A stretch of 64,000 nt of DNA from Chloroflexota bacterium (GTDB taxonomy: Bacteria > Chloroflexota > Anaerolineae > B4-G1 > DUEL01). Both the position numbers and the translations under genes were made by a program. The notes under the pieces are model-generated. The model was given only the letters and a program-made list of their open reading frames with translations, was not told where the DNA came from and did not search any database. This document shows, one piece after another, positions 1-64,000 of the stretch; positions within the stretch are counted from its first letter, which is position 1, and each line of letters begins with the position of its first letter. The DNA is taken from NCBI GenBank assembly GCA_014874475.1, contig JADBJJ010000012.1:62001-126000 (forward strand). The letters are read 5' to 3'.

Positions 1-2418
1 CCGGTGCCGCCGACGCCCACGCCAGCCCCTCGCTACGGTGCCTGGCTGGATGAGGTTGTCTTCATCGGTATCGGTGGCGATGAGAATGCGCTGCCCCGGC
101 TGGAAGGTGGAGACATTGACCTCTACGGCCACGGGATCGGCGGCCCCGAGAACCTGGCTAAGGTGAAGGCAAACCCGGATCTGACCTATACTATGGCCTT
201 CGGGTCGTACAACGAAATCACCTTCAACCCGATTCTGAAGTTCAAAGATGGCCGCCTCAACCCCTTCGGTGACCCCCAGATTCGCGAGGCTATGAACTGG
301 GCGGTGGACCGGAACTACATCGTCCAGGAAATCTTCGGCGGTTTGGCGACCTCCAAACTCCTGCCTCTGGTCTCCGCCTTCCCGGACTATGTCCGCTACA
401 TCGACGTCGTGCGGGCCCTGGAGGCCAAGTACGCCTACAACCTTGATAGAGCCAAGGAGGTCATCTCCCAGCGAATGACCGAACTGGGCGCCGAACTGGG
501 GCCAGACGGGAAGTGGACCTACGAAGGGGAAACCATCACCCTCGTCTTCATTATCCGGACCGAGGACCAGCGGAAAATCATCGGCGACTACGTCTCCAAC
601 CAACTGGAGGCTCTGGGCTTTGCGGTGGACCGCCAGTATAAGACCCGGACGGAAGCCTCCCCCATCTGGGTCGGGTCGGATCCGGCGGAGGGTCTGTGGC
701 ATTTGTACACTGGCGGGTGGATCACCACTGTGGTAGAGCGGGATGCAGGCAGTAACTTCGCCTTCTTCTATACGAACCTGTTATACCCTATCCCGCTACA
801 TCAGGCCTACACGCCCAGCGAGGAGTTCTTTAATGTCGCCCAGCGGCTCGCCAACAACGACTTCAAGTCTATGGCAGAGCGGGACGAACTCTTCCGGAAA
901 GCGTTGGAACTGGCTATGCAGGACTCGGTCCGGGTCTGGCTGGTGGACCAGTTCTCCTTCACGCCGCGCCTGGCGAAACTGGAAGTGGCGGCCGACCTAG
1001 CAGGTGGGGTGGAGGGCTCCCAGTTGTGGCCGATGACCCTGCGCTGGAAGGATCAGGTGGGCGGCAGGGTCCGCTGGGGTCAGCCAGACGTGCTAATTGA
1101 CCCCTGGAACCCCATCGGTGGCTCCAACTGGGTCTACGACACCGATGTCCAGCGGGCTCTCGGCGAGTACGCAGTGGTCTCCGATCCCTACACCGGTCTG
1201 TTCCTGCCGAACCGCATTGAGAAGGCCGAGGTGGTGGTCAAGGAAGGGCTGCCGGTCGCCAAGACGCTGGACTGGGTGAGCCTCCAATTCGCCCCGGAGA
1301 TCCAAGTGCCGGCCGACGCCTGGGTGGACTGGGATGCGGCCAATCAGAAGTTCATCACTGCCGGCGAGAAATTCACCGAGACCCAGACCGCCAACGTCAA
1401 GGTAACGGTCTACTATCCGGCGGACCTCTTCCAGAAGGTCAAGTGGCACGACGGGAGCCCGTTGACCATCGGGGACTTCCTCATGACGATGATTATGACC
1501 TTTGACCCCGGCAAGGAGGAGAGCCCCATCTTTGACGAGGCTCAGAAGAGCGCCCTGGACAACTTCCTGACCCACTTCAAGGGTGTCCGCATCGTCTCCA
1601 CCGACCCGTTGGTCATTGAGACGTACGATGACCTCTTCTACCTGGACGCCGAAAACAACGTCACTGCCGCCACCACCTGGTGGCCGTACTACTCCTACGG
1701 TCAGGCGCCGTGGCACGCCTTGGCTATGGGCTATCTGGCCGAGGCCAATAAGGAACTGGCCTTCACCAGCGACAAGGCGACCGCTCTGGAGGTGGAGTGG
1801 ATGTCCTTCGTCGCCGGGCCGAGCCTGGATATCCTGAAGAAGTATCTGGACCAGGCGGCGGCGGAGAAGTTCATCCCCTACGCGCCCACGCTGGGCCAGT
1901 TCGTGACGGCCGAAGAGGCAGCAGCCCGCTACGCCAATATGGCCAAGTGGTATGACCAGTACAAGCACTTCTGGGTCGGTACCGGGCCCTTCTATTTGGC
2001 CCAGGTGGATGCCACCGCTAAGACGTTGCTGCTGAAGCGCAACGAGGCTTACCCCGACCCGGCGGAGAAGTGGGCCGGCTTCGGCGTGCCGAAGATCCCG
2101 GTGGTGGAGGTGGAAGGCCCCGGTCAGGTGACCAAGGGTCAGGAGGCGAAGTACGACGTGTACGTGACCTTTGAAGAGGAGCCGTACCCGTCGGACGAAA
2201 TCGCCAACATCGTCTACTTGATCTTTGACAGCCAGGGCAACCTGCTGACGAAGGGCAACGCCGCTTTCGTTGCGGAGGGCCAGTACCAGATAGTCCTCTC
2301 CGGCGATGTCACCTCCCAGTTCCCCGCTGGCGCGGCGAAGATGGAGGTGGCGGCTACCTCCAAGATAGTCAGCACGCCAGCCTACGGCACGGTTGAGTTC
2401 GTCGTGGTGGCTCCATAG
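1..2418 (+). CDS. Oligopeptide-type ABC transporter substrate-binding protein (5' partial)
   Basis: The reading frame is open from the first base, so the N-terminus and signal peptide lie outside the window; more than 800 residues are visible. The family-5 solute-binding fold is recognisable: a segment reading PQIREAMNWAVDRNYIV near residue 95 is the typical 'first-residues-of-the-helix' signature, and a second one, KWHDGSPLTIGDFL, is near residue 483. It would bind peptides or similar ligands outside the membrane and deliver them to the permeases encoded next (2773 and 3907). It is longer than the usual 500-600 residues; C-terminal residues from about 700 look like a beta-sandwich extension. 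It ends at a terminator, while the permeases have their own promoter. Confidence 0.88.
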   Translation, partial: PVPPTPTPAPRYGAWLDEVVFIGIGGDENALPRLEGGDIDLYGHGIGGPENLAKVKANPDLTYTMAFGSYNEITFNPILKFKDGRLNPFGDPQIREAMNWAVDRNYIVQEIFGGLATSKLLPLVSAFPDYVRYIDVVRALEAKYAYNLDRAKEVISQRMTELGAELGPDGKWTYEGETITLVFIIRTEDQRKIIGDYVSNQLEALGFAVDRQYKTRTEASPIWVGSDPAEGLWHLYTGGWITTVVERDAGSNFAFFYTNLLYPIPLHQAYTPSEEFFNVAQRLANNDFKSMAERDELFRKALELAMQDSVRVWLVDQFSFTPRLAKLEVAADLAGGVEGSQLWPMTLRWKDQVGGRVRWGQPDVLIDPWNPIGGSNWVYDTDVQRALGEYAVVSDPYTGLFLPNRIEKAEVVVKEGLPVAKTLDWVSLQFAPEIQVPADAWVDWDAANQKFITAGEKFTETQTANVKVTVYYPADLFQKVKWHDGSPLTIGDFLMTMIMTFDPGKEESPIFDEAQKSALDNFLTHFKGVRIVSTDPLVIETYDDLFYLDAENNVTAATTWWPYYSYGQAPWHALAMGYLAEANKELAFTSDKATALEVEWMSFVAGPSLDILKKYLDQAAAEKFIPYAPTLGQFVTAEEAAARYANMAKWYDQYKHFWVGTGPFYLAQVDATAKTLLLKRNEAYPDPAEKWAGFGVPKIPVVEVEGPGQVTKGQEAKYDVYVTFEEEPYPSDEIANIVYLIFDSQGNLLTKGNAAFVAEGQYQIVLSGDVTSQFPAGAAKMEVAATSKIVSTPAYGTVEFVVVAP

Positions 2419-2463
2419 TCTGCTAGGGCCGACCACAGGATAGCATAGTGTTGAGGAAGCGCG

Positions 2464-2511
2464 AGCCCGATGGGGGTCATCCGGGATCACTTCGCCCCCG
2501 TCGGGCTTTTC
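2464..2511 (+). terminator. Intrinsic terminator after the binding-protein gene
   Basis: A 13-bp stem (2464-2476 with 2495-2507, one G-T wobble) is followed by TTTTCTT. It lies 46 bases after the stop codon and separates the abundant binding protein from the membrane components. The rest of the 354-base gap to 2773 holds only the promoter listed next. Confidence 0.85.
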
Positions 2512-2655
2512 TTACAAAAAAGCAACCCCGCCCGGACGCAAACGGCCAGGTCCAGGAAACGAAGCCCTCCGGGCTATTCAGCCTCTGGAGGGGCGCTTCG
2601 CAAGGTGAGATCAGCCGTTTTGCGACTTAACGTATTATTCCGGCCATAGCCTCTT

Positions 2656-2685
2656 TTGACTCCTATCATCCCCAGTCGGTAGAAT
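2656..2685 (+). promoter_or_regulatory. Sigma-70-like promoter for the permease/ATPase genes
   Basis: TTGACT at 2656-2661 and TAGAAT at 2680-2685 with an 18-base spacer, about 80 bases before the first permease start. It would let the transporter core be expressed apart from the binding protein. Confidence 0.6.
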
Positions 2686-2772
2686 GAGGAGGCGGCGGGC
2701 GGAAAGGGGTGCTCAAATATTTGATTTCGGGCAGCAGAGTTTGAACCAGTCGGATTTGTAAGGGGGATTCCA

Positions 2773-3891
2773 ATGTCTGATCAGGTTCTGGCGATTCCGC
2801 GGAAGAGAGCCGGTACATCCTTTGTGCAGAGCAGCATGGTTCGCGTCCTGCGATACACTCTGGTGCGTGGGGTCACTCTGTTCATCACCGTGCTCGTCGG
2901 AGTCTACCTGACGGTCCTGGTCGCCAATATGGGCGGCTACGTGGACCAGATTCGCAAAGGGGAAATCCGGGAGAACATCATGATTCAGGTGATGAACAAC
3001 CCGGCGCTCCGGAATTTGAGCCCGGACGCTAAGCGACAACTGGTTGAAGAGAGGGTTCGCCTGGAGGAGCGCCGGCTGGGTCTGGATCAACCTTTCCTGA
3101 TTCGGAGTTTTCGGTTTCTGGAAAACGCGCTCACCCTGCGCCTGGGTTTCGCCCAGTTGATGAACAGCGACTCCGGCTCCCGGCAGGTGAAGTTGATCCT
3201 CCTGGAGCGATTGCCCGCAACACTTCTGCTCTTCGGTACGGCTAACCTTTTCATTTTCTTTCTGAGCCTTTTTCTTGCCCTCATTCTCTCCCGCCAATAC
3301 GGGAGTTTGTGGGACCGGTTGTTTGTGGTTCTTTCGCCCACCTCTTCGGCGCCCGGGTGGTTCTACGGCATCTTCCTGATCCTCATCTTCGCAGGCTGGT
3401 TGCGCCTTCTGCCCTTCGGTGATCTGGTGGATGCTCCGGCGCCTCAATCACGCATCCTCTACGCGCTGAGCGTGGGGAAGCATATGATTTTGCCAATTAT
3501 GGCGCTGACGTTGAGTTCCATCTTCCTCAGCGTCTACAGTTGGCGGACGTTCTTCCTGATTTACTCCAGCGAAGATTACGTGGAACTGGCGAAAGCCAAG
3601 GGGCTGAGCGGACGGACCATTGAGCGACGCTACATCCTGCGGCCCACCCTTCCCACCATCGTGACCAACTTCCTGCTGACGATCATCAGCCTGTGGACGG
3701 GCGCCCCGATTTTTGAGACGGTCTTCAACTGGCCCGGCCTGGGACGGGCGCTCTACCAAGCGGTGGGCTTGTTTGACGTCCCCGTCATCGTGGGCTCCAC
3801 AGTGATTTTCGCCTACCTCCTGGCGGTTACCGTCTTTCTGCTGGATATCATCTACGCCATCCTGGACCCACGAGTTCGGGTCGGCGCATAA
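2773..3891 (+). CDS. ABC transporter permease, DppB/OppB type
   Basis: Inner-membrane channel subunit of the peptide-type importer, 372 residues. A first membrane helix (about residues 35-57) is followed by an external/charged segment and then five more helices from about residue 148. The EAA-type loop is visible around residues 275-300 (DYVELAKAKGLSGRTIERRYILRPTLP split over the coupling helix). The start ATG is preceded by AAGGGGG. It pairs with the permease 15 bases downstream and the two ATPases after it. The segment between helices 1 and 2 is longer than in Escherichia coli DppB. Confidence 0.9.
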   Translation: MSDQVLAIPRKRAGTSFVQSSMVRVLRYTLVRGVTLFITVLVGVYLTVLVANMGGYVDQIRKGEIRENIMIQVMNNPALRNLSPDAKRQLVEERVRLEERRLGLDQPFLIRSFRFLENALTLRLGFAQLMNSDSGSRQVKLILLERLPATLLLFGTANLFIFFLSLFLALILSRQYGSLWDRLFVVLSPTSSAPGWFYGIFLILIFAGWLRLLPFGDLVDAPAPQSRILYALSVGKHMILPIMALTLSSIFLSVYSWRTFFLIYSSEDYVELAKAKGLSGRTIERRYILRPTLPTIVTNFLLTIISLWTGAPIFETVFNWPGLGRALYQAVGLFDVPVIVGSTVIFAYLLAVTVFLLDIIYAILDPRVRVGA

Positions 3892-3906
3892 CGAGGGAAT
3901 GAGAGG

Positions 3907-5265
3907 ATGCAAACCGTAAAGGATGCACTTCGGGAAATTCGGCGATACCCTTCGGCTATTGTAGGGTTACTCATCGTCATCCTGCTGGTCGTTCTTTCCG
4001 TTTACGTGGTCATTGCAATTCCCTACCAGGAAGCCATCACCCTCTGGCGCGGTGGGGATGACATCTGGCGTAGCCTGCCCCGAACCGTCCCACCAGCGTG
4101 GATCAATCACTTCCGGTCGCAGAAATTGCCGGAGACCATCGCTCTGGATTCCCGCAAAGGGGCTGCGGAGCGCCATGAGGCCCCCCTGGGCGATGGCAAG
4201 TCCATCACGCTCCTCTACTCCTTTGACTACCAGGCAGATGACTTTCCGCGAGAGATCAACATCTTCTTTGAGACCTCCTTTAAAGAGCGAGCGCCTTTCG
4301 CTTCCATCACGTGGTATACACCCGATGGGCGGGAAATCTCCATTGCGGATATTGCCCTCTCGGTAGGTTCCAGCAGTTACCGCTTCAATCAGGACGATAA
4401 ACTGCTCCGCCGAATCCGGCGTCAGGTTGGAGACGTGCCGGTGGAGGTGGGGCTCCTTGTAGCCCCCGATCCGGGGGAAAACCCGCAACCGCTGAAAGGG
4501 ACCTACCAGGTAAAAATCCAGGTCACGGCGTTTGACCCGGAGACCCAATTGGATGCCGAACTGGTCGTTTATGGAAAAGTTCACGGCATCGCCGGCACTG
4601 ACCACCTGCGGCGCGACCTGAAAATCGCCCTTCTCTGGGGCGCACCGGTGGCCCTGGCTTTCGGCCTGCTGGCTGCTGCTGGCACTACCATCACCACGAT
4701 GATTATTGCGGCTATCGGCGTCTGGTTCAGCGGGTTGGTGGATAACCTGGTTCAGCGCATCACCGAGGTCGTAATGATGCTCCCCCTGCTCCCCATCCTG
4801 ATTATGGTGGGCACCTTCTACTCCCGGAGCATCTGGATCATCCTGGGGGTCACCATCTTGCTGAGTGTCTTCGGGAGCGGTATCAAGACCTACCGGGCCG
4901 TCTTCCTGCAAGTTCGGGAATCCCCCTACGTGGAGGCTGCCCAGGCCTATGGCGCCGGGGACTGGCGGATCATCTTCCGGTACTTGGTACCCCGGATTGT
5001 GCCGATGCTGATCCCCAATCTGGTCACGCTGATCCCGTCCTACGTTTTCTTGGAAGCCTCTCTGGCTGTGCTGGGGCTGGGTGACCCCCAGTTGCCCACG
5101 TGGGGGAAGGTCATCCAGGACGCCGTGGCTAACGGCGCGCCGTACAAAGCGCTCTACTATTGGGTCCTGGAGCCAGCCGTCCTCCTGATGATTACCGGTC
5201 TGGGTTTTGCTATGCTGGGCTTCTCCCTGGACCGCATCTTCAATCCACGCCTGCGGGAGATGTAG
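3907..5265 (+). CDS. ABC transporter permease, DppC/OppC type, with large inserted domain
   Basis: Second channel subunit, 452 residues. Helix 1 is at about residues 17-37, then roughly 175 residues of soluble beta-rich sequence before the remaining helices begin near residue 230. The EAA coupling loop (SPYVEAAQAYGAGDWRIIFRY, read in two parts) is near residue 340. Typical DppC proteins are about 300 residues, so the soluble insertion between helix 1 and helix 2 is unusual and would lie outside the membrane, perhaps docking the oversized binding protein. The stop codon is two bases before the next start, implying coupled translation. Confidence 0.88.
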   Translation: MQTVKDALREIRRYPSAIVGLLIVILLVVLSVYVVIAIPYQEAITLWRGGDDIWRSLPRTVPPAWINHFRSQKLPETIALDSRKGAAERHEAPLGDGKSITLLYSFDYQADDFPREINIFFETSFKERAPFASITWYTPDGREISIADIALSVGSSSYRFNQDDKLLRRIRRQVGDVPVEVGLLVAPDPGENPQPLKGTYQVKIQVTAFDPETQLDAELVVYGKVHGIAGTDHLRRDLKIALLWGAPVALAFGLLAAAGTTITTMIIAAIGVWFSGLVDNLVQRITEVVMMLPLLPILIMVGTFYSRSIWIILGVTILLSVFGSGIKTYRAVFLQVRESPYVEAAQAYGAGDWRIIFRYLVPRIVPMLIPNLVTLIPSYVFLEASLAVLGLGDPQLPTWGKVIQDAVANGAPYKALYYWVLEPAVLLMITGLGFAMLGFSLDRIFNPRLREM

Positions 5266-5267
5266 CC

Positions 5268-6230
5268 ATGCGCGAAAGGGAACCGGTTCTGCGAGCAGAG
5301 GATCTGGTTTTGTATTTTGTCACCACCAAAGGAGTGGTGCAGGCGGTGGATAAGGTCAACCTGTCTATCCCTCACAATCAGGCCATTGTGGTCTTGGGGG
5401 AATCGGGATGTGGCAAAAGTTCGCTGGCGCGAGCCCTTCTCCGCCTGTTGCCGAGAAATGTGTACCGGTACTCGGGCAAAGTCTATCTGGACGGCCGGAA
5501 TGTGATGGAACTGGATGAGGAAAACTTTGCCCGCGAAGTCCGGTGGATGAGCATTTCTATGGTCCCCCAGGCCGCGATGAACGCTCTCAATCCAGTGCTG
5601 CGGGTGGGGGACCAGGTGGCGGAGCCCGCCATCCTCCATCTGGGAGTGAGCAAAGATGAGGCCTGGGATATGGCCCGTAAGATGTTTGACTACGTAGGCG
5701 TCCCGGAAGGGTTTCTGCAGCGGTATCCCTTTGAACTCAGCGGAGGGATGCGGCAGCGGGTTGCCATCGCGATGGCTCTCATTACGATGCCCAGCCTGAT
5801 TATCCTGGATGAGCCCACTTCCGCTCTGGACGTACTGACCCAGGCCAGCATTATGAACACGCTCAAGCAAATCAAGCAGGAGATGCCCATCAGTTATATG
5901 CTGATCACCCACGACATCGCGACCTCCTCCGACCTGGTGGAGCATGTGGCGGTGATGTACGCCGGACAGATTTTGGAGGTCTCCGCAGCGGAGTTGTTCT
6001 TCAAACAACCGCTCCACCCCTACTCCCGGAAACTGCTGGCGGCAGTGCCACGCCTCTACGAGAAGCAGGCCCTGGAATTCATCCCAGGCAGGCCACCGAG
6101 TTTGCTGAATCCGCCCACGGGCTGCCGCTTCGCTGACCGTTGCCCGTCTCGCTTTGAACGTTGCGACCAGGACCCGCCTACCCTGACGGTAGAGGGTCAT
6201 CTGGTCAAATGCTGGCTCTATGCGGGTTGA
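5268..6230 (+). CDS. Oligopeptide ABC transporter ATPase, DppD type
   Basis: First of two nucleotide-binding subunits, 320 residues. Walker A GESGCGKSS is near residue 45, the signature LSGGMRQRV near residue 160, Walker B LIILDEPTSALD near residue 180. The C-terminal oligopeptide-transporter extension is present with its cysteines (PTGCRFADRC...RC). I chose the ATG at 5268, two bases after the upstream stop, rather than the longer frame from 5160, which would overlap the permease by over 100 bases and has no family support. Confidence 0.92.
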   Translation: MREREPVLRAEDLVLYFVTTKGVVQAVDKVNLSIPHNQAIVVLGESGCGKSSLARALLRLLPRNVYRYSGKVYLDGRNVMELDEENFAREVRWMSISMVPQAAMNALNPVLRVGDQVAEPAILHLGVSKDEAWDMARKMFDYVGVPEGFLQRYPFELSGGMRQRVAIAMALITMPSLIILDEPTSALDVLTQASIMNTLKQIKQEMPISYMLITHDIATSSDLVEHVAVMYAGQILEVSAAELFFKQPLHPYSRKLLAAVPRLYEKQALEFIPGRPPSLLNPPTGCRFADRCPSRFERCDQDPPTLTVEGHLVKCWLYAG

Positions 6231-6268
6231 ACAAGCGCACCGATTGATCTCTGCATCCAGGTGGGAAA

Positions 6269-7288
6269 ATGAACGATTACTGCCCTCTTCCAGAACCTGT
6301 ACCCGGAGTGCCGGAAGATATTCTCCTCTCTGTCCAGAACGTGCGGGTGTGGTTTGAGTTGCGCCGGTTTGGATTGGGCATTGCAGGCTACGTGCGCGCA
6401 GTGGACGGAGTGAGCTTTGACCTTCGTCGGGCGGAGGCTATCGCCATTGTCGGAGAAAGCGGCTGCGGGAAATCCAGCCTGATGCGCACCATTCTGGGCC
6501 TCCACCAGCCCAGGGAGGGCCGCATTCTGTTTGACGGACGGGACATCTCCCGTTTCAGCCGGAAGGAGTTATGCTGGTACCGTAACCGAGTGGGCTACGT
6601 CCAGCAGGACCCTTACGGAGCACTCCCGCCGTTCATGAACACACAGACCCTGCTGGAGGAGCCCCTCATTGTCGCCCGGATGCAGGACCGCTACCAGCGA
6701 GTGGAGCGCATCCGCAAAGCCCTGGAAGAGGTCAAGATGACCCCCGTAGAAGACTTCCTTAGCAAGTTCCCCCATCAGTTGAGCGGGGGGCAGCAGCAGC
6801 GGGTGGTCATCGCACGGGCGATTCTGATGGACCCCCAATTGCTGGTGGCTGATGAGCCCGTCTCTATGCTGGATGCATCAGTGCGGGTGGAGATTCTCAC
6901 CCTGTTGCGGGAGTTGCAGGACCGCCACCGGCTCTCGGTAATGTATATCACCCACGACCTTTCCACCGTCCGTTACTTCTCCGAGCGCATCTTCGTGATG
7001 TACGCGGGCAAGATTGTGGAGAAGGGGCCAGTAGACGACCTAATTCAGAACCCCCGACATCCCTATACCTGGGCACTGCTGGCCGCGATTCCGGAACCCG
7101 ATGCGGAGAACGCAAAGCGGTTCCGGCCGATACCGCCTGGGGAGCCTCCCAGCCTGATTCATCCCCCGCCCGGGTGCCGGTTCCATCCCCGTTGTGAGCG
7201 GATGATTGCCGGATTGTGCGATACCCAGGAACCGCCGGAATTTGAGGTCGGCCCCCAGCACCAGACCGCATGCTGGCTTTACCAATGA
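6269..7288 (+). CDS. Oligopeptide ABC transporter ATPase, DppF type
   Basis: Second ATPase, 339 residues, expected to form a heterodimer with the one encoded at 5268. Walker A GESGCGKSS is near residue 58, signature LSGGQQQRV near residue 170, Walker B LLVADEPVSMLD near residue 191, and the C-terminal cysteine-containing extension PPGCRFHPRC ends the protein. The gene overlaps the next small ORF by four bases (ATGA), so that ORF is probably translated from the same message. Confidence 0.92.
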   Translation: MNDYCPLPEPVPGVPEDILLSVQNVRVWFELRRFGLGIAGYVRAVDGVSFDLRRAEAIAIVGESGCGKSSLMRTILGLHQPREGRILFDGRDISRFSRKELCWYRNRVGYVQQDPYGALPPFMNTQTLLEEPLIVARMQDRYQRVERIRKALEEVKMTPVEDFLSKFPHQLSGGQQQRVVIARAILMDPQLLVADEPVSMLDASVRVEILTLLRELQDRHRLSVMYITHDLSTVRYFSERIFVMYAGKIVEKGPVDDLIQNPRHPYTWALLAAIPEPDAENAKRFRPIPPGEPPSLIHPPPGCRFHPRCERMIAGLCDTQEPPEFEVGPQHQTACWLYQ

Positions 7289-7488
7289 AGATCCCCTCCC
7301 CCTGGAGACTGATCGTTCTGGGCTTTGTCCTGGTAATGGCAGGATGGATACTCCCATTCCTGATGGTGATTCACTGGATTCCGTCCACTCTCTTCCTGAA
7401 CTTCTTTGCGTATATCGCCTCCGTCTTAGGCCTCTTCCTGGGCATCTGGGGCGCAGCGCTTTATGCCCAGTCCAGGAGAAAAAGGTAG
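7285..7488 (+). CDS. Small two-helix membrane protein at the end of the ABC operon
   Basis: 67 residues starting at the ATG that overlaps the preceding stop codon (ATGA). Two hydrophobic segments are visible, about residues 6-27 and 34-57, with a short basic C-terminus (QSRRKR). It resembles no family I can name. Its position as last gene before a strong terminator, and the translational coupling, make it a real gene; an accessory role for the transporter is only a guess. Confidence 0.6.
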   Translation: MKIPSPWRLIVLGFVLVMAGWILPFLMVIHWIPSTLFLNFFAYIASVLGLFLGIWGAALYAQSRRKR

Positions 7489-7511
7489 AGCGGAGCCGCA
7501 CGGGAATGGAG

Positions 7512-7550
7512 AATACAAAGAGGTTCTGCAAAGCAGAACCTCTTTGTATT
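7512..7550. terminator. Bidirectional intrinsic terminator between convergent transcripts
   Basis: A perfect 18-bp stem (7512-7529 with 7533-7550) closes on an AAA loop, with A/T-rich outer ends in both directions. It stops the ABC operon on the plus strand and the oxidoreductase gene on the minus strand. Confidence 0.9.
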
Positions 7551-7587
7551 TCCCACGCGGGGGATGAGAGTCGGGGGATTTTGCCGG

Positions 7588-9723
7588 CTACATCCCCCAC
7601 CGATGCACATCCTTGCGCGTGGGTGGAGCCTCCACCGCCACCTCTTCCGCCGCCGCGCCCGCAAAGACCCCCAGCGGAACTTCCACGAAGAGGGGCCGCC
7701 GCACGCTCTCGGTGACCTCTTCCAGCGGGACCCCCTCCTCCCGGAAGATGCGCAGAATCAGATGGGTGCAGGTCTTGCCGCCACAGGCGCCCATCCCCGC
7801 GCGAGTGATGCCCTTGATGTGATTCATATCCCGCAGGCCCGCGCGGATCAGCGCCCGAATCTCCCCCACCGTCACCCGCTCGCAGCGGCAGACAATCTCG
7901 TCCTCCAGCATGCGGGAGACATACACCGCCTCCGGCTCCGCCACCGCTGGCTCCTGGACGCGGATGCCCGCAATGCGGCGGGCGATCCCCCGGGGTGCCC
8001 GTACCCGCACCAACAGCGCCCGGTCGGCAAACTTCGGTGCTCGTACCTTCACCACCTCCACGTTGCCCAGGACGCCCCCTTCGGTATCCAGAACCGTCAC
8101 CACATCCCCTTCGCGGATGGTCTCCCGAGAGAACTCGTAAGGGATGGTGACGGTCGGGAACTCCGGGTCCTGGCGGTAATCCACCAGCGTGATCGCCAGA
8201 CCCGGACAGATGGCGATGCACTGCTCGCAGCCGATACACTCGTCGCCCGCATATTCCGGCAGTCCCCGAATATCCTCCCCTTCAATGACGATGCACTTCT
8301 GCGGACAGACAGAGGTACAGGGATTGCAGGGAATCTCCTGAGCACAGTGGAGGACCGGGAAGACTCCCTCTTCCTTCTCCGGGATGTCCTCCCGGACCAC
8401 CGCGCCGGGGCGGGATTTGAGGACTTCTGCGGTGCGGTGCCATTCCGGCGGCACTTCCCCCACATCCCGACCCAGGGCGCGGGCGATCTCCAGCCCCCGG
8501 ATGCGTCCGGTGAACATCGCCGCCGATGCCTCGGCGATCTCCTCCGCGTCCCCAGCCGCGTAGACCGGCAGGCCGAATTCCTTCGCTTTACGGTAGAACT
8601 CGTCCACCGGATCCAACCCAACGGCGATGAGCACTGTATCGCAGGCGAAGGTCTTCTCAGTACCAGGGATCGGCTGCCAGCGCTCGTCAATGCGGGCAAT
8701 GGTGACCGATTCCACCTCCGCCTCGCCGTTGGCGCTGAGGATGGTGTGAGAGGTGTAGATGGGGACGCCCATGCGGGCCAGTTTGTCTTTGTGGACCTTG
8801 TAGCCGCCGCACTCCGGAAGTGCCTCGCAGAGGCCCACCACCTGGATGCCGGCCTGAAGGGCGTGATAGGCCGCAATAAGCCCCACATTTCCACCTCCCA
8901 CGACGAAGAGCCGCTGAGCCGCGCGCACCAGGTCCCGGTTCACCAGCGTCTGGAACGCACCCGCGCCGTAGACGCCAGGGAGCGTGTTGCCCCGGAAGAC
9001 CAGTGACTTCTCCAGCGCGCCCGTCGCAACCAGCAGGACGTGGGGCTGGACCAGGACATAGCGGTTACCGTCCCGCAGGACCCCCACCTTCCGGTCCGAG
9101 AAGACCGCCAGGGCAGTGGAGTTCAGCCAGACCTGCACGCTCTCGTATTGGCGGACTTCCTCTTCCAGTTTGGTGGCGATATCTATGCCGCGCGTCCCGG
9201 CGTAGCAGGCGTCCACCGACCCGAAGAACTTGTGGGTCTGGAGGACCAGTTTGCCGCCCGGACGGTGCTTATCGTCCACAATGAGAGTGCGGACCCCGGC
9301 CCTGCCCAGTTCTATCGCAGCGGAGAGGCCTGCCGGGCCGCCGCCGATGATAAGACACTCCACCTCTACCGTCTCTATGGGGCGCATCTGGGAGACACTC
9401 TGGACATTGGGGAGGACGGGCTTGCCATCCAGCGGCTCCACGCGCATCCCGGGGCGGACCAGCGTCATACAGGATTTGACCGGCAAGCCGTCGGCGATGA
9501 CGGTGCACTGCGCGCACTGTCCGTTGGCGCAAAAGATGCCCTGAGGGGCCTTGTCTTTATGGTGATGTCCGAAGATGCGGACGCCGTTGGCGAAGAGGGC
9601 TGAGGCGATGGTCTCTCCTTCGCAGGCTGTCATCTCCTGTCCCTGCCAAAAGAAGGAGAATGTCGGTCGGGGCTCTACCGGAAGAATAGGGTGAGCAGTG
9701 ATGCGGAAACTATTCGGTGACAT
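7588..9723 (-). CDS. Multi-cofactor FAD-dependent oxidoreductase (2Fe-2S / FAD / 2x4Fe-4S / BFD fusion)
   Basis: 711 residues joining modules that are separate subunits in sarcosine, proline/hydroxyproline, opine and HCN-synthase type dehydrogenases. In order: an N-terminal plant-type 2Fe-2S domain (Cys 65, 70, 73, 85); a two-dinucleotide-binding flavoprotein core (GGGPAG near 127 and GGGNVG near 275); a 4Fe-4S ferredoxin pair (CNPCTSVCP and CIGCEQCIAICP, about 470-530); and a C-terminal BFD-like 2Fe-2S domain (CRC...CGGKTC, about 610-660). The ATG at 9723 has GGAGGG upstream. No catalytic FAD amine-oxidase subunit is adjacent, so the substrate is unknown; an amino acid or amine dehydrogenase role is inferred. 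Confidence 0.82.
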   Translation of the reverse strand: MSPNSFRITAHPILPVEPRPTFSFFWQGQEMTACEGETIASALFANGVRIFGHHHKDKAPQGIFCANGQCAQCTVIADGLPVKSCMTLVRPGMRVEPLDGKPVLPNVQSVSQMRPIETVEVECLIIGGGPAGLSAAIELGRAGVRTLIVDDKHRPGGKLVLQTHKFFGSVDACYAGTRGIDIATKLEEEVRQYESVQVWLNSTALAVFSDRKVGVLRDGNRYVLVQPHVLLVATGALEKSLVFRGNTLPGVYGAGAFQTLVNRDLVRAAQRLFVVGGGNVGLIAAYHALQAGIQVVGLCEALPECGGYKVHKDKLARMGVPIYTSHTILSANGEAEVESVTIARIDERWQPIPGTEKTFACDTVLIAVGLDPVDEFYRKAKEFGLPVYAAGDAEEIAEASAAMFTGRIRGLEIARALGRDVGEVPPEWHRTAEVLKSRPGAVVREDIPEKEEGVFPVLHCAQEIPCNPCTSVCPQKCIVIEGEDIRGLPEYAGDECIGCEQCIAICPGLAITLVDYRQDPEFPTVTIPYEFSRETIREGDVVTVLDTEGGVLGNVEVVKVRAPKFADRALLVRVRAPRGIARRIAGIRVQEPAVAEPEAVYVSRMLEDEIVCRCERVTVGEIRALIRAGLRDMNHIKGITRAGMGACGGKTCTHLILRIFREEGVPLEEVTESVRRPLFVEVPLGVFAGAAAEEVAVEAPPTRKDVHRWGM

Positions 9724-9831
9724 ATTCCCTCCGAGTTGAAGACGGGGAAACCCAACCCGTTGTCTATGGTCTGTCGTCCATCATCCGCTGTCCCTATTGT
9801 ATCGGGATTTGGCATGGACGCAAGCGGCATC

Positions 9832-9859
9832 TTGCGGAGATGGGGTTCTGTGTTAGAAT
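9832..9859 (+). promoter_or_regulatory. Extended -10 promoter for the kimA-like gene
   Basis: TTGCGG at 9832-9837 and TAGAAT at 9854-9859, 16-base spacer, with TGT directly before the -10. The predicted transcript begins near 9866, so the protein must start after that; this decides in favour of the ATG at 9880. Confidence 0.6.
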
Positions 9860-9879
9860 TGACCGCACAGGGAACGAGT

Positions 9880-11739
9880 ATGTGGAGCGGACTTTCGGGA
9901 TTCAGTCTACGGCGGCTGCTTATCGGCAGTCCACTGGCGACGGCCCAACTGAAGCATGAGCGGCTGAACAAAGTCAAGGCGCTGGCAGTCTTCGCCTCAG
10001 ACGCGCTTTCCTCTACAGCCTACGCCACAGAGGAGATTCTGCTGGTGCTCATCCTGGTCGGGAGCGCGGCGGTCCAACTGGCCTGGCCTATCGCGTTAGG
10101 CATTGCCGCCCTGCTGGCCATTGTTGCCTTCTCCTACTACCAGACCATCCAAGCCTACCCTGGCGGCGGTGGGGCCTACATCGTCGCCCACGACAACCTG
10201 GGGCAGTTGCCCGGTCTGGTGGCGGCAGCAGCCATCCTTACGGACTACGTCTTGACCGTCGCCGTGAGCATCAGCGCGGGCGTGGCAGCGGTGACCTCCG
10301 CGTTCCCGAACCTCTATCCGTACCGGGTGGAGATGGGCCTGGCGCTCATCGCCATCATCACCATCCTGAACCTGCGGGGAGTACGGGAATCGGGGACGAT
10401 TTTCGCTATTCCCACCTACTTTTTCGTCACGATGACGATGGGCATGCTGGGTGTCGGGTTATATCGCTGGATTGCGGTGGGGATGCCTCCGGCGGCCCCA
10501 CCCCGGATCGATTACCCGGCGGCCCATCCGTTGACCGTTTTTCTCATCCTGCGGGCCTTCTCCAGCGGCTGCGCCGCTCTGACTGGCGTGGAAGCCATCG
10601 CCGACGGGGTGCCCGCCTTCAAGCCACCGGAATCCCGAAACGCGGGCCGGACGCTGATCGCGATGGCTTTGCTCCTCATCACCATGTTCCTGGGCATCAC
10701 CTTCCTGAGCCATCAATTTGGCATCGTCCCCGACGAACGCACGCATGAGACAGTGATCTCCCAACTGGGGCGGGTGGCCCTCGGCGACGGCACAGTTCTG
10801 TACTACCTCTTTCAGGCCGCGACGATGCTCATTCTGGTCCTGGCGGCCAATACCGCCTTCGCCGATTTCCCACGTCTCTCCTACTTCCTGGCCCGGGACC
10901 GGTATATGCCCAACCAGTTCGCCCTGCTGGGAGACCGACTGGTCTTCTCCAACGGGATTCTGGCACTGGCGCTGGCCGCCTCCATACTTCTGGTCATCTT
11001 TCAAGGGAAGACGACTCACCTGATCCCTCTCTACGCAGTCGGGGTTTTCCTTTCGTTCACACTGTCCCAGTCTGGGATGGTCGCGCACCGGTTGCGACGG
11101 CGAGGCTCCTACTGGTGGCTGAAAGCCCTTATCAGCGGATTTGGCGCCACTGTGACAGCCGCGGTCCTCATCATCTTCATTGTCACCAAGTTTGTCTACG
11201 GCGCCTGGATCGTCGTCGCCTGGATTCCTATTTTCATCGGGTTCTTCCTGGCGGTCCACCGGCACTACCGGGCCGTGGCCGCCCAACTCTCGCTGGAAGC
11301 CTTCGGGAGCCCGCCGCCCGTCCGACGGCACCGAGTGATTGTCCCCATCGCCGGTGTCCACCGGGCCGTCATCGCGGCGCTCAATTATGCCCGTTCCCTT
11401 TCGGACGACGTGACCGCCGTGTATGTGGAGACCGACCCCAATGAGACGCCGAAAATCCGGCGCAAGTGGGAGGAGTGGGGGGACGGCATCCCGCTGGTCG
11501 TCCTCCCCTCGCCGTACCGCTCCATCGTAGGGCCGCTGGTGGAGTACGTGGACCGTATAGATGACCGGCAGCGGCGAGACCAGGTGGTGACTATTGTGTT
11601 GCCCCAGTTCGTTCCGGCGAAGTGGTGGCATCATCTTCTGCACAACCAGACGGCCTGGCTAATCCATCTGGCCTTTCTGTTCCGACGGGAGGTCATCGTT
11701 ACCCACGTGCCGTTCCACCTGCGTGGAAATCACCGCTGA
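9880..11739 (+). CDS. kimA: KimA-type potassium/APC-superfamily transporter
   Basis: 619 residues. The N-terminus (RRLLIGSPL, then KALAVFASDALSS-AYATEEIL) and the GGGGAYIVAHDNLG stretch match the pattern of Bacillus KimA (YdaO), a proton-coupled potassium importer of the APC superfamily. About twelve membrane helices run to about residue 470; the C-terminal 150 residues form a soluble domain (RHRVIVPIAGVHRAV) like those that bind cyclic di-AMP in KimA. The start is set by the promoter immediately upstream; the open frame extends further 5' to 9736 but that part lies before the transcription start. The substrate could instead be an amino acid. Confidence 0.75.
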   Translation: MWSGLSGFSLRRLLIGSPLATAQLKHERLNKVKALAVFASDALSSTAYATEEILLVLILVGSAAVQLAWPIALGIAALLAIVAFSYYQTIQAYPGGGGAYIVAHDNLGQLPGLVAAAAILTDYVLTVAVSISAGVAAVTSAFPNLYPYRVEMGLALIAIITILNLRGVRESGTIFAIPTYFFVTMTMGMLGVGLYRWIAVGMPPAAPPRIDYPAAHPLTVFLILRAFSSGCAALTGVEAIADGVPAFKPPESRNAGRTLIAMALLLITMFLGITFLSHQFGIVPDERTHETVISQLGRVALGDGTVLYYLFQAATMLILVLAANTAFADFPRLSYFLARDRYMPNQFALLGDRLVFSNGILALALAASILLVIFQGKTTHLIPLYAVGVFLSFTLSQSGMVAHRLRRRGSYWWLKALISGFGATVTAAVLIIFIVTKFVYGAWIVVAWIPIFIGFFLAVHRHYRAVAAQLSLEAFGSPPPVRRHRVIVPIAGVHRAVIAALNYARSLSDDVTAVYVETDPNETPKIRRKWEEWGDGIPLVVLPSPYRSIVGPLVEYVDRIDDRQRRDQVVTIVLPQFVPAKWWHHLLHNQTAWLIHLAFLFRREVIVTHVPFHLRGNHR

Positions 11740-11793
11740 GTCAGCACCGTCATCGCAAGTCCCATATCATACAATCGTAAAAAGGAGGCTAAC

Positions 11794-12309
11794 GTGTTCG
11801 GGAGAGAAGAAAAGAAAACCGAAAGAAGGTTGCAGCCCCCGGTTGCCGCACCGGCGGCTCCTGCAGCAACCGCTGCTCGCATTGAGACAGTCATCGGCCC
11901 CAATGCCCATTTCCGGGGAAATCTGATCTCCGAAGGAGGCATCCGCATCGATGGCATCTTTGAGGGGACTATTGAGACGACCGGCAACCTGGTGATCGGA
12001 GAGTCGGCCAAAGTCATCGCCGATATTCAGGCCAACAACATCTCCATTTCCGGGGCTGTAAAGGGGAACATCACCGGCAACCGGGTGGAAGTGCTGGAGA
12101 CCGGGCGGGTCTGGGGAGACCTGACGGTGAACTCCCTCCTGATCAGTGAGGGGGCTTATCTGCGGGGGCAGACCACGATGCATACCGATATTGAACCCCC
12201 GTTGATTGAGCCCCCCAAGCAGAGCGCGGCACCTGCGGCTGGACCTTCCCGCCCGACCCCGGGAACCATCGTGGATGTGGAGCCAGCACGTCCGGAAGAG
12301 GAGATTTAA
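11794..12309 (+). CDS. Bactofilin family cytoskeletal protein
   Basis: 171 residues. Residues about 28-130 are a right-handed beta-helix of the bactofilin (DUF583) type, seen as repeating short strands with glycine turns (GNLISEGGIRIDGIFEGTI). Flanking N- and C-terminal tails are Ala/Pro-rich and disordered, as usual for the family. It should polymerise at the membrane and organise envelope synthesis. The GTG start is placed by AAGGAGG at 11782-11788. It sits just ahead of infC but infC has its own promoter. Confidence 0.88.
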   Translation: MFGREEKKTERRLQPPVAAPAAPAATAARIETVIGPNAHFRGNLISEGGIRIDGIFEGTIETTGNLVIGESAKVIADIQANNISISGAVKGNITGNRVEVLETGRVWGDLTVNSLLISEGAYLRGQTTMHTDIEPPLIEPPKQSAAPAAGPSRPTPGTIVDVEPARPEEEI

Positions 12310-12322
12310 TCCTCCGGGCCAT

Positions 12323-12351
12323 TTGACACCTTGGGCGTCTTGTGTTATGAT
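12323..12351 (+). promoter_or_regulatory. Near-consensus promoter of infC-rpmI-rplT
   Basis: TTGACA at 12323-12328, 17-base spacer, TATGAT at 12346-12351, with TGT before the -10. Transcription should start around 12358, which excludes the TTG at 12331 as the infC start. Confidence 0.85.
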
Positions 12352-12408
12352 AAATGCCGCATTACAGAAAACGCCAGAATCCAGGGAACCCACGAAAGCG
12401 AGGCCGAA

Positions 12409-13011
12409 ATCAAACGTAGACCGCCCAAAAAATTTAAGCGTGACCTGCGTTACGCCTACCGCATTAACCGCGAGATTCAGGCTCCGCAGGTGCGGTTGAT
12501 TGGCCCGAACCGGGAGCACATCGGGATTGTCTCTCTCCAGGAGGCGCTGGAGCAGGCCCGCAAGGCGAATCTGGACCTGGTGGAGATTTCCCCGAGCGCC
12601 AACCCGCCGGTGGTCCGCATCGTAGATTACGGAAAGTTTATCTACGAGCAGACCAAAAAAGAGCGAGAGGCGCGACGCTCCCAGAAGTTGGTGGAGGTGA
12701 AGGAAATCCGCCTGCGTCCGAAAACGGACGACCATGACCGGGCCATCAAAGTGCGAGATGCCCGCCGCTGGCTGGAAGAGGGCATGAAGGTCAAGGTGCG
12801 GGTCCGGTTCCGGGGCCGGGAGATTACCTACCCCGAACTGGCCATGGAGCAGTTGCAGATAGTCGCGAAAGAGTTGGCCAACATTGCGGTGGTAGAGCAG
12901 GCCCCGAACATGGAGGGGCAGACAATGTTGATGATTCTGGCGCCGAAGCCGAAAAAAGCACCGGGAGGTCAGCAGAGCGAGGTGAAGCGTGCCGAAGATC
13001 AAAACCCATAA
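12409..13011 (+). CDS. infC: Translation initiation factor IF-3
   Basis: IF-3 binds the 30S subunit and proofreads initiator codon choice. The N-domain begins with RINREIQAPQVRLIG and the linker and C-domain (DDHDRAIKVRDARRWLEEGMKVKV) are intact; about 200 residues. There is no ATG, GTG or TTG in frame between the predicted transcription start and the conserved N-domain. The best start is ATC at 12409, five bases after GAGG (12400-12403); ATT at 12361 and ATC at 12379 are alternatives. Non-AUG starts are the known basis of IF-3 autoregulation. The 3' end overlaps rpmI by 23 bases. Confidence 0.9.
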   Translation: MKRRPPKKFKRDLRYAYRINREIQAPQVRLIGPNREHIGIVSLQEALEQARKANLDLVEISPSANPPVVRIVDYGKFIYEQTKKEREARRSQKLVEVKEIRLRPKTDDHDRAIKVRDARRWLEEGMKVKVRVRFRGREITYPELAMEQLQIVAKELANIAVVEQAPNMEGQTMLMILAPKPKKAPGGQQSEVKRAEDQNP

Positions 13012-13210
13012 GTCCACGTCCAAACGATTCCGCATCAGTCAGGGTGGAAAAGGAAAACTGATGCGTACCAAATTGGGAAAATCCCACCTGCGCCGCAAGA
13101 AGAGCGCGCGGGCCCGGCGACTCTACGACGAGATGCTGGTCGTGGAGTCCCCGGCGATCCGAAAGCGGGTGGAACGTCTGGCGCCGTATCTGAGAGAAAA
13201 GGGGAATTGA
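12989..13210 (+). CDS. rpmI: Ribosomal protein bL35
   Basis: 73 residues, beginning [16 protein letters not shown] and carrying the [11 protein letters not shown] basic block typical of bL35. The GTG start lies inside the end of infC (23-base overlap), so translation is probably coupled. Second gene of the conserved infC-rpmI-rplT operon. A little longer at the C-terminus than the 64-66 residues usual for the family. Confidence 0.95.
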
Positions 13211-13214
13211 GGCC

Positions 13215-13562
13215 GTGAGAGTCAAGGGAGGATTCCGAACTCGTCGTCGTCACAAGAAAATCATCCGCCAGACCAGCGGCTACTATGGCACCCGCCATCG
13301 CCTCTGGCGTCGGGCCAACGAGGCATGGATGAAAGCGATGTGGTACGCCTATCGGGACCGCCGACAGCGCCGGCGGGACCTGCGGCGGTTGTGGATTCTG
13401 CGCATCAACGCGGCCGCCCGCCAGCATGGTCTCTCCTACAACCGCTTCATTGCTGGCCTCAAACGGGCCGGTGTGGCGCTGGACCGGAAGGTGCTGGCCG
13501 ACATCGCCGTACGGGATGCCTCTACGTTCGCCCGTCTGGCGGAGATGGCCCGTCAGGCGTGA
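13215..13562 (+). CDS. rplT: Ribosomal protein bL20
   Basis: 115 residues with GTG start, four bases after rpmI. The family pattern is clear: basic N-terminus ([16 protein letters not shown]), [15 protein letters not shown], and the C-terminal [26 protein letters not shown] read as bL20 domain. It binds 23S rRNA early in 50S assembly and in many bacteria represses its own operon. Followed by a strong terminator. Confidence 0.97.
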
Positions 13563-13594
13563 GCCTGCGCCATCGCGTTCTATTCCGGTACTAG

Positions 13595-13624
13595 AGAAGG
13601 GCCGCCCCGGCCCTTCTTTATTTA
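13595..13624 (+). terminator. Intrinsic terminator of infC-rpmI-rplT
   Basis: A perfect 10-bp stem (13595-13604 with 13608-13617), CCC loop, followed by TTATTTATTT. About 210 bases then follow before the next gene, with no further feature I can support. Confidence 0.92.
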
Positions 13625-13832
13625 TTTCGGAGCCGCAAACCCTCATCCGGACTGGCGTTTTTCCCCGATTCGGGGTAAGATTATACCCGAAGTAGAACAA
13701 AGCAGATTTGACGCCTGCAGAAATTGTCACCCTTTTCGGCCAGAAAATGGGCCAGCCCGATTCCAGGGAGAGACTATTTTGCTGAGGCGGCCAAATAGAC
13801 CCTTCTTAGTCCATAATCCGTGAGGCAGATCA

Positions 13833-14801
13833 ATGAAAGTTCTGGTCACCGGCGGAGCGGGCTTCATCGGCTCCCACCTGGTGGATGCTTTGATGGCCCA
13901 GGGGCATCAGGTCACTGTCCTGGATAACCTCTTCGTGGGCAAGGTCGCCAACATCGCCCACCACCTGGGGAGCGAGCGGTTCCAGTTCGTCAACGATTCC
14001 ATCCTCAACACCACTATGCTGGAGCGGCTGGTCCGCCGGTCCGATCTCATCTTCCACCTGGCCGCCGTCGTTGGCGTCAAGTACGTGGTGGAGGACCCGC
14101 TGAACGCGATCATCGTCAACGTTCGGGGGACGGAAAACGTCCTGGAACTGGCCTACAGGTACTGGGTGCGCACCGTCATCGCCTCCAGTTCCGAGGTCTA
14201 TGGGAAATCCGCGGAGGTTCCGCTGCGGGAGGACGGGGACCGACTCCTGGGCCCGACCACCGTCCCCCGCTGGTCCTACTCCGATGCCAAAGCGATAGAC
14301 GAATACTTCGCCCTGGCCTACGCCAGAAAGGGGCTGCCGGTCACCGTAGTGCGGTACTTCAACGCCTACGGTCCGCGCTTGGACCCGCGCGGCTATGGGA
14401 GCGTCGTCGCCCGCTTCTTCACCCAGGCGCTGCGAGGCGAGCCGCTGACGGTCTACGAGGACGGCCAGCAGACCCGCTGCTTTACTTATGTCGCAGACAC
14501 GGTGCGGGGCACCATCCTGGCGGGGACCGTCCCGGAGGCCGCCGGGGAAATTTTCAATATCGGCTCCAACCGGGAAATCGCCATCGCCGACCTGGCGCGG
14601 CAAATTCTGACTCTGACCCAGTCTCAGTCGGAGATTATCCACGTCCCCTATACCTCTGCCTATGGCCCCGACTTTGAGGAGACCCGCCGCCGGGTGCCGG
14701 ATGTGCGCCGCGCGCAGGAGATTCTGGGCTTTAAGGCCGAAGTGCCGCTGGAAGAGGGCCTGCGGCGGACACTGGAATGGTTTCAGGGAGAGACGGGATG
14801 A
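13833..14801 (+). CDS. NAD-dependent nucleotide-sugar epimerase/dehydratase
   Basis: 322 residues of the extended short-chain dehydrogenase family acting on nucleotide sugars. The Rossmann motif GGAGFIGSH is at residues 7-15, the catalytic Ser region SSSEVYG near 116, and Tyr-x3-Lys (YSDAK) near 149. The C-terminal half has the substrate-domain signature GEIFNIGSNREI. UDP-glucose 4-epimerase or UDP-glucuronate decarboxylase activities are both possible. The start ATG follows GAGG. It overlaps the next gene by four bases (ATGA), tying it to polysaccharide assembly. Confidence 0.88.
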   Translation: MKVLVTGGAGFIGSHLVDALMAQGHQVTVLDNLFVGKVANIAHHLGSERFQFVNDSILNTTMLERLVRRSDLIFHLAAVVGVKYVVEDPLNAIIVNVRGTENVLELAYRYWVRTVIASSSEVYGKSAEVPLREDGDRLLGPTTVPRWSYSDAKAIDEYFALAYARKGLPVTVVRYFNAYGPRLDPRGYGSVVARFFTQALRGEPLTVYEDGQQTRCFTYVADTVRGTILAGTVPEAAGEIFNIGSNREIAIADLARQILTLTQSQSEIIHVPYTSAYGPDFEETRRRVPDVRRAQEILGFKAEVPLEEGLRRTLEWFQGETG

Positions 14802-17800
14802 ACACCACCCGATTCAGCGCAATTCTGGACGGCATTCTGGAGGCCGGCTGGCTGGCCGCCATCATCGTTACGCCGCTGTTCTTCAACATCTACTCCAGCC
14901 GCGTCTTTGAGCCCGATAAACTGACCACCCTGCGCTCCATCGCCTTGGTGATGGCCGCCGTATGGTTAGCCCGCTGGGTGGAGGAACGAGCCGCCGGAGG
15001 GGGCCGCCTGCGCTTCTCCTGGCGCACCCCGCTGGTCCTGCCGACCCTCTTCACGGTCCTGATCTACCTGATCAGCACCGCCTTCTCGGTCACCCCGTAT
15101 ACCAGTTTCTTCGGCTCCTACCAGCGGCTTCAGGGGACGTTCACCACCCTTTCCTATATTGTCATTTTCCTCATCATCCTGGACCGGATGCGCACCCGCG
15201 CCCAAGTGGACCGGTTCATCACGACGCTCATCCTCAACAGTCTGCCCATTGCTCTTTATGGATTCGTCCAGCATGCCCGCCGGGACCCCCTCCCCTGGGG
15301 CGGCGACGTAACTCAGCGGGTGGCCTCCAATATGGGCAATCCCATCTTCGTCGCCGCGTATATGATTATGGCCGCGTTCCCCACCCTGGCCCGCGCAGTG
15401 GACGCGTTCCGCTCTTTGCTGACCGATGAGAAGGCCGGGACGTCCGAGGTCCTGCGGGCCGCCGCCTATATCTTCATCTTCCTGGTCCAGGTCATTAGCA
15501 TCTGGTACACCCACAGCCGAGGGCCGCTGATGGGGCTGGTGATGGGGCTGGCGGTCTGGGCATTCCTGGGACTGCTGGCACTGCGGCGGGCCGCTCTGAG
15601 GCAAACTCCCCACCTGGGGACGGCCCTTCTGGAGGACGTCCGGGCTGGTATGGCTTTCGGGCTGGGAAGCATTGCCGGGGCCGGGGTGGTGGGAGCCGGG
15701 CTCTATCTGGCCCTGCGCGGCACCGCGCAGGCGAACCCGTCCCTTCAGTGGGTACCGGCCATCGGCGCCTTGCTGGTGATCGCTGGTTCCTGGCTGACCT
15801 TCATCGTGAACGGGAAGGGCTGGCGCTGGCTCTGGGCAAGCGCGCTGATCACCGTCCTCCTCTTCGCCGCCGGCTTCCTCACAGTCAACCTGGCTGATCC
15901 GGTTCACGCCTGGGCCCAGGAACAACCCTGGATGGGCCGGCTGGATGACGTCCTCCAGGCGGAGACCGGCACCGGTAAGGTCCGCTCCCTCATCTGGGAA
16001 GGGGCGCTGCGCCTGATTTTGCCGCACGAACCCATCCAGTATCCGCCCACCATAGCCGACCCCCCTGGCCATCCCGACCCCTTCAACATCATCCGCCCGC
16101 TGGTGGGCTACGGCCCGGAATCTATGTACGTGGCCTACAACCGCTTCTACCCACCCCTTCTGGGCCACTATGAGTCCCGCACCGCCTCCCCAGACCGCTC
16201 CCACAACGAGACGCTGGACTCGCTGGTCACTACAGGACTATTGGGATTTGTGGCGTATCTCTGGCTTTTCGGTAGTCTCTTCTACTACGGTCTCTCCTGG
16301 CTGGGATGGATTCCGGACCCTCCCCGGCGACGGCTCTTTTTCACTCTGCTGGTGACGGGCGCACTGGCCAGCGTCGCGGCCGTCATCCCCACTGTCGGCC
16401 CCCACTTCTTCGGGCTGGCCATTCCGGTGGGGATGATCCTGGGGATGCTGATCTATCTGGTCATCTGTGGATTCACTTCTCCTGCGTCTGAGCCGACCCA
16501 CCCCGACCAGATTCTGCTCATTGGCATCCTGGCCGCCTTCGTCGCCCACCTGGTGGAGATTAACTTCGGCATCTCCATCGCCTCCACCCGCACCACTTTC
16601 TGGGCTCTGGCAGGGGTCTTCGTCCTGCTGGGTACCCAACGGATTGCGAAAATGGAAGAGATACCGACGGCCGCCGAGCCGACGAAATTGCCTCCCTCTT
16701 CCAAGACTGCCCGAAAGAAACGGCGTCGCCGTCCGGTGGCTCCCGCGCCGGCCCCGTCGGCTAAGGGGGTTCCGACCTGGCTCTGGCCCGCGCTGGGCTC
16801 AGCGCTCATCGGCGCGCTCATCCTGGGCACCCTGTCCTACGACTTCGTCAACAACGTGGAGCGCCTGAGCAACCCCATGCAGATTTTCTGGCGTTCATTG
16901 ACGGTCATTGCCATTGGTGGCCCGCCGCGCCAGTCCCTGGGCATCCTCCTGGTCTTCGGCATGGCCTGGGCGATGACGGCCCTCCTGACCGTCACCCAGA
17001 TGGCCCATCGGGGGGTGTTCGGCGGGCGGCGAGGGGACCTGTGGGCGGCAGCGGTGGTCGTCCTCCTGGTCTCCCCAATGGTAGGGATGACCTTTGGGCT
17101 GCTGCTGGCAGGGCGCCACGCGGCTGTTCTGCGGATGAGCGTCCAGAACGTCAACGATCTGCTGCGCCTGGCGGAATACATCGCCGGTCAGATCGGGGCC
17201 TATTACGGCTTCCTGACGGCAGTGATTGTGCTGGGCGGACTGGCGCTGGCCGGGGAGCGGTTGATGCCCAGCATGCGGAGCACCGTCTGGGGGCCGGTGG
17301 CACTGGTGGTCCTGCTCCCGCTGGCAGCCCTCAACGCGGTGCAGGTCAACCTGCGTCCCATCCGCGCCGATATTATCTATAAACAAGCCGACCCCTGGGA
17401 CCGGAGTGGGCAGTGGGGAGCGGCCGTCCCCCACTACCAGCGGGCAGTCCAACTGGCCCCTCACGAGGACTTCTACCACCTCTATCTGGGCCGCGCGCTG
17501 TTAGAGGCGGCGTCCGCTACCACCGACACGGCCCAGCAGGAGGCGATCCTGCGGGAGACGGAGCGGGTGCTCCTGCAGGCGCAGGCGCTGAGCCCGCTCA
17601 ACACCGACCACTCGGCCAACCTGGCCCGGATGTACCAGCGCTGGGCCGACCTTCCTGCCGGACAGGCGCAGCGGGAGACACTCCTGGCCCTGGCCTCCCG
17701 GTACTACGAAGCCGCCACCTCGCTGAGCCCCAACAACCCCATCCTCTGGAATCAGTGGTCGACCCTCTACCTCTACAGTATGGGGGACGAGGAGGGTTTC

Positions 17801-18220
17801 TGGCGGCGCATCAACCACTCGCTGGAAGTGGACGACGGCTTTGAGCAGACCTGGCTCATCCTCGGAGACGTGCGGGCTATGAAGGGAGACCTTCCGGGAG
17901 CGGCGGAAGCGTACCGGAAAGCGCTGGAGATTGTGCCGAGGATGCCCCAGGTCTGGAACGCGCTGGCACGGATCTACTTGCAGCAAGGGCAGAATGATCA
18001 GGCGGTAGAGGCGTTGAACCGCTCGCTGGAACTGGAACCGACGGGCGCCTGGGCCTGGGACGCCCATCGGTTGCTGGCGATTGCCTACTACCAGATGGGT
18101 CTCCCGGAGATGGCGCTGGCAGAGGCCCAGACGGCGCTCCAGATGGCGCCGGAGGATCAGAAGCCGGCCATAGAGCAACTGATCGGCCAACTTCAGCCCA
18201 CTATGCCGGTCACTCCGTGA
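14798..18220 (+). CDS. O-antigen ligase/polymerase-like membrane protein with C-terminal TPR
   Basis: 1140 residues. About ten N-terminal membrane helices surround an external loop carrying the Wzy_C/WaaL-type motif (GYGPESMYVAYNRF ... DRSHNETLD, near 440-480). A basic, proline-rich linker (ARKKRRRRP, near 640) follows, then more helices, and from about residue 860 a run of tetratricopeptide repeats (PHYQRAVQLAP, AYRKALEIVPRMPQVWNALARIY). It would polymerise or transfer undecaprenyl-linked glycans, with the TPR part binding partners. The start is the ATG overlapping the epimerase stop; the frame opens slightly earlier at 14777. Confidence 0.82.
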   Translation: MNTTRFSAILDGILEAGWLAAIIVTPLFFNIYSSRVFEPDKLTTLRSIALVMAAVWLARWVEERAAGGGRLRFSWRTPLVLPTLFTVLIYLISTAFSVTPYTSFFGSYQRLQGTFTTLSYIVIFLIILDRMRTRAQVDRFITTLILNSLPIALYGFVQHARRDPLPWGGDVTQRVASNMGNPIFVAAYMIMAAFPTLARAVDAFRSLLTDEKAGTSEVLRAAAYIFIFLVQVISIWYTHSRGPLMGLVMGLAVWAFLGLLALRRAALRQTPHLGTALLEDVRAGMAFGLGSIAGAGVVGAGLYLALRGTAQANPSLQWVPAIGALLVIAGSWLTFIVNGKGWRWLWASALITVLLFAAGFLTVNLADPVHAWAQEQPWMGRLDDVLQAETGTGKVRSLIWEGALRLILPHEPIQYPPTIADPPGHPDPFNIIRPLVGYGPESMYVAYNRFYPPLLGHYESRTASPDRSHNETLDSLVTTGLLGFVAYLWLFGSLFYYGLSWLGWIPDPPRRRLFFTLLVTGALASVAAVIPTVGPHFFGLAIPVGMILGMLIYLVICGFTSPASEPTHPDQILLIGILAAFVAHLVEINFGISIASTRTTFWALAGVFVLLGTQRIAKMEEIPTAAEPTKLPPSSKTARKKRRRRPVAPAPAPSAKGVPTWLWPALGSALIGALILGTLSYDFVNNVERLSNPMQIFWRSLTVIAIGGPPRQSLGILLVFGMAWAMTALLTVTQMAHRGVFGGRRGDLWAAAVVVLLVSPMVGMTFGLLLAGRHAAVLRMSVQNVNDLLRLAEYIAGQIGAYYGFLTAVIVLGGLALAGERLMPSMRSTVWGPVALVVLLPLAALNAVQVNLRPIRADIIYKQADPWDRSGQWGAAVPHYQRAVQLAPHEDFYHLYLGRALLEAASATTDTAQQEAILRETERVLLQAQALSPLNTDHSANLARMYQRWADLPAGQAQRETLLALASRYYEAATSLSPNNPILWNQWSTLYLYSMGDEEGFWRRINHSLEVDDGFEQTWLILGDVRAMKGDLPGAAEAYRKALEIVPRMPQVWNALARIYLQQGQNDQAVEALNRSLELEPTGAWAWDAHRLLAIAYYQMGLPEMALAEAQTALQMAPEDQKPAIEQLIGQLQPTMPVTP

Positions 18221-18244
18221 GTAGCGCTAGTGGCATCGCGCTAC
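18221..18244. repeat. Palindromic element copy 1
   Basis: Arms GTAGCGC (18221-18227) and GCGCTAC (18238-18244), directly after the stop codon of the ligase gene. Member of the gene-end palindrome family described under findings. Confidence 0.6.
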
Positions 18245-18530
18245 TACCGACGGCTGAGCCAATGATTCTGGCAATCATCTGCAAGGTGATGCTGGTCTCC
18301 CCATCCACTCCTCTCCCCCTTCTCCCCCGAAACGGGAGAGAAGAGGGAGTTGGGTGGCAGCCTTCGGCCGCCGCCCCCAATTCCCAATGTCCCTCTCCCC
18401 GCCGCTGCGCGGTGCAGGGAGGCCAGGAAAAAAGGCAGGGCCCTGAATCTCGGGGGCGGATTGCCGGAATGATTTTTCGGTCGCAAAATCTTGCGCTAAA
18501 TTTCGCGTCTTTGTGCCTTCTTGGTGAGAT
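18221..18530. other. Intergenic region with two repeat types
   Basis: 310 bases without a gene. It begins with a copy of the palindromic element (18221-18244), continues with pyrimidine- and purine-rich low-complexity sequence (around 18300-18350) and ends with a copy of the CTTTGTG-type dispersed repeat (18501-18529) that runs right up to the rph start. No promoter is convincing. Confidence 0.6.
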
Positions 18531-19256
18531 ATGAGTCTTTCCGTCTCTTCCCGACCGGATGGGCGACGACCTGACCAACTCCGCCCCGTCCGCTTCCTCC
18601 TGGACTATGTAGACTACCCGGAGGGGTCGGTCCTGGTGGAGTGGGGCCGGACGCTCGTGCTCTGCAACCTCACCTTGCAGGAGGAGGTGCCCCGCTGGCT
18701 GGCCGGTTCGGGGCAGGGCTGGCTGACGGCGGAGTACGCGCTGCTGCCCCGTTCCACCCACACCCGCACGCCGCGCGAGAACGGCCTGACCGGTGGGCGG
18801 ACCCAGGAAATCCGCCGCTTCATCGGCCGTTCCCTGCGCGCCGGTTTGGACCTGGCCCGGCTGGGAGAGCGGACGCTCATTCTGGATTGTGACGTCCTTC
18901 AGGCCGACGGCGGCACCCGTACCGCCGCCGTCACCGGCGGATACGTTGCGCTGGCCCTCGCCTTGCGCCGCTTAGCCGTCCAGAAGGTCGTCCCCCCGGA
19001 CCTCATCCGCACGCCAATCGCCGCGGTCAGCGTCGGCGTTGTGCAGGGAGACGTCCGGCTGGACCTCTGCTACGAGGAAGACAGCCTGGCTGAGGTAGAC
19101 CTGAACGTGGTGATGACCGGGGATGGGCGGTTCGTAGAGGTGCAGGGGACGGCGGAAAAATCTCCTTTCCCCCGCACCGTATTGAGCCAGATGCTGGACC
19201 TGGCTCAGCGGGGGATTGATACACTCATCGCGGCCCAGGAGGAGGCGCTTCGGTGA
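18531..19256 (+). CDS. rph: Ribonuclease PH
   Basis: 241 residues. Phosphorolytic 3' exonuclease that trims tRNA precursors. Family motifs include EYALLPRSTHTRTPRE (near 65) with the arginines that bind phosphate, TGGRTQEIRRFIGRSLR (near 85), LDCDVLQADGGTRTAAVTGG (near 118) and EVQGTAEKSPF (near 203). The ATG at 18531 directly follows a dispersed repeat and lacks an obvious ribosome binding site. The 3' end overlaps the next gene by four bases. Confidence 0.95.
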   Translation: MSLSVSSRPDGRRPDQLRPVRFLLDYVDYPEGSVLVEWGRTLVLCNLTLQEEVPRWLAGSGQGWLTAEYALLPRSTHTRTPRENGLTGGRTQEIRRFIGRSLRAGLDLARLGERTLILDCDVLQADGGTRTAAVTGGYVALALALRRLAVQKVVPPDLIRTPIAAVSVGVVQGDVRLDLCYEEDSLAEVDLNVVMTGDGRFVEVQGTAEKSPFPRTVLSQMLDLAQRGIDTLIAAQEEALR

Positions 19257-20701
19257 GGGGGTTCACTCCCCGCCAGCGGTTGATTCTGGCCCTGATGGCG
19301 ACCGCCGTCATTGCCGTCTTCGGTCTTTTCGGCTACGTCGTGATCATCACCACGCGGCAGATGGAAGCCCTTTCTCCTCTCCCGTCGTCGCAGGGGCCAG
19401 CATCGCCTATGGAGTCGCCCACGGTGATCGCCGAGCCCTCTCCCACCACAGGGGTGGCTTCCCCGACGGCCGCTCCGACTCCCACGCGGGCGGTTCCTCT
19501 CTCTCAGATTCAGAGCGCCCGCGCCGTCCACGAAGTGGCCCGTATCCTGGCCCAGGTGCGGGACCTCCCGCCGGTGGAGCAGTTCCCCGTCTCCTTCCCG
19601 TCGGAGCGGGAGATCGCCCTCTACCTCCTCCAGCGGTACGGCGAAATCCGGCCTCAGGAGGCGCTGCCCCTCCACGGTCTGCTGGGGTTGATCCCCCGGC
19701 TGAATTCGCCGCCGTTGCCGGACGTCACTGCGCAGGCTGCCCGGGTGTTCAGCCTCTACGCTCCGGCGGGACGGCAGATTTTGCTGGTGGCGGGTCGGGG
19801 GCCTGCCACGCCCGATGACGAATTGGCCCTGGTCCACACCCTGGCCCATGCGCTGCAGGACAACGCGTTCGGGCTGGGCGCGGACGCCGAGCCGCCGCGC
19901 GTCCCGCTGGCCTCCGCCTGCCGGCCCACCACCGACGCCGCGCTGGCTCTGCGGGCGCTGGTGGAGGGAGACGCCGTCCTCACCACTGCCCGTTATGCCG
20001 GAGTGGCCTCTGATATGCAGGAAGTGGACCGCCTGGCGGGCCTGGCGGCAGGGGCCGAAGAGCCGACCTACGCGCCCCTGGCGAACACCGCCACTTTTGA
20101 GGCGATTCGCCTGTTCCCGTATCGGGATGGGGCGCGCTTCGTCGCCGCCCTCTACGCCGAAGGGGGGTGGGAAGCCGTCAACCGTGCCTACGCCTCCCCG
20201 CCCTGCACGACCCAGGAGGTGCTCCACCCAGAACGGTATCGGGACCGCCGTCCCCCGCTGGAGCCAGCCGTCCCCGACCTTTCCGCGTCGCTGGGGAAAG
20301 GCTGGAGTTTGAGCCGGAGCGATACGGTGGGCGAGTTCCTCATCGGCCTGCATCTGGCGGCCTATCTGGACGATGATGCAGCAGCCCGCCGCGCCGCCGA
20401 TGGCTGGGCCGGGGATACCTTCACCCTCTGGACAAACGAACAGGGCCAGGAGGTCATCGTCTGGCGGCTGGCCTGGGAGAGCCGGGAGGAAGCGGTGGAG
20501 TTTGAGCGCGCCTATGGGCTGCTGGTGCCCCGATTTCGTACATCCCCGCTGATCGCCGCCGACCCGCCCCTGGGCCTGACGGGGCAGTTCTGGAGCGGAC
20601 CGGCGGGTGCGGCCTATCTCCACCGCACCGGCCGCGTCGTCACCGTCGTCTGGGGGCCGGACCTGGGGACAGTGGCGGCGGTGATCCCGGCATTGCCGTA
20701 G
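19253..20701 (+). CDS. Membrane-anchored protein related to HALQD metallopeptidase-like family, catalytic Glu missing
   Basis: 482 residues starting at a GTG overlapping the rph stop (GTGA). One N-terminal helix (about 10-32) is followed by a Ser/Thr/Pro linker (to about 82) and a large external domain. At residues 195-203 it reads HTLAHALQD, then ALALRALVEGDA. In related Chloroflexota proteins I know this region as HExxHALQD..., a zinc-peptidase-like motif; here the glutamate is replaced by threonine, so zinc peptidase activity is unlikely although both histidines remain. Function unknown; a binding or scaffold role outside the membrane is a guess. Confidence 0.65.
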   Translation: MRGFTPRQRLILALMATAVIAVFGLFGYVVIITTRQMEALSPLPSSQGPASPMESPTVIAEPSPTTGVASPTAAPTPTRAVPLSQIQSARAVHEVARILAQVRDLPPVEQFPVSFPSEREIALYLLQRYGEIRPQEALPLHGLLGLIPRLNSPPLPDVTAQAARVFSLYAPAGRQILLVAGRGPATPDDELALVHTLAHALQDNAFGLGADAEPPRVPLASACRPTTDAALALRALVEGDAVLTTARYAGVASDMQEVDRLAGLAAGAEEPTYAPLANTATFEAIRLFPYRDGARFVAALYAEGGWEAVNRAYASPPCTTQEVLHPERYRDRRPPLEPAVPDLSASLGKGWSLSRSDTVGEFLIGLHLAAYLDDDAAARRAADGWAGDTFTLWTNEQGQEVIVWRLAWESREEAVEFERAYGLLVPRFRTSPLIAADPPLGLTGQFWSGPAGAAYLHRTGRVVTVVWGPDLGTVAAVIPALP

Positions 20702-20702
20702 A

Positions 20703-21410
20703 ATGGGACACGGAAAAACACGGACGGACCCAGAAGAACAGAGACCCGTGCAGAGCAGCGCAGAAAAACTCAGAGGGCACCCGCGTCCATCCGCGCTCGT
20801 CTGCGTCCTTCTCCTCTCGGCCCTGAGCGCGGCCGGAGTGTGGACGCTCTGGACGCTGACAGTGCGCTACCAGGGGATCATCTACACCGACCCGGCGGCG
20901 GTGCCGGAGCGCCCGGTGGCGCTGGTCTTCGGTGCTGGCTACTGGCCCGACGGTACACCCAGCGACATCCTGCGCGACCGGGTAACAGTAGCAGTGGAAC
21001 TCTACCGGGCCGGGCGGGTGCGAAAACTCCTCTTCAGCGGCGATAACCGCTTCGTCCACTACAACGAGCCCGCAAAGATGCGGGAGGTCGCGCTGGCGCT
21101 GGGGATGCCGGAGAAGGACATTGTCCTGGACTACGCCGGGCGGCGCACCTACGACACCTGCTACCGGGCGAAGGCCATTTTCGGCCTGACGGAGGTGGTG
21201 GTCGTCACCCAGCGCTACCACCTGCCGCGCGCCCTCTACACTTGCCAGCGCCTGGGCCTGGACGCCGTCGGCATTGCGGCCGACCGGCGACCCTACATCC
21301 GCATCCGCCAGTACCAGGCCCGTGAGGTCCCGGCCCTCTGGCTGGCCTGGTGGGACCTGTGGATTCGCCATCCCAAACCCATCTTGGGAGAACCGATTCC
21401 GATATTTTGA
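20703..21410 (+). CDS. SanA/YdcF-like DUF218 membrane protein
   Basis: 235 residues from the first ATG. One membrane helix (about 31-53) precedes a DUF218 domain: VALVFGAGYWPDGTPSDILRDRV, LLFSGDN, DYAGRRTYDTCYRA and VVVTQRYHLPRALY are the ordered motifs. SanA/ElyC-type proteins act in envelope integrity and glycan-precursor metabolism. The first about 28 codons are made of a CACGGA/CAGAG-type dispersed repeat and do not look like protein, so the true start may be GTG at 20748 or later. Confidence 0.82.
   Translation: MGHGKTRTDPEEQRPVQSSAEKLRGHPRPSALVCVLLLSALSAAGVWTLWTLTVRYQGIIYTDPAAVPERPVALVFGAGYWPDGTPSDILRDRVTVAVELYRAGRVRKLLFSGDNRFVHYNEPAKMREVALALGMPEKDIVLDYAGRRTYDTCYRAKAIFGLTEVVVVTQRYHLPRALYTCQRLGLDAVGIAADRRPYIRIRQYQAREVPALWLAWWDLWIRHPKPILGEPIPIF
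20705..20790. repeat. Dispersed CAGAG/CACGG repeat copy inside a gene start
   Basis: Degenerate copy (ACACGGAAAAACACGG, CAGAGCAGCGCAG and similar pieces) overlapping the predicted N-terminal codons of the DUF218 gene. Confidence 0.5.
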
Positions 21411-21465
21411 CACGTTGCGCAGGGTGTGTCCCAACACTTGCGCATTCCATTTCCTGGAGGTCACT

Positions 21466-22038
21466 ATGCAAGTTACCCGAGAGAATGCCTGGAAACTGGT
21501 CACCGAGTACATACAGAACCCGAACCTGCTCAAGCACATGCTGGCGGTGGAGGCGGCTATGCGGGCCTACGCCCGCCGTTTCGGAGAGGACGAGGAAAAA
21601 TGGGCCGTAGTGGGGCTTCTTCATGACTTTGACTACGAGCGCTTCCCCGAAGACCACCCGCTGACCGGCGCCCGCATCCTGCGGGAAGAGGGCTGGCCTG
21701 ATGAGATTGTCCGCGCTGTCCTCTCCCACGCCACCGAACAGACCGGCGTGGAGCGGGAAAGCCGGATGGAGCAGGCCCTCTACGCCGTAGATGACCTGAC
21801 CGGCCTCATCGTCGCCGTGGCCCTGGTTCATCCCTCTAAGGACATCCGCCAGATTACGGTCAAGAGCGTCAAGAACAAGTGGAAAGATAAACGGTTCGCA
21901 GCCGGCGCCGACCGGGGCGCAGCGGAAAAGGGCGCTATGCTCCTGGGTGTGGACCTGTGGGAGCATGTGGGCGTCGTCCTGGAGGCCATGCAGTCCATTG
22001 CAGCCGACCTGGGCCTGGATGGGCAAATGGCCCAATGA
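21466..22038 (+). CDS. HD-domain hydrolase
   Basis: 190 residues, start ATG placed by TGGAGG six to seven bases upstream. HD-superfamily metal ligands are visible: KHMLAVEAAMRAYARR (H23), GLLHDFDYE (HD near 51) and HATEQ plus D near the end of the fold (AVDDLTG). Proteins of this short type hydrolyse phosphate esters, often annotated only as HDIG-domain hydrolases; the substrate cannot be told from sequence. It stands between a DUF218 gene and a LysM gene and shares no obvious pathway with them. Confidence 0.85.
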   Translation: MQVTRENAWKLVTEYIQNPNLLKHMLAVEAAMRAYARRFGEDEEKWAVVGLLHDFDYERFPEDHPLTGARILREEGWPDEIVRAVLSHATEQTGVERESRMEQALYAVDDLTGLIVAVALVHPSKDIRQITVKSVKNKWKDKRFAAGADRGAAEKGAMLLGVDLWEHVGVVLEAMQSIAADLGLDGQMAQ

Positions 22039-22049
22039 CCAAGTGAACC

Positions 22050-23198
22050 ATGACCCATTTATCCCCTGCCGATTCACCGAGCCGAACCTGCCCGACCTGC
22101 GGGGCGAAAGTGGCCGCGCAGAACTCCACCTGTATCATTTGCGACACGCCGCTGGAGGAGGCGCCGGAAGTCAAAGGCTTGCCGTCCCGCGCGCCTGCCC
22201 GCCACTCCTCCTGGCTCTTCTGGCTGGCGGCCCTCGCTGTTACGGCGCTGGTCCTGGGGATTGCGTACCGGCTCCTGGGGCCTCTCTTTCTCCCCCAACT
22301 GGTCTCTTCCCTTCCTCTCACTCCCACCGTCGTTCCGACCCGGACGGCTACCCCGAAAGCCACGGCTACCCCGACCCCCACACCGACAGAGACACCGACG
22401 CCCACTCCGCTACCGCCCCGGGCCCATCAGGTCCAGCCGAACGACACTCTCTCTTCCATCGCCGTCCGATACGACACCACTGTGGAGGAAATTATCACGC
22501 TGAACCCGGGTATCAATCCGGACGCCCTGCAAATCGGGCAGGTCTTGCTCATCCCGCCGGCCCGTCCCACACCCACCCCTTCGCCCGTTCCGGGGACCGT
22601 CACCCCGACCCCCACGCCGGGCGATTACATCATCCATATCGTCGCGCCGGGGGAGACCCTCATCTCCATCGCGCAGAAATACGGTGTGACCATCTCCCTG
22701 ATCCGGGCGACCAATCCGGAAATCCCTGCCGGGTCGGACACCATTCGCGTCAATCAGCCGCTGATCATCCCGATAGGGACGCCAATGCCCACGCCGACGC
22801 CCACCCCCAACCCCTATGCCACGCCGACACCCATCCCGCCCTACCCGCCGCCGCCCCTCCTCTACCCACCAGACGGAGCCATCTTCGGCGGATCGGACGC
22901 TGTCATCCTCCTTCAGTGGGCGTCCGTCGCCGTCCTGCGCCCCAGTGAGTGGTATGAATTGCGCATCACGCGGCCAGGCCTGCCCCTTATCCGGGTGCGG
23001 ACCCGGACAACAGCCTACCGACTTCCCGCCGACCTTTTCCCTCCTCCTGGCTCGCAGGCGCGGGAATTCCAGTGGGAAGTGCGGGTGGTGCGGGAGACCC
23101 AGAAGGGCGTCTTCACCACCGCGTCGGAGGAGGGAATGACCCGTCGCTTCCTCTGGCTGGAATCCCCGCCGACGCTAACACCAACGCCAACACCGTAG
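22050..23198 (+). CDS. Zinc-ribbon, single-helix protein with two LysM domains
   Basis: 382 residues. A cytoplasmic zinc ribbon (CPTCGA...CIICDT, residues 14-31) is followed by one membrane helix (about 55-76), Thr-Pro repeats, and two LysM domains (about 125-168 and 193-240: HQVQPNDTLSSIAVRYDTTVEEI... and HIVAPGETLISIAQKYGVT...), then a C-terminal beta-sandwich. LysM domains bind peptidoglycan or chitin-like glycans, so the protein bridges membrane and wall. The composition of the linker is typical of exported proteins of this lineage. Confidence 0.85.
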   Translation: MTHLSPADSPSRTCPTCGAKVAAQNSTCIICDTPLEEAPEVKGLPSRAPARHSSWLFWLAALAVTALVLGIAYRLLGPLFLPQLVSSLPLTPTVVPTRTATPKATATPTPTPTETPTPTPLPPRAHQVQPNDTLSSIAVRYDTTVEEIITLNPGINPDALQIGQVLLIPPARPTPTPSPVPGTVTPTPTPGDYIIHIVAPGETLISIAQKYGVTISLIRATNPEIPAGSDTIRVNQPLIIPIGTPMPTPTPTPNPYATPTPIPPYPPPPLLYPPDGAIFGGSDAVILLQWASVAVLRPSEWYELRITRPGLPLIRVRTRTTAYRLPADLFPPPGSQAREFQWEVRVVRETQKGVFTTASEEGMTRRFLWLESPPTLTPTPTP

Positions 23199-23262
23199 GG
23201 GCAGGGCCGGCCCCTGTCCTCCACAGGGCAACCGCAGGAATTGCTCCCACCGGAGGTATCCT

Positions 23263-25143
23263 ATGCCCAACGGCTACTGGGGCAAAATTCTCTTTGTCAA
23301 CCTCTCCACCGGCGAAATCGCCGTGGAGACACCCCCCGAAGAGGTCTACCGCCGCTACCTGGGCGGGTACGGCCTGGGGGTCTGGGCCCTCCACGAGCGC
23401 ATCCCGCCCGGAGCCGACCCACTGGGGCCGGAGAACGTCATCGGCTTCCTGCCGGGACTCCTCACCGGGAGTGGAGCGCTCTTCGGCGGACGCTTCATGG
23501 TCTGCGCCCGCTCCCCCCTCACCGGCGCCTGGGGGGATTCCAACTGTGGGGGGAACTTTGGCCCCGCTCTCAGAGGCACTGGCTACGATGGCGTCTTCAT
23601 CGTCGGACGGGCAGAGCGGCCCGTCTACCTCTGGATAGACGGCGAACGGGCCGAAATCCGGGACGCGACCCATCTTTGGGGTCTGGATACTCGCGAGGCA
23701 GAGGCGGCCCTCCGCGCGGCCCATGGTCGGGATGTACGAGTCGCCTGCATCGGCCTGGCGGGGGAGAAACGCTCGCTCATCGCCGCCATCATAAATGACG
23801 AAGGACGGGCCGCCGGACGGTGCGGCTTGGGAGCGGTTATGGGGGCCAAAAACCTCAAGGCGGTCGCCGCGCGGGGGAAGGCCCGTCCACCTCTGGCCGA
23901 CCCCGAGGGCTTCCAGCGCATCACCGACGAGTACCGGCGGCTGTTCCGTCGCAAGCCGTCCCCCTGGGCCTCTCGCATCTCTGGCTTTCTCCTGCGCGCC
24001 CTGCCTGTGATGCGACGGTTGCGCATCCGGCCCAGTGGCGGCCCCACCCAGATTATCATAGACACTTATCGCCTCTACGGGACGGCCGCCGGGACAGCCG
24101 CGCTGGTGGAATTGGGGGACACGCCCGTGCGTAACTGGACCGGCATCGGCTATCGGGACTTTCCCCTGCACCGGTCCGCCCGCCTGAGCGACGAGGCGGT
24201 GATCCGCCCGAAGATTCGGGGCTACGGCTGTTCCTTCTGCCCGGTGGCCTGCGGCGGCATTGTCCGCCTGCCCGACGGCGACACCGACCACAAACCGGAG
24301 TACGAGACGCTGGCAGCCTTCGGCCCGCTTCTGCTGAACGACGACCTGGATGTGGTGATGCGCTGCAACCGTATCTGCAACCGAGCCGGTTTGGATACCA
24401 TTTCCACCGGCGTCGCCGTTGCGTTTGCGGTGGAGTGCCGGGAGCGGGGGTGGCTCCCACCGGAACTGGCGGAGGAGTTGCCGTTGGTCTGGGGAAACGG
24501 CGAAGCCATTGTGGAACTGACGGCGCGCATCGCCCGGCGGGAGCCGGGTCTGGGGGAGTGGCTGGCCGACGGCATCCGGCGGGCAGCGGAACGGCTGGGG
24601 CCGGAAGCGCAGGAGGCAGCCGTCCACGCCGGAGGGCAGGAACTGCCTATGCATCGGGGCCTCTACGAGCCGGGAGTGGCCCTGGGCTACGCGGTGGACC
24701 CGGCTCCAGGTCGCCACACGGCCACCCTCTCCGGGACGGTGGAATTGCCGCCGTTTACGCCGTACTTTGCGCTGGCAGGAGTCAAGCCCGGCACCCGCTA
24801 TGATGACGAAGCCAAAGGGCGGATGATGGCAGTCGGGATGGCTGTCCTGCGGGCCTACGAGAGCCTCGGCCTTTGCCAGTTTGCGCTTTATATGGGCGAG
24901 CCGCCGTTCCTGGCCTGGCTGAACGCCGCTACGGGCTGGGGGATGACGGAATCGGAGTTCCTGGAGGCCGGAAAGGCTATTCAGCGGTTGCGCCATGCCT
25001 TCAACGAACGGCATGGACTCCCGCGCGAGGTCTCGCTGCCGGGGCGGGAGCGGGGCGAGCCACCGCAGGAGGCGGGGCCACTGGCAGGGATCACGCTGGA
25101 TGTGGAGACAATGGTCCGGGCCTACTACCGGTGGTTAACGTAG
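23263..25143 (+). CDS. Aldehyde ferredoxin oxidoreductase family protein (tungsten/molybdopterin)
   Basis: 626 residues. The AOR family oxidises aldehydes to acids with ferredoxin, using a bis-molybdopterin tungsten centre and a 4Fe-4S cluster. The cluster ligands are Cys323, Cys326, Cys330 (CSFCPVAC) and Cys538 (GLCQF). The N-terminal domain (GKILFVNLSTGEI, GFLPGLLTGSG, RSPLTGAWGDSNCGG) and PEYET near 345 are typical. It stands alone, with no ferredoxin or pterin-synthesis genes next to it. Substrate unknown. It is followed by a terminator and a convergent gene. Confidence 0.93.
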   Translation: MPNGYWGKILFVNLSTGEIAVETPPEEVYRRYLGGYGLGVWALHERIPPGADPLGPENVIGFLPGLLTGSGALFGGRFMVCARSPLTGAWGDSNCGGNFGPALRGTGYDGVFIVGRAERPVYLWIDGERAEIRDATHLWGLDTREAEAALRAAHGRDVRVACIGLAGEKRSLIAAIINDEGRAAGRCGLGAVMGAKNLKAVAARGKARPPLADPEGFQRITDEYRRLFRRKPSPWASRISGFLLRALPVMRRLRIRPSGGPTQIIIDTYRLYGTAAGTAALVELGDTPVRNWTGIGYRDFPLHRSARLSDEAVIRPKIRGYGCSFCPVACGGIVRLPDGDTDHKPEYETLAAFGPLLLNDDLDVVMRCNRICNRAGLDTISTGVAVAFAVECRERGWLPPELAEELPLVWGNGEAIVELTARIARREPGLGEWLADGIRRAAERLGPEAQEAAVHAGGQELPMHRGLYEPGVALGYAVDPAPGRHTATLSGTVELPPFTPYFALAGVKPGTRYDDEAKGRMMAVGMAVLRAYESLGLCQFALYMGEPPFLAWLNAATGWGMTESEFLEAGKAIQRLRHAFNERHGLPREVSLPGRERGEPPQEAGPLAGITLDVETMVRAYYRWLT

Positions 25144-25177
25144 CGCCATTGGCCCAGGATGAATCCGGCGCCACACA

Positions 25178-25215
25178 GGGGGCAGGCGGTGACTTTGAGC
25201 CGCCTGCCCCCTTTT
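25178..25215 (+). terminator. Intrinsic terminator of the AOR gene
   Basis: Perfect 12-bp GC-rich stem (25178-25189 with 25200-25211), ten-base loop, then TTTTC. It faces the 3' end of the convergent sugar-transferase gene. Confidence 0.88.
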
Positions 25216-25240
25216 CTCATCTGGGGGTCGGGCGGGGGCT

Positions 25241-26653
25241 TTAATACGCATTCGGCGACCGGAAGATGTTGACCAGCGTGCGCAGGAGAATCTTGATATC
25301 CAGCAGGAGCGACCAGTTCTCAATGTACCAGAGGTCATATTTGGTCCGCTCGGCGATGGAGGTATCTCCCCGCAGGCCGTTCACCTGCGCCCAGCCGGTC
25401 ATGCCGGCCTTCTCCCGGTGCCGGTCCATATAGCGGGGGATAGAGCGGCGGAATTGGGCCACGTAGACAGGCCGCTCCGGGCGGGGACCCACCAGACTCA
25501 TCTCCCCCAGGAGAACATTGATCAACTGGGGCAACTCGTCCACGTTCAGACGGCGCAGGATGCTGCCCAGGCGGGTCACCCGGGGGTCACCAGGGCGGGT
25601 CCAGCCCGGCCCCCGAGCCTCCGCATCCTGACGCATGGAGCGAAACTTGAACATCAGGAATGGGCGGGCGTCCAGGCCCATCCGCTCCTGGACATAGAAA
25701 GCCGGGCCGGAGGAATCCAGTTTGATGAGGATGGCGGTGAGGAGCATCAAGGGGGAGAGAAAAATCAATCCCACCGTTGCGCCGACAATATCCATCAGCC
25801 GTTTGGCGGCCCGTCGCCAGCCCCGCAGGGCGACCTCGCGCACGGTCAGCAGAGGAAGCCCGCCCAGATCGCCGATGCCCATCGGCCCGGCGATGATCTG
25901 AAACAGGTCGGGGAAGACTTTAATGGTGGCCTTGCCCCGCTCGCACTCAGAGATGAGGGTGAGGATCTCCTGGTGAGTCGCCTCCGGCAGCGCGATGATG
26001 ACCTCATCCACATGGTGCTGTTCAATCAGGTCGCCCAGGTCGCGGGCATTGCCCAGGATCGGAGCCGGAAGCGCCACAGTCGGGTAGCCCTCCACCTCCA
26101 CCGCTCCCACCACCTGGTAGCCCAGGCCGGGGTTGCCCAGAATCTTGTGGAGAATCATCCGCGCCACGTCGCCGGTGCCCACCACCAGCACCCGATCCCG
26201 TCCCCAGCCCCGGGCCTGAAGGGCGGCCCGCAGCCGCCCGTGGGCTAGCCGCCCCACCGTAATCAGGATGATGGTCAGCATCCAGGCGTAAATCATCATC
26301 GCCCGGGGGTAATCCACCTCCAGGGGGGTGTTTTTGTACAGGAAGTAGGAGAAAGCGATGCCGGTGACGGTGCCCGTCGTGGCGGCCCCGATGGTCTGGT
26401 AGAACTCGTCCACCCGGGAGGGGCTGCGGGCCAGGACATAGAGGCGGTTGAAGGCCAGAGCAATAAGGACAGCCGCGACGTGGGCCAGCATAACGGGCGC
26501 GTAGGCAGGGGACTCAGCCAGGGTGACCGCTTCCGCCGGAAAGGGGATTATCGCGCGCAGCCAGTAGGCGCCATAGAAGGCCGCCCCGGCCATCAGTGCA
26601 TCAGTCAGGAGCAAGGTCCCGATAAAGAAAATTCGGGCGCGACGCTTTTTCAT
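25241..26653 (-). CDS. Polyprenyl glycosylphosphotransferase (WbaP/WcaJ type)
   Basis: 470 residues. Four N-terminal helices (to about 130), a Rossmann-like middle domain ([14 protein letters not shown], near 155), one further helix near 290 and the C-terminal catalytic domain with [51 protein letters not shown] and [12 protein letters not shown]. It transfers a sugar phosphate to undecaprenyl phosphate, the first step of exopolysaccharide or O-antigen assembly, fitting the ligase at 14798 and the GT2 gene upstream. Confidence 0.94.
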
Positions 26654-26670
26654 CTCACACCCCGGATGCA

Positions 26671-26688
26671 GGATGAAACTTGCACTAC
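26671..26688. repeat. Palindromic element copy 2 (partial)
   Basis: GGATGAAACTTGCACTAC, the right half of the gene-end palindrome, just upstream of the sugar-transferase start. Confidence 0.5.
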
Positions 26689-26709
26689 TGATGCTACCCG
26701 TTTTTGCTC

Positions 26710-26736
26710 CATAGCCTCTGCAGCCTCTGCGCAGCG
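26710..26736. repeat. Dispersed CCTCTGCG repeat remnant
   Basis: AGCCTCTGCAGCCTCTGCG, a short remnant of the CGCAGAG-type repeat family, in the 220-base gap between two glycosyl-transfer genes. Confidence 0.4.
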
Positions 26737-26873
26737 TGTTTTCTGTTCATTACGTATAACACCCCGCCCCAGAGAATATAACATGCCCGGGCAACATAGT
26801 CAACAATCCAGTCTCCTACCTTAAACCGGCGCGCGGGGATCAAAGGCCTGCGTCAAAGACGACCGTGAGCATC

Positions 26874-27782
26874 TCATACCTCAATCCCCACCATCCGCCA
26901 GCGCAGCCGTTCCAGTTGAGTCCGGGTCCGGACGGCTGCCAGGATCAGGACGTGGACCGGCCAGGGCGTATGGGCTGCGTAGTGTTTGCGGTAGAAGTAC
27001 TCCATCGCCCGCCAGAACTCTACCTGGGCGCGGGGGTTGCGAGTGCTGGCGGCCCGCTTGATGTGTAGAACTGTCACCTCCGGGTTGTAGTACACTTTCC
27101 ACCCTGCCGCTTTAATGCGGTAGCACCAATCCAGGTCCTCCCCGTACATAAAGAACCCTTCGTCCAGCAGGCCGACCTGAGCGATAGCCTCCCGGCGCAC
27201 CATCATAAAGGCTCCCACCACTGCGTCCACTTCTACCCTCTCGTCCGGGTCCAGGTAGGTGAGGTTGTAACGCCCGAAGCGTCGGCTGCGGGGGAACAGG
27301 CGCGCCAGGCCAGAGAATCGGTAGAAGGAGACCTCCGGCGACGGGAAGGAACGGCGACAGGCCAGGTCCAGGGAGCCATCTTGCCGCACCAGTTTGGGCC
27401 CGACGACGCCCACTTCCGGATGCGCGTCCAGAAAGGCGACCATCTTCGCCAGCGCGTCGGGAGGGAGTTCGGTATCCGGGTTGAGGAGCAGGGCGAACCG
27501 GGGCGCATCGGCGCCGTCCGGGAACCCCACCAGGCGCAGCCCCTGGTTGTTGGCTGCCGGATACCCCCGATTATCCGGGTTGAGAATCCGGCGGACCTGG
27601 GGGAACTCCGCCTCCAGCATCTCCCCACTTCCGTCGGTGGAGCCGTTATCTACCACGCAGACCTCAAAGGTGAAGTCCCCCTGGCTGGCGTAGACAGTAT
27701 GCAGACACGCCCGCAGCAGGTCGCGGGTGTTGTAGTTGACAATGACAATGCCCAGATCGCAGGGTCGCATATCGCAAATCAC
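26874..27782 (-). CDS. Family 2 glycosyltransferase
   Basis: 302 residues. GT-A fold motifs: LGIVIVNYNTRDLLRACL at the start, VVDNGSTDGS near 44, LNPDTEL near 98 (DxD-like), GAFMMVRREA near 190 and the acceptor-side EDLDWCYRIKAAGWK near 215, the pattern of rhamnosyltransferase-like GT2 enzymes. Start is GTG at 27782 or ATG at 27770; neither has a clear ribosome binding site. It follows the exported-protein gene by 18 bases and probably adds a sugar during polysaccharide assembly. Confidence 0.9.
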   Translation of the reverse strand: MICDMRPCDLGIVIVNYNTRDLLRACLHTVYASQGDFTFEVCVVDNGSTDGSGEMLEAEFPQVRRILNPDNRGYPAANNQGLRLVGFPDGADAPRFALLLNPDTELPPDALAKMVAFLDAHPEVGVVGPKLVRQDGSLDLACRRSFPSPEVSFYRFSGLARLFPRSRRFGRYNLTYLDPDERVEVDAVVGAFMMVRREAIAQVGLLDEGFFMYGEDLDWCYRIKAAGWKVYYNPEVTVLHIKRAASTRNPRAQVEFWRAMEYFYRKHYAAHTPWPVHVLILAAVRTRTQLERLRWRMVGIEV

Positions 27783-27800
27783 AAGACGAAGGGGACGGGG

Positions 27801-28784
27801 CTACTGGGGGTAGAAGTCGGCAACGGGCTGAGGGGTGGTGTAGGCGATGGTTGCCGCCCGGCCGCGCGCCGCCTCCGGCGCAAACCCCCGGGGCCCCAGA
27901 ACGTCCCCTGATACCGCCAGAGCCACTAGGGTGCGGTCTGGAGAGATCCAGTAGCGGGGCTCCCCGCCGTCATCAAAATTCTGCCGGCTGGCGTCCCAGA
28001 GCAGAAGGTACGGGTGGAATGCGCCATCGGTCGGGTCGTAGTAAAGCCCCGCGGCGACCTCGTCCCCCAGGCCCTGGTTGACCGGCCGGCTCCCCGGAGG
28101 ACGGCCCGTGCCCGCATTCCCGTCCAGGTCCAGGACAAAAAGCCAGTCCACCCGCACCGGCAACCCCTCCGGGATGGGGGTGTAGAGGGCCATCCAGAGG
28201 ACAGTCTCCCCCGCCTGGGCCCATCCGACCAGTTCGGCAGGCATCCCCTCTGCCTGGAAGCGGCCGTCGGCGGCGAAGGAACTGTTGCGGATGTCTATGC
28301 TGTCAAAGGGGAGAGAGGCAGCGGCGCCGGTGGCATAGACGAAGAGGTCGTCCGCCGGGTCCGCCTCTGGGATGGGCGTGGGCGGTGGCGTGGGCGTCGG
28401 GGCCGGGGTTGGGACCGGAGTGGGCGTGGGGAGTGGGGTAGGCGTGCAGGCAATGATGTGGATGTAGGCCCGGCCGCGCTCCCCGCCGGGTCCGACAGCC
28501 TGGACTTCGTAGTTTCCGGGAAGGTCACCAGCAACGTAGCGGCCATCGGTGCCAATGGTACCACCGGTGGCGGCCCAGCGAGACGCCGGAAGCGGCGCAG
28601 CAGCAAAGACCACCGCCTCGCCCGTGCAGAGGGTCACCTCCGGCGGCGCGATGGAAAGCGCCGGTCGTTGTTGGGCCGGCCGGGCCAGCGCTCGCAGTGC
28701 GCTAGCCAGGCCGCTGATAAGCATCACCGCGACAACCAGAATGGTCAGCCAGGTCAGGACGGTTCGTATCGTAGGATTCAGCAT
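27801..28784 (-). CDS. Membrane-anchored extracellular protein with Thr-Pro linker
   Basis: 327 residues. An N-terminal helix (about 8-30) anchors a short Ig-like domain (about 42-112: PEVTLCTGEAVVFAA, GNYEVQAVGPGG), a repetitive Pro-Thr linker (about 113-140) and a C-terminal domain of about 180 residues ending in QPVADFYPQ. The C-terminal domain (VDWLFVLDLDGNAGTG, RPVNQGLGDEVAAGLYYD) looks beta-rich and may bind calcium through Asp-rich turns. I do not recognise a family. It precedes the GT2 gene on the same strand. Confidence 0.7.
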   Translation of the reverse strand: MLNPTIRTVLTWLTILVVAVMLISGLASALRALARPAQQRPALSIAPPEVTLCTGEAVVFAAAPLPASRWAATGGTIGTDGRYVAGDLPGNYEVQAVGPGGERGRAYIHIIACTPTPLPTPTPVPTPAPTPTPPPTPIPEADPADDLFVYATGAAASLPFDSIDIRNSSFAADGRFQAEGMPAELVGWAQAGETVLWMALYTPIPEGLPVRVDWLFVLDLDGNAGTGRPPGSRPVNQGLGDEVAAGLYYDPTDGAFHPYLLLWDASRQNFDDGGEPRYWISPDRTLVALAVSGDVLGPRGFAPEAARGRAATIAYTTPQPVADFYPQ

Positions 28785-28847
28785 CAGAGTTTCTCCGAGG
28801 CGGCCAGGATGGCCGGGATGAAATCTTCCGCCACCGACTCCCGGGGT

Positions 28848-28880
28848 TTCTGTCTTTGTCCGTGCCTCTCCGTGTCTGAT
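28848..28880. repeat. Dispersed CTTTGTCCGTG repeat copy
   Basis: TCTGTCTTTGTCCGTGCC and CTCCGTGTCTG in the gap between tilS and the exported-protein gene; related to the other CTTTGTG-type intergenic copies. Confidence 0.45.
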
Positions 28881-28898
28881 CCCTGTGGATGCCCAGGG

Positions 28899-30392
28899 CT
28901 ATTTCTGCTGCCGACAAAACCGCAATCGGGCCACCTGGCGGGTCTCAGGGCGGACGGCAGCGGTCTCCGAGACGCGCCAGCCGCAGACCCAGAGAATCTC
29001 CCCGTCGCCGGAGACCAGCAGGGGGAGCATATCCCGCACCGCGCGGGGAACCCGGGCGTTGATCATCCAGTCCTTCAGCAGAGGGGCATGGCCGCCCAGA
29101 CCGTGAGGGCGGAAGCGGTCTCCGGAGCGACGGGTGCGCAGGACCAGCGGCCCCTCCAGTCTCTCCGCATCCAGGTAGGCCGTCCAGCGGTCCGGGTTGC
29201 CCGTCACCTCCGCCAGGGTCCAGGTCGGGGGAAGGTCCGCTTCCAGGACCCACTCCCCGCCCGGCAGGGGAGTCCGGCCCGGCAGGGCCACCGGCATCGC
29301 CGTCCCTGGGGGAAGAGTTGGGCCCGAGGGCGGCGGCTCGTATCCGGCGTCGGTGATAGTGAGCATGTCGTAGCCGACGGTTAGGGCCAGACCGCCGGGG
29401 AGGGTGGCCTGCGCGCCGGTGGTGCCCGCGCGGGCCACCTCTACCGCCGCCTCTACGTGGACAAAGTCCACATCCCGCAGGTACGGGCGCAGCCGGTAGG
29501 CGGCCTCCCGGATGAGTGCCCGCTGCAGCGATAGTGGCTGCGCCCGCCATTCGGCCCGGCCCAGGACGATGGCATCCTTCGTCTCCTCCCGAACGACCTG
29601 ATCCCAGGCCCAATCCCGCATCTGGATCAGGAGTTCGTAGTCGGCGGCGACGACCTCCGCCGTGTGGCAGAGGCGACGGCGGATGTTGGGGTTGTAGGTC
29701 TCCAGGAGCGGCAGGAGTTCGTGCCGCAACCGGTTGCGAAAATACGTCGTATCCAGATTGGAACGATCAAAGCGGGGCGAGAGGCCCTGTTCGGCGCAGT
29801 ACGCTTCTATTTCAGCGCGCGGGGTGCTCAGGAGCGGGCGGATGAGCACGGGCAGGCGGTCCGGGAGGGGGAAGCGATCGGTCTGGGGCAGGAGACGGTA
29901 CTCGGAGAGGGGCGTCGCCGGACGCATCCCCCGCAGTCCGGCCAGCCCTGCGCCGCGCAGGAAGTGCATCAGCACTGTCTCGGCCTGGTCGTCGGCGTTG
30001 TGGCCCACGGCGACCTTCGCCGCGCCGACCCGTCCGGCAACGTGTGCCAGGAAGGCGTAACGGACGCGGCGGGCGGCCTCCTCAAAGGCCAGTTTGTGGG
30101 CGCGCGCGACCGCGGGAACGTCCTCCCGAACCAGGGTGGCGGGCAGGCCCCACTCCCGGGCCAGGTCAGCGACGAAGGCGGCATCGGCGTCCGCTTCCTC
30201 GCCGCGCGCGCCGTGGTGGAGATGGGCCACGTGCAGTTGCAGCCGGTACTCCTCCTGCAGGCGCAGCAGCAGGTGGAGCAGGCAGAGGGAGTCCGGCCCG
30301 CCAGAGACGCCCACCACTACCCTGTCGCCAACGCTCAGCAGGTCGTGGCGGTGGATGAACTCCCGAACCTGACGCAACAGGTCTGATGGCAC
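28899..30392 (-). CDS. tilS: tRNA(Ile)-lysidine synthase
   Basis: 497 residues. Modifies C34 of the minor isoleucine tRNA to lysidine so that it reads AUA. The N-type ATP pyrophosphatase loop SGGPDS is at residues 31-36, followed by HLHHGARGEEADADA, FLRGAGLAGLRGM and RPLL. The C-terminal substrate-binding domains end with RRSGDRFRPHGLGG and KDWMINARVPRAVRD, as expected for long TilS proteins. The GTG start at 30392 has no strong ribosome binding site. Confidence 0.94.
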   Translation of the reverse strand: MPSDLLRQVREFIHRHDLLSVGDRVVVGVSGGPDSLCLLHLLLRLQEEYRLQLHVAHLHHGARGEEADADAAFVADLAREWGLPATLVREDVPAVARAHKLAFEEAARRVRYAFLAHVAGRVGAAKVAVGHNADDQAETVLMHFLRGAGLAGLRGMRPATPLSEYRLLPQTDRFPLPDRLPVLIRPLLSTPRAEIEAYCAEQGLSPRFDRSNLDTTYFRNRLRHELLPLLETYNPNIRRRLCHTAEVVAADYELLIQMRDWAWDQVVREETKDAIVLGRAEWRAQPLSLQRALIREAAYRLRPYLRDVDFVHVEAAVEVARAGTTGAQATLPGGLALTVGYDMLTITDAGYEPPPSGPTLPPGTAMPVALPGRTPLPGGEWVLEADLPPTWTLAEVTGNPDRWTAYLDAERLEGPLVLRTRRSGDRFRPHGLGGHAPLLKDWMINARVPRAVRDMLPLLVSGDGEILWVCGWRVSETAAVRPETRQVARLRFCRQQK

Positions 30393-30442
30393 GCTATCGC
30401 TATCCGGAAAGTTGGGAACACGGGTAAACCCGGATGGCTTGA

Positions 30443-30470
30443 CGGCAGAGGGCCCAGAGGACGCGGAGAT
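30443..30470. repeat. Dispersed CAGAGG repeat copy
   Basis: GGCAGAGGGCCCAGAGGACG and neighbouring bases, in the 183-base gap between tilS and the EF-Tu-domain gene. Confidence 0.45.
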
Positions 30471-30575
30471 TTCCAGAAGCAGGACGCAAGTCGCAGGATA
30501 TCACTCTATCTCCTCTGGCCATCCTGCAACCCTGTAAGTCCGCAAACCCCGATGAAATCTGCGCAGTTCCGTGTC

Positions 30576-30845
30576 CTATGAGGTCACCACTTTATAGACC
30601 CGATCGCCGGGACGGGCGCGGAAGGCGGCACGGATGCCCACTTCGTCGCCCGGGCCGGCCTCGGCGATGTCCTGATGCCAGGCCTGCATAGAGGTGACCC
30701 GCTGGGTGAAGTCGGTGGTGTGGCCGCGCACGCGGATGGTGTCGCCGACGGCCAGCCGCCCGGTCAGCCTGACGCCCATCACGCTGATCTTATCGTACCA
30801 ATGGGAGACTTGCCCGACCAGTTCCTCTACCGGTTGTTCGTCCAT
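30576..30845 (-). CDS. Small EF-Tu domain-2-like protein
   Basis: 89 residues. The sequence (GVRLTGRLAVGDTIRVRGHTTDFTQRV, GDEVGIRA) is a stand-alone beta-barrel like domain 2 of translational GTPases, a small family usually labelled translation elongation factor-like and often met near U32 peptidases. It has no GTPase domain. The ATG lies inside the end of prfB (19-base overlap), so it is the third gene of the mscL-prfB message. Confidence 0.8.
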   Translation of the reverse strand: MDEQPVEELVGQVSHWYDKISVMGVRLTGRLAVGDTIRVRGHTTDFTQRVTSMQAWHQDIAEAGPGDEVGIRAAFRARPGDRVYKVVTS

Positions 30846-31943
30846 GCTCCATTTCCTCCTTCCCAGAGAGCGGATTTCAGGTACGCTTCCATAAACGCAT
30901 CCAGTTCTCCGTCCAGCACGGCCTGAGTGTTGCCGGCCTCGTAGCCGGTGCGGTGGTCCTTGACCATTTGGTAGGGATGGAGGACGTAGGAGCGAATCTG
31001 GTGGCCCCAGGCCGCCTCAACGTGTTTGCCCTTGATTTCCGCCAGTTCCCGCTGTCGCTTCTCTTCCTCCATTTCCATCAGACGGGCCCGCAGAACCCGC
31101 AGGGCCGTCTCCCGGTTCTGGGCCTGGGAGCGCTCGTTCTGACAGGTGACGATGATGCCGGTGGGGAGGTGAGTGATGCGGACAGCGGTCTCGTTTTTCT
31201 GCATGTGCTGACCGCCCGCGCTGGAAGAGCGGAACGTCTCAATCTTCAGGTCGTCCGGATTGATGTGAACGCTGGCCGCCTCCGGTAAGTCGGGCCACAC
31301 CTCCACCAGGGTGAAGGAAGTGTGACGGCGATGGGCAGCGTCAAAGGGAGAGAGGCGCACCAGCCGGTGGACGCCCCGCTCCGCCCGCAGGTAGCCATAG
31401 GCGTAGGGCCCGGAGACAGCAACGGTGGCCCGTTTGATGCCGGCCTCTTCTCCGTAGAGCCGGTCCACCAGGTCGGTCTTGTAGCCGTGGGATTCGGCCC
31501 AGCGCAGGTACATCCGCAGGAGCATCTCGGCGAAGTCCTGCGCGTCGGTGCCGCCAGCCCCGGCGTGGATCGCCAGAAAAGCATCGTTCCGGTCGTAAGG
31601 ACCGGAGAAGAGAAGCCGAAACTCCAGTTTTTCCAGTCGGTTTTCTACCTCTTCCGCTTCGTGCCGCAGTTCCTCTATCAGGCTTTCGTCGCCCAACGCG
31701 GCCAGTTCCAGGGCATCGGCAACCCGGTGTTCCAGGGCGACCCAGGGCTCCAACTCGTCGCGCAGGTCGGACAGGCGCTGCATGACCTGCTGAGCGGCCT
31801 CGGGGTCATCCCAGAAGTCCGGCGCGGCAGCCTGCTCTTCCAGACGGGCGATTTCCTGCTCCTTGCCGTCCAGGTCAAAGCCGCCTCCGGATGTCCTGAA
31901 GTCGGGCCCGCAGGGCTAAAAGACGACCTTGCAATTCGTCCAT
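30827..31943 (-). CDS. prfB: Peptide chain release factor 2 (programmed +1 frameshift)
   Basis: RF2 releases peptides at UGA and UAA. The zero frame runs from ATG at 31943 for 22 codons to an in-frame TGA (31877-31875). Skipping one base at CTT-TGA-C gives a continuous 371-residue RF2. The post-shift part begins DLDGKEQEIARLEEQ and has the RF2 signature APDFWDDPEAAQQVM. The GGQ-loop region here reads RSSSAGGQHMQKNETAVR, with GGQ, and the stop-codon recognition domain lies before it. The ATG overlaps the mscL stop (TAATG). A caller that ignores the shift would annotate a truncated protein from 31783. Confidence 0.96.
31874..31888 (-). promoter_or_regulatory. prfB programmed frameshift site
   Basis: CTTTGAC occupies 31880-31874, preceded after three bases by GGAGG at 31888-31884. 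The internal Shine-Dalgarno at three-base spacing, the CUU slip codon and UGA-C are the three elements known to drive autoregulatory RF2 frameshifting: when RF2 is scarce the UGA is decoded slowly and the ribosome slips. Confidence 0.95.
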
Positions 31944-32392
31944 TAACTGGTTTCCCCCTCCAGATGGGATGTACAATACGGGCAGCGGGTGGCCTTCAGC
32001 GGGATGGTGGAGAAGCAATACGGGCATTCTTTCGTCGTCGGCGCAGCCGGCGCAGTCTCCTTAGCCCTCCGCAGGCGGTTCACCGGGCGGACGATAAAAA
32101 AGAAGACCGCGGCCACCACAATGAGGAAATTCAGCACCGTGTTGATGAAGACGCCGTAGTTAATCGTCGGCGCGCCCGCTGCCTGGGCCTCCGCCAGGCT
32201 GGCGTATCGGCCCGATAGGCTGATAAAAAGATTGGAAAAATCCATCTTGCCCAAGAGAAAGCCAATAGGTGGCATCAAGATGTCGTTGACCAGGGACGAG
32301 ACTACGCTGCCGAAGGCAGCGCCGATGATGATACCAATGGCCATATCCAGAACGTTGCCCCGAAGAGCGAATTCTTTGAATTCTTTCAACAC
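31943..32392 (-). CDS. mscL: Large-conductance mechanosensitive channel with C-terminal zinc ribbon
   Basis: 149 residues. [27 protein letters not shown] is the MscL N-terminal helix and pore helix; helix 2 is near residues 85-108. Instead of the usual helical bundle, the C-terminus has CPYC...CPYC (about 127-145), a zinc ribbon. The GTG at 32392 is chosen because AAGGAGG ends five bases before it; an upstream TTG would overlap that site. The protein releases osmolytes under membrane tension. The stop overlaps the prfB start by one base. Confidence 0.93.
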
Positions 32393-32473
32393 GGCGACCT
32401 CCTTCAAGAAATTGTGTCATTTGCAACATTCTTTCCGCGGGATGCCAGCCTTTGGTGTTGTATAAGCGTAAAT

Positions 32474-32503
32474 ATGATAACACAAAACCACGATTTGCGC
32501 CAA
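32474..32503 (-). promoter_or_regulatory. Promoter for mscL-prfB operon
   Basis: On the minus strand TTGGCG (32503-32498), 18-base spacer, TATCAT (32479-32474), with TGT before the -10. It is about 80 bases upstream of the mscL start. Confidence 0.55.
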
Positions 32504-32784
32504 GTGCTGAGGGCATCGGGGGTCAGCGCCTGACCGTCAAAGGCCCGGCAGATGGAGCCGACAACGGTGTTCTTTCTGTCCGACGAGAGCCCTCAACGCG
32601 GCGGCCCGGGTTTCCGGCAAACCAGGCCCTGGAGAGGGAGCGGCCGTCAGCCCAGAAGGGAATCGGACTTTCCTTCGCGCAGGGATAGGCCCGCTGGACA
32701 TTCGGGGGGTCTGAGCGCGCCGGACCCTCGTATCCCACCTTCGGGCGCAAAATGAACCCTGCGCTACTCCTTCCCTCCGCTCTC
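32504..32784. other. GC-rich region with no assignable gene
   Basis: About 280 bases between the mscL promoter and the 3' end of abfD. Open frames here have no family resemblance. The minus strand contains GGAAAGTCCG, which is also found in RNase P RNA, but none of the other conserved blocks of that RNA are present. A palindromic element copy sits at 32744-32766. Any structured RNA here is unproven. Confidence 0.5.
32744..32766. repeat. Palindromic element copy 3
   Basis: GGGCGCAAAATGAA followed by CCTGCGCTAC, directly downstream of the abfD stop codon. Confidence 0.5.
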
Positions 32785-34254
32785 TCACCCTTTTGGCAGC
32801 AGGTCATCCGGGTCTATCCCGCAGAGGCGGCGCGCCAGCGCCTTCTTCCCCTCCAGGTCCGCGTAGCGCTGGATGACAATGCGCTGGGTCTGCGGGGAGC
32901 CAGCCCCATGCATGGACTCTACCAGATACCCCACTGCCAGAGAGCCCATCGTCATCGCTTCTATGAGCCGCAGTATACGCTGGCGGTGCTCCGGCGGGAA
33001 GGGAGATGCCGGGGCCAGGTACTTGCGACACAACAGCCCCACCTCTGGCAGAGAGAAGTCGGCATCGGAGGGCATCGTCCCCAGCAGCCCTCCGGCGATG
33101 TCCTGCGCCAGACGGGCAATCTCGTACGGAAACCGGGTCACATTCTGCTTGCAGACGTTCGCCAGAAGGACGTTCACAAGATAATTTCCTGCCGCCGTCC
33201 GGACGCCCTCAGCGGAACAGGCGATGCCACAGGCGTAGAGGGTCTCGTTCAGGTGGACCATTTCGGTCAGTTTCTCCCGGATGTGGCTGGCATTCGCCAC
33301 CCCGTGGTACTCCGCCACCGCCGCCGCTGCGCCAATAAGGACGTCCCCGTTTCCCACCTTGCAGCCCCCGTAGGACTGTCGGTGGTATGCGGCGAATCGC
33401 TCCACCAGCATTCCGGCGAACTCCGTCTCCCCGCACATGAAGACCCGCTCCCAGGGGACGAAGGTCTCGTTGAAGATGATGATGCCCTCCTGTCCCCCGT
33501 AATGGATGTTGCCCATATCCACCGGGCTTCGCTCCAGTTTGCGGGTGTCCGAGGACTGACGGCCGTAGATGTAAATAAGGGTAGGGTCATCGGCAGGGAC
33601 GGCGAAACAGACGGCGTAATCCGCATCCTCCGGCTTCAAGGCCAGCGTGGGCATTACCAGAATCTGATGAGAGTTCAGCAACCCCGTCTGGTGGACTTTG
33701 GCCCCCCGGACGATAATGCCGTCCGCCCGGCGCTCCACGACGTGGACGTAGAGGTCGGGGTCGGCCTGGGCGGAGGGGCCCAGAGCGCGGTTCCCCTTGG
33801 GGTCCGTCATTGCCCCGTCCACTGTCCAATCCTTCTCCTCCCATTCCAGGACAAACCGGCGGAAGCGCTCTTGGTAGGAGGTGCCGTACTTCTGGTCTAT
33901 CTCATACGTGGCGCTCCAGACGGCGTTCAGCGCGTCCAGTCCGACGCAACGCTGGAAGCAAGTGCCGGTCAACTGCCCCAGAAGCCGCTGCATCTTCACC
34001 TTTTTGACCAGGTCCTCCGGACTCTGGTGGAGATGGACGAAGCGGTTGATCGGGCGCCCCGTCAGCGCCGAGGTGGCGGTGGCGAGGTCCTGATACTCGG
34101 GGATCTCCGCCAGGCGGTAGGTCATAGCACAGGCGTTGACGGAGGGGCGAATCATCGGGTGGTCTACCGGGTTCTCCACCCGTTCTCCGAAGAGGTAAAC
34201 GGTACGCGGCCCCAGTTGTCGCAGGCTCTCTATGTACTCCTCAGCCGTCATCAT
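32785..34254 (-). CDS. abfD: 4-Hydroxybutyryl-CoA dehydratase (vinylacetyl-CoA isomerase family)
   Basis: 489 residues. The enzyme dehydrates 4-hydroxybutyryl-CoA to crotonyl-CoA with FAD and a 4Fe-4S cluster by a ketyl-radical route. All four cluster ligands known from the Clostridium enzyme (Cys99, Cys103, His292, Cys299) have counterparts: Cys99 and Cys103 (TCFQRC), His291 and Cys298 (HRQSYGGCK), including the Tyr and Lys next to them. This separates it from the related HpaB hydroxylases, which lack the cluster. ATG at 34254 follows AGGAGG by six bases; the GTG at 34260 is too close. No other aminobutyrate or 4-hydroxybutyrate-cycle genes are adjacent. Confidence 0.93.
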   Translation of the reverse strand: MMTAEEYIESLRQLGPRTVYLFGERVENPVDHPMIRPSVNACAMTYRLAEIPEYQDLATATSALTGRPINRFVHLHQSPEDLVKKVKMQRLLGQLTGTCFQRCVGLDALNAVWSATYEIDQKYGTSYQERFRRFVLEWEEKDWTVDGAMTDPKGNRALGPSAQADPDLYVHVVERRADGIIVRGAKVHQTGLLNSHQILVMPTLALKPEDADYAVCFAVPADDPTLIYIYGRQSSDTRKLERSPVDMGNIHYGGQEGIIIFNETFVPWERVFMCGETEFAGMLVERFAAYHRQSYGGCKVGNGDVLIGAAAAVAEYHGVANASHIREKLTEMVHLNETLYACGIACSAEGVRTAAGNYLVNVLLANVCKQNVTRFPYEIARLAQDIAGGLLGTMPSDADFSLPEVGLLCRKYLAPASPFPPEHRQRILRLIEAMTMGSLAVGYLVESMHGAGSPQTQRIVIQRYADLEGKKALARRLCGIDPDDLLPKG

Positions 34255-34559
34255 CGGCACCCTCCTCTTTGCATTCCCCGCAGAGATGCAGAGTTTTTAC
34301 CACGAAAGCAGGACGGCCTTTCCAGACCGTCCAGACAGGCTGAAAAACCCACCCTACAAGTAACGGCATCCAGACAGGCCGAAAGGGAAAAGAACCAATC
34401 CCCCTCCTCGCATGGGGCAACCGTGGGGGAGGGGGCAGAGGGGTAGGGCCAATATGGATGGTACGCCCGCCCTTATCCAGGAAACGGAACCCGGCATTCT
34501 TGCGCAGCGGTGAGGATTCAGCAACCCTCTAGGGGGAGACCACCTCCGTGTTCCTACAG
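34255..34559. other. Gap between abfD and the FAD/2Fe-2S gene
   Basis: 305 bases. It contains the abfD ribosome binding site, a short CGCAGAG/ACCACGAAAG dispersed repeat (34277-34308), a small inverted repeat GGACGG/CCGTCC near 34310-34331, and purine-rich sequence. No reading frame for a missing molybdopterin subunit is present. Confidence 0.55.
34277..34308. repeat. Dispersed CGCAGAG/ACCACGAAAG repeat copy
   Basis: CCCGCAGAGATGCAGAG and TTTTTACCACGAAAG, lying immediately upstream of abfD. Confidence 0.45.
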
Positions 34560-35978
34560 TTAAACTCTGGCGGCTCGCTCTATCGCCTGTACAATTTTGT
34601 AGTAGCCAGTGCAGCGGCAAAGGTTCCCGGCGATGCCGTAGAGAATCTGCTCCCGGGACGGGGTGGGCAGTTCCTCCAGCAACTTGGCCCCGCTCATTAA
34701 AAAGCCCGGTGTGCAGTAGCCACACTGGACGGCCCCCTCTTCTATGAACGCCTGCTGGAGAGGAGCAAGGTGATCGCCCCGGGCCAGCCCTTCCACAGTG
34801 ATAATCTGGGCGCCGTGGGCACGCGGGGCCGGGACCAGGCAGGAAAGGACGGCAACGCCATCCAGCCAGATGGTGCAGGCGCCGCACTCGCCCTCGCCGC
34901 ACCCCTCTTTGGTGCCAGTCAGTCCCAGGTCCTCCCGGAGCATCCGCAGGAGCGTCTTGCCGTTAGCCCCGCGAACGACATGATTCTCGCCGTTGACGGT
35001 GCACTCTATGGGCTCGTCCCCGCCGGCGGTGTGGCGGACGGTCCGACCAGCCAGGCGGGGGAACCGGCCATCGCTGCGGCCCCAGAGGAGGGGAGGGTGG
35101 TCCGGGAAGCCCTCTCGCTCCCGCCCTTCAGCCAGCGCGGCCAGCGCCCGCCGGACCAGCACGCGCGTCATCTCCCGGCGGTACGCTGCCCCAGCGCGGA
35201 TGTCGTCTATGGGGACGGCGGCGCGCGCGGCCAGGTCCGCCGCCTCGGCGATGCGGTCTTCCGTTAGCGGACCGCCCACCAGCACCCCCTCGGCCTCGCA
35301 GGCCCGAATGACAGTGGGGGCTACGCTCCCCAGCGCCACCCGCGCCCGGGTGACCCCGCCTCGCTCCAGCCGCAGGATGACCGCTGCGTTGACAACGGAG
35401 ACCGCCAGCGCCCGCCGCAGGCCCAGTTTCAGAAAGATGCCCCGCTCGCCAGGGGCTGTCGTCGGTACCCGGATTTCGGTCAGCATCTCATCGGGGGCCA
35501 AGTCTACCTGTCGCACCCCTTTGTAGAACTCCCGGATAGGAATCTGCCGCTCCCCGCGCGCCGAACGAAGGACAAGAGTGGCCCCCAACGCTATCAGCGG
35601 GGGAATGGTGTCATTGGCGGGGGAAGCAGTGATGAGGTTGCCGCCCAATGTACCCCGGTTGCGAATGGCCGGCGCGCCGACGCTCCACGCCGCTTGCGCT
35701 AACAGGAATGCCCGCTCCCGAACGATCGCCGAAGCCACCAGCCGGTTGTGGGTGACCAGCGGGCCCAGGCGGAGGGTTTCGCCATCCAGTGCAATGCCAT
35801 CCAGCCCCGGCACCCGGCTAATGTCAATGAGGACAGGGGCTTCCCGCATCCCCCGCTCCAGTTCCAGCAACAGGTCAGTCCCACCGGCAATGATGCGGGC
35901 ATGAGGGCCGTGTTCAGCCAATAACTGCAGCGCTTCCTCTACGGAGGTCGGTGTGTAGTACGTTTCCCAGAGAGTCAT
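34560..35978 (-). CDS. Fused FAD-binding (CoxM-like) and 2Fe-2S (CoxS-like) subunit of the xanthine dehydrogenase family
   Basis: 472 residues. The first about 290 are the FAD-binding medium subunit (AGGTDLLLE near 37, TLGGNLITASPANDT near 108). From about 320 the 2Fe-2S small subunit follows (GCGEGECGACTIWLDG, then GYCTPG and NLCRCTGY), so both electron-transfer subunits are one chain, in an order unlike the usual S-M-L or M-L arrangement. The ATG at 35978 has GGAGG at the right distance; the frame opens upstream to 36203 without support. The molybdopterin catalytic subunit is not within 6 kb on this strand. Its promoter and orientation suggest cotranscription with abfD. Confidence 0.9.
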   Translation of the reverse strand: MTLWETYYTPTSVEEALQLLAEHGPHARIIAGGTDLLLELERGMREAPVLIDISRVPGLDGIALDGETLRLGPLVTHNRLVASAIVRERAFLLAQAAWSVGAPAIRNRGTLGGNLITASPANDTIPPLIALGATLVLRSARGERQIPIREFYKGVRQVDLAPDEMLTEIRVPTTAPGERGIFLKLGLRRALAVSVVNAAVILRLERGGVTRARVALGSVAPTVIRACEAEGVLVGGPLTEDRIAEAADLAARAAVPIDDIRAGAAYRREMTRVLVRRALAALAEGREREGFPDHPPLLWGRSDGRFPRLAGRTVRHTAGGDEPIECTVNGENHVVRGANGKTLLRMLREDLGLTGTKEGCGEGECGACTIWLDGVAVLSCLVPAPRAHGAQIITVEGLARGDHLAPLQQAFIEEGAVQCGYCTPGFLMSGAKLLEELPTPSREQILYGIAGNLCRCTGYYKIVQAIERAARV

Positions 35979-36010
35979 CGTAAACCTCCGTCCAAAAGTG
36001 GTCTGGTTAG

Positions 36011-36039
36011 AGTATACTCTTTTTACAGCGGTTCTGCAA
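36011..36039 (-). promoter_or_regulatory. Promoter for the FAD/2Fe-2S gene
   Basis: On the minus strand TTGCAG (36039-36034), 17-base spacer, TATACT (36016-36011). The -10 lies in a 12-base perfect palindrome, AGAGTATACTCT (36010-36021), which could be an operator. Transcription would start about 25 bases before the ATG. Confidence 0.65.
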
Positions 36040-36253
36040 ATGGGGGTAACTCTGTGGGCAAAGCGGATGTGGCCGTCTCCCCTCTGAGTGTTGCCGAAAA
36101 TATAACGCTGTTGACTCATCGCCAAGTCTGTGCTGGCCTCAAATGGGGTCCCTTCACAAATCAACAACAGCAGATTTGCCTTTTCCCCACTTTCGTAGTA
36201 CACTTAATAAAACTCTCGGGGTTTGCTGAGTCCCAATCGGAGGCGGTGGTCTG

Positions 36254-37282
36254 ATGAAGGAAGAAGGGCGGCAAAAAGCACTGGAAGCGGCTCTAGCGAC
36301 GTTGACCAAGCGGTTTGGCGAAGGGGCGGTCATGCGTCTGGGCAAGGCCACCCAACTGGCGGTGGATGTCATTCCCACTGGAGCGCTCTCCCTGGATATT
36401 GCCCTGGGCGTGGGCGGCATCCCGCGCGGCCGGGTCACCGAAATCTACGGCCCCGACGGCGCCGGCAAGACCACCCTGGCCCTCCACATCGTCGCCGAGG
36501 CCCAGAAGCGCGGCGGCGTGGCAGCATACATTGATATGGAGCACGCCCTGGACCCTGAATACGCGGAGGCGTGCGGTGTGGATGTAGATAACCTCTATAT
36601 CGCCCAGCCGGATACGGGCGAGCAGGCGCTGGAGATCGCCGAAACCCTCGTCCGCAGCGGGGCAGTGGATGTTATCGTGATAGACTCGGTCGCCGCGCTG
36701 GTCCCCCGCGCCGAGATTGAGGGCGAAATGGGGGATTCCCACCCTGGCCTCCAGGCCCGGCTGATGAGCCAGGCCCTGCGGAAGCTTTCCGGCGCCATCA
36801 AACAGTCCAACACGGCTATGATTTTCACCAACCAGTTGCGGGAGAAAATTGGCGTCGTCTTCGGCAGTTCGGAGACGACCACTGGCGGTCGGGCCCTGAA
36901 GTTCTACGCCAGCGTACGGTTGGACGTCCGACGGGTAACCGGTATCAAGGAGAAGGGAGAGGTCATCGGTAGCCGCACCCGTGTGCGGGTGACCAAGAAC
37001 AAAGTCGCGCCTCCCTTCCGGGTCGCAGAGTTTGACATCATCTACGGCAAAGGGATCAGTCGGGAAGGGGACATCCTGGACCTGGCCGTCCAGTACGGCC
37101 TGATAGAGAAACGGGGATCGTTCTACAGTCACCAGGGGCAGAACATCGCCCAGGGGCGGGAGAACGCCAAACAGTACCTGCGGGACCACCCGGAGGTCAC
37201 TGCCGAACTGGAGCGACTGGTTCGGGAAAGGGCAATGGAAACCCCTCCGCCCCTCATCACCGAAGACGTGGAACCGGCGTAG
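36254..37282 (+). CDS. recA: DNA recombinase RecA
   Basis: 342 residues. RecA forms filaments on single-stranded DNA, drives strand exchange and activates LexA cleavage. [47 protein letters not shown] and [16 protein letters not shown] are characteristic. The Walker A loop reads GPDGAGKTT (66-74) instead of the usual GPESSGKTT; it still fits GxxxxGKT. The gene is divergent from the FAD/2Fe-2S gene and is followed 310 bases later by recX. No clear LexA operator is visible upstream. Confidence 0.97.
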
Positions 37283-37538
37283 AATGGCCGGGCCACGGCG
37301 AGGCGTACTGTCCTGTCATCCGATCCGACAGGTGATTTTCCGGGCCACATCGGCACTCCTGTGAGTAGCGGTATGGACGCAGAACATTTTCTCTCTACGG
37401 CGTAAGATAAGCGTCCCGCACCGAGACCCAAGGGTTCACTGCCGTTGAACCCCGGGTGAGAACAGGCACTCTTTGGCTGTGCCTGTGCTATGCCCGATCT
37501 TTGAGAAGAACCGTCCGGGTCGGATTCATTATGGGCAT
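37283..37538 (+). other. recA-recX intergenic leader with small inverted repeats
   Basis: No gene. Two short hairpins can be drawn, GGGTTCA/TGAACCC near 37431-37452 and AGGCAC/GTGCCT near 37465-37485, followed by the strong hairpin listed next. A recX reading frame extends through part of it from 37473 but without RecX-like residues. Confidence 0.45.
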
Positions 37539-37580
37539 ACACCGCGCGCCGTGGCATCTCCACGCCACGGCGCGCGGTGT
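37539..37580 (+). terminator. 17-bp hairpin immediately before recX
   Basis: Perfect stem 37539-37555 with 37564-37580, eight-base loop, ending 12 bases before the recX start. It lacks a true T tract (TTATAGGGG follows), so it may act as a leaky terminator, an RNA-stability element or a translation modulator. In Escherichia coli recA and recX are likewise separated by a hairpin that lets only some transcripts through. Confidence 0.6.
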
Positions 37581-37592
37581 TATAGGGGACCA

Positions 37593-38228
37593 ATGGGCGG
37601 ACGGATTACAGCGCTCAGGGTTCAGAAGCGCAACCGGAATCGGGTCAACGTCTACCTGGACGGCCGCTTTGCCTTCGGGCTGGCCGCCATAGAAGCCGCG
37701 CGCTTGCGGGTGGGCCAGGTCCTCTCCGATGAGGACATCGCCCGTCTCCGGCAGCGGGATACGGCCGAACGGGCTGCTGAGCGGGCACTGGGCCTCCTCT
37801 CCTATCGCCCCCGCAGCGAGGCGGAAATCCGGGAGCGGGTGACGGAGCGGTACGACCAGGAAACAGCAGTGGAGGTGCTGGAACGCCTGCGCCGCAGCGG
37901 GCTGGTGGACGACCGGGAGTTCGCCCGTTACTGGATCCAAAGCCGCTTCCAGCACAACCCCCGGGGAGCAATGGCTCTCCGGCAGGAACTGTACCGGAAG
38001 GGGGTGGACGAGTCAATCATAGAAGAAGCGATGGCGGAGTACGACGAGGAAGAGGCTGCCGCGCGGGCCGCGGAAACAGCCCGCCGCAAACTTCGGGGCC
38101 TCCCTTTTGACATCTTCCGCCGTCGGTTGACCGAGTACCTGCTCCGGCGGGGCTTTCCCTACGGCATCGTCCAGACGGTCATCCAGCAGGTCCTGGCCGA
38201 CGCCGGCCCCGAAAAGTTCGCCGAATAG
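37593..38228 (+). CDS. recX: Regulatory protein RecX
   Basis: 211 residues from the ATG at 37593. RecX caps and limits RecA filaments. The three-helix repeat pattern is seen in [41 protein letters not shown] and [18 protein letters not shown] weak AGGGGAC precedes the start. The longer frame from 37473 would cover the hairpin and gives residues unlike RecX. Position after recA supports the call. Confidence 0.93.
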
Positions 38229-38278
38229 ACGAATTATCTTACGTCTTGTTCTTGCATCCTGTATTGAGGAAACGGATT

Positions 38279-39808
38279 ATGGACACTGTACTCTGGATAA
38301 TCGGTTTGTTGTTTGCAGTTGGTTTCGGCATTGGGATTGGATACTGGTTTGCCGCTTCCCGCAAAGAGGGCATCATCCATCAGGCCCAGAAGGAATCCCA
38401 ACGACTCCTGGAGGAGGCCAGTAGCGAAGCCCAGCGGACCGTGCTGGCGGCTCATGACCAGGCCATGCAGATCCGCAGCGAGGCACAGGCGGAGATAGAG
38501 CGCTGGAGAAACAATCTGCGCAGGGAGGAGGAGCGAATCCAGCAACGGCGGGAGAAACTGGACCAGCGGCAGGAAGCGCTAGATAGGCGCGAACAGGCGC
38601 TCAACAAGCGGCAGAGCGCGCTGGACCGGCAGCGGAACGAACTGGAACGGCTCCAGGAGGAACGGACGAAGGCGCTGGAGGAGGTCGCCCGGATGAGCCA
38701 GGAGGAAGCCCGGGAGGAACTTCTGCGGATCGTCGCCGAGACGGCCCGTCAGGAGATGGCGCGGGTCATCCGGGAGATTGAGCAGGAGGCCCGTGAGGAG
38801 GGCGAACGCCGGGCGCGCAAAATCCTCACCACCGTCATCCAGCGGATGGCCAGCGAGCAGGTGGCCGAACTGACCGTCTCCTCAGTGGACCTCCCCTCCG
38901 ACGAGATGAAGGGCCGCATCATCGGGCGGGGCGGGCGCAACATCCGCACCTTTGAACAGATCGCCGGGGTGGACGTGGTGGTGGACGACACACCGGAGAC
39001 CATCACCATCTCCTGCTTTGACCCTGTGCGGCGGGAGGTGGCCCGCCGGGCTATGGAGCGGCTCATCACCGACGGCCGCATCCATCCGGGCCGCATTGAG
39101 AAAGTTGTGACTGATGCCCAGAAAGAGGTGGACCAGCAGATTCGCGAGGAGGGCGAGCGGGCGGTCTATGAGAGCGGCGTCGCCAGCCTCCACCCCGAAC
39201 TGGTTAAACTGTTGGGGAAACTTCGTTTCCGCACCAGTTACGGGCAGAACCAGCACGCCCACGCCATTGAGACGGCGAAACTGGCGGCGATGCTAGCGGC
39301 GGAACTGGGAGCCAACGTGGAGGTGGCCCGTCTGAGCGGCCTGCTCCACGACATCGGCAAAGCAGTGGACTTTGAGGTGGAGGGTACCCACGCTCTCATC
39401 GGTGCCGAAATCTGCCGCCGGTACGGGGTGCCCGAGGAGGTCGTCCACTGCATTGAGTCCCACCACCACGAGGCCGACCAGCAGAGCCTGGAGGCCATCA
39501 TCGTGGAGGTCGCCGACGCCATTTCCGGTGCCCGTCCGGGCGCCCGGCGGGAGAGTTTGGAGCAATATATCAAGCGCATCCGCGCGCTGGAAGAACTGGC
39601 CTCCTCCTTCTCCGGCGTCGCCGAATCTTTCGCCATCCAAGCCGGACGGGAAATCCGCATCATCGTCAAGCCCGAGGACGTGGACGACCTGGGTGCCATC
39701 CAACTCTCCCGTGATATCGCCCGCAAGATTGAGGAGAGCATGGAGTACCCCGGTCAGATTAAGGTGACGGTCATCCGGGAAACCCGCGCCGTGGATTACG
39801 CCAAATAA
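38279..39808 (+). CDS. rny: Ribonuclease Y
   Basis: 509 residues. Membrane-anchored endoribonuclease that initiates mRNA decay. One N-terminal helix (about 4-24), a long charged coiled coil (about 35-200), a KH domain ([28 protein letters not shown] near 215-245) and an HD domain ([19 protein letters not shown], near 355). The start ATG is preceded by GAGGA. About 50 bases after recX; the two may share a message. Confidence 0.97.
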
Positions 39809-39814
39809 GATTCA

Positions 39815-39970
39815 ACCGCAGAGGGCGCAGAGAACGCAGAGAAAAGACACAGAGGACGCAAAGGAACATGAAGTTTTTTCCACCAATGATACACTTCGTC
39901 TCCTTTGCAGGCACTTTGTGCCCTTTGTGGTAAGAATCTCCGCGCCCTTTGCGTCTCTGCGGCGAGACGA
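39815..39970. repeat. Most complete copy of the dispersed CGCAGAG/CTTTGCG repeat
   Basis: Left part has CGCAGAGGGCGCAGAG, ACGCAGAGAAAAG and ACACAGAGGACGCAAAGG; right part has TTTGTGCCCTTTGTGG and CCCTTTGCGTCTCTGCGG, so the element is an imperfect inverted repeat. It fills the space between rny and the EamA gene and touches the latter's start. Confidence 0.65.
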
Positions 39971-39971
39971 A

Positions 39972-40895
39972 ATGACACGACGGCAATGGACCGCCAACCT
40001 GATGCTGCTGGGAGCAGCGCTGGCCTGGGGGAGCACCTTCGTCCCCTGCAAGATTGCCGCTGCCTATCTCGGGACCTTTTTCTTCAACGGTCTCCGCTTC
40101 CTGCTGGGCGGGCTATTCGTCCTGGCGATGGCCGGGCACCGACTGCGCGGCCTCTCCCGGCAGGAGGTCGGCAGCGGCGCGCTGGCAGGACTGGTCCTCT
40201 TCGCCGGTGCGGCCTTCCAGCAGGCGGGGCTGGCCTTCACCACCGCCGGGAAGGCCGGCTTCATTACCGGCCTCTACGTCGTCCTGGTGCCGCTGCTCCT
40301 GACGCTCTTCTGGCGCCAGTGGTCGGGCTGGAACGCGTGGCTGGCCTCCCTACTGGCATCGGTGGGCCTCTTTCTTCTAAGCGCTGAGGGCCGCCTCTCC
40401 CTGGCCCCGGGCGATAGCCTGGTGCTGGTATCGGCGGCCCTCTACGCGTTGCACGTCATCCTGATCGGCCAGTGGGTCGGGCGGATGGAGCCCCTTCGGC
40501 TGGCCGCTATGCAGTACCTGGCCTGTGGGTTCCTGAGCCTGGCCATCGGCCTGACGCTGGAATTCCCCTCATGGAAGTCGCTTCAGCCCGTCTGGTGGAC
40601 TGTTCCCTATACCGCTGTCTTCTCTGTTGTCGTGGGCTACACCCTCCAGATGCTGGGCCAGCGAGACGCGCCCCCCACTGTTGCAGCCGTCATCCTGAGC
40701 CTGGAATCCGTCTTCGCCGCCCTGTTCGGTGGGCTGTTCCTGGGAGAACGGCTCGCTCTGTCCCAGTGGGTCGGCGGTGGACTGATGCTGGTCGGGATGG
40801 TGCTGGCGCAGGTGCCGATCAGGCAGCCGTCTTGGCCTCGCCCTTCGTCACGCCCAACATACAGAGAATCGCCAGCACAAAGAACGCCGGAGTGA
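39972..40895 (+). CDS. EamA-family (DMT superfamily) transporter
   Basis: 307 residues with ten predicted membrane helices in two EamA repeats (ALAWGSTFVPCKIAAAYLG at the start; TVAAVILSLESVFAALFGGLFLGERL near 235). Substrates in the family are metabolites, amino acids or drugs; none can be named. The ATG at 39972 directly follows the dispersed repeat, with no good ribosome binding site. The last about 25 codons overlap the 3' end of the convergent MFS gene (40819-40895), giving a basic Ser/Pro-rich tail that may be accidental. Confidence 0.86.
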   Translation: MTRRQWTANLMLLGAALAWGSTFVPCKIAAAYLGTFFFNGLRFLLGGLFVLAMAGHRLRGLSRQEVGSGALAGLVLFAGAAFQQAGLAFTTAGKAGFITGLYVVLVPLLLTLFWRQWSGWNAWLASLLASVGLFLLSAEGRLSLAPGDSLVLVSAALYALHVILIGQWVGRMEPLRLAAMQYLACGFLSLAIGLTLEFPSWKSLQPVWWTVPYTAVFSVVVGYTLQMLGQRDAPPTVAAVILSLESVFAALFGGLFLGERLALSQWVGGGLMLVGMVLAQVPIRQPSWPRPSSRPTYRESPAQRTPE

Positions 40896-42123
40896 CCAGG
40901 AAAATCATGTTGTAGTTGCGCCCCGTCAGGTCAATCACCCATCCGTTCAGAATGGGCCCCACCACGGCCGCCAGCGTCCCCGCCACATAGTAGAGCCCTG
41001 TATACGTCCCCAGCACTTTCTCGGAAGTGGACGTATCCACCACCATCGGCAAACTGTTGATGTTGACCAGCGACCAGGCCAGGCCGCCGATGGCCAGCAG
41101 CCCGATAATTACCGGGACGATGGGCGTGAAGAAGGCAACCACCAGCACAGTCGCGAAGACGACCAGCCCGATGAGGATGGTGCGCTTCCGCCCGATGCGG
41201 CCGGCGATAATGCCGCTGGGGATGGAAAACAGGATAAAGGTCACATAGGCGACGCTGAGAATCATCCCGGCGGTGGACTCGCTGACGCCCAGGACCGCCA
41301 CGCCGTATGAACTGAAGAAGGTCTCCACCGCGTTGTAGCCGACGAACCAGAAAAAAATGGCCAGGATAAGGAAGGTCAGGCTGCGAGCGTTCTCCCGGGG
41401 AATGTTGCGCAGTCCACGGAAGACGCCCAGTCCCTCTTCGCTGCGGGCCGCCTCCACCAGTTCTTTCGGCTCCTTGACCTTCCAGAAGAGAATGGCGACG
41501 GCGATGAGGGTGAGCAACCCGCCGAACCAGAAGGGGAAGGGGCGGTAGATTTTGTAGAGCAGGCCGCCGATGAGGAAGGCCAGAATCCCGCCGAGGCCCC
41601 CCATCAGGTTGATGACGCCGTTGGCTTTGGAGCGCAAAGGAGAAGGGACCAGGTCGGGCATCAGCGCGATAACGGGCGTCCGGAAGATGGCCATTGCCAG
41701 GAGCATCACGCCGAGGGAAATCACGAAGAAGGTGAAGAGGCCGCCCAGTTTGTCCACCTGTCCGTTCAGTTGGGGCGGGATCATCTGGGGAGCCAGTGGG
41801 ATCAGGGCGAAGGCCAGGACCGCGATGGGCGCGCAGGTGATGATGTAGGGCATCCGGCGGCCGATACGGGTATAAGTGCGGTCGCTGATGGCGCCCATAA
41901 TCGGCTGGATGAAGAAAGCGGCGATGTTATCCAGCGTCATAACGAAGCCGGTAAGGGTGGCACTGAGGCCGAACCCGAAGGTCTGCACGGCCAGTTTGGC
42001 ATCAAAGGCCGGGTCGCCGGCCTGGAGGAAGATGGGCACGTACGTGTTGTAGATGGCCCACATCACACTGGTGGAGAAGAAGCCGAAGCCGATGAGGAAG
42101 ACCTTCTTGTAGTCCAGACGCAT
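40819..42123 (-). CDS. MFS transporter, GPH/SLC45-like
   Basis: 434 residues with twelve helices. The loop motif SDRTYTRIGRRMPYI after helix 2 and the second one RIGRKR resemble the glycoside-pentoside-hexuronide and SLC45 sugar symporters, so a sugar or oligosaccharide substrate is likely. The ATG at 42123 follows AAGGAGG; the frame extends to 42213 without coding character. Convergent with the EamA gene, overlapping by 77 bases, with no terminator between. Confidence 0.85.
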   Translation of the reverse strand: MRLDYKKVFLIGFGFFSTSVMWAIYNTYVPIFLQAGDPAFDAKLAVQTFGFGLSATLTGFVMTLDNIAAFFIQPIMGAISDRTYTRIGRRMPYIITCAPIAVLAFALIPLAPQMIPPQLNGQVDKLGGLFTFFVISLGVMLLAMAIFRTPVIALMPDLVPSPLRSKANGVINLMGGLGGILAFLIGGLLYKIYRPFPFWFGGLLTLIAVAILFWKVKEPKELVEAARSEEGLGVFRGLRNIPRENARSLTFLILAIFFWFVGYNAVETFFSSYGVAVLGVSESTAGMILSVAYVTFILFSIPSGIIAGRIGRKRTILIGLVVFATVLVVAFFTPIVPVIIGLLAIGGLAWSLVNINSLPMVVDTSTSEKVLGTYTGLYYVAGTLAAVVGPILNGWVIDLTGRNYNMIFLVTPAFFVLAILCMLGVTKGEAKTAA

Positions 42124-42211
42124 GAGAGCCTCCTTGGGTGGGGGATATATCGGCGGCCGGACGCCGCGCGGGAAGAGTTTAGCATCATCGGGGCGGACTG
42201 TCAAGAGGGTC

Positions 42212-42496
42212 ATGCAACTGCGGCAGGAGATGTATGACCTGATTGAGGAACTGTTCTCTCTGCCGGGAGCGATGCCAGGGGTAACCGAGAATGTCTTTGA
42301 AACCCTGAATCTGCCATCGGGCCTGCCAGAAGAGCTCCTTGCCCCGGTAACATTGCCCGCCCCAAACTCACCCCTCCCCTACAGGCCGACACAGCCCGAC
42401 CGTCCCCAAACCCGGAGGGTGTATCCCCACGGGATGAAGTACGTCGTCGCTACGGCCATCAGGGTGATGCCCAGGGTGTTTCCCCAATTGGCCTGA
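42212..42496 (+). CDS. Possible small protein or gene fragment
   Basis: 94 codons from an ATG preceded by AGAGGG. The first about 48 residues (MQLRQEMYDLIEELFSLPGA and on) have normal codon third-position bias and look like a helical protein segment; the rest runs antisense over the end of the glycosyltransferase gene and does not. It may be a short gene, or the leftover of a lost one. No family recognised. Confidence 0.3.
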   Translation: MQLRQEMYDLIEELFSLPGAMPGVTENVFETLNLPSGLPEELLAPVTLPAPNSPLPYRPTQPDRPQTRRVYPHGMKYVVATAIRVMPRVFPQLA

Positions 42497-43842
42497 TGGG
42501 GAATCCAGAACCAGACGAAGCCGTACACCACGTAGGAAAAGACCACGGTCAGGCTGAAGAGGCTGGCCTGGAGCGGGGCCTCCGGGCGGGGGAAGAGGGC
42601 CGCCAGCGCCACCGCCCAGGTGACGTACCAGGGCTGAAACCACGGGGTGGCGAAGAGTAGAAGAAAGAGCATCAGGTCAAAGGCGTGGCGGAGGACAGCC
42701 CCGGGCCGGAGCCAGGTCTGAGCCAGTTGGAAGATGAAGGCAACGGCAAAGGCGCCCAGCGCGGCCAACTGGGCCACCTTTCCGGCGGCCATTTCGCTCA
42801 GCCCAATCAGCCGCAGGGTGAGGGAGAGGGCCGCCGGAAGGGAATGGGTGAGGAGGCCGGAGCGGGTGGAGAGGTTGGTCAGCGCGTCCAGCGGCCGCGG
42901 CAGGGAGAGGTACGCCAGCGCCACCAGCCCGCCGCTCATGAAGAGAGCAGGGAGTATATGAGCGGGACGGCGCTCCGCTGCACCGCGTGTCTCACTCATC
43001 GTATCGCGGGCACAGGCTAGCAGGAAAAGGGGGAGGAGCGGCACCGTCGGTATCTTGACCAGGAAGGAGAGGGTGAGGGCCGCCGTCATCAGCAGGGGGC
43101 GGCGGTGTTGCCAGAAATAGATGCCCAGAAGAGCGAAGGCCATCATCGCCGCGTCGTTGTGGCCGTTGGCGGCGAACTCGTAGAGGACCAGCGGATTCCA
43201 GGCGAAGAAGGCCAGCCCCGCTGGGGCCAGGTCGGGGTGGCGGCGGCGCAGGACGTCATAGATCAGCAACGCCTGGACCAGGTAGGCCGCAATAGCGACG
43301 CCCTTAAATCCCAGCAGATTCAGCGCCAGGCTCTCCTGTCCCAGCGCGCCGACAACCAGCGCGCTGATCCACGTCCAGAGGGGGCCGTAGTTGGAGGGGG
43401 CCATGCGGTAGGCCGAGTAACGGGCGAAGGCTGTATCCGGCAGATGCCCCGGCGGCACGACCAGCGGGTTCTCCCGGTAGTAGAACAGTTCCTCCCCGTG
43501 AGTGACGTAGTCCACCACATCTCCTGCGCCGACTGGATAGGTGAGGCTCAGAAGGAGCGCCAGGGTCAGGCCGCAGAGAAGAAGCAGGGCCGGGGAGACC
43601 CTTCGGGGATAACGGCGGCAGGTCCGGTAGACCAGCGCGTAGAGGCCGAAAAGGGCCAGGAAAGTCGCCAGGAAGGTGAGGGCGGGGAGAGGACGCCGTT
43701 GGGCGATCTCCGGGAAACTGATGGGGGTGTGCGCGACGTGGGCAAAAAGGGAATAGGACAGGACTAGGCCGAAGAGATAGAGCAGAAAAGAGGCCGCGAA
43801 GGCGGCGAATATCACCGCTGGGGGGCGAAGGGCGGACTTCAT
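42379..43842 (-). CDS. GT-C type membrane glycosyltransferase (GT87-like)
   Basis: 487 residues with about eleven membrane helices. The first external loop has the acidic GAGDVVDYV and the second has ENPLVVPP...APSNYGPLWTW, an arrangement known in polyprenyl-phosphate-dependent mannosyltransferases of GT87 and relatives. It would use a polyprenyl-phosphate sugar outside the membrane. The ATG overlaps the stop of the polyprenyl synthase gene (ATGA), a sensible pairing since that enzyme makes polyprenyl chains. Confidence 0.8.
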   Translation of the reverse strand: MKSALRPPAVIFAAFAASFLLYLFGLVLSYSLFAHVAHTPISFPEIAQRRPLPALTFLATFLALFGLYALVYRTCRRYPRRVSPALLLLCGLTLALLLSLTYPVGAGDVVDYVTHGEELFYYRENPLVVPPGHLPDTAFARYSAYRMAPSNYGPLWTWISALVVGALGQESLALNLLGFKGVAIAAYLVQALLIYDVLRRRHPDLAPAGLAFFAWNPLVLYEFAANGHNDAAMMAFALLGIYFWQHRRPLLMTAALTLSFLVKIPTVPLLPLFLLACARDTMSETRGAAERRPAHILPALFMSGGLVALAYLSLPRPLDALTNLSTRSGLLTHSLPAALSLTLRLIGLSEMAAGKVAQLAALGAFAVAFIFQLAQTWLRPGAVLRHAFDLMLFLLLFATPWFQPWYVTWAVALAALFPRPEAPLQASLFSLTVVFSYVVYGFVWFWIPHQANWGNTLGITLMAVATTYFIPWGYTLRVWGRSGCVGL

Positions 43843-44864
43843 CGGTCCCGAAAAGCCAGTTGTTGCACCAGGTCGGTCAGGGCGTCGGCAGCGGGGCCGC
43901 TCAAGCGGGCTTCCTGCAGAGCCTGGACAGCGCGGGAGGCTTCTTTCAGCACCTGCTCCCGAGCCGCCTCCTGGGCTCCGGAGCGGTTGATGAGGGCCAT
44001 CGCGGCCTTCAGATCGCCGGAAGAGCATGCGGCATTAGAGAGAAGATGGTGAAGGCTGGGCTCTTGGCCCAGGGCGTAGAGGACGGGGAACGTCTTCTTG
44101 CCGCGCCGGAGGTCGGAGCCCACTGGCTTGCCGGTGACGGCAGGGTCGCCCCAGAGGCCCAGGATGTCGTCCTGAATCTGGAAGGCGATACCAGCGTGGT
44201 GACCGAAAGTCCGCAGTCGCCCGCGCGCGTCGGCGGAAGCGCCGGCTACCAGAGCCCCCAGTTCGCAGGCCGCCGCGAGCAGTGCCGCTGTCTTGCGAGC
44301 GATCATAAAGAGATAATCCTCCACAGAGACCTTCTCCTGTTCCTCAAACCGCAGGTCCAGAAACTGCCCCTCGGTGAGACGCTGGCAGGCCACCAGGAGA
44401 ATCCGGAGGGCCGCCAGGATCGTCTCCGGAGGGACGCCCTGGTCCGCCAGCCGGAAGAGGGTCTGGTGGGCCAGGGTGAAGAGAGTGTCCCCGGCGTTCA
44501 ATGCTTGAGGCACCCCCCAGACTGACCAGACAGTGGGACGGCCGCGCCGGGTGCTATCGCCGTCCTCAATGTCGTCGTGGATGAGGGAGAAGTTATGGAC
44601 CAGTTCCACAGCGGCGGCAGCGGGCAGGGCCCGTTCCCAATCGCCGCCACATGCCTCGCAGCAGAGGAGGCAGAGGACAGGGCGGATGCGCTTGCCGGTG
44701 GGTTGTGGGCCGACGATGGACCGGAATTCCCGGTCCTGCCAGCCCAGATGGTAGCGGAGCATGCCGTAGAGGTCGCGAAGGGAAGGCTCTGAGGTCGCTA
44801 CCACGGCCTGCATCTCCGCTTCCAGTGCAGGGAGATAGTGGTCCAGGTAGTCCCGAAAGGCCAT
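43839..44864 (-). CDS. Polyprenyl (geranylgeranyl-type) diphosphate synthase
   Basis: 341 residues. Condenses isopentenyl diphosphate units onto allylic diphosphates. Both aspartate-rich motifs are present: LIHDDIEDGD (first) and IQDDILGLWGD (second), plus GKRIRP near 50 and KTAALLAAACELGAL. The product length cannot be read with certainty; residues before the first motif are small and aromatic-poor, favouring C20 or longer. The ATG at 44864 follows GGGAGGAG. Confidence 0.93.
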   Translation of the reverse strand: MAFRDYLDHYLPALEAEMQAVVATSEPSLRDLYGMLRYHLGWQDREFRSIVGPQPTGKRIRPVLCLLCCEACGGDWERALPAAAAVELVHNFSLIHDDIEDGDSTRRGRPTVWSVWGVPQALNAGDTLFTLAHQTLFRLADQGVPPETILAALRILLVACQRLTEGQFLDLRFEEQEKVSVEDYLFMIARKTAALLAAACELGALVAGASADARGRLRTFGHHAGIAFQIQDDILGLWGDPAVTGKPVGSDLRRGKKTFPVLYALGQEPSLHHLLSNAACSSGDLKAAMALINRSGAQEAAREQVLKEASRAVQALQEARLSGPAADALTDLVQQLAFRDR

Positions 44865-44930
44865 AAATCTCCTCCCTTTTCGGGAGAGGGGGGCGGCGGC
44901 CTGCAAGCCGCCGCCGTAAACCCCATCCTC

Positions 44931-46172
44931 TCAACTCCGCAGAATTCGCCAGATTTCCCGCATAGTCGGGCGTTTGCCGTAGATGAGCAACCCCACCCGG
45001 AAGAGTTTGGCCCCCAGCCAGAGGGCGGCCGGGATGGAGAGGAGCAGGACCCCGATACTCCCGGCGACGTCCACCCAGGGCACCTCCCCCAGCGGAACGC
45101 GTAGCATCATCATCGTCGGAGCGGTGAGGGGGAAGAAACTGAACACCCGGGCGATGGGCGCGTTCGGATTGATCATCACAAAACTGGCTATCGTATAGGG
45201 GATGACGGCGGCGAAGGAGAAAATACCCCCCAGTTGCTGGCTCTCCCGCAGCGTCGTCCCCAGCGCGCCCACGCCCGCCATCAGGACGGCGTAGAGCAGA
45301 TAGCCCAGGAGGTAGTAGACAACGCCCAGGACAAAGACTCGCGCGGGGATGCCGATGTTCCCCAACGTGGCCAGGAGGGTCGCCATGCCGCCGGTGAAAC
45401 CCCAGGCGCTCCCCAGCCAGATGAGCACCTGGGTCAAGCCCAGCGCGCCCAGGCCCAGCACCTTCCCGGCCATCAATTCCGTCGGACGGACCGAGGAGAT
45501 GAGGATTTCCACGACGCGGCTCTCTTTCTCTTCGGCGACGCTCTGGAGGAGGTAGCCGGAAGAGGAGAAGATGGTCATAACCAGAAAGATGGCCAGGAAG
45601 TAGGGGACCAGGAAGGTGAAAATCATTCCCCCACCCCGCTCCTGGCCCGTACCAGAGAGGATGCGGGCCTGGAGGTTTTCCAGTGGGTCGGCGACGCGGC
45701 GCCTGAGGGCCGGATCCGCCTGGTCTGCTAGCATATGATTCACCAGGAAGGCCCGCACCCGATCCGAATCAGCCAGCGCGGCCTCGCCGAAACTTTCCCG
45801 GGTCACCGCGGTGATTCGTCCAGTCTCCAGATAGTCCTCGCCGATGAGCAGTACAGCCTGAAGTTTATCGGCGCGCAGGGCAGCCTCTGCCTCCTCAGAA
45901 TCCCCGTAGAGGATGAAAGTCTCCTGGTACTCCGGCATGATGGGGGTGAAATACCCGGAGCGGTCCACAACGCCGATGGGCTTCCGACCGATGTCAAACT
46001 GCTGCTCCAGCCAGTTTGCCACCGCATCGCCCCGAGGGAGCAGGAGCGCGACCAGTATCAGGATAATCAACCCCAGCGCCGGAATAATGGCCGTCATAAT
46101 GATGAATCCGGTCCGGCGGACGTTGGTCAGGTATTCATGCCGGGTAATCGTCCAAATTTTACGCCAGTTCAT
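44931..46172 (-). CDS. ABC-2 type exporter permease (NatB/YhaP-like)
   Basis: 413 residues. Helix 1 (about 22-44) is followed by a large external domain (to about 175) and five or six C-terminal helices; the cytoplasmic EKESRVVEILISSVRPTELMAGK is the hallmark of NatB/YhaP-type permeases. It pairs with the ATPase encoded just upstream on the same strand. Sodium or drug export is known for relatives; the substrate here is unknown. ATG at 46172 follows GGAGGA. Confidence 0.88.
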   Translation of the reverse strand: MNWRKIWTITRHEYLTNVRRTGFIIMTAIIPALGLIILILVALLLPRGDAVANWLEQQFDIGRKPIGVVDRSGYFTPIMPEYQETFILYGDSEEAEAALRADKLQAVLLIGEDYLETGRITAVTRESFGEAALADSDRVRAFLVNHMLADQADPALRRRVADPLENLQARILSGTGQERGGGMIFTFLVPYFLAIFLVMTIFSSSGYLLQSVAEEKESRVVEILISSVRPTELMAGKVLGLGALGLTQVLIWLGSAWGFTGGMATLLATLGNIGIPARVFVLGVVYYLLGYLLYAVLMAGVGALGTTLRESQQLGGIFSFAAVIPYTIASFVMINPNAPIARVFSFFPLTAPTMMMLRVPLGEVPWVDVAGSIGVLLLSIPAALWLGAKLFRVGLLIYGKRPTMREIWRILRS

Positions 46173-46183
46173 AGAATCCTCCC

Positions 46184-46209
46184 GTAGCACAAGATCAATC
46201 TTGCGCCAC
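46184..46209. repeat. Palindromic element copy 4, covering a stop codon
   Basis: Arms GTAGCACAAGAT and ATCTTGCGCCAC; it encodes the last residues and the stop (AQD-stop) of the upstream ATPase gene. Confidence 0.65.
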
Positions 46210-47079
46210 AGCGCGAATAAAAATCTCCTCCAGAGGCACCGGGGCGACCTCAAAGGCCTGGACGTCCACACCCCGGTCCACCAGGGCCCGGAGAACGTCG
46301 CGTGGGGCGGTTCCCTCCGCCAGGGAGAGGTCGTAGGCTCCGTCTTTGGGCTCCACAGCGACAACGCCAGGCAAACCGGGAGGAAGTTCCGGCGCCCGCA
46401 CCCGGACGGCGTGGGGAGCGAACTGCCGCTTGATCTCCGTCAACGGGCCGTAAAGAACCGACCGCCCCCGGTTGATGAGCAGGATGCGGTCGCAGAGGAC
46501 CTCCACCAGGTTCATCTGATGGGTGCTGAGGATGACGGTCTTCCCCTCCCGGTGCAGGTCGGCGATGACTCCCTTGACCCGCTCCACGTTGACCGGGTCC
46601 AGCCCCTGGAAGGGTTCATCCAGGAAGACCAAGTCGGGGTCGTGGACGATGCTGGCGACGACCTGGACCCGCTGCTGCATGCCGCGGCTGAGGTCCTTGA
46701 CCTTGCTGGTGGCCCGGTCTTCCAGCCCTATGTGCTCCAGCCACTGGAGCGCGCGCTGGCGGGCCTGGACGCGGTCGGCCCCCTTCAACTCTGCCAGGTA
46801 GACCAGCAAATCCAGCACGCGGACGTTACGGTAGAGCCCTCGCTCCTCGGGCAGGTAGCCGATGCGGGGTTGAGCCGCGGCGGGCGAGCCGCCCAGGACA
46901 GTTATGTGCCCCGAGTCGGGCGAGATGATATCCAGAATCATCCGGATGGTGGTCGTCTTCCCGGCCCCGTTGGGCCCCAGCAGGCCGAAGACCTCCCCTG
47001 GCTCCACCTCAAAGGAGAGATCGTCCACAGCGACCAGGTCGCCAAAGCGTTTGGTGAGGTGCTGTACCTGGAGAATCAT
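46195..47079 (-). CDS. ABC exporter ATPase (NatA-like)
   Basis: 294 residues. Walker A GPNGAGKTTT near 35, signature LSRGMQQRV near 128, Walker B LVFLDEPFQGLD near 148, H-loop STHQMN near 185, and a C-terminal regulatory domain of about 80 residues. It energises the permease encoded 22 bases downstream. The end of the gene lies inside a palindromic repeat that supplies its stop codon. Confidence 0.92.
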   Translation of the reverse strand: MILQVQHLTKRFGDLVAVDDLSFEVEPGEVFGLLGPNGAGKTTTIRMILDIISPDSGHITVLGGSPAAAQPRIGYLPEERGLYRNVRVLDLLVYLAELKGADRVQARQRALQWLEHIGLEDRATSKVKDLSRGMQQRVQVVASIVHDPDLVFLDEPFQGLDPVNVERVKGVIADLHREGKTVILSTHQMNLVEVLCDRILLINRGRSVLYGPLTEIKRQFAPHAVRVRAPELPPGLPGVVAVEPKDGAYDLSLAEGTAPRDVLRALVDRGVDVQAFEVAPVPLEEIFIRAVAQD

Positions 47080-47297
47080 AGAACTCCTTTAGGAATGAGC
47101 AGTGACGGAATGCTCAACGGCAGGGGTATTCTTTGCGTGCTCTTCGGTTCGCCGTTTTTCGCCTCCCAGGGCAAGGAAGTCTCTTTCGGACCGTGGCCCT
47201 CGCCTCAGACTGGAAAGGCTGTTCCATATTTCTCTCTTCCCCCGCCGCCGAAGGAGAGCAGGAGGGCTATCCTCCACCAAGAACCCGCACCGTCGCC

Positions 47298-48014
47298 CTA
47301 CGGGGTCGGTGTCAGCGGGACAACGGTCACCAGAATAGTGGGCGGAGGCGGGGCTGGGGTGGCTTCAGCAAAGACAACTTCCCGAAAGCCGAAGCCTTTA
47401 ATGAAGCCCTCCAGGAAAGAGCGGGCATTCCGGTCTGCCGTCTCCAGGATACCATCAGCCAGGGCAGCCCGGAGAATTTCCTGCTCCGCCGCCTGCCGCG
47501 CCGCCGTCTCCAGGTCTGGCTTCATCCCGAAAACCCCCGTCTCCCGGTCGTAAACGAAGGTCTTCTCGTTGTCCAGCCGGACGACGAAGACTTCAGCCGG
47601 AGGAAGAGTCAGCACCACCCGGTCATCGTTCGTCACTGTCACGTCTCCCTCCTGGACCTGGCTCAGGTCCACGCCCGCGATGACTTGCCCGTGGGCGACC
47701 AGGAGGAGTTTGTCGCCGAAAAGGAAGGCCAGCGCCCCTTGCCCAGATTCGGCGGTAATGACTTTTTCAACCGTATAGACGACGGTTTCCAGCCGGCTGA
47801 GGTTCTGCACTTCCCGCAAGATGGTTGCCGGACTGGGACGGATGGTGGGGGTGGGATGGAGAATTTCCTCCATTTCCCGCTCCAGCGTCTCCCGGGCCTG
47901 ACCCAACGGATTTAGACGCGCCCGGATATCCGGCGCCAGCCAGATGACCAGCGCGATCAGGGCGATCAGGAGCAGAACAATAACTGCGGTTGCATATCCG
48001 GGACGGGAGCCCAT
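47298..48014 (-). CDS. DUF4230 family membrane-anchored protein
   Basis: 238 residues. One N-terminal helix (about 9-30), then an external domain with the DUF4230 pattern: LREVQNLSRLETVVYTVEKVI, GQVIAGVDLSQV, ATNDD-like VTNDDRVVLTLPPAEVF, and the C-terminal helix with AARQAAEQEILRAAL. Function of the family is unknown. ATG at 48014 is preferred over 48026 because GGAG lies six bases before it. Confidence 0.8.
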   Translation of the reverse strand: MGSRPGYATAVIVLLLIALIALVIWLAPDIRARLNPLGQARETLEREMEEILHPTPTIRPSPATILREVQNLSRLETVVYTVEKVITAESGQGALAFLFGDKLLLVAHGQVIAGVDLSQVQEGDVTVTNDDRVVLTLPPAEVFVVRLDNEKTFVYDRETGVFGMKPDLETAARQAAEQEILRAALADGILETADRNARSFLEGFIKGFGFREVVFAEATPAPPPPTILVTVVPLTPTP

Positions 48015-48048
48015 AGCACTCTCCATATTTTGCTATTGTGTTGTGAAG

Positions 48049-48077
48049 ATTGTAACACGATTCACGTCTTATGCAAA
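48049..48077 (-). promoter_or_regulatory. Promoter of the DUF4230 gene
   Basis: Minus strand TTTGCA (48077-48072), 17-base spacer, TACAAT (48054-48049), with TGT before the -10. Back-to-back with the plus-strand promoter beginning at 48087. Confidence 0.6.
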
Positions 48078-48086
48078 CTGTTCCGC

Positions 48087-48115
48087 TTGCCAAACCGTCC
48101 AAGTTATGCTATAAC
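48087..48115 (+). promoter_or_regulatory. Promoter of the BMP lipoprotein gene
   Basis: TTGCCA at 48087-48092, 17-base spacer, TATAAC at 48110-48115, TGC before the -10. About 110 bases of leader precede the ATG at 48234. Confidence 0.6.
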
Positions 48116-48233
48116 AAAAGCGCATCCATTTTCCGATGAAGGAGGTGACCCCCTGGCTCAATTCTGCTACTGTTAACCGTTCTCTTCCCAAGTTCTTGAT
48201 GATCACTCCCATCTATTGCTGGAGGAAGGTGCC

Positions 48234-49430
48234 ATGTCTAAACGTCTCTGGACCCCTATCGTACTTACTGTTATCCTTGCGCTGCTGCTGGCTGCGTGCC
48301 AGCCCAGGGTAGCCCCCACCCCCGAGGGTCCCCAATTAGGGAAACTGAAGGCCTGCTTCATCTACGTCGGCCCCATCGGCGATATCGGCTGGACCCATGC
48401 CCATGACCAGGCCCGCCAGATTGTAGCGAAGCAGTTCCCGTGGCTGGAGACGGTCTACGCCGAGTCGGTGCCAGAAGCGGACGTGGAGCGGTTCCTGGAC
48501 CGCTTCGTGGTGGAGGAGGAGTGCGACGTTGTCTTCACCACCAGTTTCGGTTTTATGGACGGGACCCTGGCGGCGGCTCAGAAGTACCCCGATAAAATCT
48601 TCTTCCACTGCTCCGGTTACAAGCGGGCCCCCAATATGGGCACCTATATGGCCGACTTCTATCAGGTCTACTATCTGAACGGCCTGATGGCCGGCGCGCT
48701 GACCAAGAGCGGCAAGGTCGGCTATGTGGCGGCCCATCCCATCCCGGAGGTCATTCGCCACATGAATGCCTTCACCATCGGCGTCCGGGAGGTCAACCCC
48801 GAGGCGACCGTGGACGTCCGCTGGATTTTCTCCTGGTACGACCCGGCCAAGGCCCGCCAGGCTGCCGAAGCGCTCATCGCCGAGGGCGTGGATGTCCTGG
48901 CCTTCACCGAGGACTCCCCCACCGTCATCCAGGTGACTGAGGAGTACACCAATAAGGGCCAGCCCACCTACTCTTTCGGCCATTACAGCCCGATGGCCCA
49001 GTTCGGCCCCAATTCCATGGTCAGCGGCCAGTTGGTCCACTGGGAGCGCATCTACGAAGACATCCTGATGAAGGTCTACCTGGGCATCTACAATAACAAG
49101 AACCTGGAGAACGTGGACTACTGGTACATCCTGGGTCAGAAGGGTGTGGAACTGGGCGGCGACTTTGGCGTCCCCCTCAACCCCAAGTTTGAGGCCCCGC
49201 TCAAAGCCGTGAAGGTCCAGGATCCGCTCCTGGGCGAGATCAGCGTCTATGACCTGGTCTTCAAGCGGCTGGAGCAGATGAGCGACCCTGCCGTCCTCTT
49301 TGACCCCTTCACTGGGCCTCTCAAGGACCAGGCGGGCCAGGAGCGGGTGAAGCCGGGCCAGCGGCTCAGCCTCTATGAGTTGACCACTATGGAGTGGTTG
49401 GTAGAAGGGAACATCGGTTCACTGCCATAA
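48234..49430 (+). CDS. BMP-family lipoprotein (nucleoside-type ABC binding protein)
   Basis: 398 residues. A lipoprotein signal ends in LLLAAC (Cys about 22). The mature part is the BMP/PnrA-like periplasmic-binding fold (IGDIGWTHAHDQARQ, ECDVVFTTSFGFMDG, GKVGYVAAHPIPEVIRHMNAFTIGVREVNP). Relatives bind purine nucleosides or other small ligands. The usual ATPase and permeases are absent on both sides, so it is an orphan binding protein or serves a transporter elsewhere. ATG at 48234 has GGAGG upstream. Confidence 0.9.
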   Translation: MSKRLWTPIVLTVILALLLAACQPRVAPTPEGPQLGKLKACFIYVGPIGDIGWTHAHDQARQIVAKQFPWLETVYAESVPEADVERFLDRFVVEEECDVVFTTSFGFMDGTLAAAQKYPDKIFFHCSGYKRAPNMGTYMADFYQVYYLNGLMAGALTKSGKVGYVAAHPIPEVIRHMNAFTIGVREVNPEATVDVRWIFSWYDPAKARQAAEALIAEGVDVLAFTEDSPTVIQVTEEYTNKGQPTYSFGHYSPMAQFGPNSMVSGQLVHWERIYEDILMKVYLGIYNNKNLENVDYWYILGQKGVELGGDFGVPLNPKFEAPLKAVKVQDPLLGEISVYDLVFKRLEQMSDPAVLFDPFTGPLKDQAGQERVKPGQRLSLYELTTMEWLVEGNIGSLP

Positions 49431-49443
49431 GGCGCCCGATGAG

Positions 49444-49476
49444 GGGCCCGGCACTCCATCGGGTGCCGGGCCCTTT
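49444..49476 (+). terminator. Intrinsic terminator after the BMP gene
   Basis: Perfect 11-bp stem (49444-49454 with 49463-49473), eight-base loop, then TTTGG. The short T tract makes it moderately strong; the next gene begins 19 bases later. Confidence 0.7.
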
Positions 49477-49494
49477 GGTGTATGGGAGGCAATT

Positions 49495-50157
49495 GTGGCA
49501 TTACTTTTTCTGGATACGGCTGACATCAATGAGGTGCGTCAGGCGGCGGCCTGGGGGGTTCTGGATGGCGTCACCACCAACCCGACGCTGATGATGCGGG
49601 CCGGCACTGCTGACCTGAAGGCCACCACGCTGGAAATCGTGGACATCGTTCAGGGGCCGGTCAGCGCCGAGGTGATCTCCACGGATGCGGAGGGGATGAT
49701 CGCTGAAGCGCGGGAGATTCTGGACTGGTCGGAACACGTCTTTGTCAAAATCCCCTGCACCGTGGAGGGGCTAAAGGCGATGCGGGAGATTTCCCGCTGG
49801 CCCAACGGGCGGATCAATGCGACGCTCATCTTCTCCCCCATTCAGGCCTATCTGGCGGCTAAAGCCGGCGCAACATATGCCTCTATCTTCGTCGGACGGA
49901 TGGACGACGCTGGCTTAGATGGGATGGAGATAGTCCGCCAGACGCGGGCTATTTTTGACCGCTACGGGTTCCACTGCCGGGTGCTGGCAGCCAGTATCCG
50001 GCATCCGGCCCATGTGGTGGAGGCACTGCTGGCGGGTGCCGACATTATCACCGTCCCCTTCGGCGTCCTCCAGCAGATGGTCCGCAGTCCGTTTACCGAC
50101 GCTGGCCTGGAACGCTTCCTGGCCGACTGGCGGAAGGTGGCGGGTTCCGCAAAATAG
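49495..50157 (+). CDS. fsa: Fructose-6-phosphate aldolase / transaldolase-like enzyme
   Basis: 220 residues, the short transaldolase form. Motifs: LFLDTADINEVRQA at the start, GVTTNPTLM, catalytic lysine in HVFVKIP (near 84), INATLIFSPIQAYLAAKAGATY and SIFVGRMDD. It makes or cleaves fructose 6-phosphate or transfers dihydroxyacetone units in the pentose phosphate pathway; the two activities are not separable by eye. GTG start at 49495 follows GGGAGG. Confidence 0.92.
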   Translation: MALLFLDTADINEVRQAAAWGVLDGVTTNPTLMMRAGTADLKATTLEIVDIVQGPVSAEVISTDAEGMIAEAREILDWSEHVFVKIPCTVEGLKAMREISRWPNGRINATLIFSPIQAYLAAKAGATYASIFVGRMDDAGLDGMEIVRQTRAIFDRYGFHCRVLAASIRHPAHVVEALLAGADIITVPFGVLQQMVRSPFTDAGLERFLADWRKVAGSAK

Positions 50158-50351
50158 CCTCCCGTAGGTTTGTTTCTCGCAACGGGAGAAATTATTCCGG
50201 CAGTTCGCCGCCCCCGGTCCCTTCTGCCCCCCATCAGTGGGGAGAAATGGGGACAAGGGGGAAGGAGGAGCAAAATCCCTCCGCAGGCGATTGCCGGGAT
50301 AGTTGGTAAGGTTGCTACAAACCCTGGAGAGATTGCGGTTGGAGGCGGTTC

Positions 50352-51134
50352 GTGCCACTGCCCCAAATTGTCTCCGTCCGAGAGGTTTATGTGGAGAGCC
50401 GCCGGGTGCGCACTTTCGTCCTGGACATGGCGCTCCCGGAGGCCCAGCCGGGGCAGTTCGTGATGCTCTGGCTCCCCGGCGTGGATGAAAAACCCATTTC
50501 CATTGCTAACCCCGCTCCGCTGACGCTCACCGTCGCCCGTGTCGGTCCATTCAGCACTGCGCTTCACCGGATCCGCGAAGGGGGTAAAGTGGGAGTGCGT
50601 GGACCGTTCGGCCAGGGTTTCCGTCTCCACTCGGACCGGCCAGCCCTGCTGATCGGCGGCGGTTATGGCGTGGCGCCTCTGTATTTCCTGGCCTGCCACA
50701 CGGTCCGAGAGGAGATTCCCACGACCGTTGTCGTGGGCGCCCGACGGGCTAATGACCTCATCTACGTGGACCGCTTCCGGGCCCTGGGGGTGGAAGTGGT
50801 GGTCGCCACCGACGACGGCTCCGCCGGGCAGCGGGGGACGGCCGTGATGGCGGCGCTGGAGGCCGCCCGGCGCAACCCACCCCCGGCTGTTTACGCCTGT
50901 GGGCCGGAGCCGATGCTGGTGGCTGTCTTGCGACTCTGTCAGGAGTACTCGCTGCCGGGTCAGTTGAGCGTGGAGCGTTATATGAAGTGCGGCTTCGGCA
51001 TCTGCGGACAGTGCGCGCTGGATGGGATGCTGGTCTGCCTGGATGGGCCTGTCTTCTCTGTAGAGGACCTGGCCGGCCTGACAGAGTTTGGCCGTTTCCG
51101 GCGCAATCCCACCGGCCGCCGGATGCCGGTATAA
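50352..51134 (+). CDS. pyrK: PyrK-like dihydroorotate dehydrogenase electron-transfer subunit
   Basis: 260 residues. A ferredoxin-reductase-like FAD domain, an NAD-binding domain (LLIGGGYGVAPLYFLA near 97) and a C-terminal 2Fe-2S site with cysteines CGFGICGQCALDGMLVC, the PyrK signature. It carries electrons from dihydroorotate dehydrogenase to NAD. No pyrD is adjacent, so another partner is possible. GTG start with GGAGG six to seven bases upstream. A terminator follows. Confidence 0.85.
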   Translation: MPLPQIVSVREVYVESRRVRTFVLDMALPEAQPGQFVMLWLPGVDEKPISIANPAPLTLTVARVGPFSTALHRIREGGKVGVRGPFGQGFRLHSDRPALLIGGGYGVAPLYFLACHTVREEIPTTVVVGARRANDLIYVDRFRALGVEVVVATDDGSAGQRGTAVMAALEAARRNPPPAVYACGPEPMLVAVLRLCQEYSLPGQLSVERYMKCGFGICGQCALDGMLVCLDGPVFSVEDLAGLTEFGRFRRNPTGRRMPV

Positions 51135-51173
51135 ACTTTTGCCCAGCGGTAAACCGCGGGGCTCAGCGGCCAG

Positions 51174-51211
51174 GCCCTTCGGGGGATGAACTGCCCGAAG
51201 GGCTTTGTTTT
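51174..51211 (+). terminator. Intrinsic terminator before the rpmH operon
   Basis: Perfect 10-bp stem (51174-51183 with 51194-51203), ten-base loop, then TTTGTTTT. It insulates the PyrK-like gene from the rpmH promoter. Confidence 0.9.
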
Positions 51212-51303
51212 CTGATCCCAGACGTTTCTGTCCGGGCAGGAGTGGCGAAGGTCGCCGCACAACCCCGTTTCCCATCCCTCAACAACCGTTCGTTTCACCG
51301 CGC

Positions 51304-51332
51304 TTGACCGCTTTCCCCCTCTGCGGTATAAT
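51304..51332 (+). promoter_or_regulatory. Strong promoter of the rpmH operon
   Basis: TTGACC at 51304-51309, 17-base spacer, consensus TATAAT at 51327-51332. About 60 bases of leader before rpmH. I see no clear DnaA boxes between 51135 and 51400. Confidence 0.85.
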
Positions 51333-51399
51333 GAATCTGCTTCTCCGCCGGAGAGCCATCGTGCGGAGATTCAATTTTTGTATGGGGGATGTGTGAAGG

Positions 51400-51600
51400 A
51401 TGCCGAAGCGAACATACCAGCCCAAAAAACGAAAGCGAATGCGGACGCATGGCTTCCGCGCTCGGATGGCCACTTCAACGGGTCGTCGGGTGTTGAAGGC
51501 CCGACGGCTCAAGGGGCGCCATCAATTGACCGTTCAACGTGAGTGGGCCAAGAAGTGGAACTGGAAGGAGAGCGCCCGCCGGCCCCGACGCCGGGCCTAA
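51400..51600 (+). CDS. rpmH: Ribosomal protein bL34 with C-terminal extension
   Basis: 66 residues; [22 protein letters not shown] and the [18 protein letters not shown] end of the normal 44-46-residue protein are plain. About 21 more residues rich in Trp and Arg follow ([19 protein letters not shown]). This extra part lies exactly where the rnpA reading frame starts, so the extension may exist to keep the two genes overlapped. First gene of the origin-type cluster. Confidence 0.96.
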
Positions 51601-51977
51601 GACGGGCGGAGGGCCGTCCGGCCCGGTGGAGAGAGGTCCGGCTCCGGCGGTCTGCGGACTTTGACCGGGTCCGACAGGAAGGCCAGGCCTGGCCCCACCC
51701 GCTGCTGGTGCTGGTCGCTGCCCCCAACTCGGCCGGTGTGACCCGCATCGGGGTCGTGGCAGGACGTCGGGTGGGCACGGCGGTCGCCCGCAACCGGGCC
51801 AGGCGGCTGCTTCGGGAAGCGGCGCGGCGCCTCTATTCCCACCTGGTGCCCGGATGGGACCTTATCCTGATTGCCCGACCGTCCATCCTGGCCGTTAAAG
51901 AGCCCCAGGTGGAGGCCGCGCTGAAGGGACTGGCCCGAGAGGCTGGGTTGCTACAAGTTGCGGAGGAAGTTCGGTGA
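51543..51977 (+). CDS. rnpA: Ribonuclease P protein component, start inside rpmH
   Basis: 144 residues. Protein cofactor of RNase P. The core [17 protein letters not shown] and the RNR motif [19 protein letters not shown] (near 80) are typical. Between the rpmH stop and this core there is no in-frame ATG, GTG or TTG, so the start must be GTG at 51543 or 51555, within rpmH (overlap up to 58 bases). That gives an N-terminal extension of about 30 Pro/Arg-rich residues, as known from Thermus. Confidence 0.92.
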
Positions 51978-52192
51978 AATACCTGTTGCTGGCCCTGATC
52001 CGGCTGTGGCAGTGGACCTTCTCGCGCGTTCTGCCGCCGACCTGTCGCTTCTACCCCTCCTGCTCCCAGTATGGCTACGAGGCCATCTCCCGCTACGGAG
52101 TTCTGCGCGGCGGCTGGCTGACGGTCAAACGAATTGCCCGATGCCATCCTTTCAACCCGGGCGGATACGACCCTGTTCCTGAACTGCAGTAA
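51974..52192 (+). CDS. yidD: Membrane protein insertion efficiency factor YidD
   Basis: 72 residues. [20 protein letters not shown] and [23 protein letters not shown] are the family signature, including the three conserved cysteines. It assists YidC-dependent insertion. The GTG start overlaps the rnpA stop (GTGA). Confidence 0.96.
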
Positions 52193-52249
52193 ATGGGTCA
52201 CTGGTACATTTACATTGCGTACACTGGTCATTTCAAGGAGAACCTCAGC

Positions 52250-53365
52250 GTGAATAGACTTTTCCCTTTCCTGTCGTTAGCCCTGGCCCTTACGGTTGTC
52301 CTTCTCCTCGCTGGCTGCTCCGGTGGCATCCACCCCACCACCTGGACCACCTTGACCCTTCGCGACGGGACCCTCTACGTGGCGGACCTGGAACAGGTGC
52401 GGGCGCTGGATGCGGAGACCGGCCAAGAGACCTGGGCATTCCCTCCCACACCGGACCTGCGCCAGTATGGCCCATTCTACACCGTCGCCTTGCTGAACGA
52501 TGACCTGCTCCTGGTTACCTCCTACGAACAGGCCGGAGGGGGCCTCTTCACTCGCTCCCGGGGCGTGCTGCGCGCTCTTTCCCTCAATGGCGGTCGATTG
52601 GCCTGGCCCCAACCCTTCACAGCAGGGGGAGAGTTCATCGCTCCCGGCAATGCCGGGGACTCCATTTTCGTCATCGGCAACAGTGACGGCAACGTTTATG
52701 GCCTGCGCATAGAGGACGGCGCCCTGCTCTGGCAGTACCCCACCCAAAGCCGGGTCTGGGCGACGCCGCTGATCGTCTCCGATACGGTCTACATTGCCTC
52801 TCTGGACCATTGCCTCTACGCGCTGGACCTGGAGACGGGGGCTCTGCGCTGGCGGTTCCAGGCGGGCGGCGCGATGGCCGACCGTCCTCTTGCCCTGGCC
52901 GATACCCTCTACATCGGTTCGTTTGACCGCAACCTCTACGCCCTGCGGCGGACGGACGGCACCGAAATCTGGCGCTTTACCGGCGCTAACTGGTTCTGGG
53001 GTACCCCAACCAGCGATGGCACCCGCCTTTACGCTGCCGACGTAGATGGCAACGTCTACGCGCTGGATGCGGCGACGGGCCAGGAAATCTGGCGCAGTCG
53101 GGTCTCAGGGACCGTCCGGCTGGGCCCAGCGTTGAGCCCGGACGGCAAACGGTTGCTGGTTGCCAGCGAGAACGGCACCCTCTCTGGCCTGGATACGGCC
53201 GATGGCTTCGTCCTCTGGCAGCAAACCGGGCAGGGGCAACTGGGCTCTATGGTCATCGGCGGAGAGAAGGTCTACGTGACCCGCATCAACGCCCCCCAGC
53301 GCGTGCAGGCCTTCTACGTGGAGAACGGCCGCCCGGTCTGGTCATACCCAGCGCAACAACAATAG
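52250..53365 (+). CDS. PQQ-type beta-propeller lipoprotein (BamB-like)
   Basis: 371 residues. Signal peptide with lipobox LLAGC. Then seven to eight propeller repeats, each ending in a form of ALDxxTGxxxWxF (ALDAETGQETWAF, ALDLETGALRWRF, ALDAATGQEIWRS). GTG start at 52250 after AAGGAG. It is inserted between yidD and yidC, which are normally adjacent; it may help fold or assemble exported proteins, by analogy to BamB, but this lineage may lack an outer membrane, so that role is uncertain. Confidence 0.85.
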   Translation: MNRLFPFLSLALALTVVLLLAGCSGGIHPTTWTTLTLRDGTLYVADLEQVRALDAETGQETWAFPPTPDLRQYGPFYTVALLNDDLLLVTSYEQAGGGLFTRSRGVLRALSLNGGRLAWPQPFTAGGEFIAPGNAGDSIFVIGNSDGNVYGLRIEDGALLWQYPTQSRVWATPLIVSDTVYIASLDHCLYALDLETGALRWRFQAGGAMADRPLALADTLYIGSFDRNLYALRRTDGTEIWRFTGANWFWGTPTSDGTRLYAADVDGNVYALDAATGQEIWRSRVSGTVRLGPALSPDGKRLLVASENGTLSGLDTADGFVLWQQTGQGQLGSMVIGGEKVYVTRINAPQRVQAFYVENGRPVWSYPAQQQ

Positions 53366-53384
53366 GACGGAATACGGAGCAAAA

Positions 53385-54200
53385 ATGTGGGACTTTCTGA
53401 TTTTGAACCCGATGGTGAACCTGCTACTGCTGTTTTACCGCCTCCTGGGACACCAGACGGTGCTGGCGATTACTGCGCTCACCCTGGTGGTGCGGCTGGC
53501 GGTCCTGCCATTGACATTGAAGCAGCAGCAATCCGCCCGCCGGATGCAGGAACTGCAGCCGGAACTAGCGAAACTCCAGAAACTGTACGCGAATGACAGA
53601 GAAAAACTGGCCCAGGAGCAGATGAAACTCTACCGGAATGCTGGCATAAATCCCCTGGGAGGGTGCTTGCCGCTCTTGATCCAACTCCCTCTCCTCTACG
53701 GCCTCTGGCAGGCCATTATGCGCACCCTGGCCGCCAGCCCAATGGAATTGCTCCGTCTCTCTCAGAACATCTACACCTTCATCCCTGACCTGACCTCCCT
53801 CATCCCGTTGCAGAGCCGGTTCCTATGGATGGACCTGGGGCAGCCGGACCCGTATTACGTCCTCCCCATCCTGGTGGTCGTCACTTCCTGGCTCTCGCAG
53901 AAAATTCTTACCCCCCCTTCTGCTGATCCCCGGTCAAGGGCAATGAACCAGCAGATGCTGATTATGATGCCGCTGATGTTTGGGTTTTTTTCCATATCCT
54001 TCGCTTCCGGGCTCTCTATCTATTTCATCATTTCCAACCTGGTCACCCTTCTCCAATACTTCGTGACGCCACAACAGAAGCCTGCCCCCAGTGAGGAAGA
54101 GGAGAGGCCGAAGGAGCCTGCACAGCCGAAGGAGCGAGAGCAGCAAAAGGTGCAGGAACGGCCACGTCAGGCCCCCCGACGGAAGAGCGGACGCAGGTAA
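53385..54200 (+). CDS. yidC: Membrane protein insertase YidC/Oxa1
   Basis: 271 residues, the short Gram-positive-like form. Five membrane helices; LTLVVRLAVLPLTLKQQQSARRMQELQPELAKLQKLY is helix 1 and the cytoplasmic hairpin, with the conserved positive residue in the groove (Arg near 37). GINPLGGCLPLLIQLPLLYGLWQAI and MPLMFGFFSISFASGLSIYFIISNLVTLLQ complete the fold. A long charged tail (from about 228) ends RRKSGRR and can bind the ribosome. Confidence 0.95.
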   Translation: MWDFLILNPMVNLLLLFYRLLGHQTVLAITALTLVVRLAVLPLTLKQQQSARRMQELQPELAKLQKLYANDREKLAQEQMKLYRNAGINPLGGCLPLLIQLPLLYGLWQAIMRTLAASPMELLRLSQNIYTFIPDLTSLIPLQSRFLWMDLGQPDPYYVLPILVVVTSWLSQKILTPPSADPRSRAMNQQMLIMMPLMFGFFSISFASGLSIYFIISNLVTLLQYFVTPQQKPAPSEEEERPKEPAQPKEREQQKVQERPRQAPRRKSGRR

Positions 54201-54268
54201 ACGAAGAGGGTTTTGCGGCGGGTGGCGAAGCCGCCCGCCGCGACCCCCCACTCCCTGTGAGGGTATAG

Positions 54269-54997
54269 ATGAGCACAGAAGGGAAAATTTTCTTTGGCGA
54301 AACCGTAGACGCCGCCATCGCGGCGGGGCTGGCTGCGCTGCGCCTCCCGCGCGAGGCGGTGGAGATTGAGATTCTGGACGAAGGGAGCCGCGGCATACTG
54401 GGCATCGGCGCCCGAATGGCGCGGGTCCGACTCACGCCCCAGGTTGCCCCCGAGGCCATCCCTGCGCCTGTCCCGACCCCGGCTCCAGCCCCGACGGTCT
54501 TCCCCGTCGCTCCGGGGTCAACTGCCGTTGAGGTGGCCCGCTCCACTCTGGCGGACCTCCTCCAGCATCTGGGTTACTCCGCCGAGATTCGGGTTCGCTG
54601 GGCGGGGCCGGCGACCGATGAGGAGATGGTGACTCTTGTACTGGATATCCAGACCGCTGGAGCGGACACCCTGATCGGCCCGCGAGGGGAGACCCTCGCT
54701 GCTCTTCAGCACATCCTGCGCCTGCTGGTCAATCGGAAGATGGGCTATATGGTCAATCTGGTGGTGGATGTCCAGGGCTACAAGGAGCGGCGGGAGCAGA
54801 ACCTCCGCCGTCTGGCGGAGCGGATGGCCAGCCAGGCCGTCCGGAGCGGGCGCACCGTCTACCTGGAGCCCATGCCCCCTTACGAGCGCCGTATCATCCA
54901 CCTGGCACTCCGGGACCGCCCCGATGTCACCACCCAGAGCGTCGGCGAGGGCAACCGCCGCCGGGTCACCATCATCCCCCGGGTGGGCAAGGAGTAG
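54269..54997 (+). CDS. jag: Jag/KhpB RNA-binding protein (Jag-N, KH, R3H)
   Basis: 242 residues. Jag-N domain (FFGETVDAAIAAGLAALRL, 8-60), Pro-Ala linker, KH domain (GADTLIGPRGETLAALQHILRLLVNRK, near 130-155) and R3H domain (MPPYERRIIHLALRD, near 200). Partner of KhpA in RNA binding, linked to cell elongation. Directly after yidC as in most bacteria. Its stop codon shares one base with the next start (TAGTG). Confidence 0.95.
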   Translation: MSTEGKIFFGETVDAAIAAGLAALRLPREAVEIEILDEGSRGILGIGARMARVRLTPQVAPEAIPAPVPTPAPAPTVFPVAPGSTAVEVARSTLADLLQHLGYSAEIRVRWAGPATDEEMVTLVLDIQTAGADTLIGPRGETLAALQHILRLLVNRKMGYMVNLVVDVQGYKERREQNLRRLAERMASQAVRSGRTVYLEPMPPYERRIIHLALRDRPDVTTQSVGEGNRRRVTIIPRVGKE

Positions 54998-55836
54998 TGG
55001 GGACGATTTGGGATTATCTTGTCGTCGGTCACGTGACACAGGACCGACTGCCGGATGGCTCTCTGACCCCCGGCGGTACGGCGTCTTACGCTGCCCGCAC
55101 CGCCCGCGCGCTGGGCTTGCGCACCGCCGTCCTCACCAGCGCCGATGACTCCCTGGACCTGAGCGCTGTCCTTCCTGATGTAGAAATTTACCGCCTGTCG
55201 GCAGCCAGCAGCACCATCTTTGAAAACCGCTACACATCGGATGGGCGGGTGCAGTTTCTCCACGCCCGCGCCGCTCTCCTGACCCCTGATACCATCCGGG
55301 ACGCGGGATTCACCGGGCGCCCTACTGGGATCCTCCACCTGGGCCCCGTGGCGCGGGAATGCGACCCCGCCCTGGCCGACCACATCCCCGCCGACTTCCT
55401 GGGCCTGACTCCTCAGGGCTGGATGCGCCGCTGGGACGGGAGCGGACGGGTCACCCTGGGCCCCTGGGAGGAGGCAACGCAGTGGCTACCGCGCGCCGAC
55501 GCCGTTGTTCTGAGCGAAGAGGACATCGGCAACGATGAGGCGCTGGCGGCTCACTGGGCCGCACAGACCCGCATCCTGGCCGTCACCCGGGGCGCGCGGG
55601 GATGCTCTGTTTATGTAGACGGTCAAGTCTGGCACCTGCCCGCTTTTCCGGCCCGGGAAGTGGATCCCACCGGAGCGGGGGACGTCTTCGCAGCCGTCTT
55701 CTTCATCCGCCTCTGGCGGGGAGACGACCCGATGCAGGCCGCCCGCCGAGCCAACTGTATCGCCGCCATCTCCGTCACCCGACCCGGCCTCTCTGGCACT
55801 CCCACTCCGGAGGAAGCCTTCCGCTGCCTGAAGTGA
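54997..55836 (+). CDS. PfkB/ribokinase family kinase
   Basis: 279 residues. The C-terminal PfkB signature VDPTGAGDVFAAVFF holds the catalytic Asp (near 226), and the N-terminal GG of TPGGTASYAARTARALG (near 25) is the substrate-binding di-glycine. The middle lid is short. Sugar, nucleoside or similar substrate unknown. GTG start overlaps the jag stop by one base, so it belongs to the same operon although this is not a usual neighbour. Confidence 0.85.
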   Translation: MGTIWDYLVVGHVTQDRLPDGSLTPGGTASYAARTARALGLRTAVLTSADDSLDLSAVLPDVEIYRLSAASSTIFENRYTSDGRVQFLHARAALLTPDTIRDAGFTGRPTGILHLGPVARECDPALADHIPADFLGLTPQGWMRRWDGSGRVTLGPWEEATQWLPRADAVVLSEEDIGNDEALAAHWAAQTRILAVTRGARGCSVYVDGQVWHLPAFPAREVDPTGAGDVFAAVFFIRLWRGDDPMQAARRANCIAAISVTRPGLSGTPTPEEAFRCLK

Positions 55837-55904
55837 CGAAAACCACAAAGACCCGAAGCCAAAAGGCCCTTAATTGTTCATTTTGCGCCTTTGCGTCTTC
55901 ATGG
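55836..55904. repeat. Dispersed ACCACAAAG/CTTTGCG repeat copy before parA
   Basis: ACGAAAACCACAAAGACCCG on the left and TTTTGCGCCTTTGCGTC on the right, an imperfect inverted repeat in the gap between the kinase gene and parA. Confidence 0.55.
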
Positions 55905-55914
55905 GGAACAGCCC

Positions 55915-56712
55915 ATGATCATCTACGCCTTCGCCAACCAGAAGGGCGGCGTGGGCAAAACCACGACCGCCGTCAACCTGGCGGCCTACCTGGCCCACTG
56001 GGGCCAGCGCGTCCTGCTGGTGGATATGGACCCCCAGGCCAACGCGACGGTCAGCCTGGGGGTGGATCGCGCCGCGCTGCCTTTGACGGTCTACGATGCC
56101 CTGGTGCGCGAGGTGCCGCTGGATAACATCATCACCCTCACCCGCTGGGTGCGGCTGGACCTGGTTCCCAGTTCGGCCCAACTGGCCGGTGCGACGGTGG
56201 AACTGATCCCTATGCTGGCCCGGGAGCGGCGACTGGAGAGTGCCTTCTCCGGCTTGGACGAGCGATACGACTACGTCCTGATAGACTGCCCTCCCAGTTT
56301 GGGCATCCTCACCGTCAACGCGCTGGTCGCCGCCAGGGGTGGCGTCATCATCCCTGTCCAGTGCGAGTACCTGGCCCTGGACGGACTTTCCCAACTGATG
56401 CGGACGCTGGACCTGGTCCGCCGTTCTCTGAACCCTCACCTGCGCCTGCGGGGCCTGGTGCTGACGATGTTTGACTCCCGTACCCATCTCTCCCAGCAGG
56501 TGGTGGCGGAGGTGCGGCGGTACTTCGGAGATCGGGTCTTCCGGACGGTCATCCCGCGCAACGTCCGGCTGAGCGAGGCACCCAGCCATGGGCTCCCCAT
56601 CCTGGCCTACGCTCCCCGTTCTCCGGGCGACCTGGCCTATCGGGCCCTGGCCTGGGAACTGCTCAGCAGCGACGGACGGACGCCGTCGGTGGAGGTGGAA
56701 AGTGGCGGGTAA
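55915..56712 (+). CDS. parA: Chromosome-partitioning ATPase ParA/Soj
   Basis: 265 residues. Deviant Walker A KGGVGKTT (near 11), VDMDPQANAT (near 40), YVLIDCPPSLG (near 115), and the SLNPHLRLRGLVLTMFD end region. It drives segregation of origin regions with ParB. The ATG at 55915 is chosen; an upstream ATG at 55891 adds residues made by a repeat. The 3' end overlaps parB by 11 bases. Confidence 0.96.
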   Translation: MIIYAFANQKGGVGKTTTAVNLAAYLAHWGQRVLLVDMDPQANATVSLGVDRAALPLTVYDALVREVPLDNIITLTRWVRLDLVPSSAQLAGATVELIPMLARERRLESAFSGLDERYDYVLIDCPPSLGILTVNALVAARGGVIIPVQCEYLALDGLSQLMRTLDLVRRSLNPHLRLRGLVLTMFDSRTHLSQQVVAEVRRYFGDRVFRTVIPRNVRLSEAPSHGLPILAYAPRSPGDLAYRALAWELLSSDGRTPSVEVESGG

Positions 56713-57544
56713 ATTCGGCCTGGGTAGAGGACTGGAGGCGCTCATCCCGGTCGGGGAGGAGACCGCGGGCATCCTGGAAGTGCCAGTAGGGGACATCCAT
56801 CCCAATCCCCATCAGCCCCGCATGCTCATCCGAGACGACGAGTTGGTGGAACTGGCCCTCTCCATCCAGACGCACGGTGTCCTTCAGCCCCTCATTGTCA
56901 TCCGCGAGGGGGACGGCTACCAGTTGGTGGCGGGGGAACGACGCTGGCGGGCGGCGAAACTGGCCGGCCTGCCGAAGGTGCCCGTCATCGTCAAGGACCT
57001 GGCTCCCCAGCAGACGCTGGAACTGGCGCTGGTGGAGAACCTCCAGCGGAAGGACCTGAACCCACTGGAGGAGGCGGGGGCCTACCGGCAACTGATAGAG
57101 GAATTTGGGTTGACCCACGAGGAGGTGGCCCAGCGGGTGGGCAAGAGCCGGGTCGCCGTCACCAACACCCTGCGTCTGCTGAAGGCCACCGATGCCGTCA
57201 AAGAGGCGCTTCTGAACGGCCGCATCGGGGAAGGGCACGCCCGCGCGCTCCTGGCCCTGGAGGACCCGGAGGCCCAGGTCGCCGCGCTGCGCATCGTCCT
57301 GCGCCAGGGGCTAACCGTCCGCCAGACGGAGGAACTGGTCGGGCGGATTCTGCAGACCCGCCCCTCCAGCCCGACGGCCCGATCCACCGCCCCTGAAGTC
57401 CGGGCCCTGGAGGACCGTTTCCAGCAGGCGCTGGGGACACGCGTCCAGGTCCGCCCGGGGAGGAAAGGAGGGCGGATTATCATCTACTACTACTCGGACG
57501 AGGAACTGGAGGGGCTATACGAACGACTGGCCGGACGGGATTGA
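56702..57544 (+). CDS. parB: Chromosome-partitioning protein ParB
   Basis: 280 residues. [13 protein letters not shown] at the N-terminus, the CTPase/nuclease-fold motif [14 protein letters not shown] and [18 protein letters not shown], then the helix-turn-helix [24 protein letters not shown] (near 145) and the C-terminal dimer region. GTG start overlaps parA and follows GGTGGAGG. No parS-like GTTTCAC palindrome was seen in the window. Confidence 0.96.
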
Positions 57545-57551
57545 TCCGGTG

Positions 57552-58145
57552 CTACAGTGAGACCACTTTCCCCGCCTGCATCATCGTCTCGGCGATAGTG
57601 TACATGTTGGACACTTCGCCGACGGCGACCTTCTCCTTCAGACCGTAGTACCCCAGACAGGTGCCGCAGGTGAGAATCTGGACCCCCTGATCCACCAGCG
57701 TGCGCAGGTCCTCCAGCACGGGCGACTCCTCCACCACCAGTTTCACCCCGCTGTTAAAAAAGATGATGACATCGGGCAGGGGACTGACCTCGTTCAGGGT
57801 ATGCAGGAAGCCCCGGATGAGGATGTGTCCCAGTTCTTCGTGTTCCCCGCGCCCCATAAATTCGGAGGGAATCACCAGGACCAGCGGGCCACCGGACGGG
57901 GATGATGCTGGGGCCGGGGAGACCGTCGGAGATGTTTCGCCCCGGGCGATGTGCAAATAAATCCCCGCTTCTCGCTCCTCGGCCCGGACGGTATACCCTG
58001 CCCTTTCGGCCATCCGGGTCACGTTGTGGCGGGCGGTATCGCTATCCACAATCGTCGTGACTGTGTCGCTTTCCTTCAGTGCATTGCGGGTCAGCAGCAC
58101 CGGTTGGGGACAGGGGAGTCCCCGGGCATCCACAACTTTTCCCAT
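57552..58145 (-). CDS. yedF: Selenium-metabolism protein YedF (TusA + DsrE fusion)
   Basis: 197 residues. Residues 1-70 are a TusA-like domain with VVDARGLPCPQP (Cys12). A linker leads to a DsrE-like C-terminal domain (about 88-197) with HILIRGFLHTL and LTCGTCLGYYGL. This exact fusion is the YedF family found with SelD and YedE in organisms using selenium. Last gene of the operon; its end lies seven bases from the convergent parB stop with no terminator between. Confidence 0.92.
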   Translation of the reverse strand: MGKVVDARGLPCPQPVLLTRNALKESDTVTTIVDSDTARHNVTRMAERAGYTVRAEEREAGIYLHIARGETSPTVSPAPASSPSGGPLVLVIPSEFMGRGEHEELGHILIRGFLHTLNEVSPLPDVIIFFNSGVKLVVEESPVLEDLRTLVDQGVQILTCGTCLGYYGLKEKVAVGEVSNMYTIAETMMQAGKVVSL

Positions 58146-58171
58146 AGTGTCCTCCTGAGGGAGAGAATGTC

Positions 58172-59323
58172 CTACCTACGGGCCAGCCGCGCCACGGCCC
58201 GCAGCGCCGCGTCCACGTCCTCCTGCGTGTTGAAAACCCCCAGCGCAAAGCGGACGGTACCGGAGGGGAACGTGCCAATGGTACGGTGGGCTGCTGGCGC
58301 GCAGTGGAGCCCCACCCGGCACAGAATGCCGTACTCCTCGTCCAGCCGTATCCCCACTTCCGAGGGCTCCATCCCGGCAACGTCGAAAGAGATGATGGCC
58401 GTTCGCAGGCGCGCGTCGGCCGGCCCATAGATGGTCACCCCGGGGATTTCCCGCAGGCCGTCCGACAGTCGCTGGCTCAACTTTACCTCGTGAGCACGGA
58501 TGGCCTCCACCCCCTGCTCCAGGACCCAGCGAACTCCGGCCTCCAGACCCGCCAGCCCCACTGCGTTGGGCGTCCCACTCTCGCACATATCTGGCAGGAA
58601 GTCCGGCTGCTCCTCCCGCTCCGACCGGCTTCCCGTCCCGCCTCGGATGAGGGGACGGAATTCCTCCAGCGGCACTCGTTCCCCAATAATGAGGCCGCCC
58701 GTGCCCATTGGCCCGTAGAGGGACTTGTGCCCGGTGAAGGCCAGCAGGTCAATGCCATCGGCCTGTACGTCTATGGGTACGGCGCCTCCGCTCTGCGCTG
58801 CGTCCACCAGGAGCAGCGGGCCGTTCATCTGGCGGAGGGCCCGCCCCACTTCCGCCACCGGCAGGAGGGTTCCGGTCACGTTGGAGGCGTGGTTCAAGAC
58901 GACCAGGCGGGTATAGGGTCGCAGGGCCGAAAGGACGGCCTGCGGGTCCAGCAAGCCCTCGGGGGAGCAAGGGGCCATGGTCATCTCCACCCCCTCCCGC
59001 TCCAGCGCCCGCAGGGGCCGCATTACCGCGTTGTGCTCCATGCTGGAAGTGACAACGTGGTCACCCGGCCGCAGCAGGCCCCGCAGGGCCAGGTTGATGC
59101 CTTCTGTGGCGTTGAGGCCGAAGACGACCCGCAGGGGGTCGGGGGCATTGAAGAGGTGGGCCACCGCCTCGCGCGCGGCGTAAATTATGCGCCCGGCCTC
59201 TACGGAGAGCCGGTGTCCGGAACGGCCCGGGTTGGCGCCCACCTCCGTCAGAAAGCGAGCCATCGCTGCCAGAACCTGGGGCGGCTTGGGCCAGGACGTG
59301 GCCGCGTTGTCCAGATAAATCAT
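58172..59323 (-). CDS. Cysteine desulfurase-like class V aminotransferase (selenium operon)
   Basis: 383 residues. PLP lysine in FTGHKSLYGP (near 203), the N-terminal YLDNAATSWPKP, and an active-site cysteine in GLHCAPAAH (near 341). The length and sequence match the family often found next to yedF and selD, which may free selenium from selenocysteine or deliver it to SelD. The ATG overlaps the selD stop (ATGA). Sulfur delivery cannot be excluded. Confidence 0.9.
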   Translation of the reverse strand: MIYLDNAATSWPKPPQVLAAMARFLTEVGANPGRSGHRLSVEAGRIIYAAREAVAHLFNAPDPLRVVFGLNATEGINLALRGLLRPGDHVVTSSMEHNAVMRPLRALEREGVEMTMAPCSPEGLLDPQAVLSALRPYTRLVVLNHASNVTGTLLPVAEVGRALRQMNGPLLLVDAAQSGGAVPIDVQADGIDLLAFTGHKSLYGPMGTGGLIIGERVPLEEFRPLIRGGTGSRSEREEQPDFLPDMCESGTPNAVGLAGLEAGVRWVLEQGVEAIRAHEVKLSQRLSDGLREIPGVTIYGPADARLRTAIISFDVAGMEPSEVGIRLDEEYGILCRVGLHCAPAAHRTIGTFPSGTVRFALGVFNTQEDVDAALRAVARLARR

Positions 59324-60402
59324 TCCGCCCTCCGTGCAGCGGAAGATGAATCTTGCGCTACGACTTCTATCCCCGGCTCACCGTCCACCACCTCCCCCAC
59401 CTCCCAGAAGGGCTGGTCCAGCGCGCGACCCGCTTCGGCAAAGCGGCCCATTTCAGCGGCGGGGATGGCCGCCAGAATCCCTCCGTTGGTCTGGGCATCG
59501 TAGAAGAGCATCCGGACCTCTTCGGGAATGGACGGATCAAAGGTCACCCACTGACGGAAGTGCATCTCGTTGGCCGCTGTCCCGCCGGGGAATAGCCACA
59601 GGTCGGCCAGAGGACGGGCGGCCTCCAGGATGGGGACCCGGTCGGCCCAGACCTGGAAGCGGACCCCCGCCGCCAGCGCCATCTCGGCTGCGTGGCCCAG
59701 GAAGCCGAAGCCGGTGATGTCAGTGGCCCCGCGAGCGGAGGTGGCATGGACGGCCCGGACCGCCTCCCGGTTCAGCCGGAGCATCCAGGGGACGGCCTGG
59801 GCCAGCGCCTCCGGGGAGGCCTGTCCGGCCCGATAGGCGGTGGTGATGACGCCAGAGCCCAGGGGCTTGGTGAGGACCAGCCGCTCCCCCGGCCGCGCGC
59901 CGCCTTTCAGAAGCAGCCGCTCCGGGGCCACCGTGCCGATGACGGCCAGGCCGTACTTGGGCTCCCTATCGTCCATCGTATGCCCGCCGGCGACGATGAC
60001 GCCCGCTTCCCGGGCCTTCTCCAGCCCGCCCCGGAAAATGGCGGCGGCGATCTCCGGCGGCATGTCTGAGGGAATGGCGGCCAGGTTGAGGGCCAGGAAG
60101 GGCGTCCCGCCCATCGCGTAGACGTCGCTGATGGAGTTGGCGGCGGCGATGGCGCCGTAGGTGTAGGCGTCGTCCACCACTGGCGCAAAGAAATCGGCCG
60201 TGGCAACCAGCAGGGTGCCGTTCTCCATCCGGTAGACGATGGCATCGTCAGGAGAGCCGAGCCCCACGACGACCCGTTCGTTTTCTTCCAGCGAATCCAG
60301 CAGAGGGCGCAGGACCTGCGCCAGGGCCCCAGGGGCCAGTTTCCCCGCTCAACCTGCGCAGGAAGCAATCTGAGTCAGCCGAGTGAAGTCTCTTTTGGGC
60401 AT
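59320..60402 (-). CDS. selD: Selenide, water dikinase with in-frame UGA (selenocysteine)
   Basis: SelD makes selenophosphate from selenide and ATP. Starting at ATG 60402 (AGGAGG five bases upstream), codon 18 is TGA at 60351-60349; reading it as Sec gives SCAGUAGKLAPGAL, aligning U with catalytic Cys17 of the Escherichia coli GAGCGCK motif. The next 342 codons are open with SelD motifs GSPDDAIVY, TADFFAPVVDD, AANSISDVYAMGG and AGGHTMDDREPKYG. Total 360 residues, normal length. A caller that stops at UGA gives a truncated protein from 60267 lacking the active site. The last residues come from a palindromic repeat. Confidence 0.95.
59334..59361. repeat. Palindromic element copy 5, inside the end of selD
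   Basis: Arms GTGCAGCGGAAGATG and AATCTTGCGCTAC. It is read as the last residues of SelD (VAQDSSSAARRA), past the usual family C-terminus. Confidence 0.65.
60325..60351 (-). promoter_or_regulatory. selD UGA and downstream SECIS-like hairpin
   Basis: After the UGA (60351-60349), bases 12-15 and 21-24 pair (GGCC with GGCC) around the loop CCUGG, placing two G residues at positions 19 and 20 after the UGA, the distance expected for a bacterial SECIS apical loop. Bacterial SECIS elements lie inside the coding region like this. Confidence 0.7.
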
Positions 60403-60460
60403 AGTACCTCCTGATCCTTCATCCCTACCTCCAGCAGCGAAGCCGCCCTAGGGGTGAGGG

Positions 60461-60670
60461 TCACCGCGTCAGCGTCAATTTGAACTCGTCCCCCACTGCC
60501 TCTACCTGCACCTTGAGGCCGGCCCGTTCGGCGGCCCGGCGCACGTTCTCGCGAGAGGTGACGGTATCCACCAGCACCTCAATGGGGAACTGCCCTTCTT
60601 CCATTGCCTGCCGAGCCAGAATGACCGGCTGGGGGCAGGAGAGGCCCCGCGCATCTACAACTTTCGCCAT
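60461..60670 (-). CDS. TusA/SirA-like small sulfur- or selenium-carrier protein
   Basis: 69 residues starting at ATG 60670 after AGGAGG. MAKVVDARGLSCPQP with Cys12 is the carrier-cysteine motif. In this operon it may bind selenium taken up by the YedE transporter and pass it to SelD; sulfur transfer is the classical role. It is similar to the first domain of the YedF protein three genes downstream. Confidence 0.88.
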   Translation of the reverse strand: MAKVVDARGLSCPQPVILARQAMEEGQFPIEVLVDTVTSRENVRRAAERAGLKVQVEAVGDEFKLTLTR

Positions 60671-60683
60671 TGTGGCACCTCCT

Positions 60684-60710
60684 GTAGTGCAAGATTCATC
60701 TTGCGCGCTC
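60684..60710. repeat. Palindromic element copy 6, covering the yedE stop
   Basis: Arms GTAGTGCAAGAT and ATCTTGCGCGC. On the minus strand it supplies the end of yedE (codons GCA AGA TGA). Confidence 0.65.
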
Positions 60711-61814
60711 GCGCATCGTGAAGCCCAGGACAATGCAGAAGGCCAGTCCGATGAGGACGGCGGCCTGTCCGTAGGGGCCGGGTCCGCCGACGGTCAACAC
60801 ACCCTCGGCCAGTTTGTCGGGGACTCCGGTCAGAGCCCAGTTGTGGGCGAAGCCGGCGCCGAAAATCATCCCCAGGACGAAGATGCCAGCATCGCCGTCG
60901 CCCTCACCGGAGAGGAAGAGTTGACGGCCCGGACAGCCGCCCGCCAGAAGGAAGGCCAGGCCGGCCAGCGCCATCCCCAGGAAGTTCCAGAGATGGTTGG
61001 AGTGGGCTATTGGCTGGGCGGCGAAGCCCAGTTTGAATTGTCCCAGGGCCAGGTTGGTGACCAGCGCTACCACAAAGAGCGCGCCGGCGCCACTGAGGAG
61101 ATGGGTATCTCTCATCAGGATGACGTCTCGCAAGGCGCCCATTGTGCAGAAGCGGGTTCGCTGGGCCAGGAAGCCGATGACCAGCCCCGCAGCCAGGGAG
61201 ATGAGAAGGGGGGCGTGTTTGGAGCCGGGCCCTTCCACGCTGAAGAAGATGGGGCCGTCTTTGGTGAACTGGGGGCGGAAGAGGAGGAGCAGGAGGAGAC
61301 CCAGCATAATGGCGGGCGTCATCCAGCCCACGGGGGCCGGCGCCGGGCGGCTACGGCCCATGGAGTAGCCCCGCTTGAGGAAGACGACGCCGAGGGCGAT
61401 CCCGGCGACCAGCCCGGCGGTGCCCACCAGGCCGTTCAGGTCGCCGCCCGCCAACCGCAGGAGGGCGCGCCAGGGACAGCCCAGGAAGGTCAGGGCGCCG
61501 ACCATAGCGAACATGCCCAGGAAGAAGCGGATGATGGGGGCGGAGCCAGCGCGGGGCTTGAACTCCCGGAAGAGGAGGGCGGCGATCAGGGAGCCCAGGA
61601 CGAAGGCGATGATTTCGGGCCGGATGTACTGGACGGTGGCAACCCGATGGAGGCCCAGGGCTCCGGCGATATCCCGCTCAAAGCAGGCCACGCAGATACC
61701 CATATTGGTGGGGTTGCCGGCCTTCTGGAGGAGTGGAGCCAGGAGGCCGATGACCGCTCCGGCCAGGAGGATGCCCCAGCGCGAAGCGAAGAAACGGGTG
61801 AGACGTTCGGACAT
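60696..61814 (-). CDS. yedE: YedE-family selenium transporter
   Basis: 372 residues, about ten membrane helices. Two half-repeats each carry a cysteine motif: NMGICVACFERD (near 38), FLGCPWRALLR (near 110), RFCTMGALRD (near 223) and LAGGCPGRQLFLSGEGDGDAG (near 300). These match YeeE/YedE thiosulfate-type channels, and the YedE branch co-occurs with selenium genes. ATG at 61814 follows GGAGG (the frame extends upstream through an attenuator and is not coding there). First structural gene of the operon. Confidence 0.9.
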   Translation of the reverse strand: MSERLTRFFASRWGILLAGAVIGLLAPLLQKAGNPTNMGICVACFERDIAGALGLHRVATVQYIRPEIIAFVLGSLIAALLFREFKPRAGSAPIIRFFLGMFAMVGALTFLGCPWRALLRLAGGDLNGLVGTAGLVAGIALGVVFLKRGYSMGRSRPAPAPVGWMTPAIMLGLLLLLLFRPQFTKDGPIFFSVEGPGSKHAPLLISLAAGLVIGFLAQRTRFCTMGALRDVILMRDTHLLSGAGALFVVALVTNLALGQFKLGFAAQPIAHSNHLWNFLGMALAGLAFLLAGGCPGRQLFLSGEGDGDAGIFVLGMIFGAGFAHNWALTGVPDKLAEGVLTVGGPGPYGQAAVLIGLAFCIVLGFTMRERAR

Positions 61815-61884
61815 AGTGCGTACCTCCGTAATGTGAATTCTCCACGCGACCGGGCAGTGGCCCGGGCACGGCGTGGGCAACAGA

Positions 61885-61916
61885 AAGCCGCCGCCGGCCT
61901 GCGCCGACGGCGGCTT
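61885..61916 (-). terminator. Intrinsic terminator in the yedE leader (attenuator)
   Basis: On the minus strand a 14-bp stem with a GCAG tetraloop, closing with CUU and followed by U-rich UCUGUU. It lies between the operon promoter and yedE, about 70 bases before the ATG, so transcription must pass it for the selenium genes to be expressed. Confidence 0.85.
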
Positions 61917-61940
61917 CAGGAGGCGCGCTCCATATCCGTC

Positions 61941-62048
61941 TCAGGGTACGGCATCATCGCCGCCCCCGGACGCAGGCCCAGCGGTCTGCGGGCGCCAACC
62001 GGCGCCCCAGCCTTCAAATCAGGTGCGGCGGTGATACCAGAGGATCAT
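61941..62048 (-). CDS. Leader ORF of the selenium operon with in-frame UGA
   Basis: ATG at 62048 is preceded by AAGGAG (62059-62054) at five-base spacing, a stronger site than many genes here. Nine codons (MILWYHRRT) end in TGA at 62021-62019. If that UGA is read as Sec, the frame continues 25 codons to a second TGA at 61943-61941, just before the terminator. The residues after the first UGA show no redox motif, so the act of translation rather than the peptide is likely important. Either the nine-residue or the 35-residue product could be made. Confidence 0.55.
61990..62021 (-). promoter_or_regulatory. SECIS-like hairpin after the leader UGA
   Basis: After the UGA (62021-62019), bases 12-18 (GGGCGCC) pair perfectly with bases 23-29 (GGCGCCC) around the loop GGUU, which occupies positions 19-22. 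In the Escherichia coli fdhF SECIS the essential loop G and U are at positions 20 and 21 after the UGA; here they are G and U as well. Confidence 0.65.
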
Positions 62049-62075
62049 CTTTGCTCCTTTGCTGATGCTGCTGAA

Positions 62076-62104
62076 AGTATACCTTAAGATCGCGAAGAAC
62101 GCAA
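62076..62104 (-). promoter_or_regulatory. Promoter of the selenium operon
   Basis: Minus strand TTGCGT (62104-62099), 17-base spacer, TATACT (62081-62076). Transcription would start near 62069, giving a leader of about 255 bases before yedE. Confidence 0.7.
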
Positions 62105-62211
62105 GCCGCACGGGCGCTTGCGCCCAACGGCCCCGATCTCTGCTGCTGCGACTTTGTCAAGATCGTCTCCAGCACCTGGTAACGATCTCCTGGCGCAAGC
62201 GCTATCCCTAC

Positions 62212-62240
62212 TTGACAGCCCTCAGAAATTGGGGTATTAT
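62212..62240 (+). promoter_or_regulatory. Promoter of the amino-acid ABC transporter genes
   Basis: Consensus TTGACA at 62212-62217, 17-base spacer, TATTAT at 62235-62240. Leader of about 118 bases before the ATG at 62365; I see no recognisable riboswitch in it. Confidence 0.8.
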
Positions 62241-62364
62241 AACTTTCAACCTCAGATATCCGCCGCAGGAAAGGGGGTGAGAACCATAAGACAGGCCTTG
62301 CTCAGGATGATCCATAGAGCCCTTTATTGTCCCCCATCTCATTGCTATGAAAAGGAGGAAAACG

Positions 62365-63432
62365 ATGCGCCGCGTCCCATTCATCACGCTTTGTCTTTCT
62401 TTGATTTTCGTATTGCTTCTCTCGGCCTGTAGAAGCCCCGCCCAGGAAACGCCGGCTCAGGGTTCTCCTCAGTCTCCCCCGGCCCAGAAGGAACTCCTGG
62501 ATGCCATTCTTCAGCGGGGCAAAATCATCTGCGGTGTCAACGGTGGTCTGCCGGGCTTCAGTTATCTGGATAAAAACACGGGACAGTTCACCGGTTTTGA
62601 CGCCGATTATTGCCGGGTGCTGGCCGCCGCGCTTTTCAACGACCCCAACGCCGTAGAATTTCGGCCTCTCAGCGCGGCCGAACGGTCGGTGGCTCTCCAG
62701 ACCGGTGAGATTGATGTCCTCATTCGCAACACCACCTGGACCAGCAGCCGGGACGCCACATGGGGCGACTTTGCCCCCACCACCTTCTATGATGGCCAGG
62801 GGATGATGGTTCGCGCAGCCAGCGGAGCGACGAATCTGGAGGACCTGAAAGGGGCCACCATCTGCGTCCAATCCGGTACCACCACCGAATTGAACCTGGC
62901 CGACCAGATGCGGGCCCGCGACATCACCTTCACTCCGCTGGTCTTTGAGGATATAGACGCCACCTACGCCGCCTACGAAGAGGGGCGCTGCGATGCTGTG
63001 ACCAGCGATCGCTCCCAACTGGCCGCCCGGCGGTCGGTCTTCAAGAACCCGGACGAGCACATCATTATGGACGTGGTGCTCTCCAAAGAGCCCCTCGGTC
63101 CCGTCGTTCCTCATGGGAGCCCCCGCTGGTTTGATGTGGTAAAGTGGGCCGTCTTTGCCACCATCCAGGCCGAGGAGTTCGGCATCACCTCCAAGAACAT
63201 TGACCAGTTTATGACTACCGACAATCCCGAAATTCGCCGCTTCCTGGGCCTGGAAGGGGATCTGGGCCAGCAACTAGGGCTCTCCAACGACTTTGTCGTC
63301 CGCATCATCCGGCACGTCGGTAACTACGGGGAGATTTACGACCGCAGCCTCACCCCACTGGGTCTGACGCCGCGCGGCGTCAACGACCTCTGGACTCGGG
63401 GCGGGTTGCTCTACTCGCCGCCGTTCCGGTAG
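62365..63432 (+). CDS. Polar amino-acid ABC transporter substrate-binding lipoprotein
   Basis: 355 residues. Signal peptide with lipobox LLLSAC, then the family-3 binding-protein fold: RGKIICGVNGGLPGFSYLDKNTGQFTGFDADYCR, LIRNTTWTSSRD and CDAVTSDRSQLAARR. It resembles AapJ/BztA, which bind glutamate, glutamine, aspartate and asparagine. ATG at 62365 follows AAGGAGG by eight bases; the ATG at 62347 precedes that site. The permease follows after a hairpin. Confidence 0.93.
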   Translation: MRRVPFITLCLSLIFVLLLSACRSPAQETPAQGSPQSPPAQKELLDAILQRGKIICGVNGGLPGFSYLDKNTGQFTGFDADYCRVLAAALFNDPNAVEFRPLSAAERSVALQTGEIDVLIRNTTWTSSRDATWGDFAPTTFYDGQGMMVRAASGATNLEDLKGATICVQSGTTTELNLADQMRARDITFTPLVFEDIDATYAAYEEGRCDAVTSDRSQLAARRSVFKNPDEHIIMDVVLSKEPLGPVVPHGSPRWFDVVKWAVFATIQAEEFGITSKNIDQFMTTDNPEIRRFLGLEGDLGQQLGLSNDFVVRIIRHVGNYGEIYDRSLTPLGLTPRGVNDLWTRGGLLYSPPFR

Positions 63433-63442
63433 AGACCAGCCC

Positions 63443-63478
63443 GGCCTCCCGCAGGCACCTGACTTGCGGGAGGCCTTT
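63443..63478 (+). terminator. Intergenic hairpin between binding protein and permease
   Basis: Perfect 11-bp stem (63443-63453 with 63465-63475) then TTTCT. Placed between co-oriented transporter genes, it probably reduces read-through or protects the binding-protein mRNA, giving more binding protein than permease. Confidence 0.75.
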
Positions 63479-63493
63479 CTCCAAGAAAACCTT

Positions 63494-64000
63494 ATGCAGC
63501 CCCATTCTGCGATACCTTTCTGGCGCAGTGAACGGGTCCTCCGGGCTGCCGCCCAGGTCCTTTTTGTCGTACTCTTGGCCCTGGTCGCTGGCTTCCTTTA
63601 TTCCAACCTGATCCACGCTCTCCAGCGTAGAGGACTCTCCGCCGGTTTCGGATTTCTCTCCCTGGAAGCCGGCTTCCGCATCGGTGAGACCCCGATCCCT
63701 TACGACCCCGGCGACTCATACGGACGGGCCTTCCTGGTCGGCGTTCTGAATACCCTGCGGGTGACCGGGGTCGGTATCCTCCTGGCGACCCTTCTGGGGC
63801 TGGTCGCGGGTGTGGCCCGCCTCTCGCCCAACTGGTTGATCCGTCAAATAGCCGCTGCGTATGTAGAACTCATCCGGAATACCCCCCTGCTGGTCCAACT
63901 CGTCTTCTGGTACTACGCGGTCATCTTTAAAATGCCGCCCATCCAGGAGAGCCTTACGGTCGGAAACCTCATTCTCATCAGCCAGCGGGGGGTGGCCCTA
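63494..64000 (+). CDS. Polar amino-acid ABC transporter permease (AapQ/BztB-like), 3' partial
   Basis: 169 codons are visible, open to the window end. Helix 1 (about 18-40), a loop with EAGFRIGETPIPYDPGDSYGRAF, then helices starting VGVLNTLRVTGVGILLATLLGLVAG and the permease signature AAYVELIRNTPLLVQLVFWYY near 120-140. The segment between helices 1 and 2 matches the long AapQ-type permeases. ATG at 63494 is 61 bases after the binding-protein stop. Confidence 0.9.
   Translation, partial: MQPHSAIPFWRSERVLRAAAQVLFVVLLALVAGFLYSNLIHALQRRGLSAGFGFLSLEAGFRIGETPIPYDPGDSYGRAFLVGVLNTLRVTGVGILLATLLGLVAGVARLSPNWLIRQIAAAYVELIRNTPLLVQLVFWYYAVIFKMPPIQESLTVGNLILISQRGVAL

Follow-up and report, generated by a model that had tools for sequence, protein, structure and literature searches.

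A UGA- and SECIS-containing leader upstream of yedE in Chloroflexota: a probable transcription attenuator that senses selenocysteine decoding

What does the leader between a promoter and yedE, the gene for a putative selenium transporter, do with a short open reading frame (ORF) that ends in UGA and is followed by a SECIS-type hairpin and a terminator? We analysed this locus in a 64-kb stretch of DNA (64,000 nt; the window) from a 3.0-Mb Chloroflexota genome, whose nearest named relatives are Anaerolineae/Thermoflexales MAGs. The leader and the operon behind it comprise the following features:

62076..62104, minus strand: putative sigma-70-like promoter, TTGCGT - 17 nt - TATACT (62104-62099 / 62081-62076), from sequence
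62060-62054, minus strand: ribosome binding site (RBS) of the leader ORF, AAAGGAG, from sequence
62019..62048, minus strand: leader ORF MILWYHRRT, ending in UGA (62021-62019), from sequence; the UGA is found in all leaders
61990..62007, minus strand: SECIS-type hairpin GGGCGCC-GGUU-GGCGCCC, 7 bp, from offset enrichment and covariation
61941..62018, minus strand: read-through frame of 25 codons with second stop UGA (61943-61941); frame kept in relatives
61958..61979, minus strand: antiterminator arm A (region 2), GGGCCTGCGTCCGGGGGCGGCG, from its pairing with the terminator 5' arm and loop
61885..61916, minus strand: intrinsic terminator hairpin (regions 3 and 4), 14 bp, -30.6 kcal/mol
60696..61814, minus strand: yedE, putative selenium transporter (TIGR04112, 481.9 bits)
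60461..60673, minus strand: TusA/YedF-N-like protein of the yedE operon (TIGR03527, partial, 50.4 bits)
59320..60402, minus strand: selD (TIGR00476, 299.8 bits; the match lies downstream of an in-frame UGA)
58172..59323, minus strand: cysteine desulfurase/selenocysteine lyase-like protein (TIGR01977, 455 bits)
57552..58145, minus strand: yedF (TIGR03527, 205.6 bits)

The leader ORF reads ATG ATC CTC TGG TAT CAC CGC CGC ACC TGA (62048-62019), and its HRR codons form region 1, able to pair with the 3' half of arm A. The GGUU loop of the hairpin (62000-61997, +19 to +22 after the UGA) starts 18 nt downstream of the UGA. The tail behind the terminator is of the CUUUCUGUU type, and its U tract in the window is modest to weak. 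Most relatives carry promoter-like sites at a similar distance (mean score 9.6 vs 8.1 for shuffled sequences) and an RBS-like match of 4-5/6 upstream of the leader ORF. A preliminary description of this DNA had listed a promoter, an RBS and a short ORF ending in UGA, and these match the sequence base for base; the 7-bp GGUU-loop hairpin that it placed at +19 to +22 is found at 62007-61990, and the 14-bp intrinsic terminator that it reported is indeed followed by yedE (ATG at 61814). Its second in-frame UGA is present at 61943-61941, but the spacing of 26 codons needs rewording: this UGA is the 26th codon, with 25 codons between the two stops.

The genome encodes selenocysteine (Sec) machinery, namely selA (581 bits), selB (344 bits, with a neighbouring stretch), tRNA-Sec (72 bits) and selD. 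A tRNA scan of the 64-kb window found no tRNA gene. It also carries a UGA-containing fdhA with a SECIS loop, GGUCU, 18 nt after the UGA. The selD of the yedE operon has an in-frame UGA at its catalytic position (60351-60349, minus strand; CAG-U-AGK), which recurs in related genomes; selD is thus probably a selenoprotein itself, and if so would rely on the Sec supply that it helps to make. The desulfurase encoded at 58172..59323 scores 380 bits against the SclA model, under that model's cut-off.

Conservation of the leader is extensive. Twelve genomes of the same order contain yedE, and a UGA leader is present at every locus with readable upstream DNA. A scan of species-representative genomes yielded 86 non-redundant yedE upstream regions, in which a tetraloop on a stem of 6 bp or more lies at offset 18 after TGA 32 times, vs ~3.7 expected; the same test gave 2 cases for TAA and 0 for TAG. 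The loops are mostly GGUU, GGUC or GGAC. Besides many Anaerolineae, among them the isolate Ornatilinea apprima (L057), the leader occurs in MAGs that carry the labels Fermentibacteria (L054) and Fibrobacterota (L072). Most leader peptides end in HRRT, with silent changes among their codons (CAC/CAT, CGC/CGT/CGA, ACC/ACA/ACT). A second group (L037, L045, L047, L053, L057, L073 and L080) has different peptides and keeps the UGA-18-loop layout and the arm pairing, with mostly GGUC in the loop. The terminator is present in all but two of the 32 leaders examined, plus L008. The UGA, hairpin and terminator, whose conservation the preliminary description had left to be checked in relatives, are kept across several families, as is the frame.

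The hairpin stem also covaries, in agreement with a covariance check that had been proposed for it. In 27 gap-free aligned leaders 188 of 189 cells of the apical stem are paired, and both sides have changed in 6 of its 7 pairs; since the members of this set were picked partly for having a stem, the independent evidence is the offset enrichment together with the unselected order-level set.

The reading frame behind the UGA is kept as strictly. In 42/42 leaders its first stop falls between the antiterminator arm and the terminator, vs 11/42 for each of the other frames; after thinning to <75% identity the counts are 33/33 vs 8/33. Insertions 18, 24 or 27 nt long do not disrupt this frame, and L135 and L011, where the hairpin has moved by 1-2 nt, regain it. 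Every leader has UGA as its first stop, while the second is TGA in 20, TAG in 13 and TAA in 9. A kept frame, an invariant UGA and a varied second stop together argue for read-through of the first UGA by ribosomes, and we see no other explanation for the combination. The kept frame is the strongest sign that ribosomes may pass this codon.

How could read-through be coupled to transcription? The preliminary description had proposed that GGCGGC (61964-61959) competes for the terminator arm GCCGCC (61914-61909). This pairing holds as part of a longer duplex, in which 61979-61958 engages almost all of the terminator 5' arm and loop (-41.3 kcal/mol); none of 200 shuffles gave a duplex as strong. In the leaders, region 2 spans roughly +40 to +61 from the UGA. 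Across 44 leaders the antiterminator pairing has a mean z of -3.2 relative to dinucleotide shuffles, with at most 2 of 200 shuffles matching it in 29/44, and the duplex is stronger than the terminator in 38/44; in L048, L050, L136, L138 and L141 the pairing is no better than in shuffles. Compensating changes in the two arms can be seen by eye (GCACACGUC/GGCGUGUGC in L009, CUGCACAUGCC/GGUAUGUGCAG in L015 and GCAUACGCCAA/UUGGCGUAUGC in L073). Antiterminator and terminator are mutually exclusive in silico. A hairpin before the second stop, GGGGGCGGU..ACCGUGCCC, was considered as a separate element and rejected, its 5' side being mostly region 2.

Folding places the ribosome in control of this choice. 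When the antiterminator arm is masked, 41/41 leaders fold into the terminator. When the RNA is folded before the terminator 3' arm is made, the median number of antiterminator pairs is 16.2 with a ribosome at the UGA vs 1.6 with a ribosome on the arm. Region 2 pairs with region 3 in 34/42 leaders without a ribosome and in 37/42 with a ribosome at the UGA. Where the second stop lies at about +76, a ribosome resting there leaves most of region 2 uncovered, and 25/42 leaders still form at least 8 pairs with the ribosome at the second stop. At equilibrium with a ribosome at the UGA the terminator is still favoured in 23/41 (all foldings refer to 37 °C, and some host organisms may live hotter); the ON state therefore depends on a kinetic argument. 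In L036, L056, L074 and L115 the leader codons (region 1) can form a long and very strong pairing with the 3' half of region 2, which the preliminary description had not noted. This pairing shows compensating changes in the order-level set; its mean z is only -1.5, and it is absent from most Anaerolineales forms.

These features lead us to propose, with good confidence, that the leader controls transcription by ribosome-mediated attenuation and that what it senses is the decoding of selenocysteine. In this scheme a ribosome would translate the short leader as far as the UGA. When the Sec-tRNA-SelB complex is scarce, it would wait there or be released, leaving region 2 (61979-61958) free to pair with region 3 before region 4 is made, and yedE and the rest of the selenium operon would be transcribed. 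When the complex is abundant and has bound the SECIS hairpin, the UGA would be decoded as Sec; the ribosome would then proceed to the second stop and cover region 2, the terminator would form and the operon would be switched off. In some leaders that carry no ribosome, region 1 may hold region 2, giving a trp-like choice among 1:2, 2:3 and 3:4 pairings and thereby an additional OFF state when the leader is untranslated. We infer Sec insertion itself, its timing and the response to selenium from the architecture of the leader; the direction of the response, OFF with Sec, is predicted from folding and homeostatic logic. In E. coli, efficient UGA recoding depends on a sufficient selenium concentration, which supports the sensor idea, and recoding is slow at the UGA, which poses a kinetic difficulty for an attenuator (PMC4513850). 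To accommodate slow recoding, the attenuator would probably need RNA polymerase pausing.

The same leader could operate with the opposite sign, read-through favouring expression so that selenium would turn the operon on, for instance if a ribosome at the second stop blocked structures that otherwise free the terminator. In leaders with this stop at about +76 its position is compatible with such a scheme, as a ribosome parked there has most of region 2 upstream of it and pairing with region 3 could occur. However, region 2 is already paired with region 3 in most leaders when no ribosome is present or when one waits at the UGA, covering region 2 yields the terminator in every leader folded, and in L045, L073 and L080 the second stop follows directly behind region 2, so that read-through must cover it. 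We regard the opposite sign as unlikely. Less likely still is direct regulation by SelB, with or without Sec-tRNA, bound to the SECIS-like hairpin in the manner of E. coli selAB and without read-through. The conserved hairpin would fit, as would SelB scores above the cut-off in the window's genome and in 17/20 leader genomes tested, yet direct control leaves unexplained why an invariant UGA sits at a fixed distance from the hairpin, why the leader ORF is conserved and why the frame is strictly kept while the second stop varies.

Two further readings dispense with sensing. The leader ORF could encode a real small selenoprotein whose product matters, the terminator merely limiting its expression; conservation of the ORF and frame, and of HRRT before the UGA with silent changes, would be expected of such a gene. 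The residues after the UGA, however, track RNA elements (GAGWR corresponds to the hairpin and GGG to the antiterminator arm) or else vary widely, the Anaerolineales forms do without HRRT altogether, and no redox motif is found near the UGA, which makes a functional product improbable. That a chance ORF and an ordinary terminator happen to lie between promoter and yedE would be conceivable in GC-rich DNA, where open frames and hairpins are common, but it fails to account for the offset enrichment, the covariation, the copies found with a covariance model, the frame and the arm pairing; we give it practically no weight, a chance origin being excluded by the conservation of the leader.

The attenuator that we propose combines two known systems. 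Attenuators of the trp/his/leu type likewise have a short ORF with a regulatory codon and an antiterminator exclusive of an intrinsic terminator; a 1:2 pairing that involves the leader codons is an optional further element, which some of the present leaders may share. Those leaders, however, govern amino-acid operons and stall ribosomes at sense codons, whereas here the regulatory codon is a single UGA with a SECIS, sensing is directed at selenocysteine, the outcome at the codon is termination vs recoding, and the genes controlled serve selenium uptake and activation. As in these attenuators, the terminator precedes the first gene and the antiterminator, in silico, excludes it. With the UGA-SECIS elements of fdhF and fdhA the leader shares a GGU-type loop 18 nt downstream, a stem of 7-8 bp and a Sec-decoding genome; the likeness to fdhF noted earlier holds, the E. 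coli fdhF loop having GGU at the same offset from the UGA as in the window. Like them it offers an in-frame UGA in a putatively translated ORF and a loop G at a fixed distance. It differs from them in that UGA and SECIS lie in an ORF of ~35 codons that encodes no recognisable enzyme and is coupled to a terminator.

A SECIS-like 5' element in E. coli selAB mRNA was reportedly described by Thanbichler and Boeck in 2002, and would resemble the leader in placing a SECIS-like RNA ahead of selenium genes. That element acts on selAB translation and is not known to involve a leader ORF or UGA read-through, whereas the leader has a conserved UGA, frame and terminator. The leader shows neither a conserved ligand-binding core nor, in Rfam, any counterpart among known metabolite riboswitches, and its conserved bases are explained by the ORF, the SECIS and the arm pairing. 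Rfam scans of the window region and of three other leaders returned no family at the gathering threshold and no credible weak match, and a literature search, with most subscription journals outside its scope, retrieved no description of a leader of this kind; within these bounds, the earlier statement that it has no described counterpart stands.

We are fairly confident that the leader is the first transcription attenuator with a recoded stop as its regulatory codon, one that gauges selenium by attempting Sec insertion and controls genes for uptake and activation. The union of ribosome-mediated attenuation with UGA-SECIS recoding should surprise specialists. Selenium homeostasis and its regulatory network were described as 'not fully understood' in a 2015 comparative study (PMC5322559). 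If our reading is true, it would answer directly how a large group of Chloroflexota senses selenium, add a recoded stop codon to the repertoire of leader-peptide attenuation, and provide a natural reporter of Sec-insertion efficiency as well as a search key for selenium transport genes.

Does the leader belong to yedE or to selenium genes in general? A class-wide covariance-model search found one copy each in 36/396 genomes; one of these copies, L180, has no terminator and was judged false, and two matches added by a phylum-wide search (L172, L173) are intragenic and were read as false positives. The extra leaders L177 and L178 have the read-through frame and arm pairing of the others. In G007 the gene behind the leader is Sec-selD, and in G010 and G315 it is csd; a search for yedE gave no match in either G007 or G010. 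In G307 (L187, G307:C2:238800-246000, 142-3395) it is followed by a yedF-like gene for a YedF C-terminal-domain protein, and further genes there encode OsmC-like, acyl-CoA dehydrogenase-like and SBP-like proteins, the last weakly related to putative selenate-binding proteins. In G131 (L182, G131:C68:6500-13715, 349-6246) a TIM-barrel gene, a PhnSUT2-like ABC transporter (binding protein, permease and ATPase) and selD follow, making this a candidate selenium ABC transporter. In G384 (L183, G384:C323:28900-35500, 471-4238) the leader stands before a PCC-domain gene and an ECF-type transporter (S, CbiQ-like T and double ATPase components), a candidate for selenium regulation. Found ahead of selD, csd, yedF and transporters, settings that the preliminary description had not included, the leader goes with selenium genes in general and not specifically with yedE, and its regulon, if the attenuator reading is true, would name new selenium transporters, namely the ABC transporter of the selD operon and the ECF-type transporter.

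Presence of selB fails to separate yedE loci with a leader from those without, because nearly all genomes with a yedE locus have selB. Individual leaders depart from the common layout. In L010, upstream of yedE, a hairpin that brings its own T tract is inserted into the terminator and splits it (GGGATTTCGC...GCGAAATCCCTTTTCTTTTT). L056 and L120 have two in-frame UGA codons (CGC TGA ATT TGA) directly before the SECIS hairpin, an arrangement that suggests a double Sec requirement. Most yedE loci of Deltaproteobacteria lack the leader, and three Desulfobulbaceae have a divergent form (L142, L143 and L144, upstream of yedE) with an RBS, the peptide pattern M-x-x-R-UGA-x-UGA and a downstream hairpin. 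Its GGUNC loop lies 19 nt after the second of the two in-frame UGAs, and the divergent leader is possibly an independent or ancient version.
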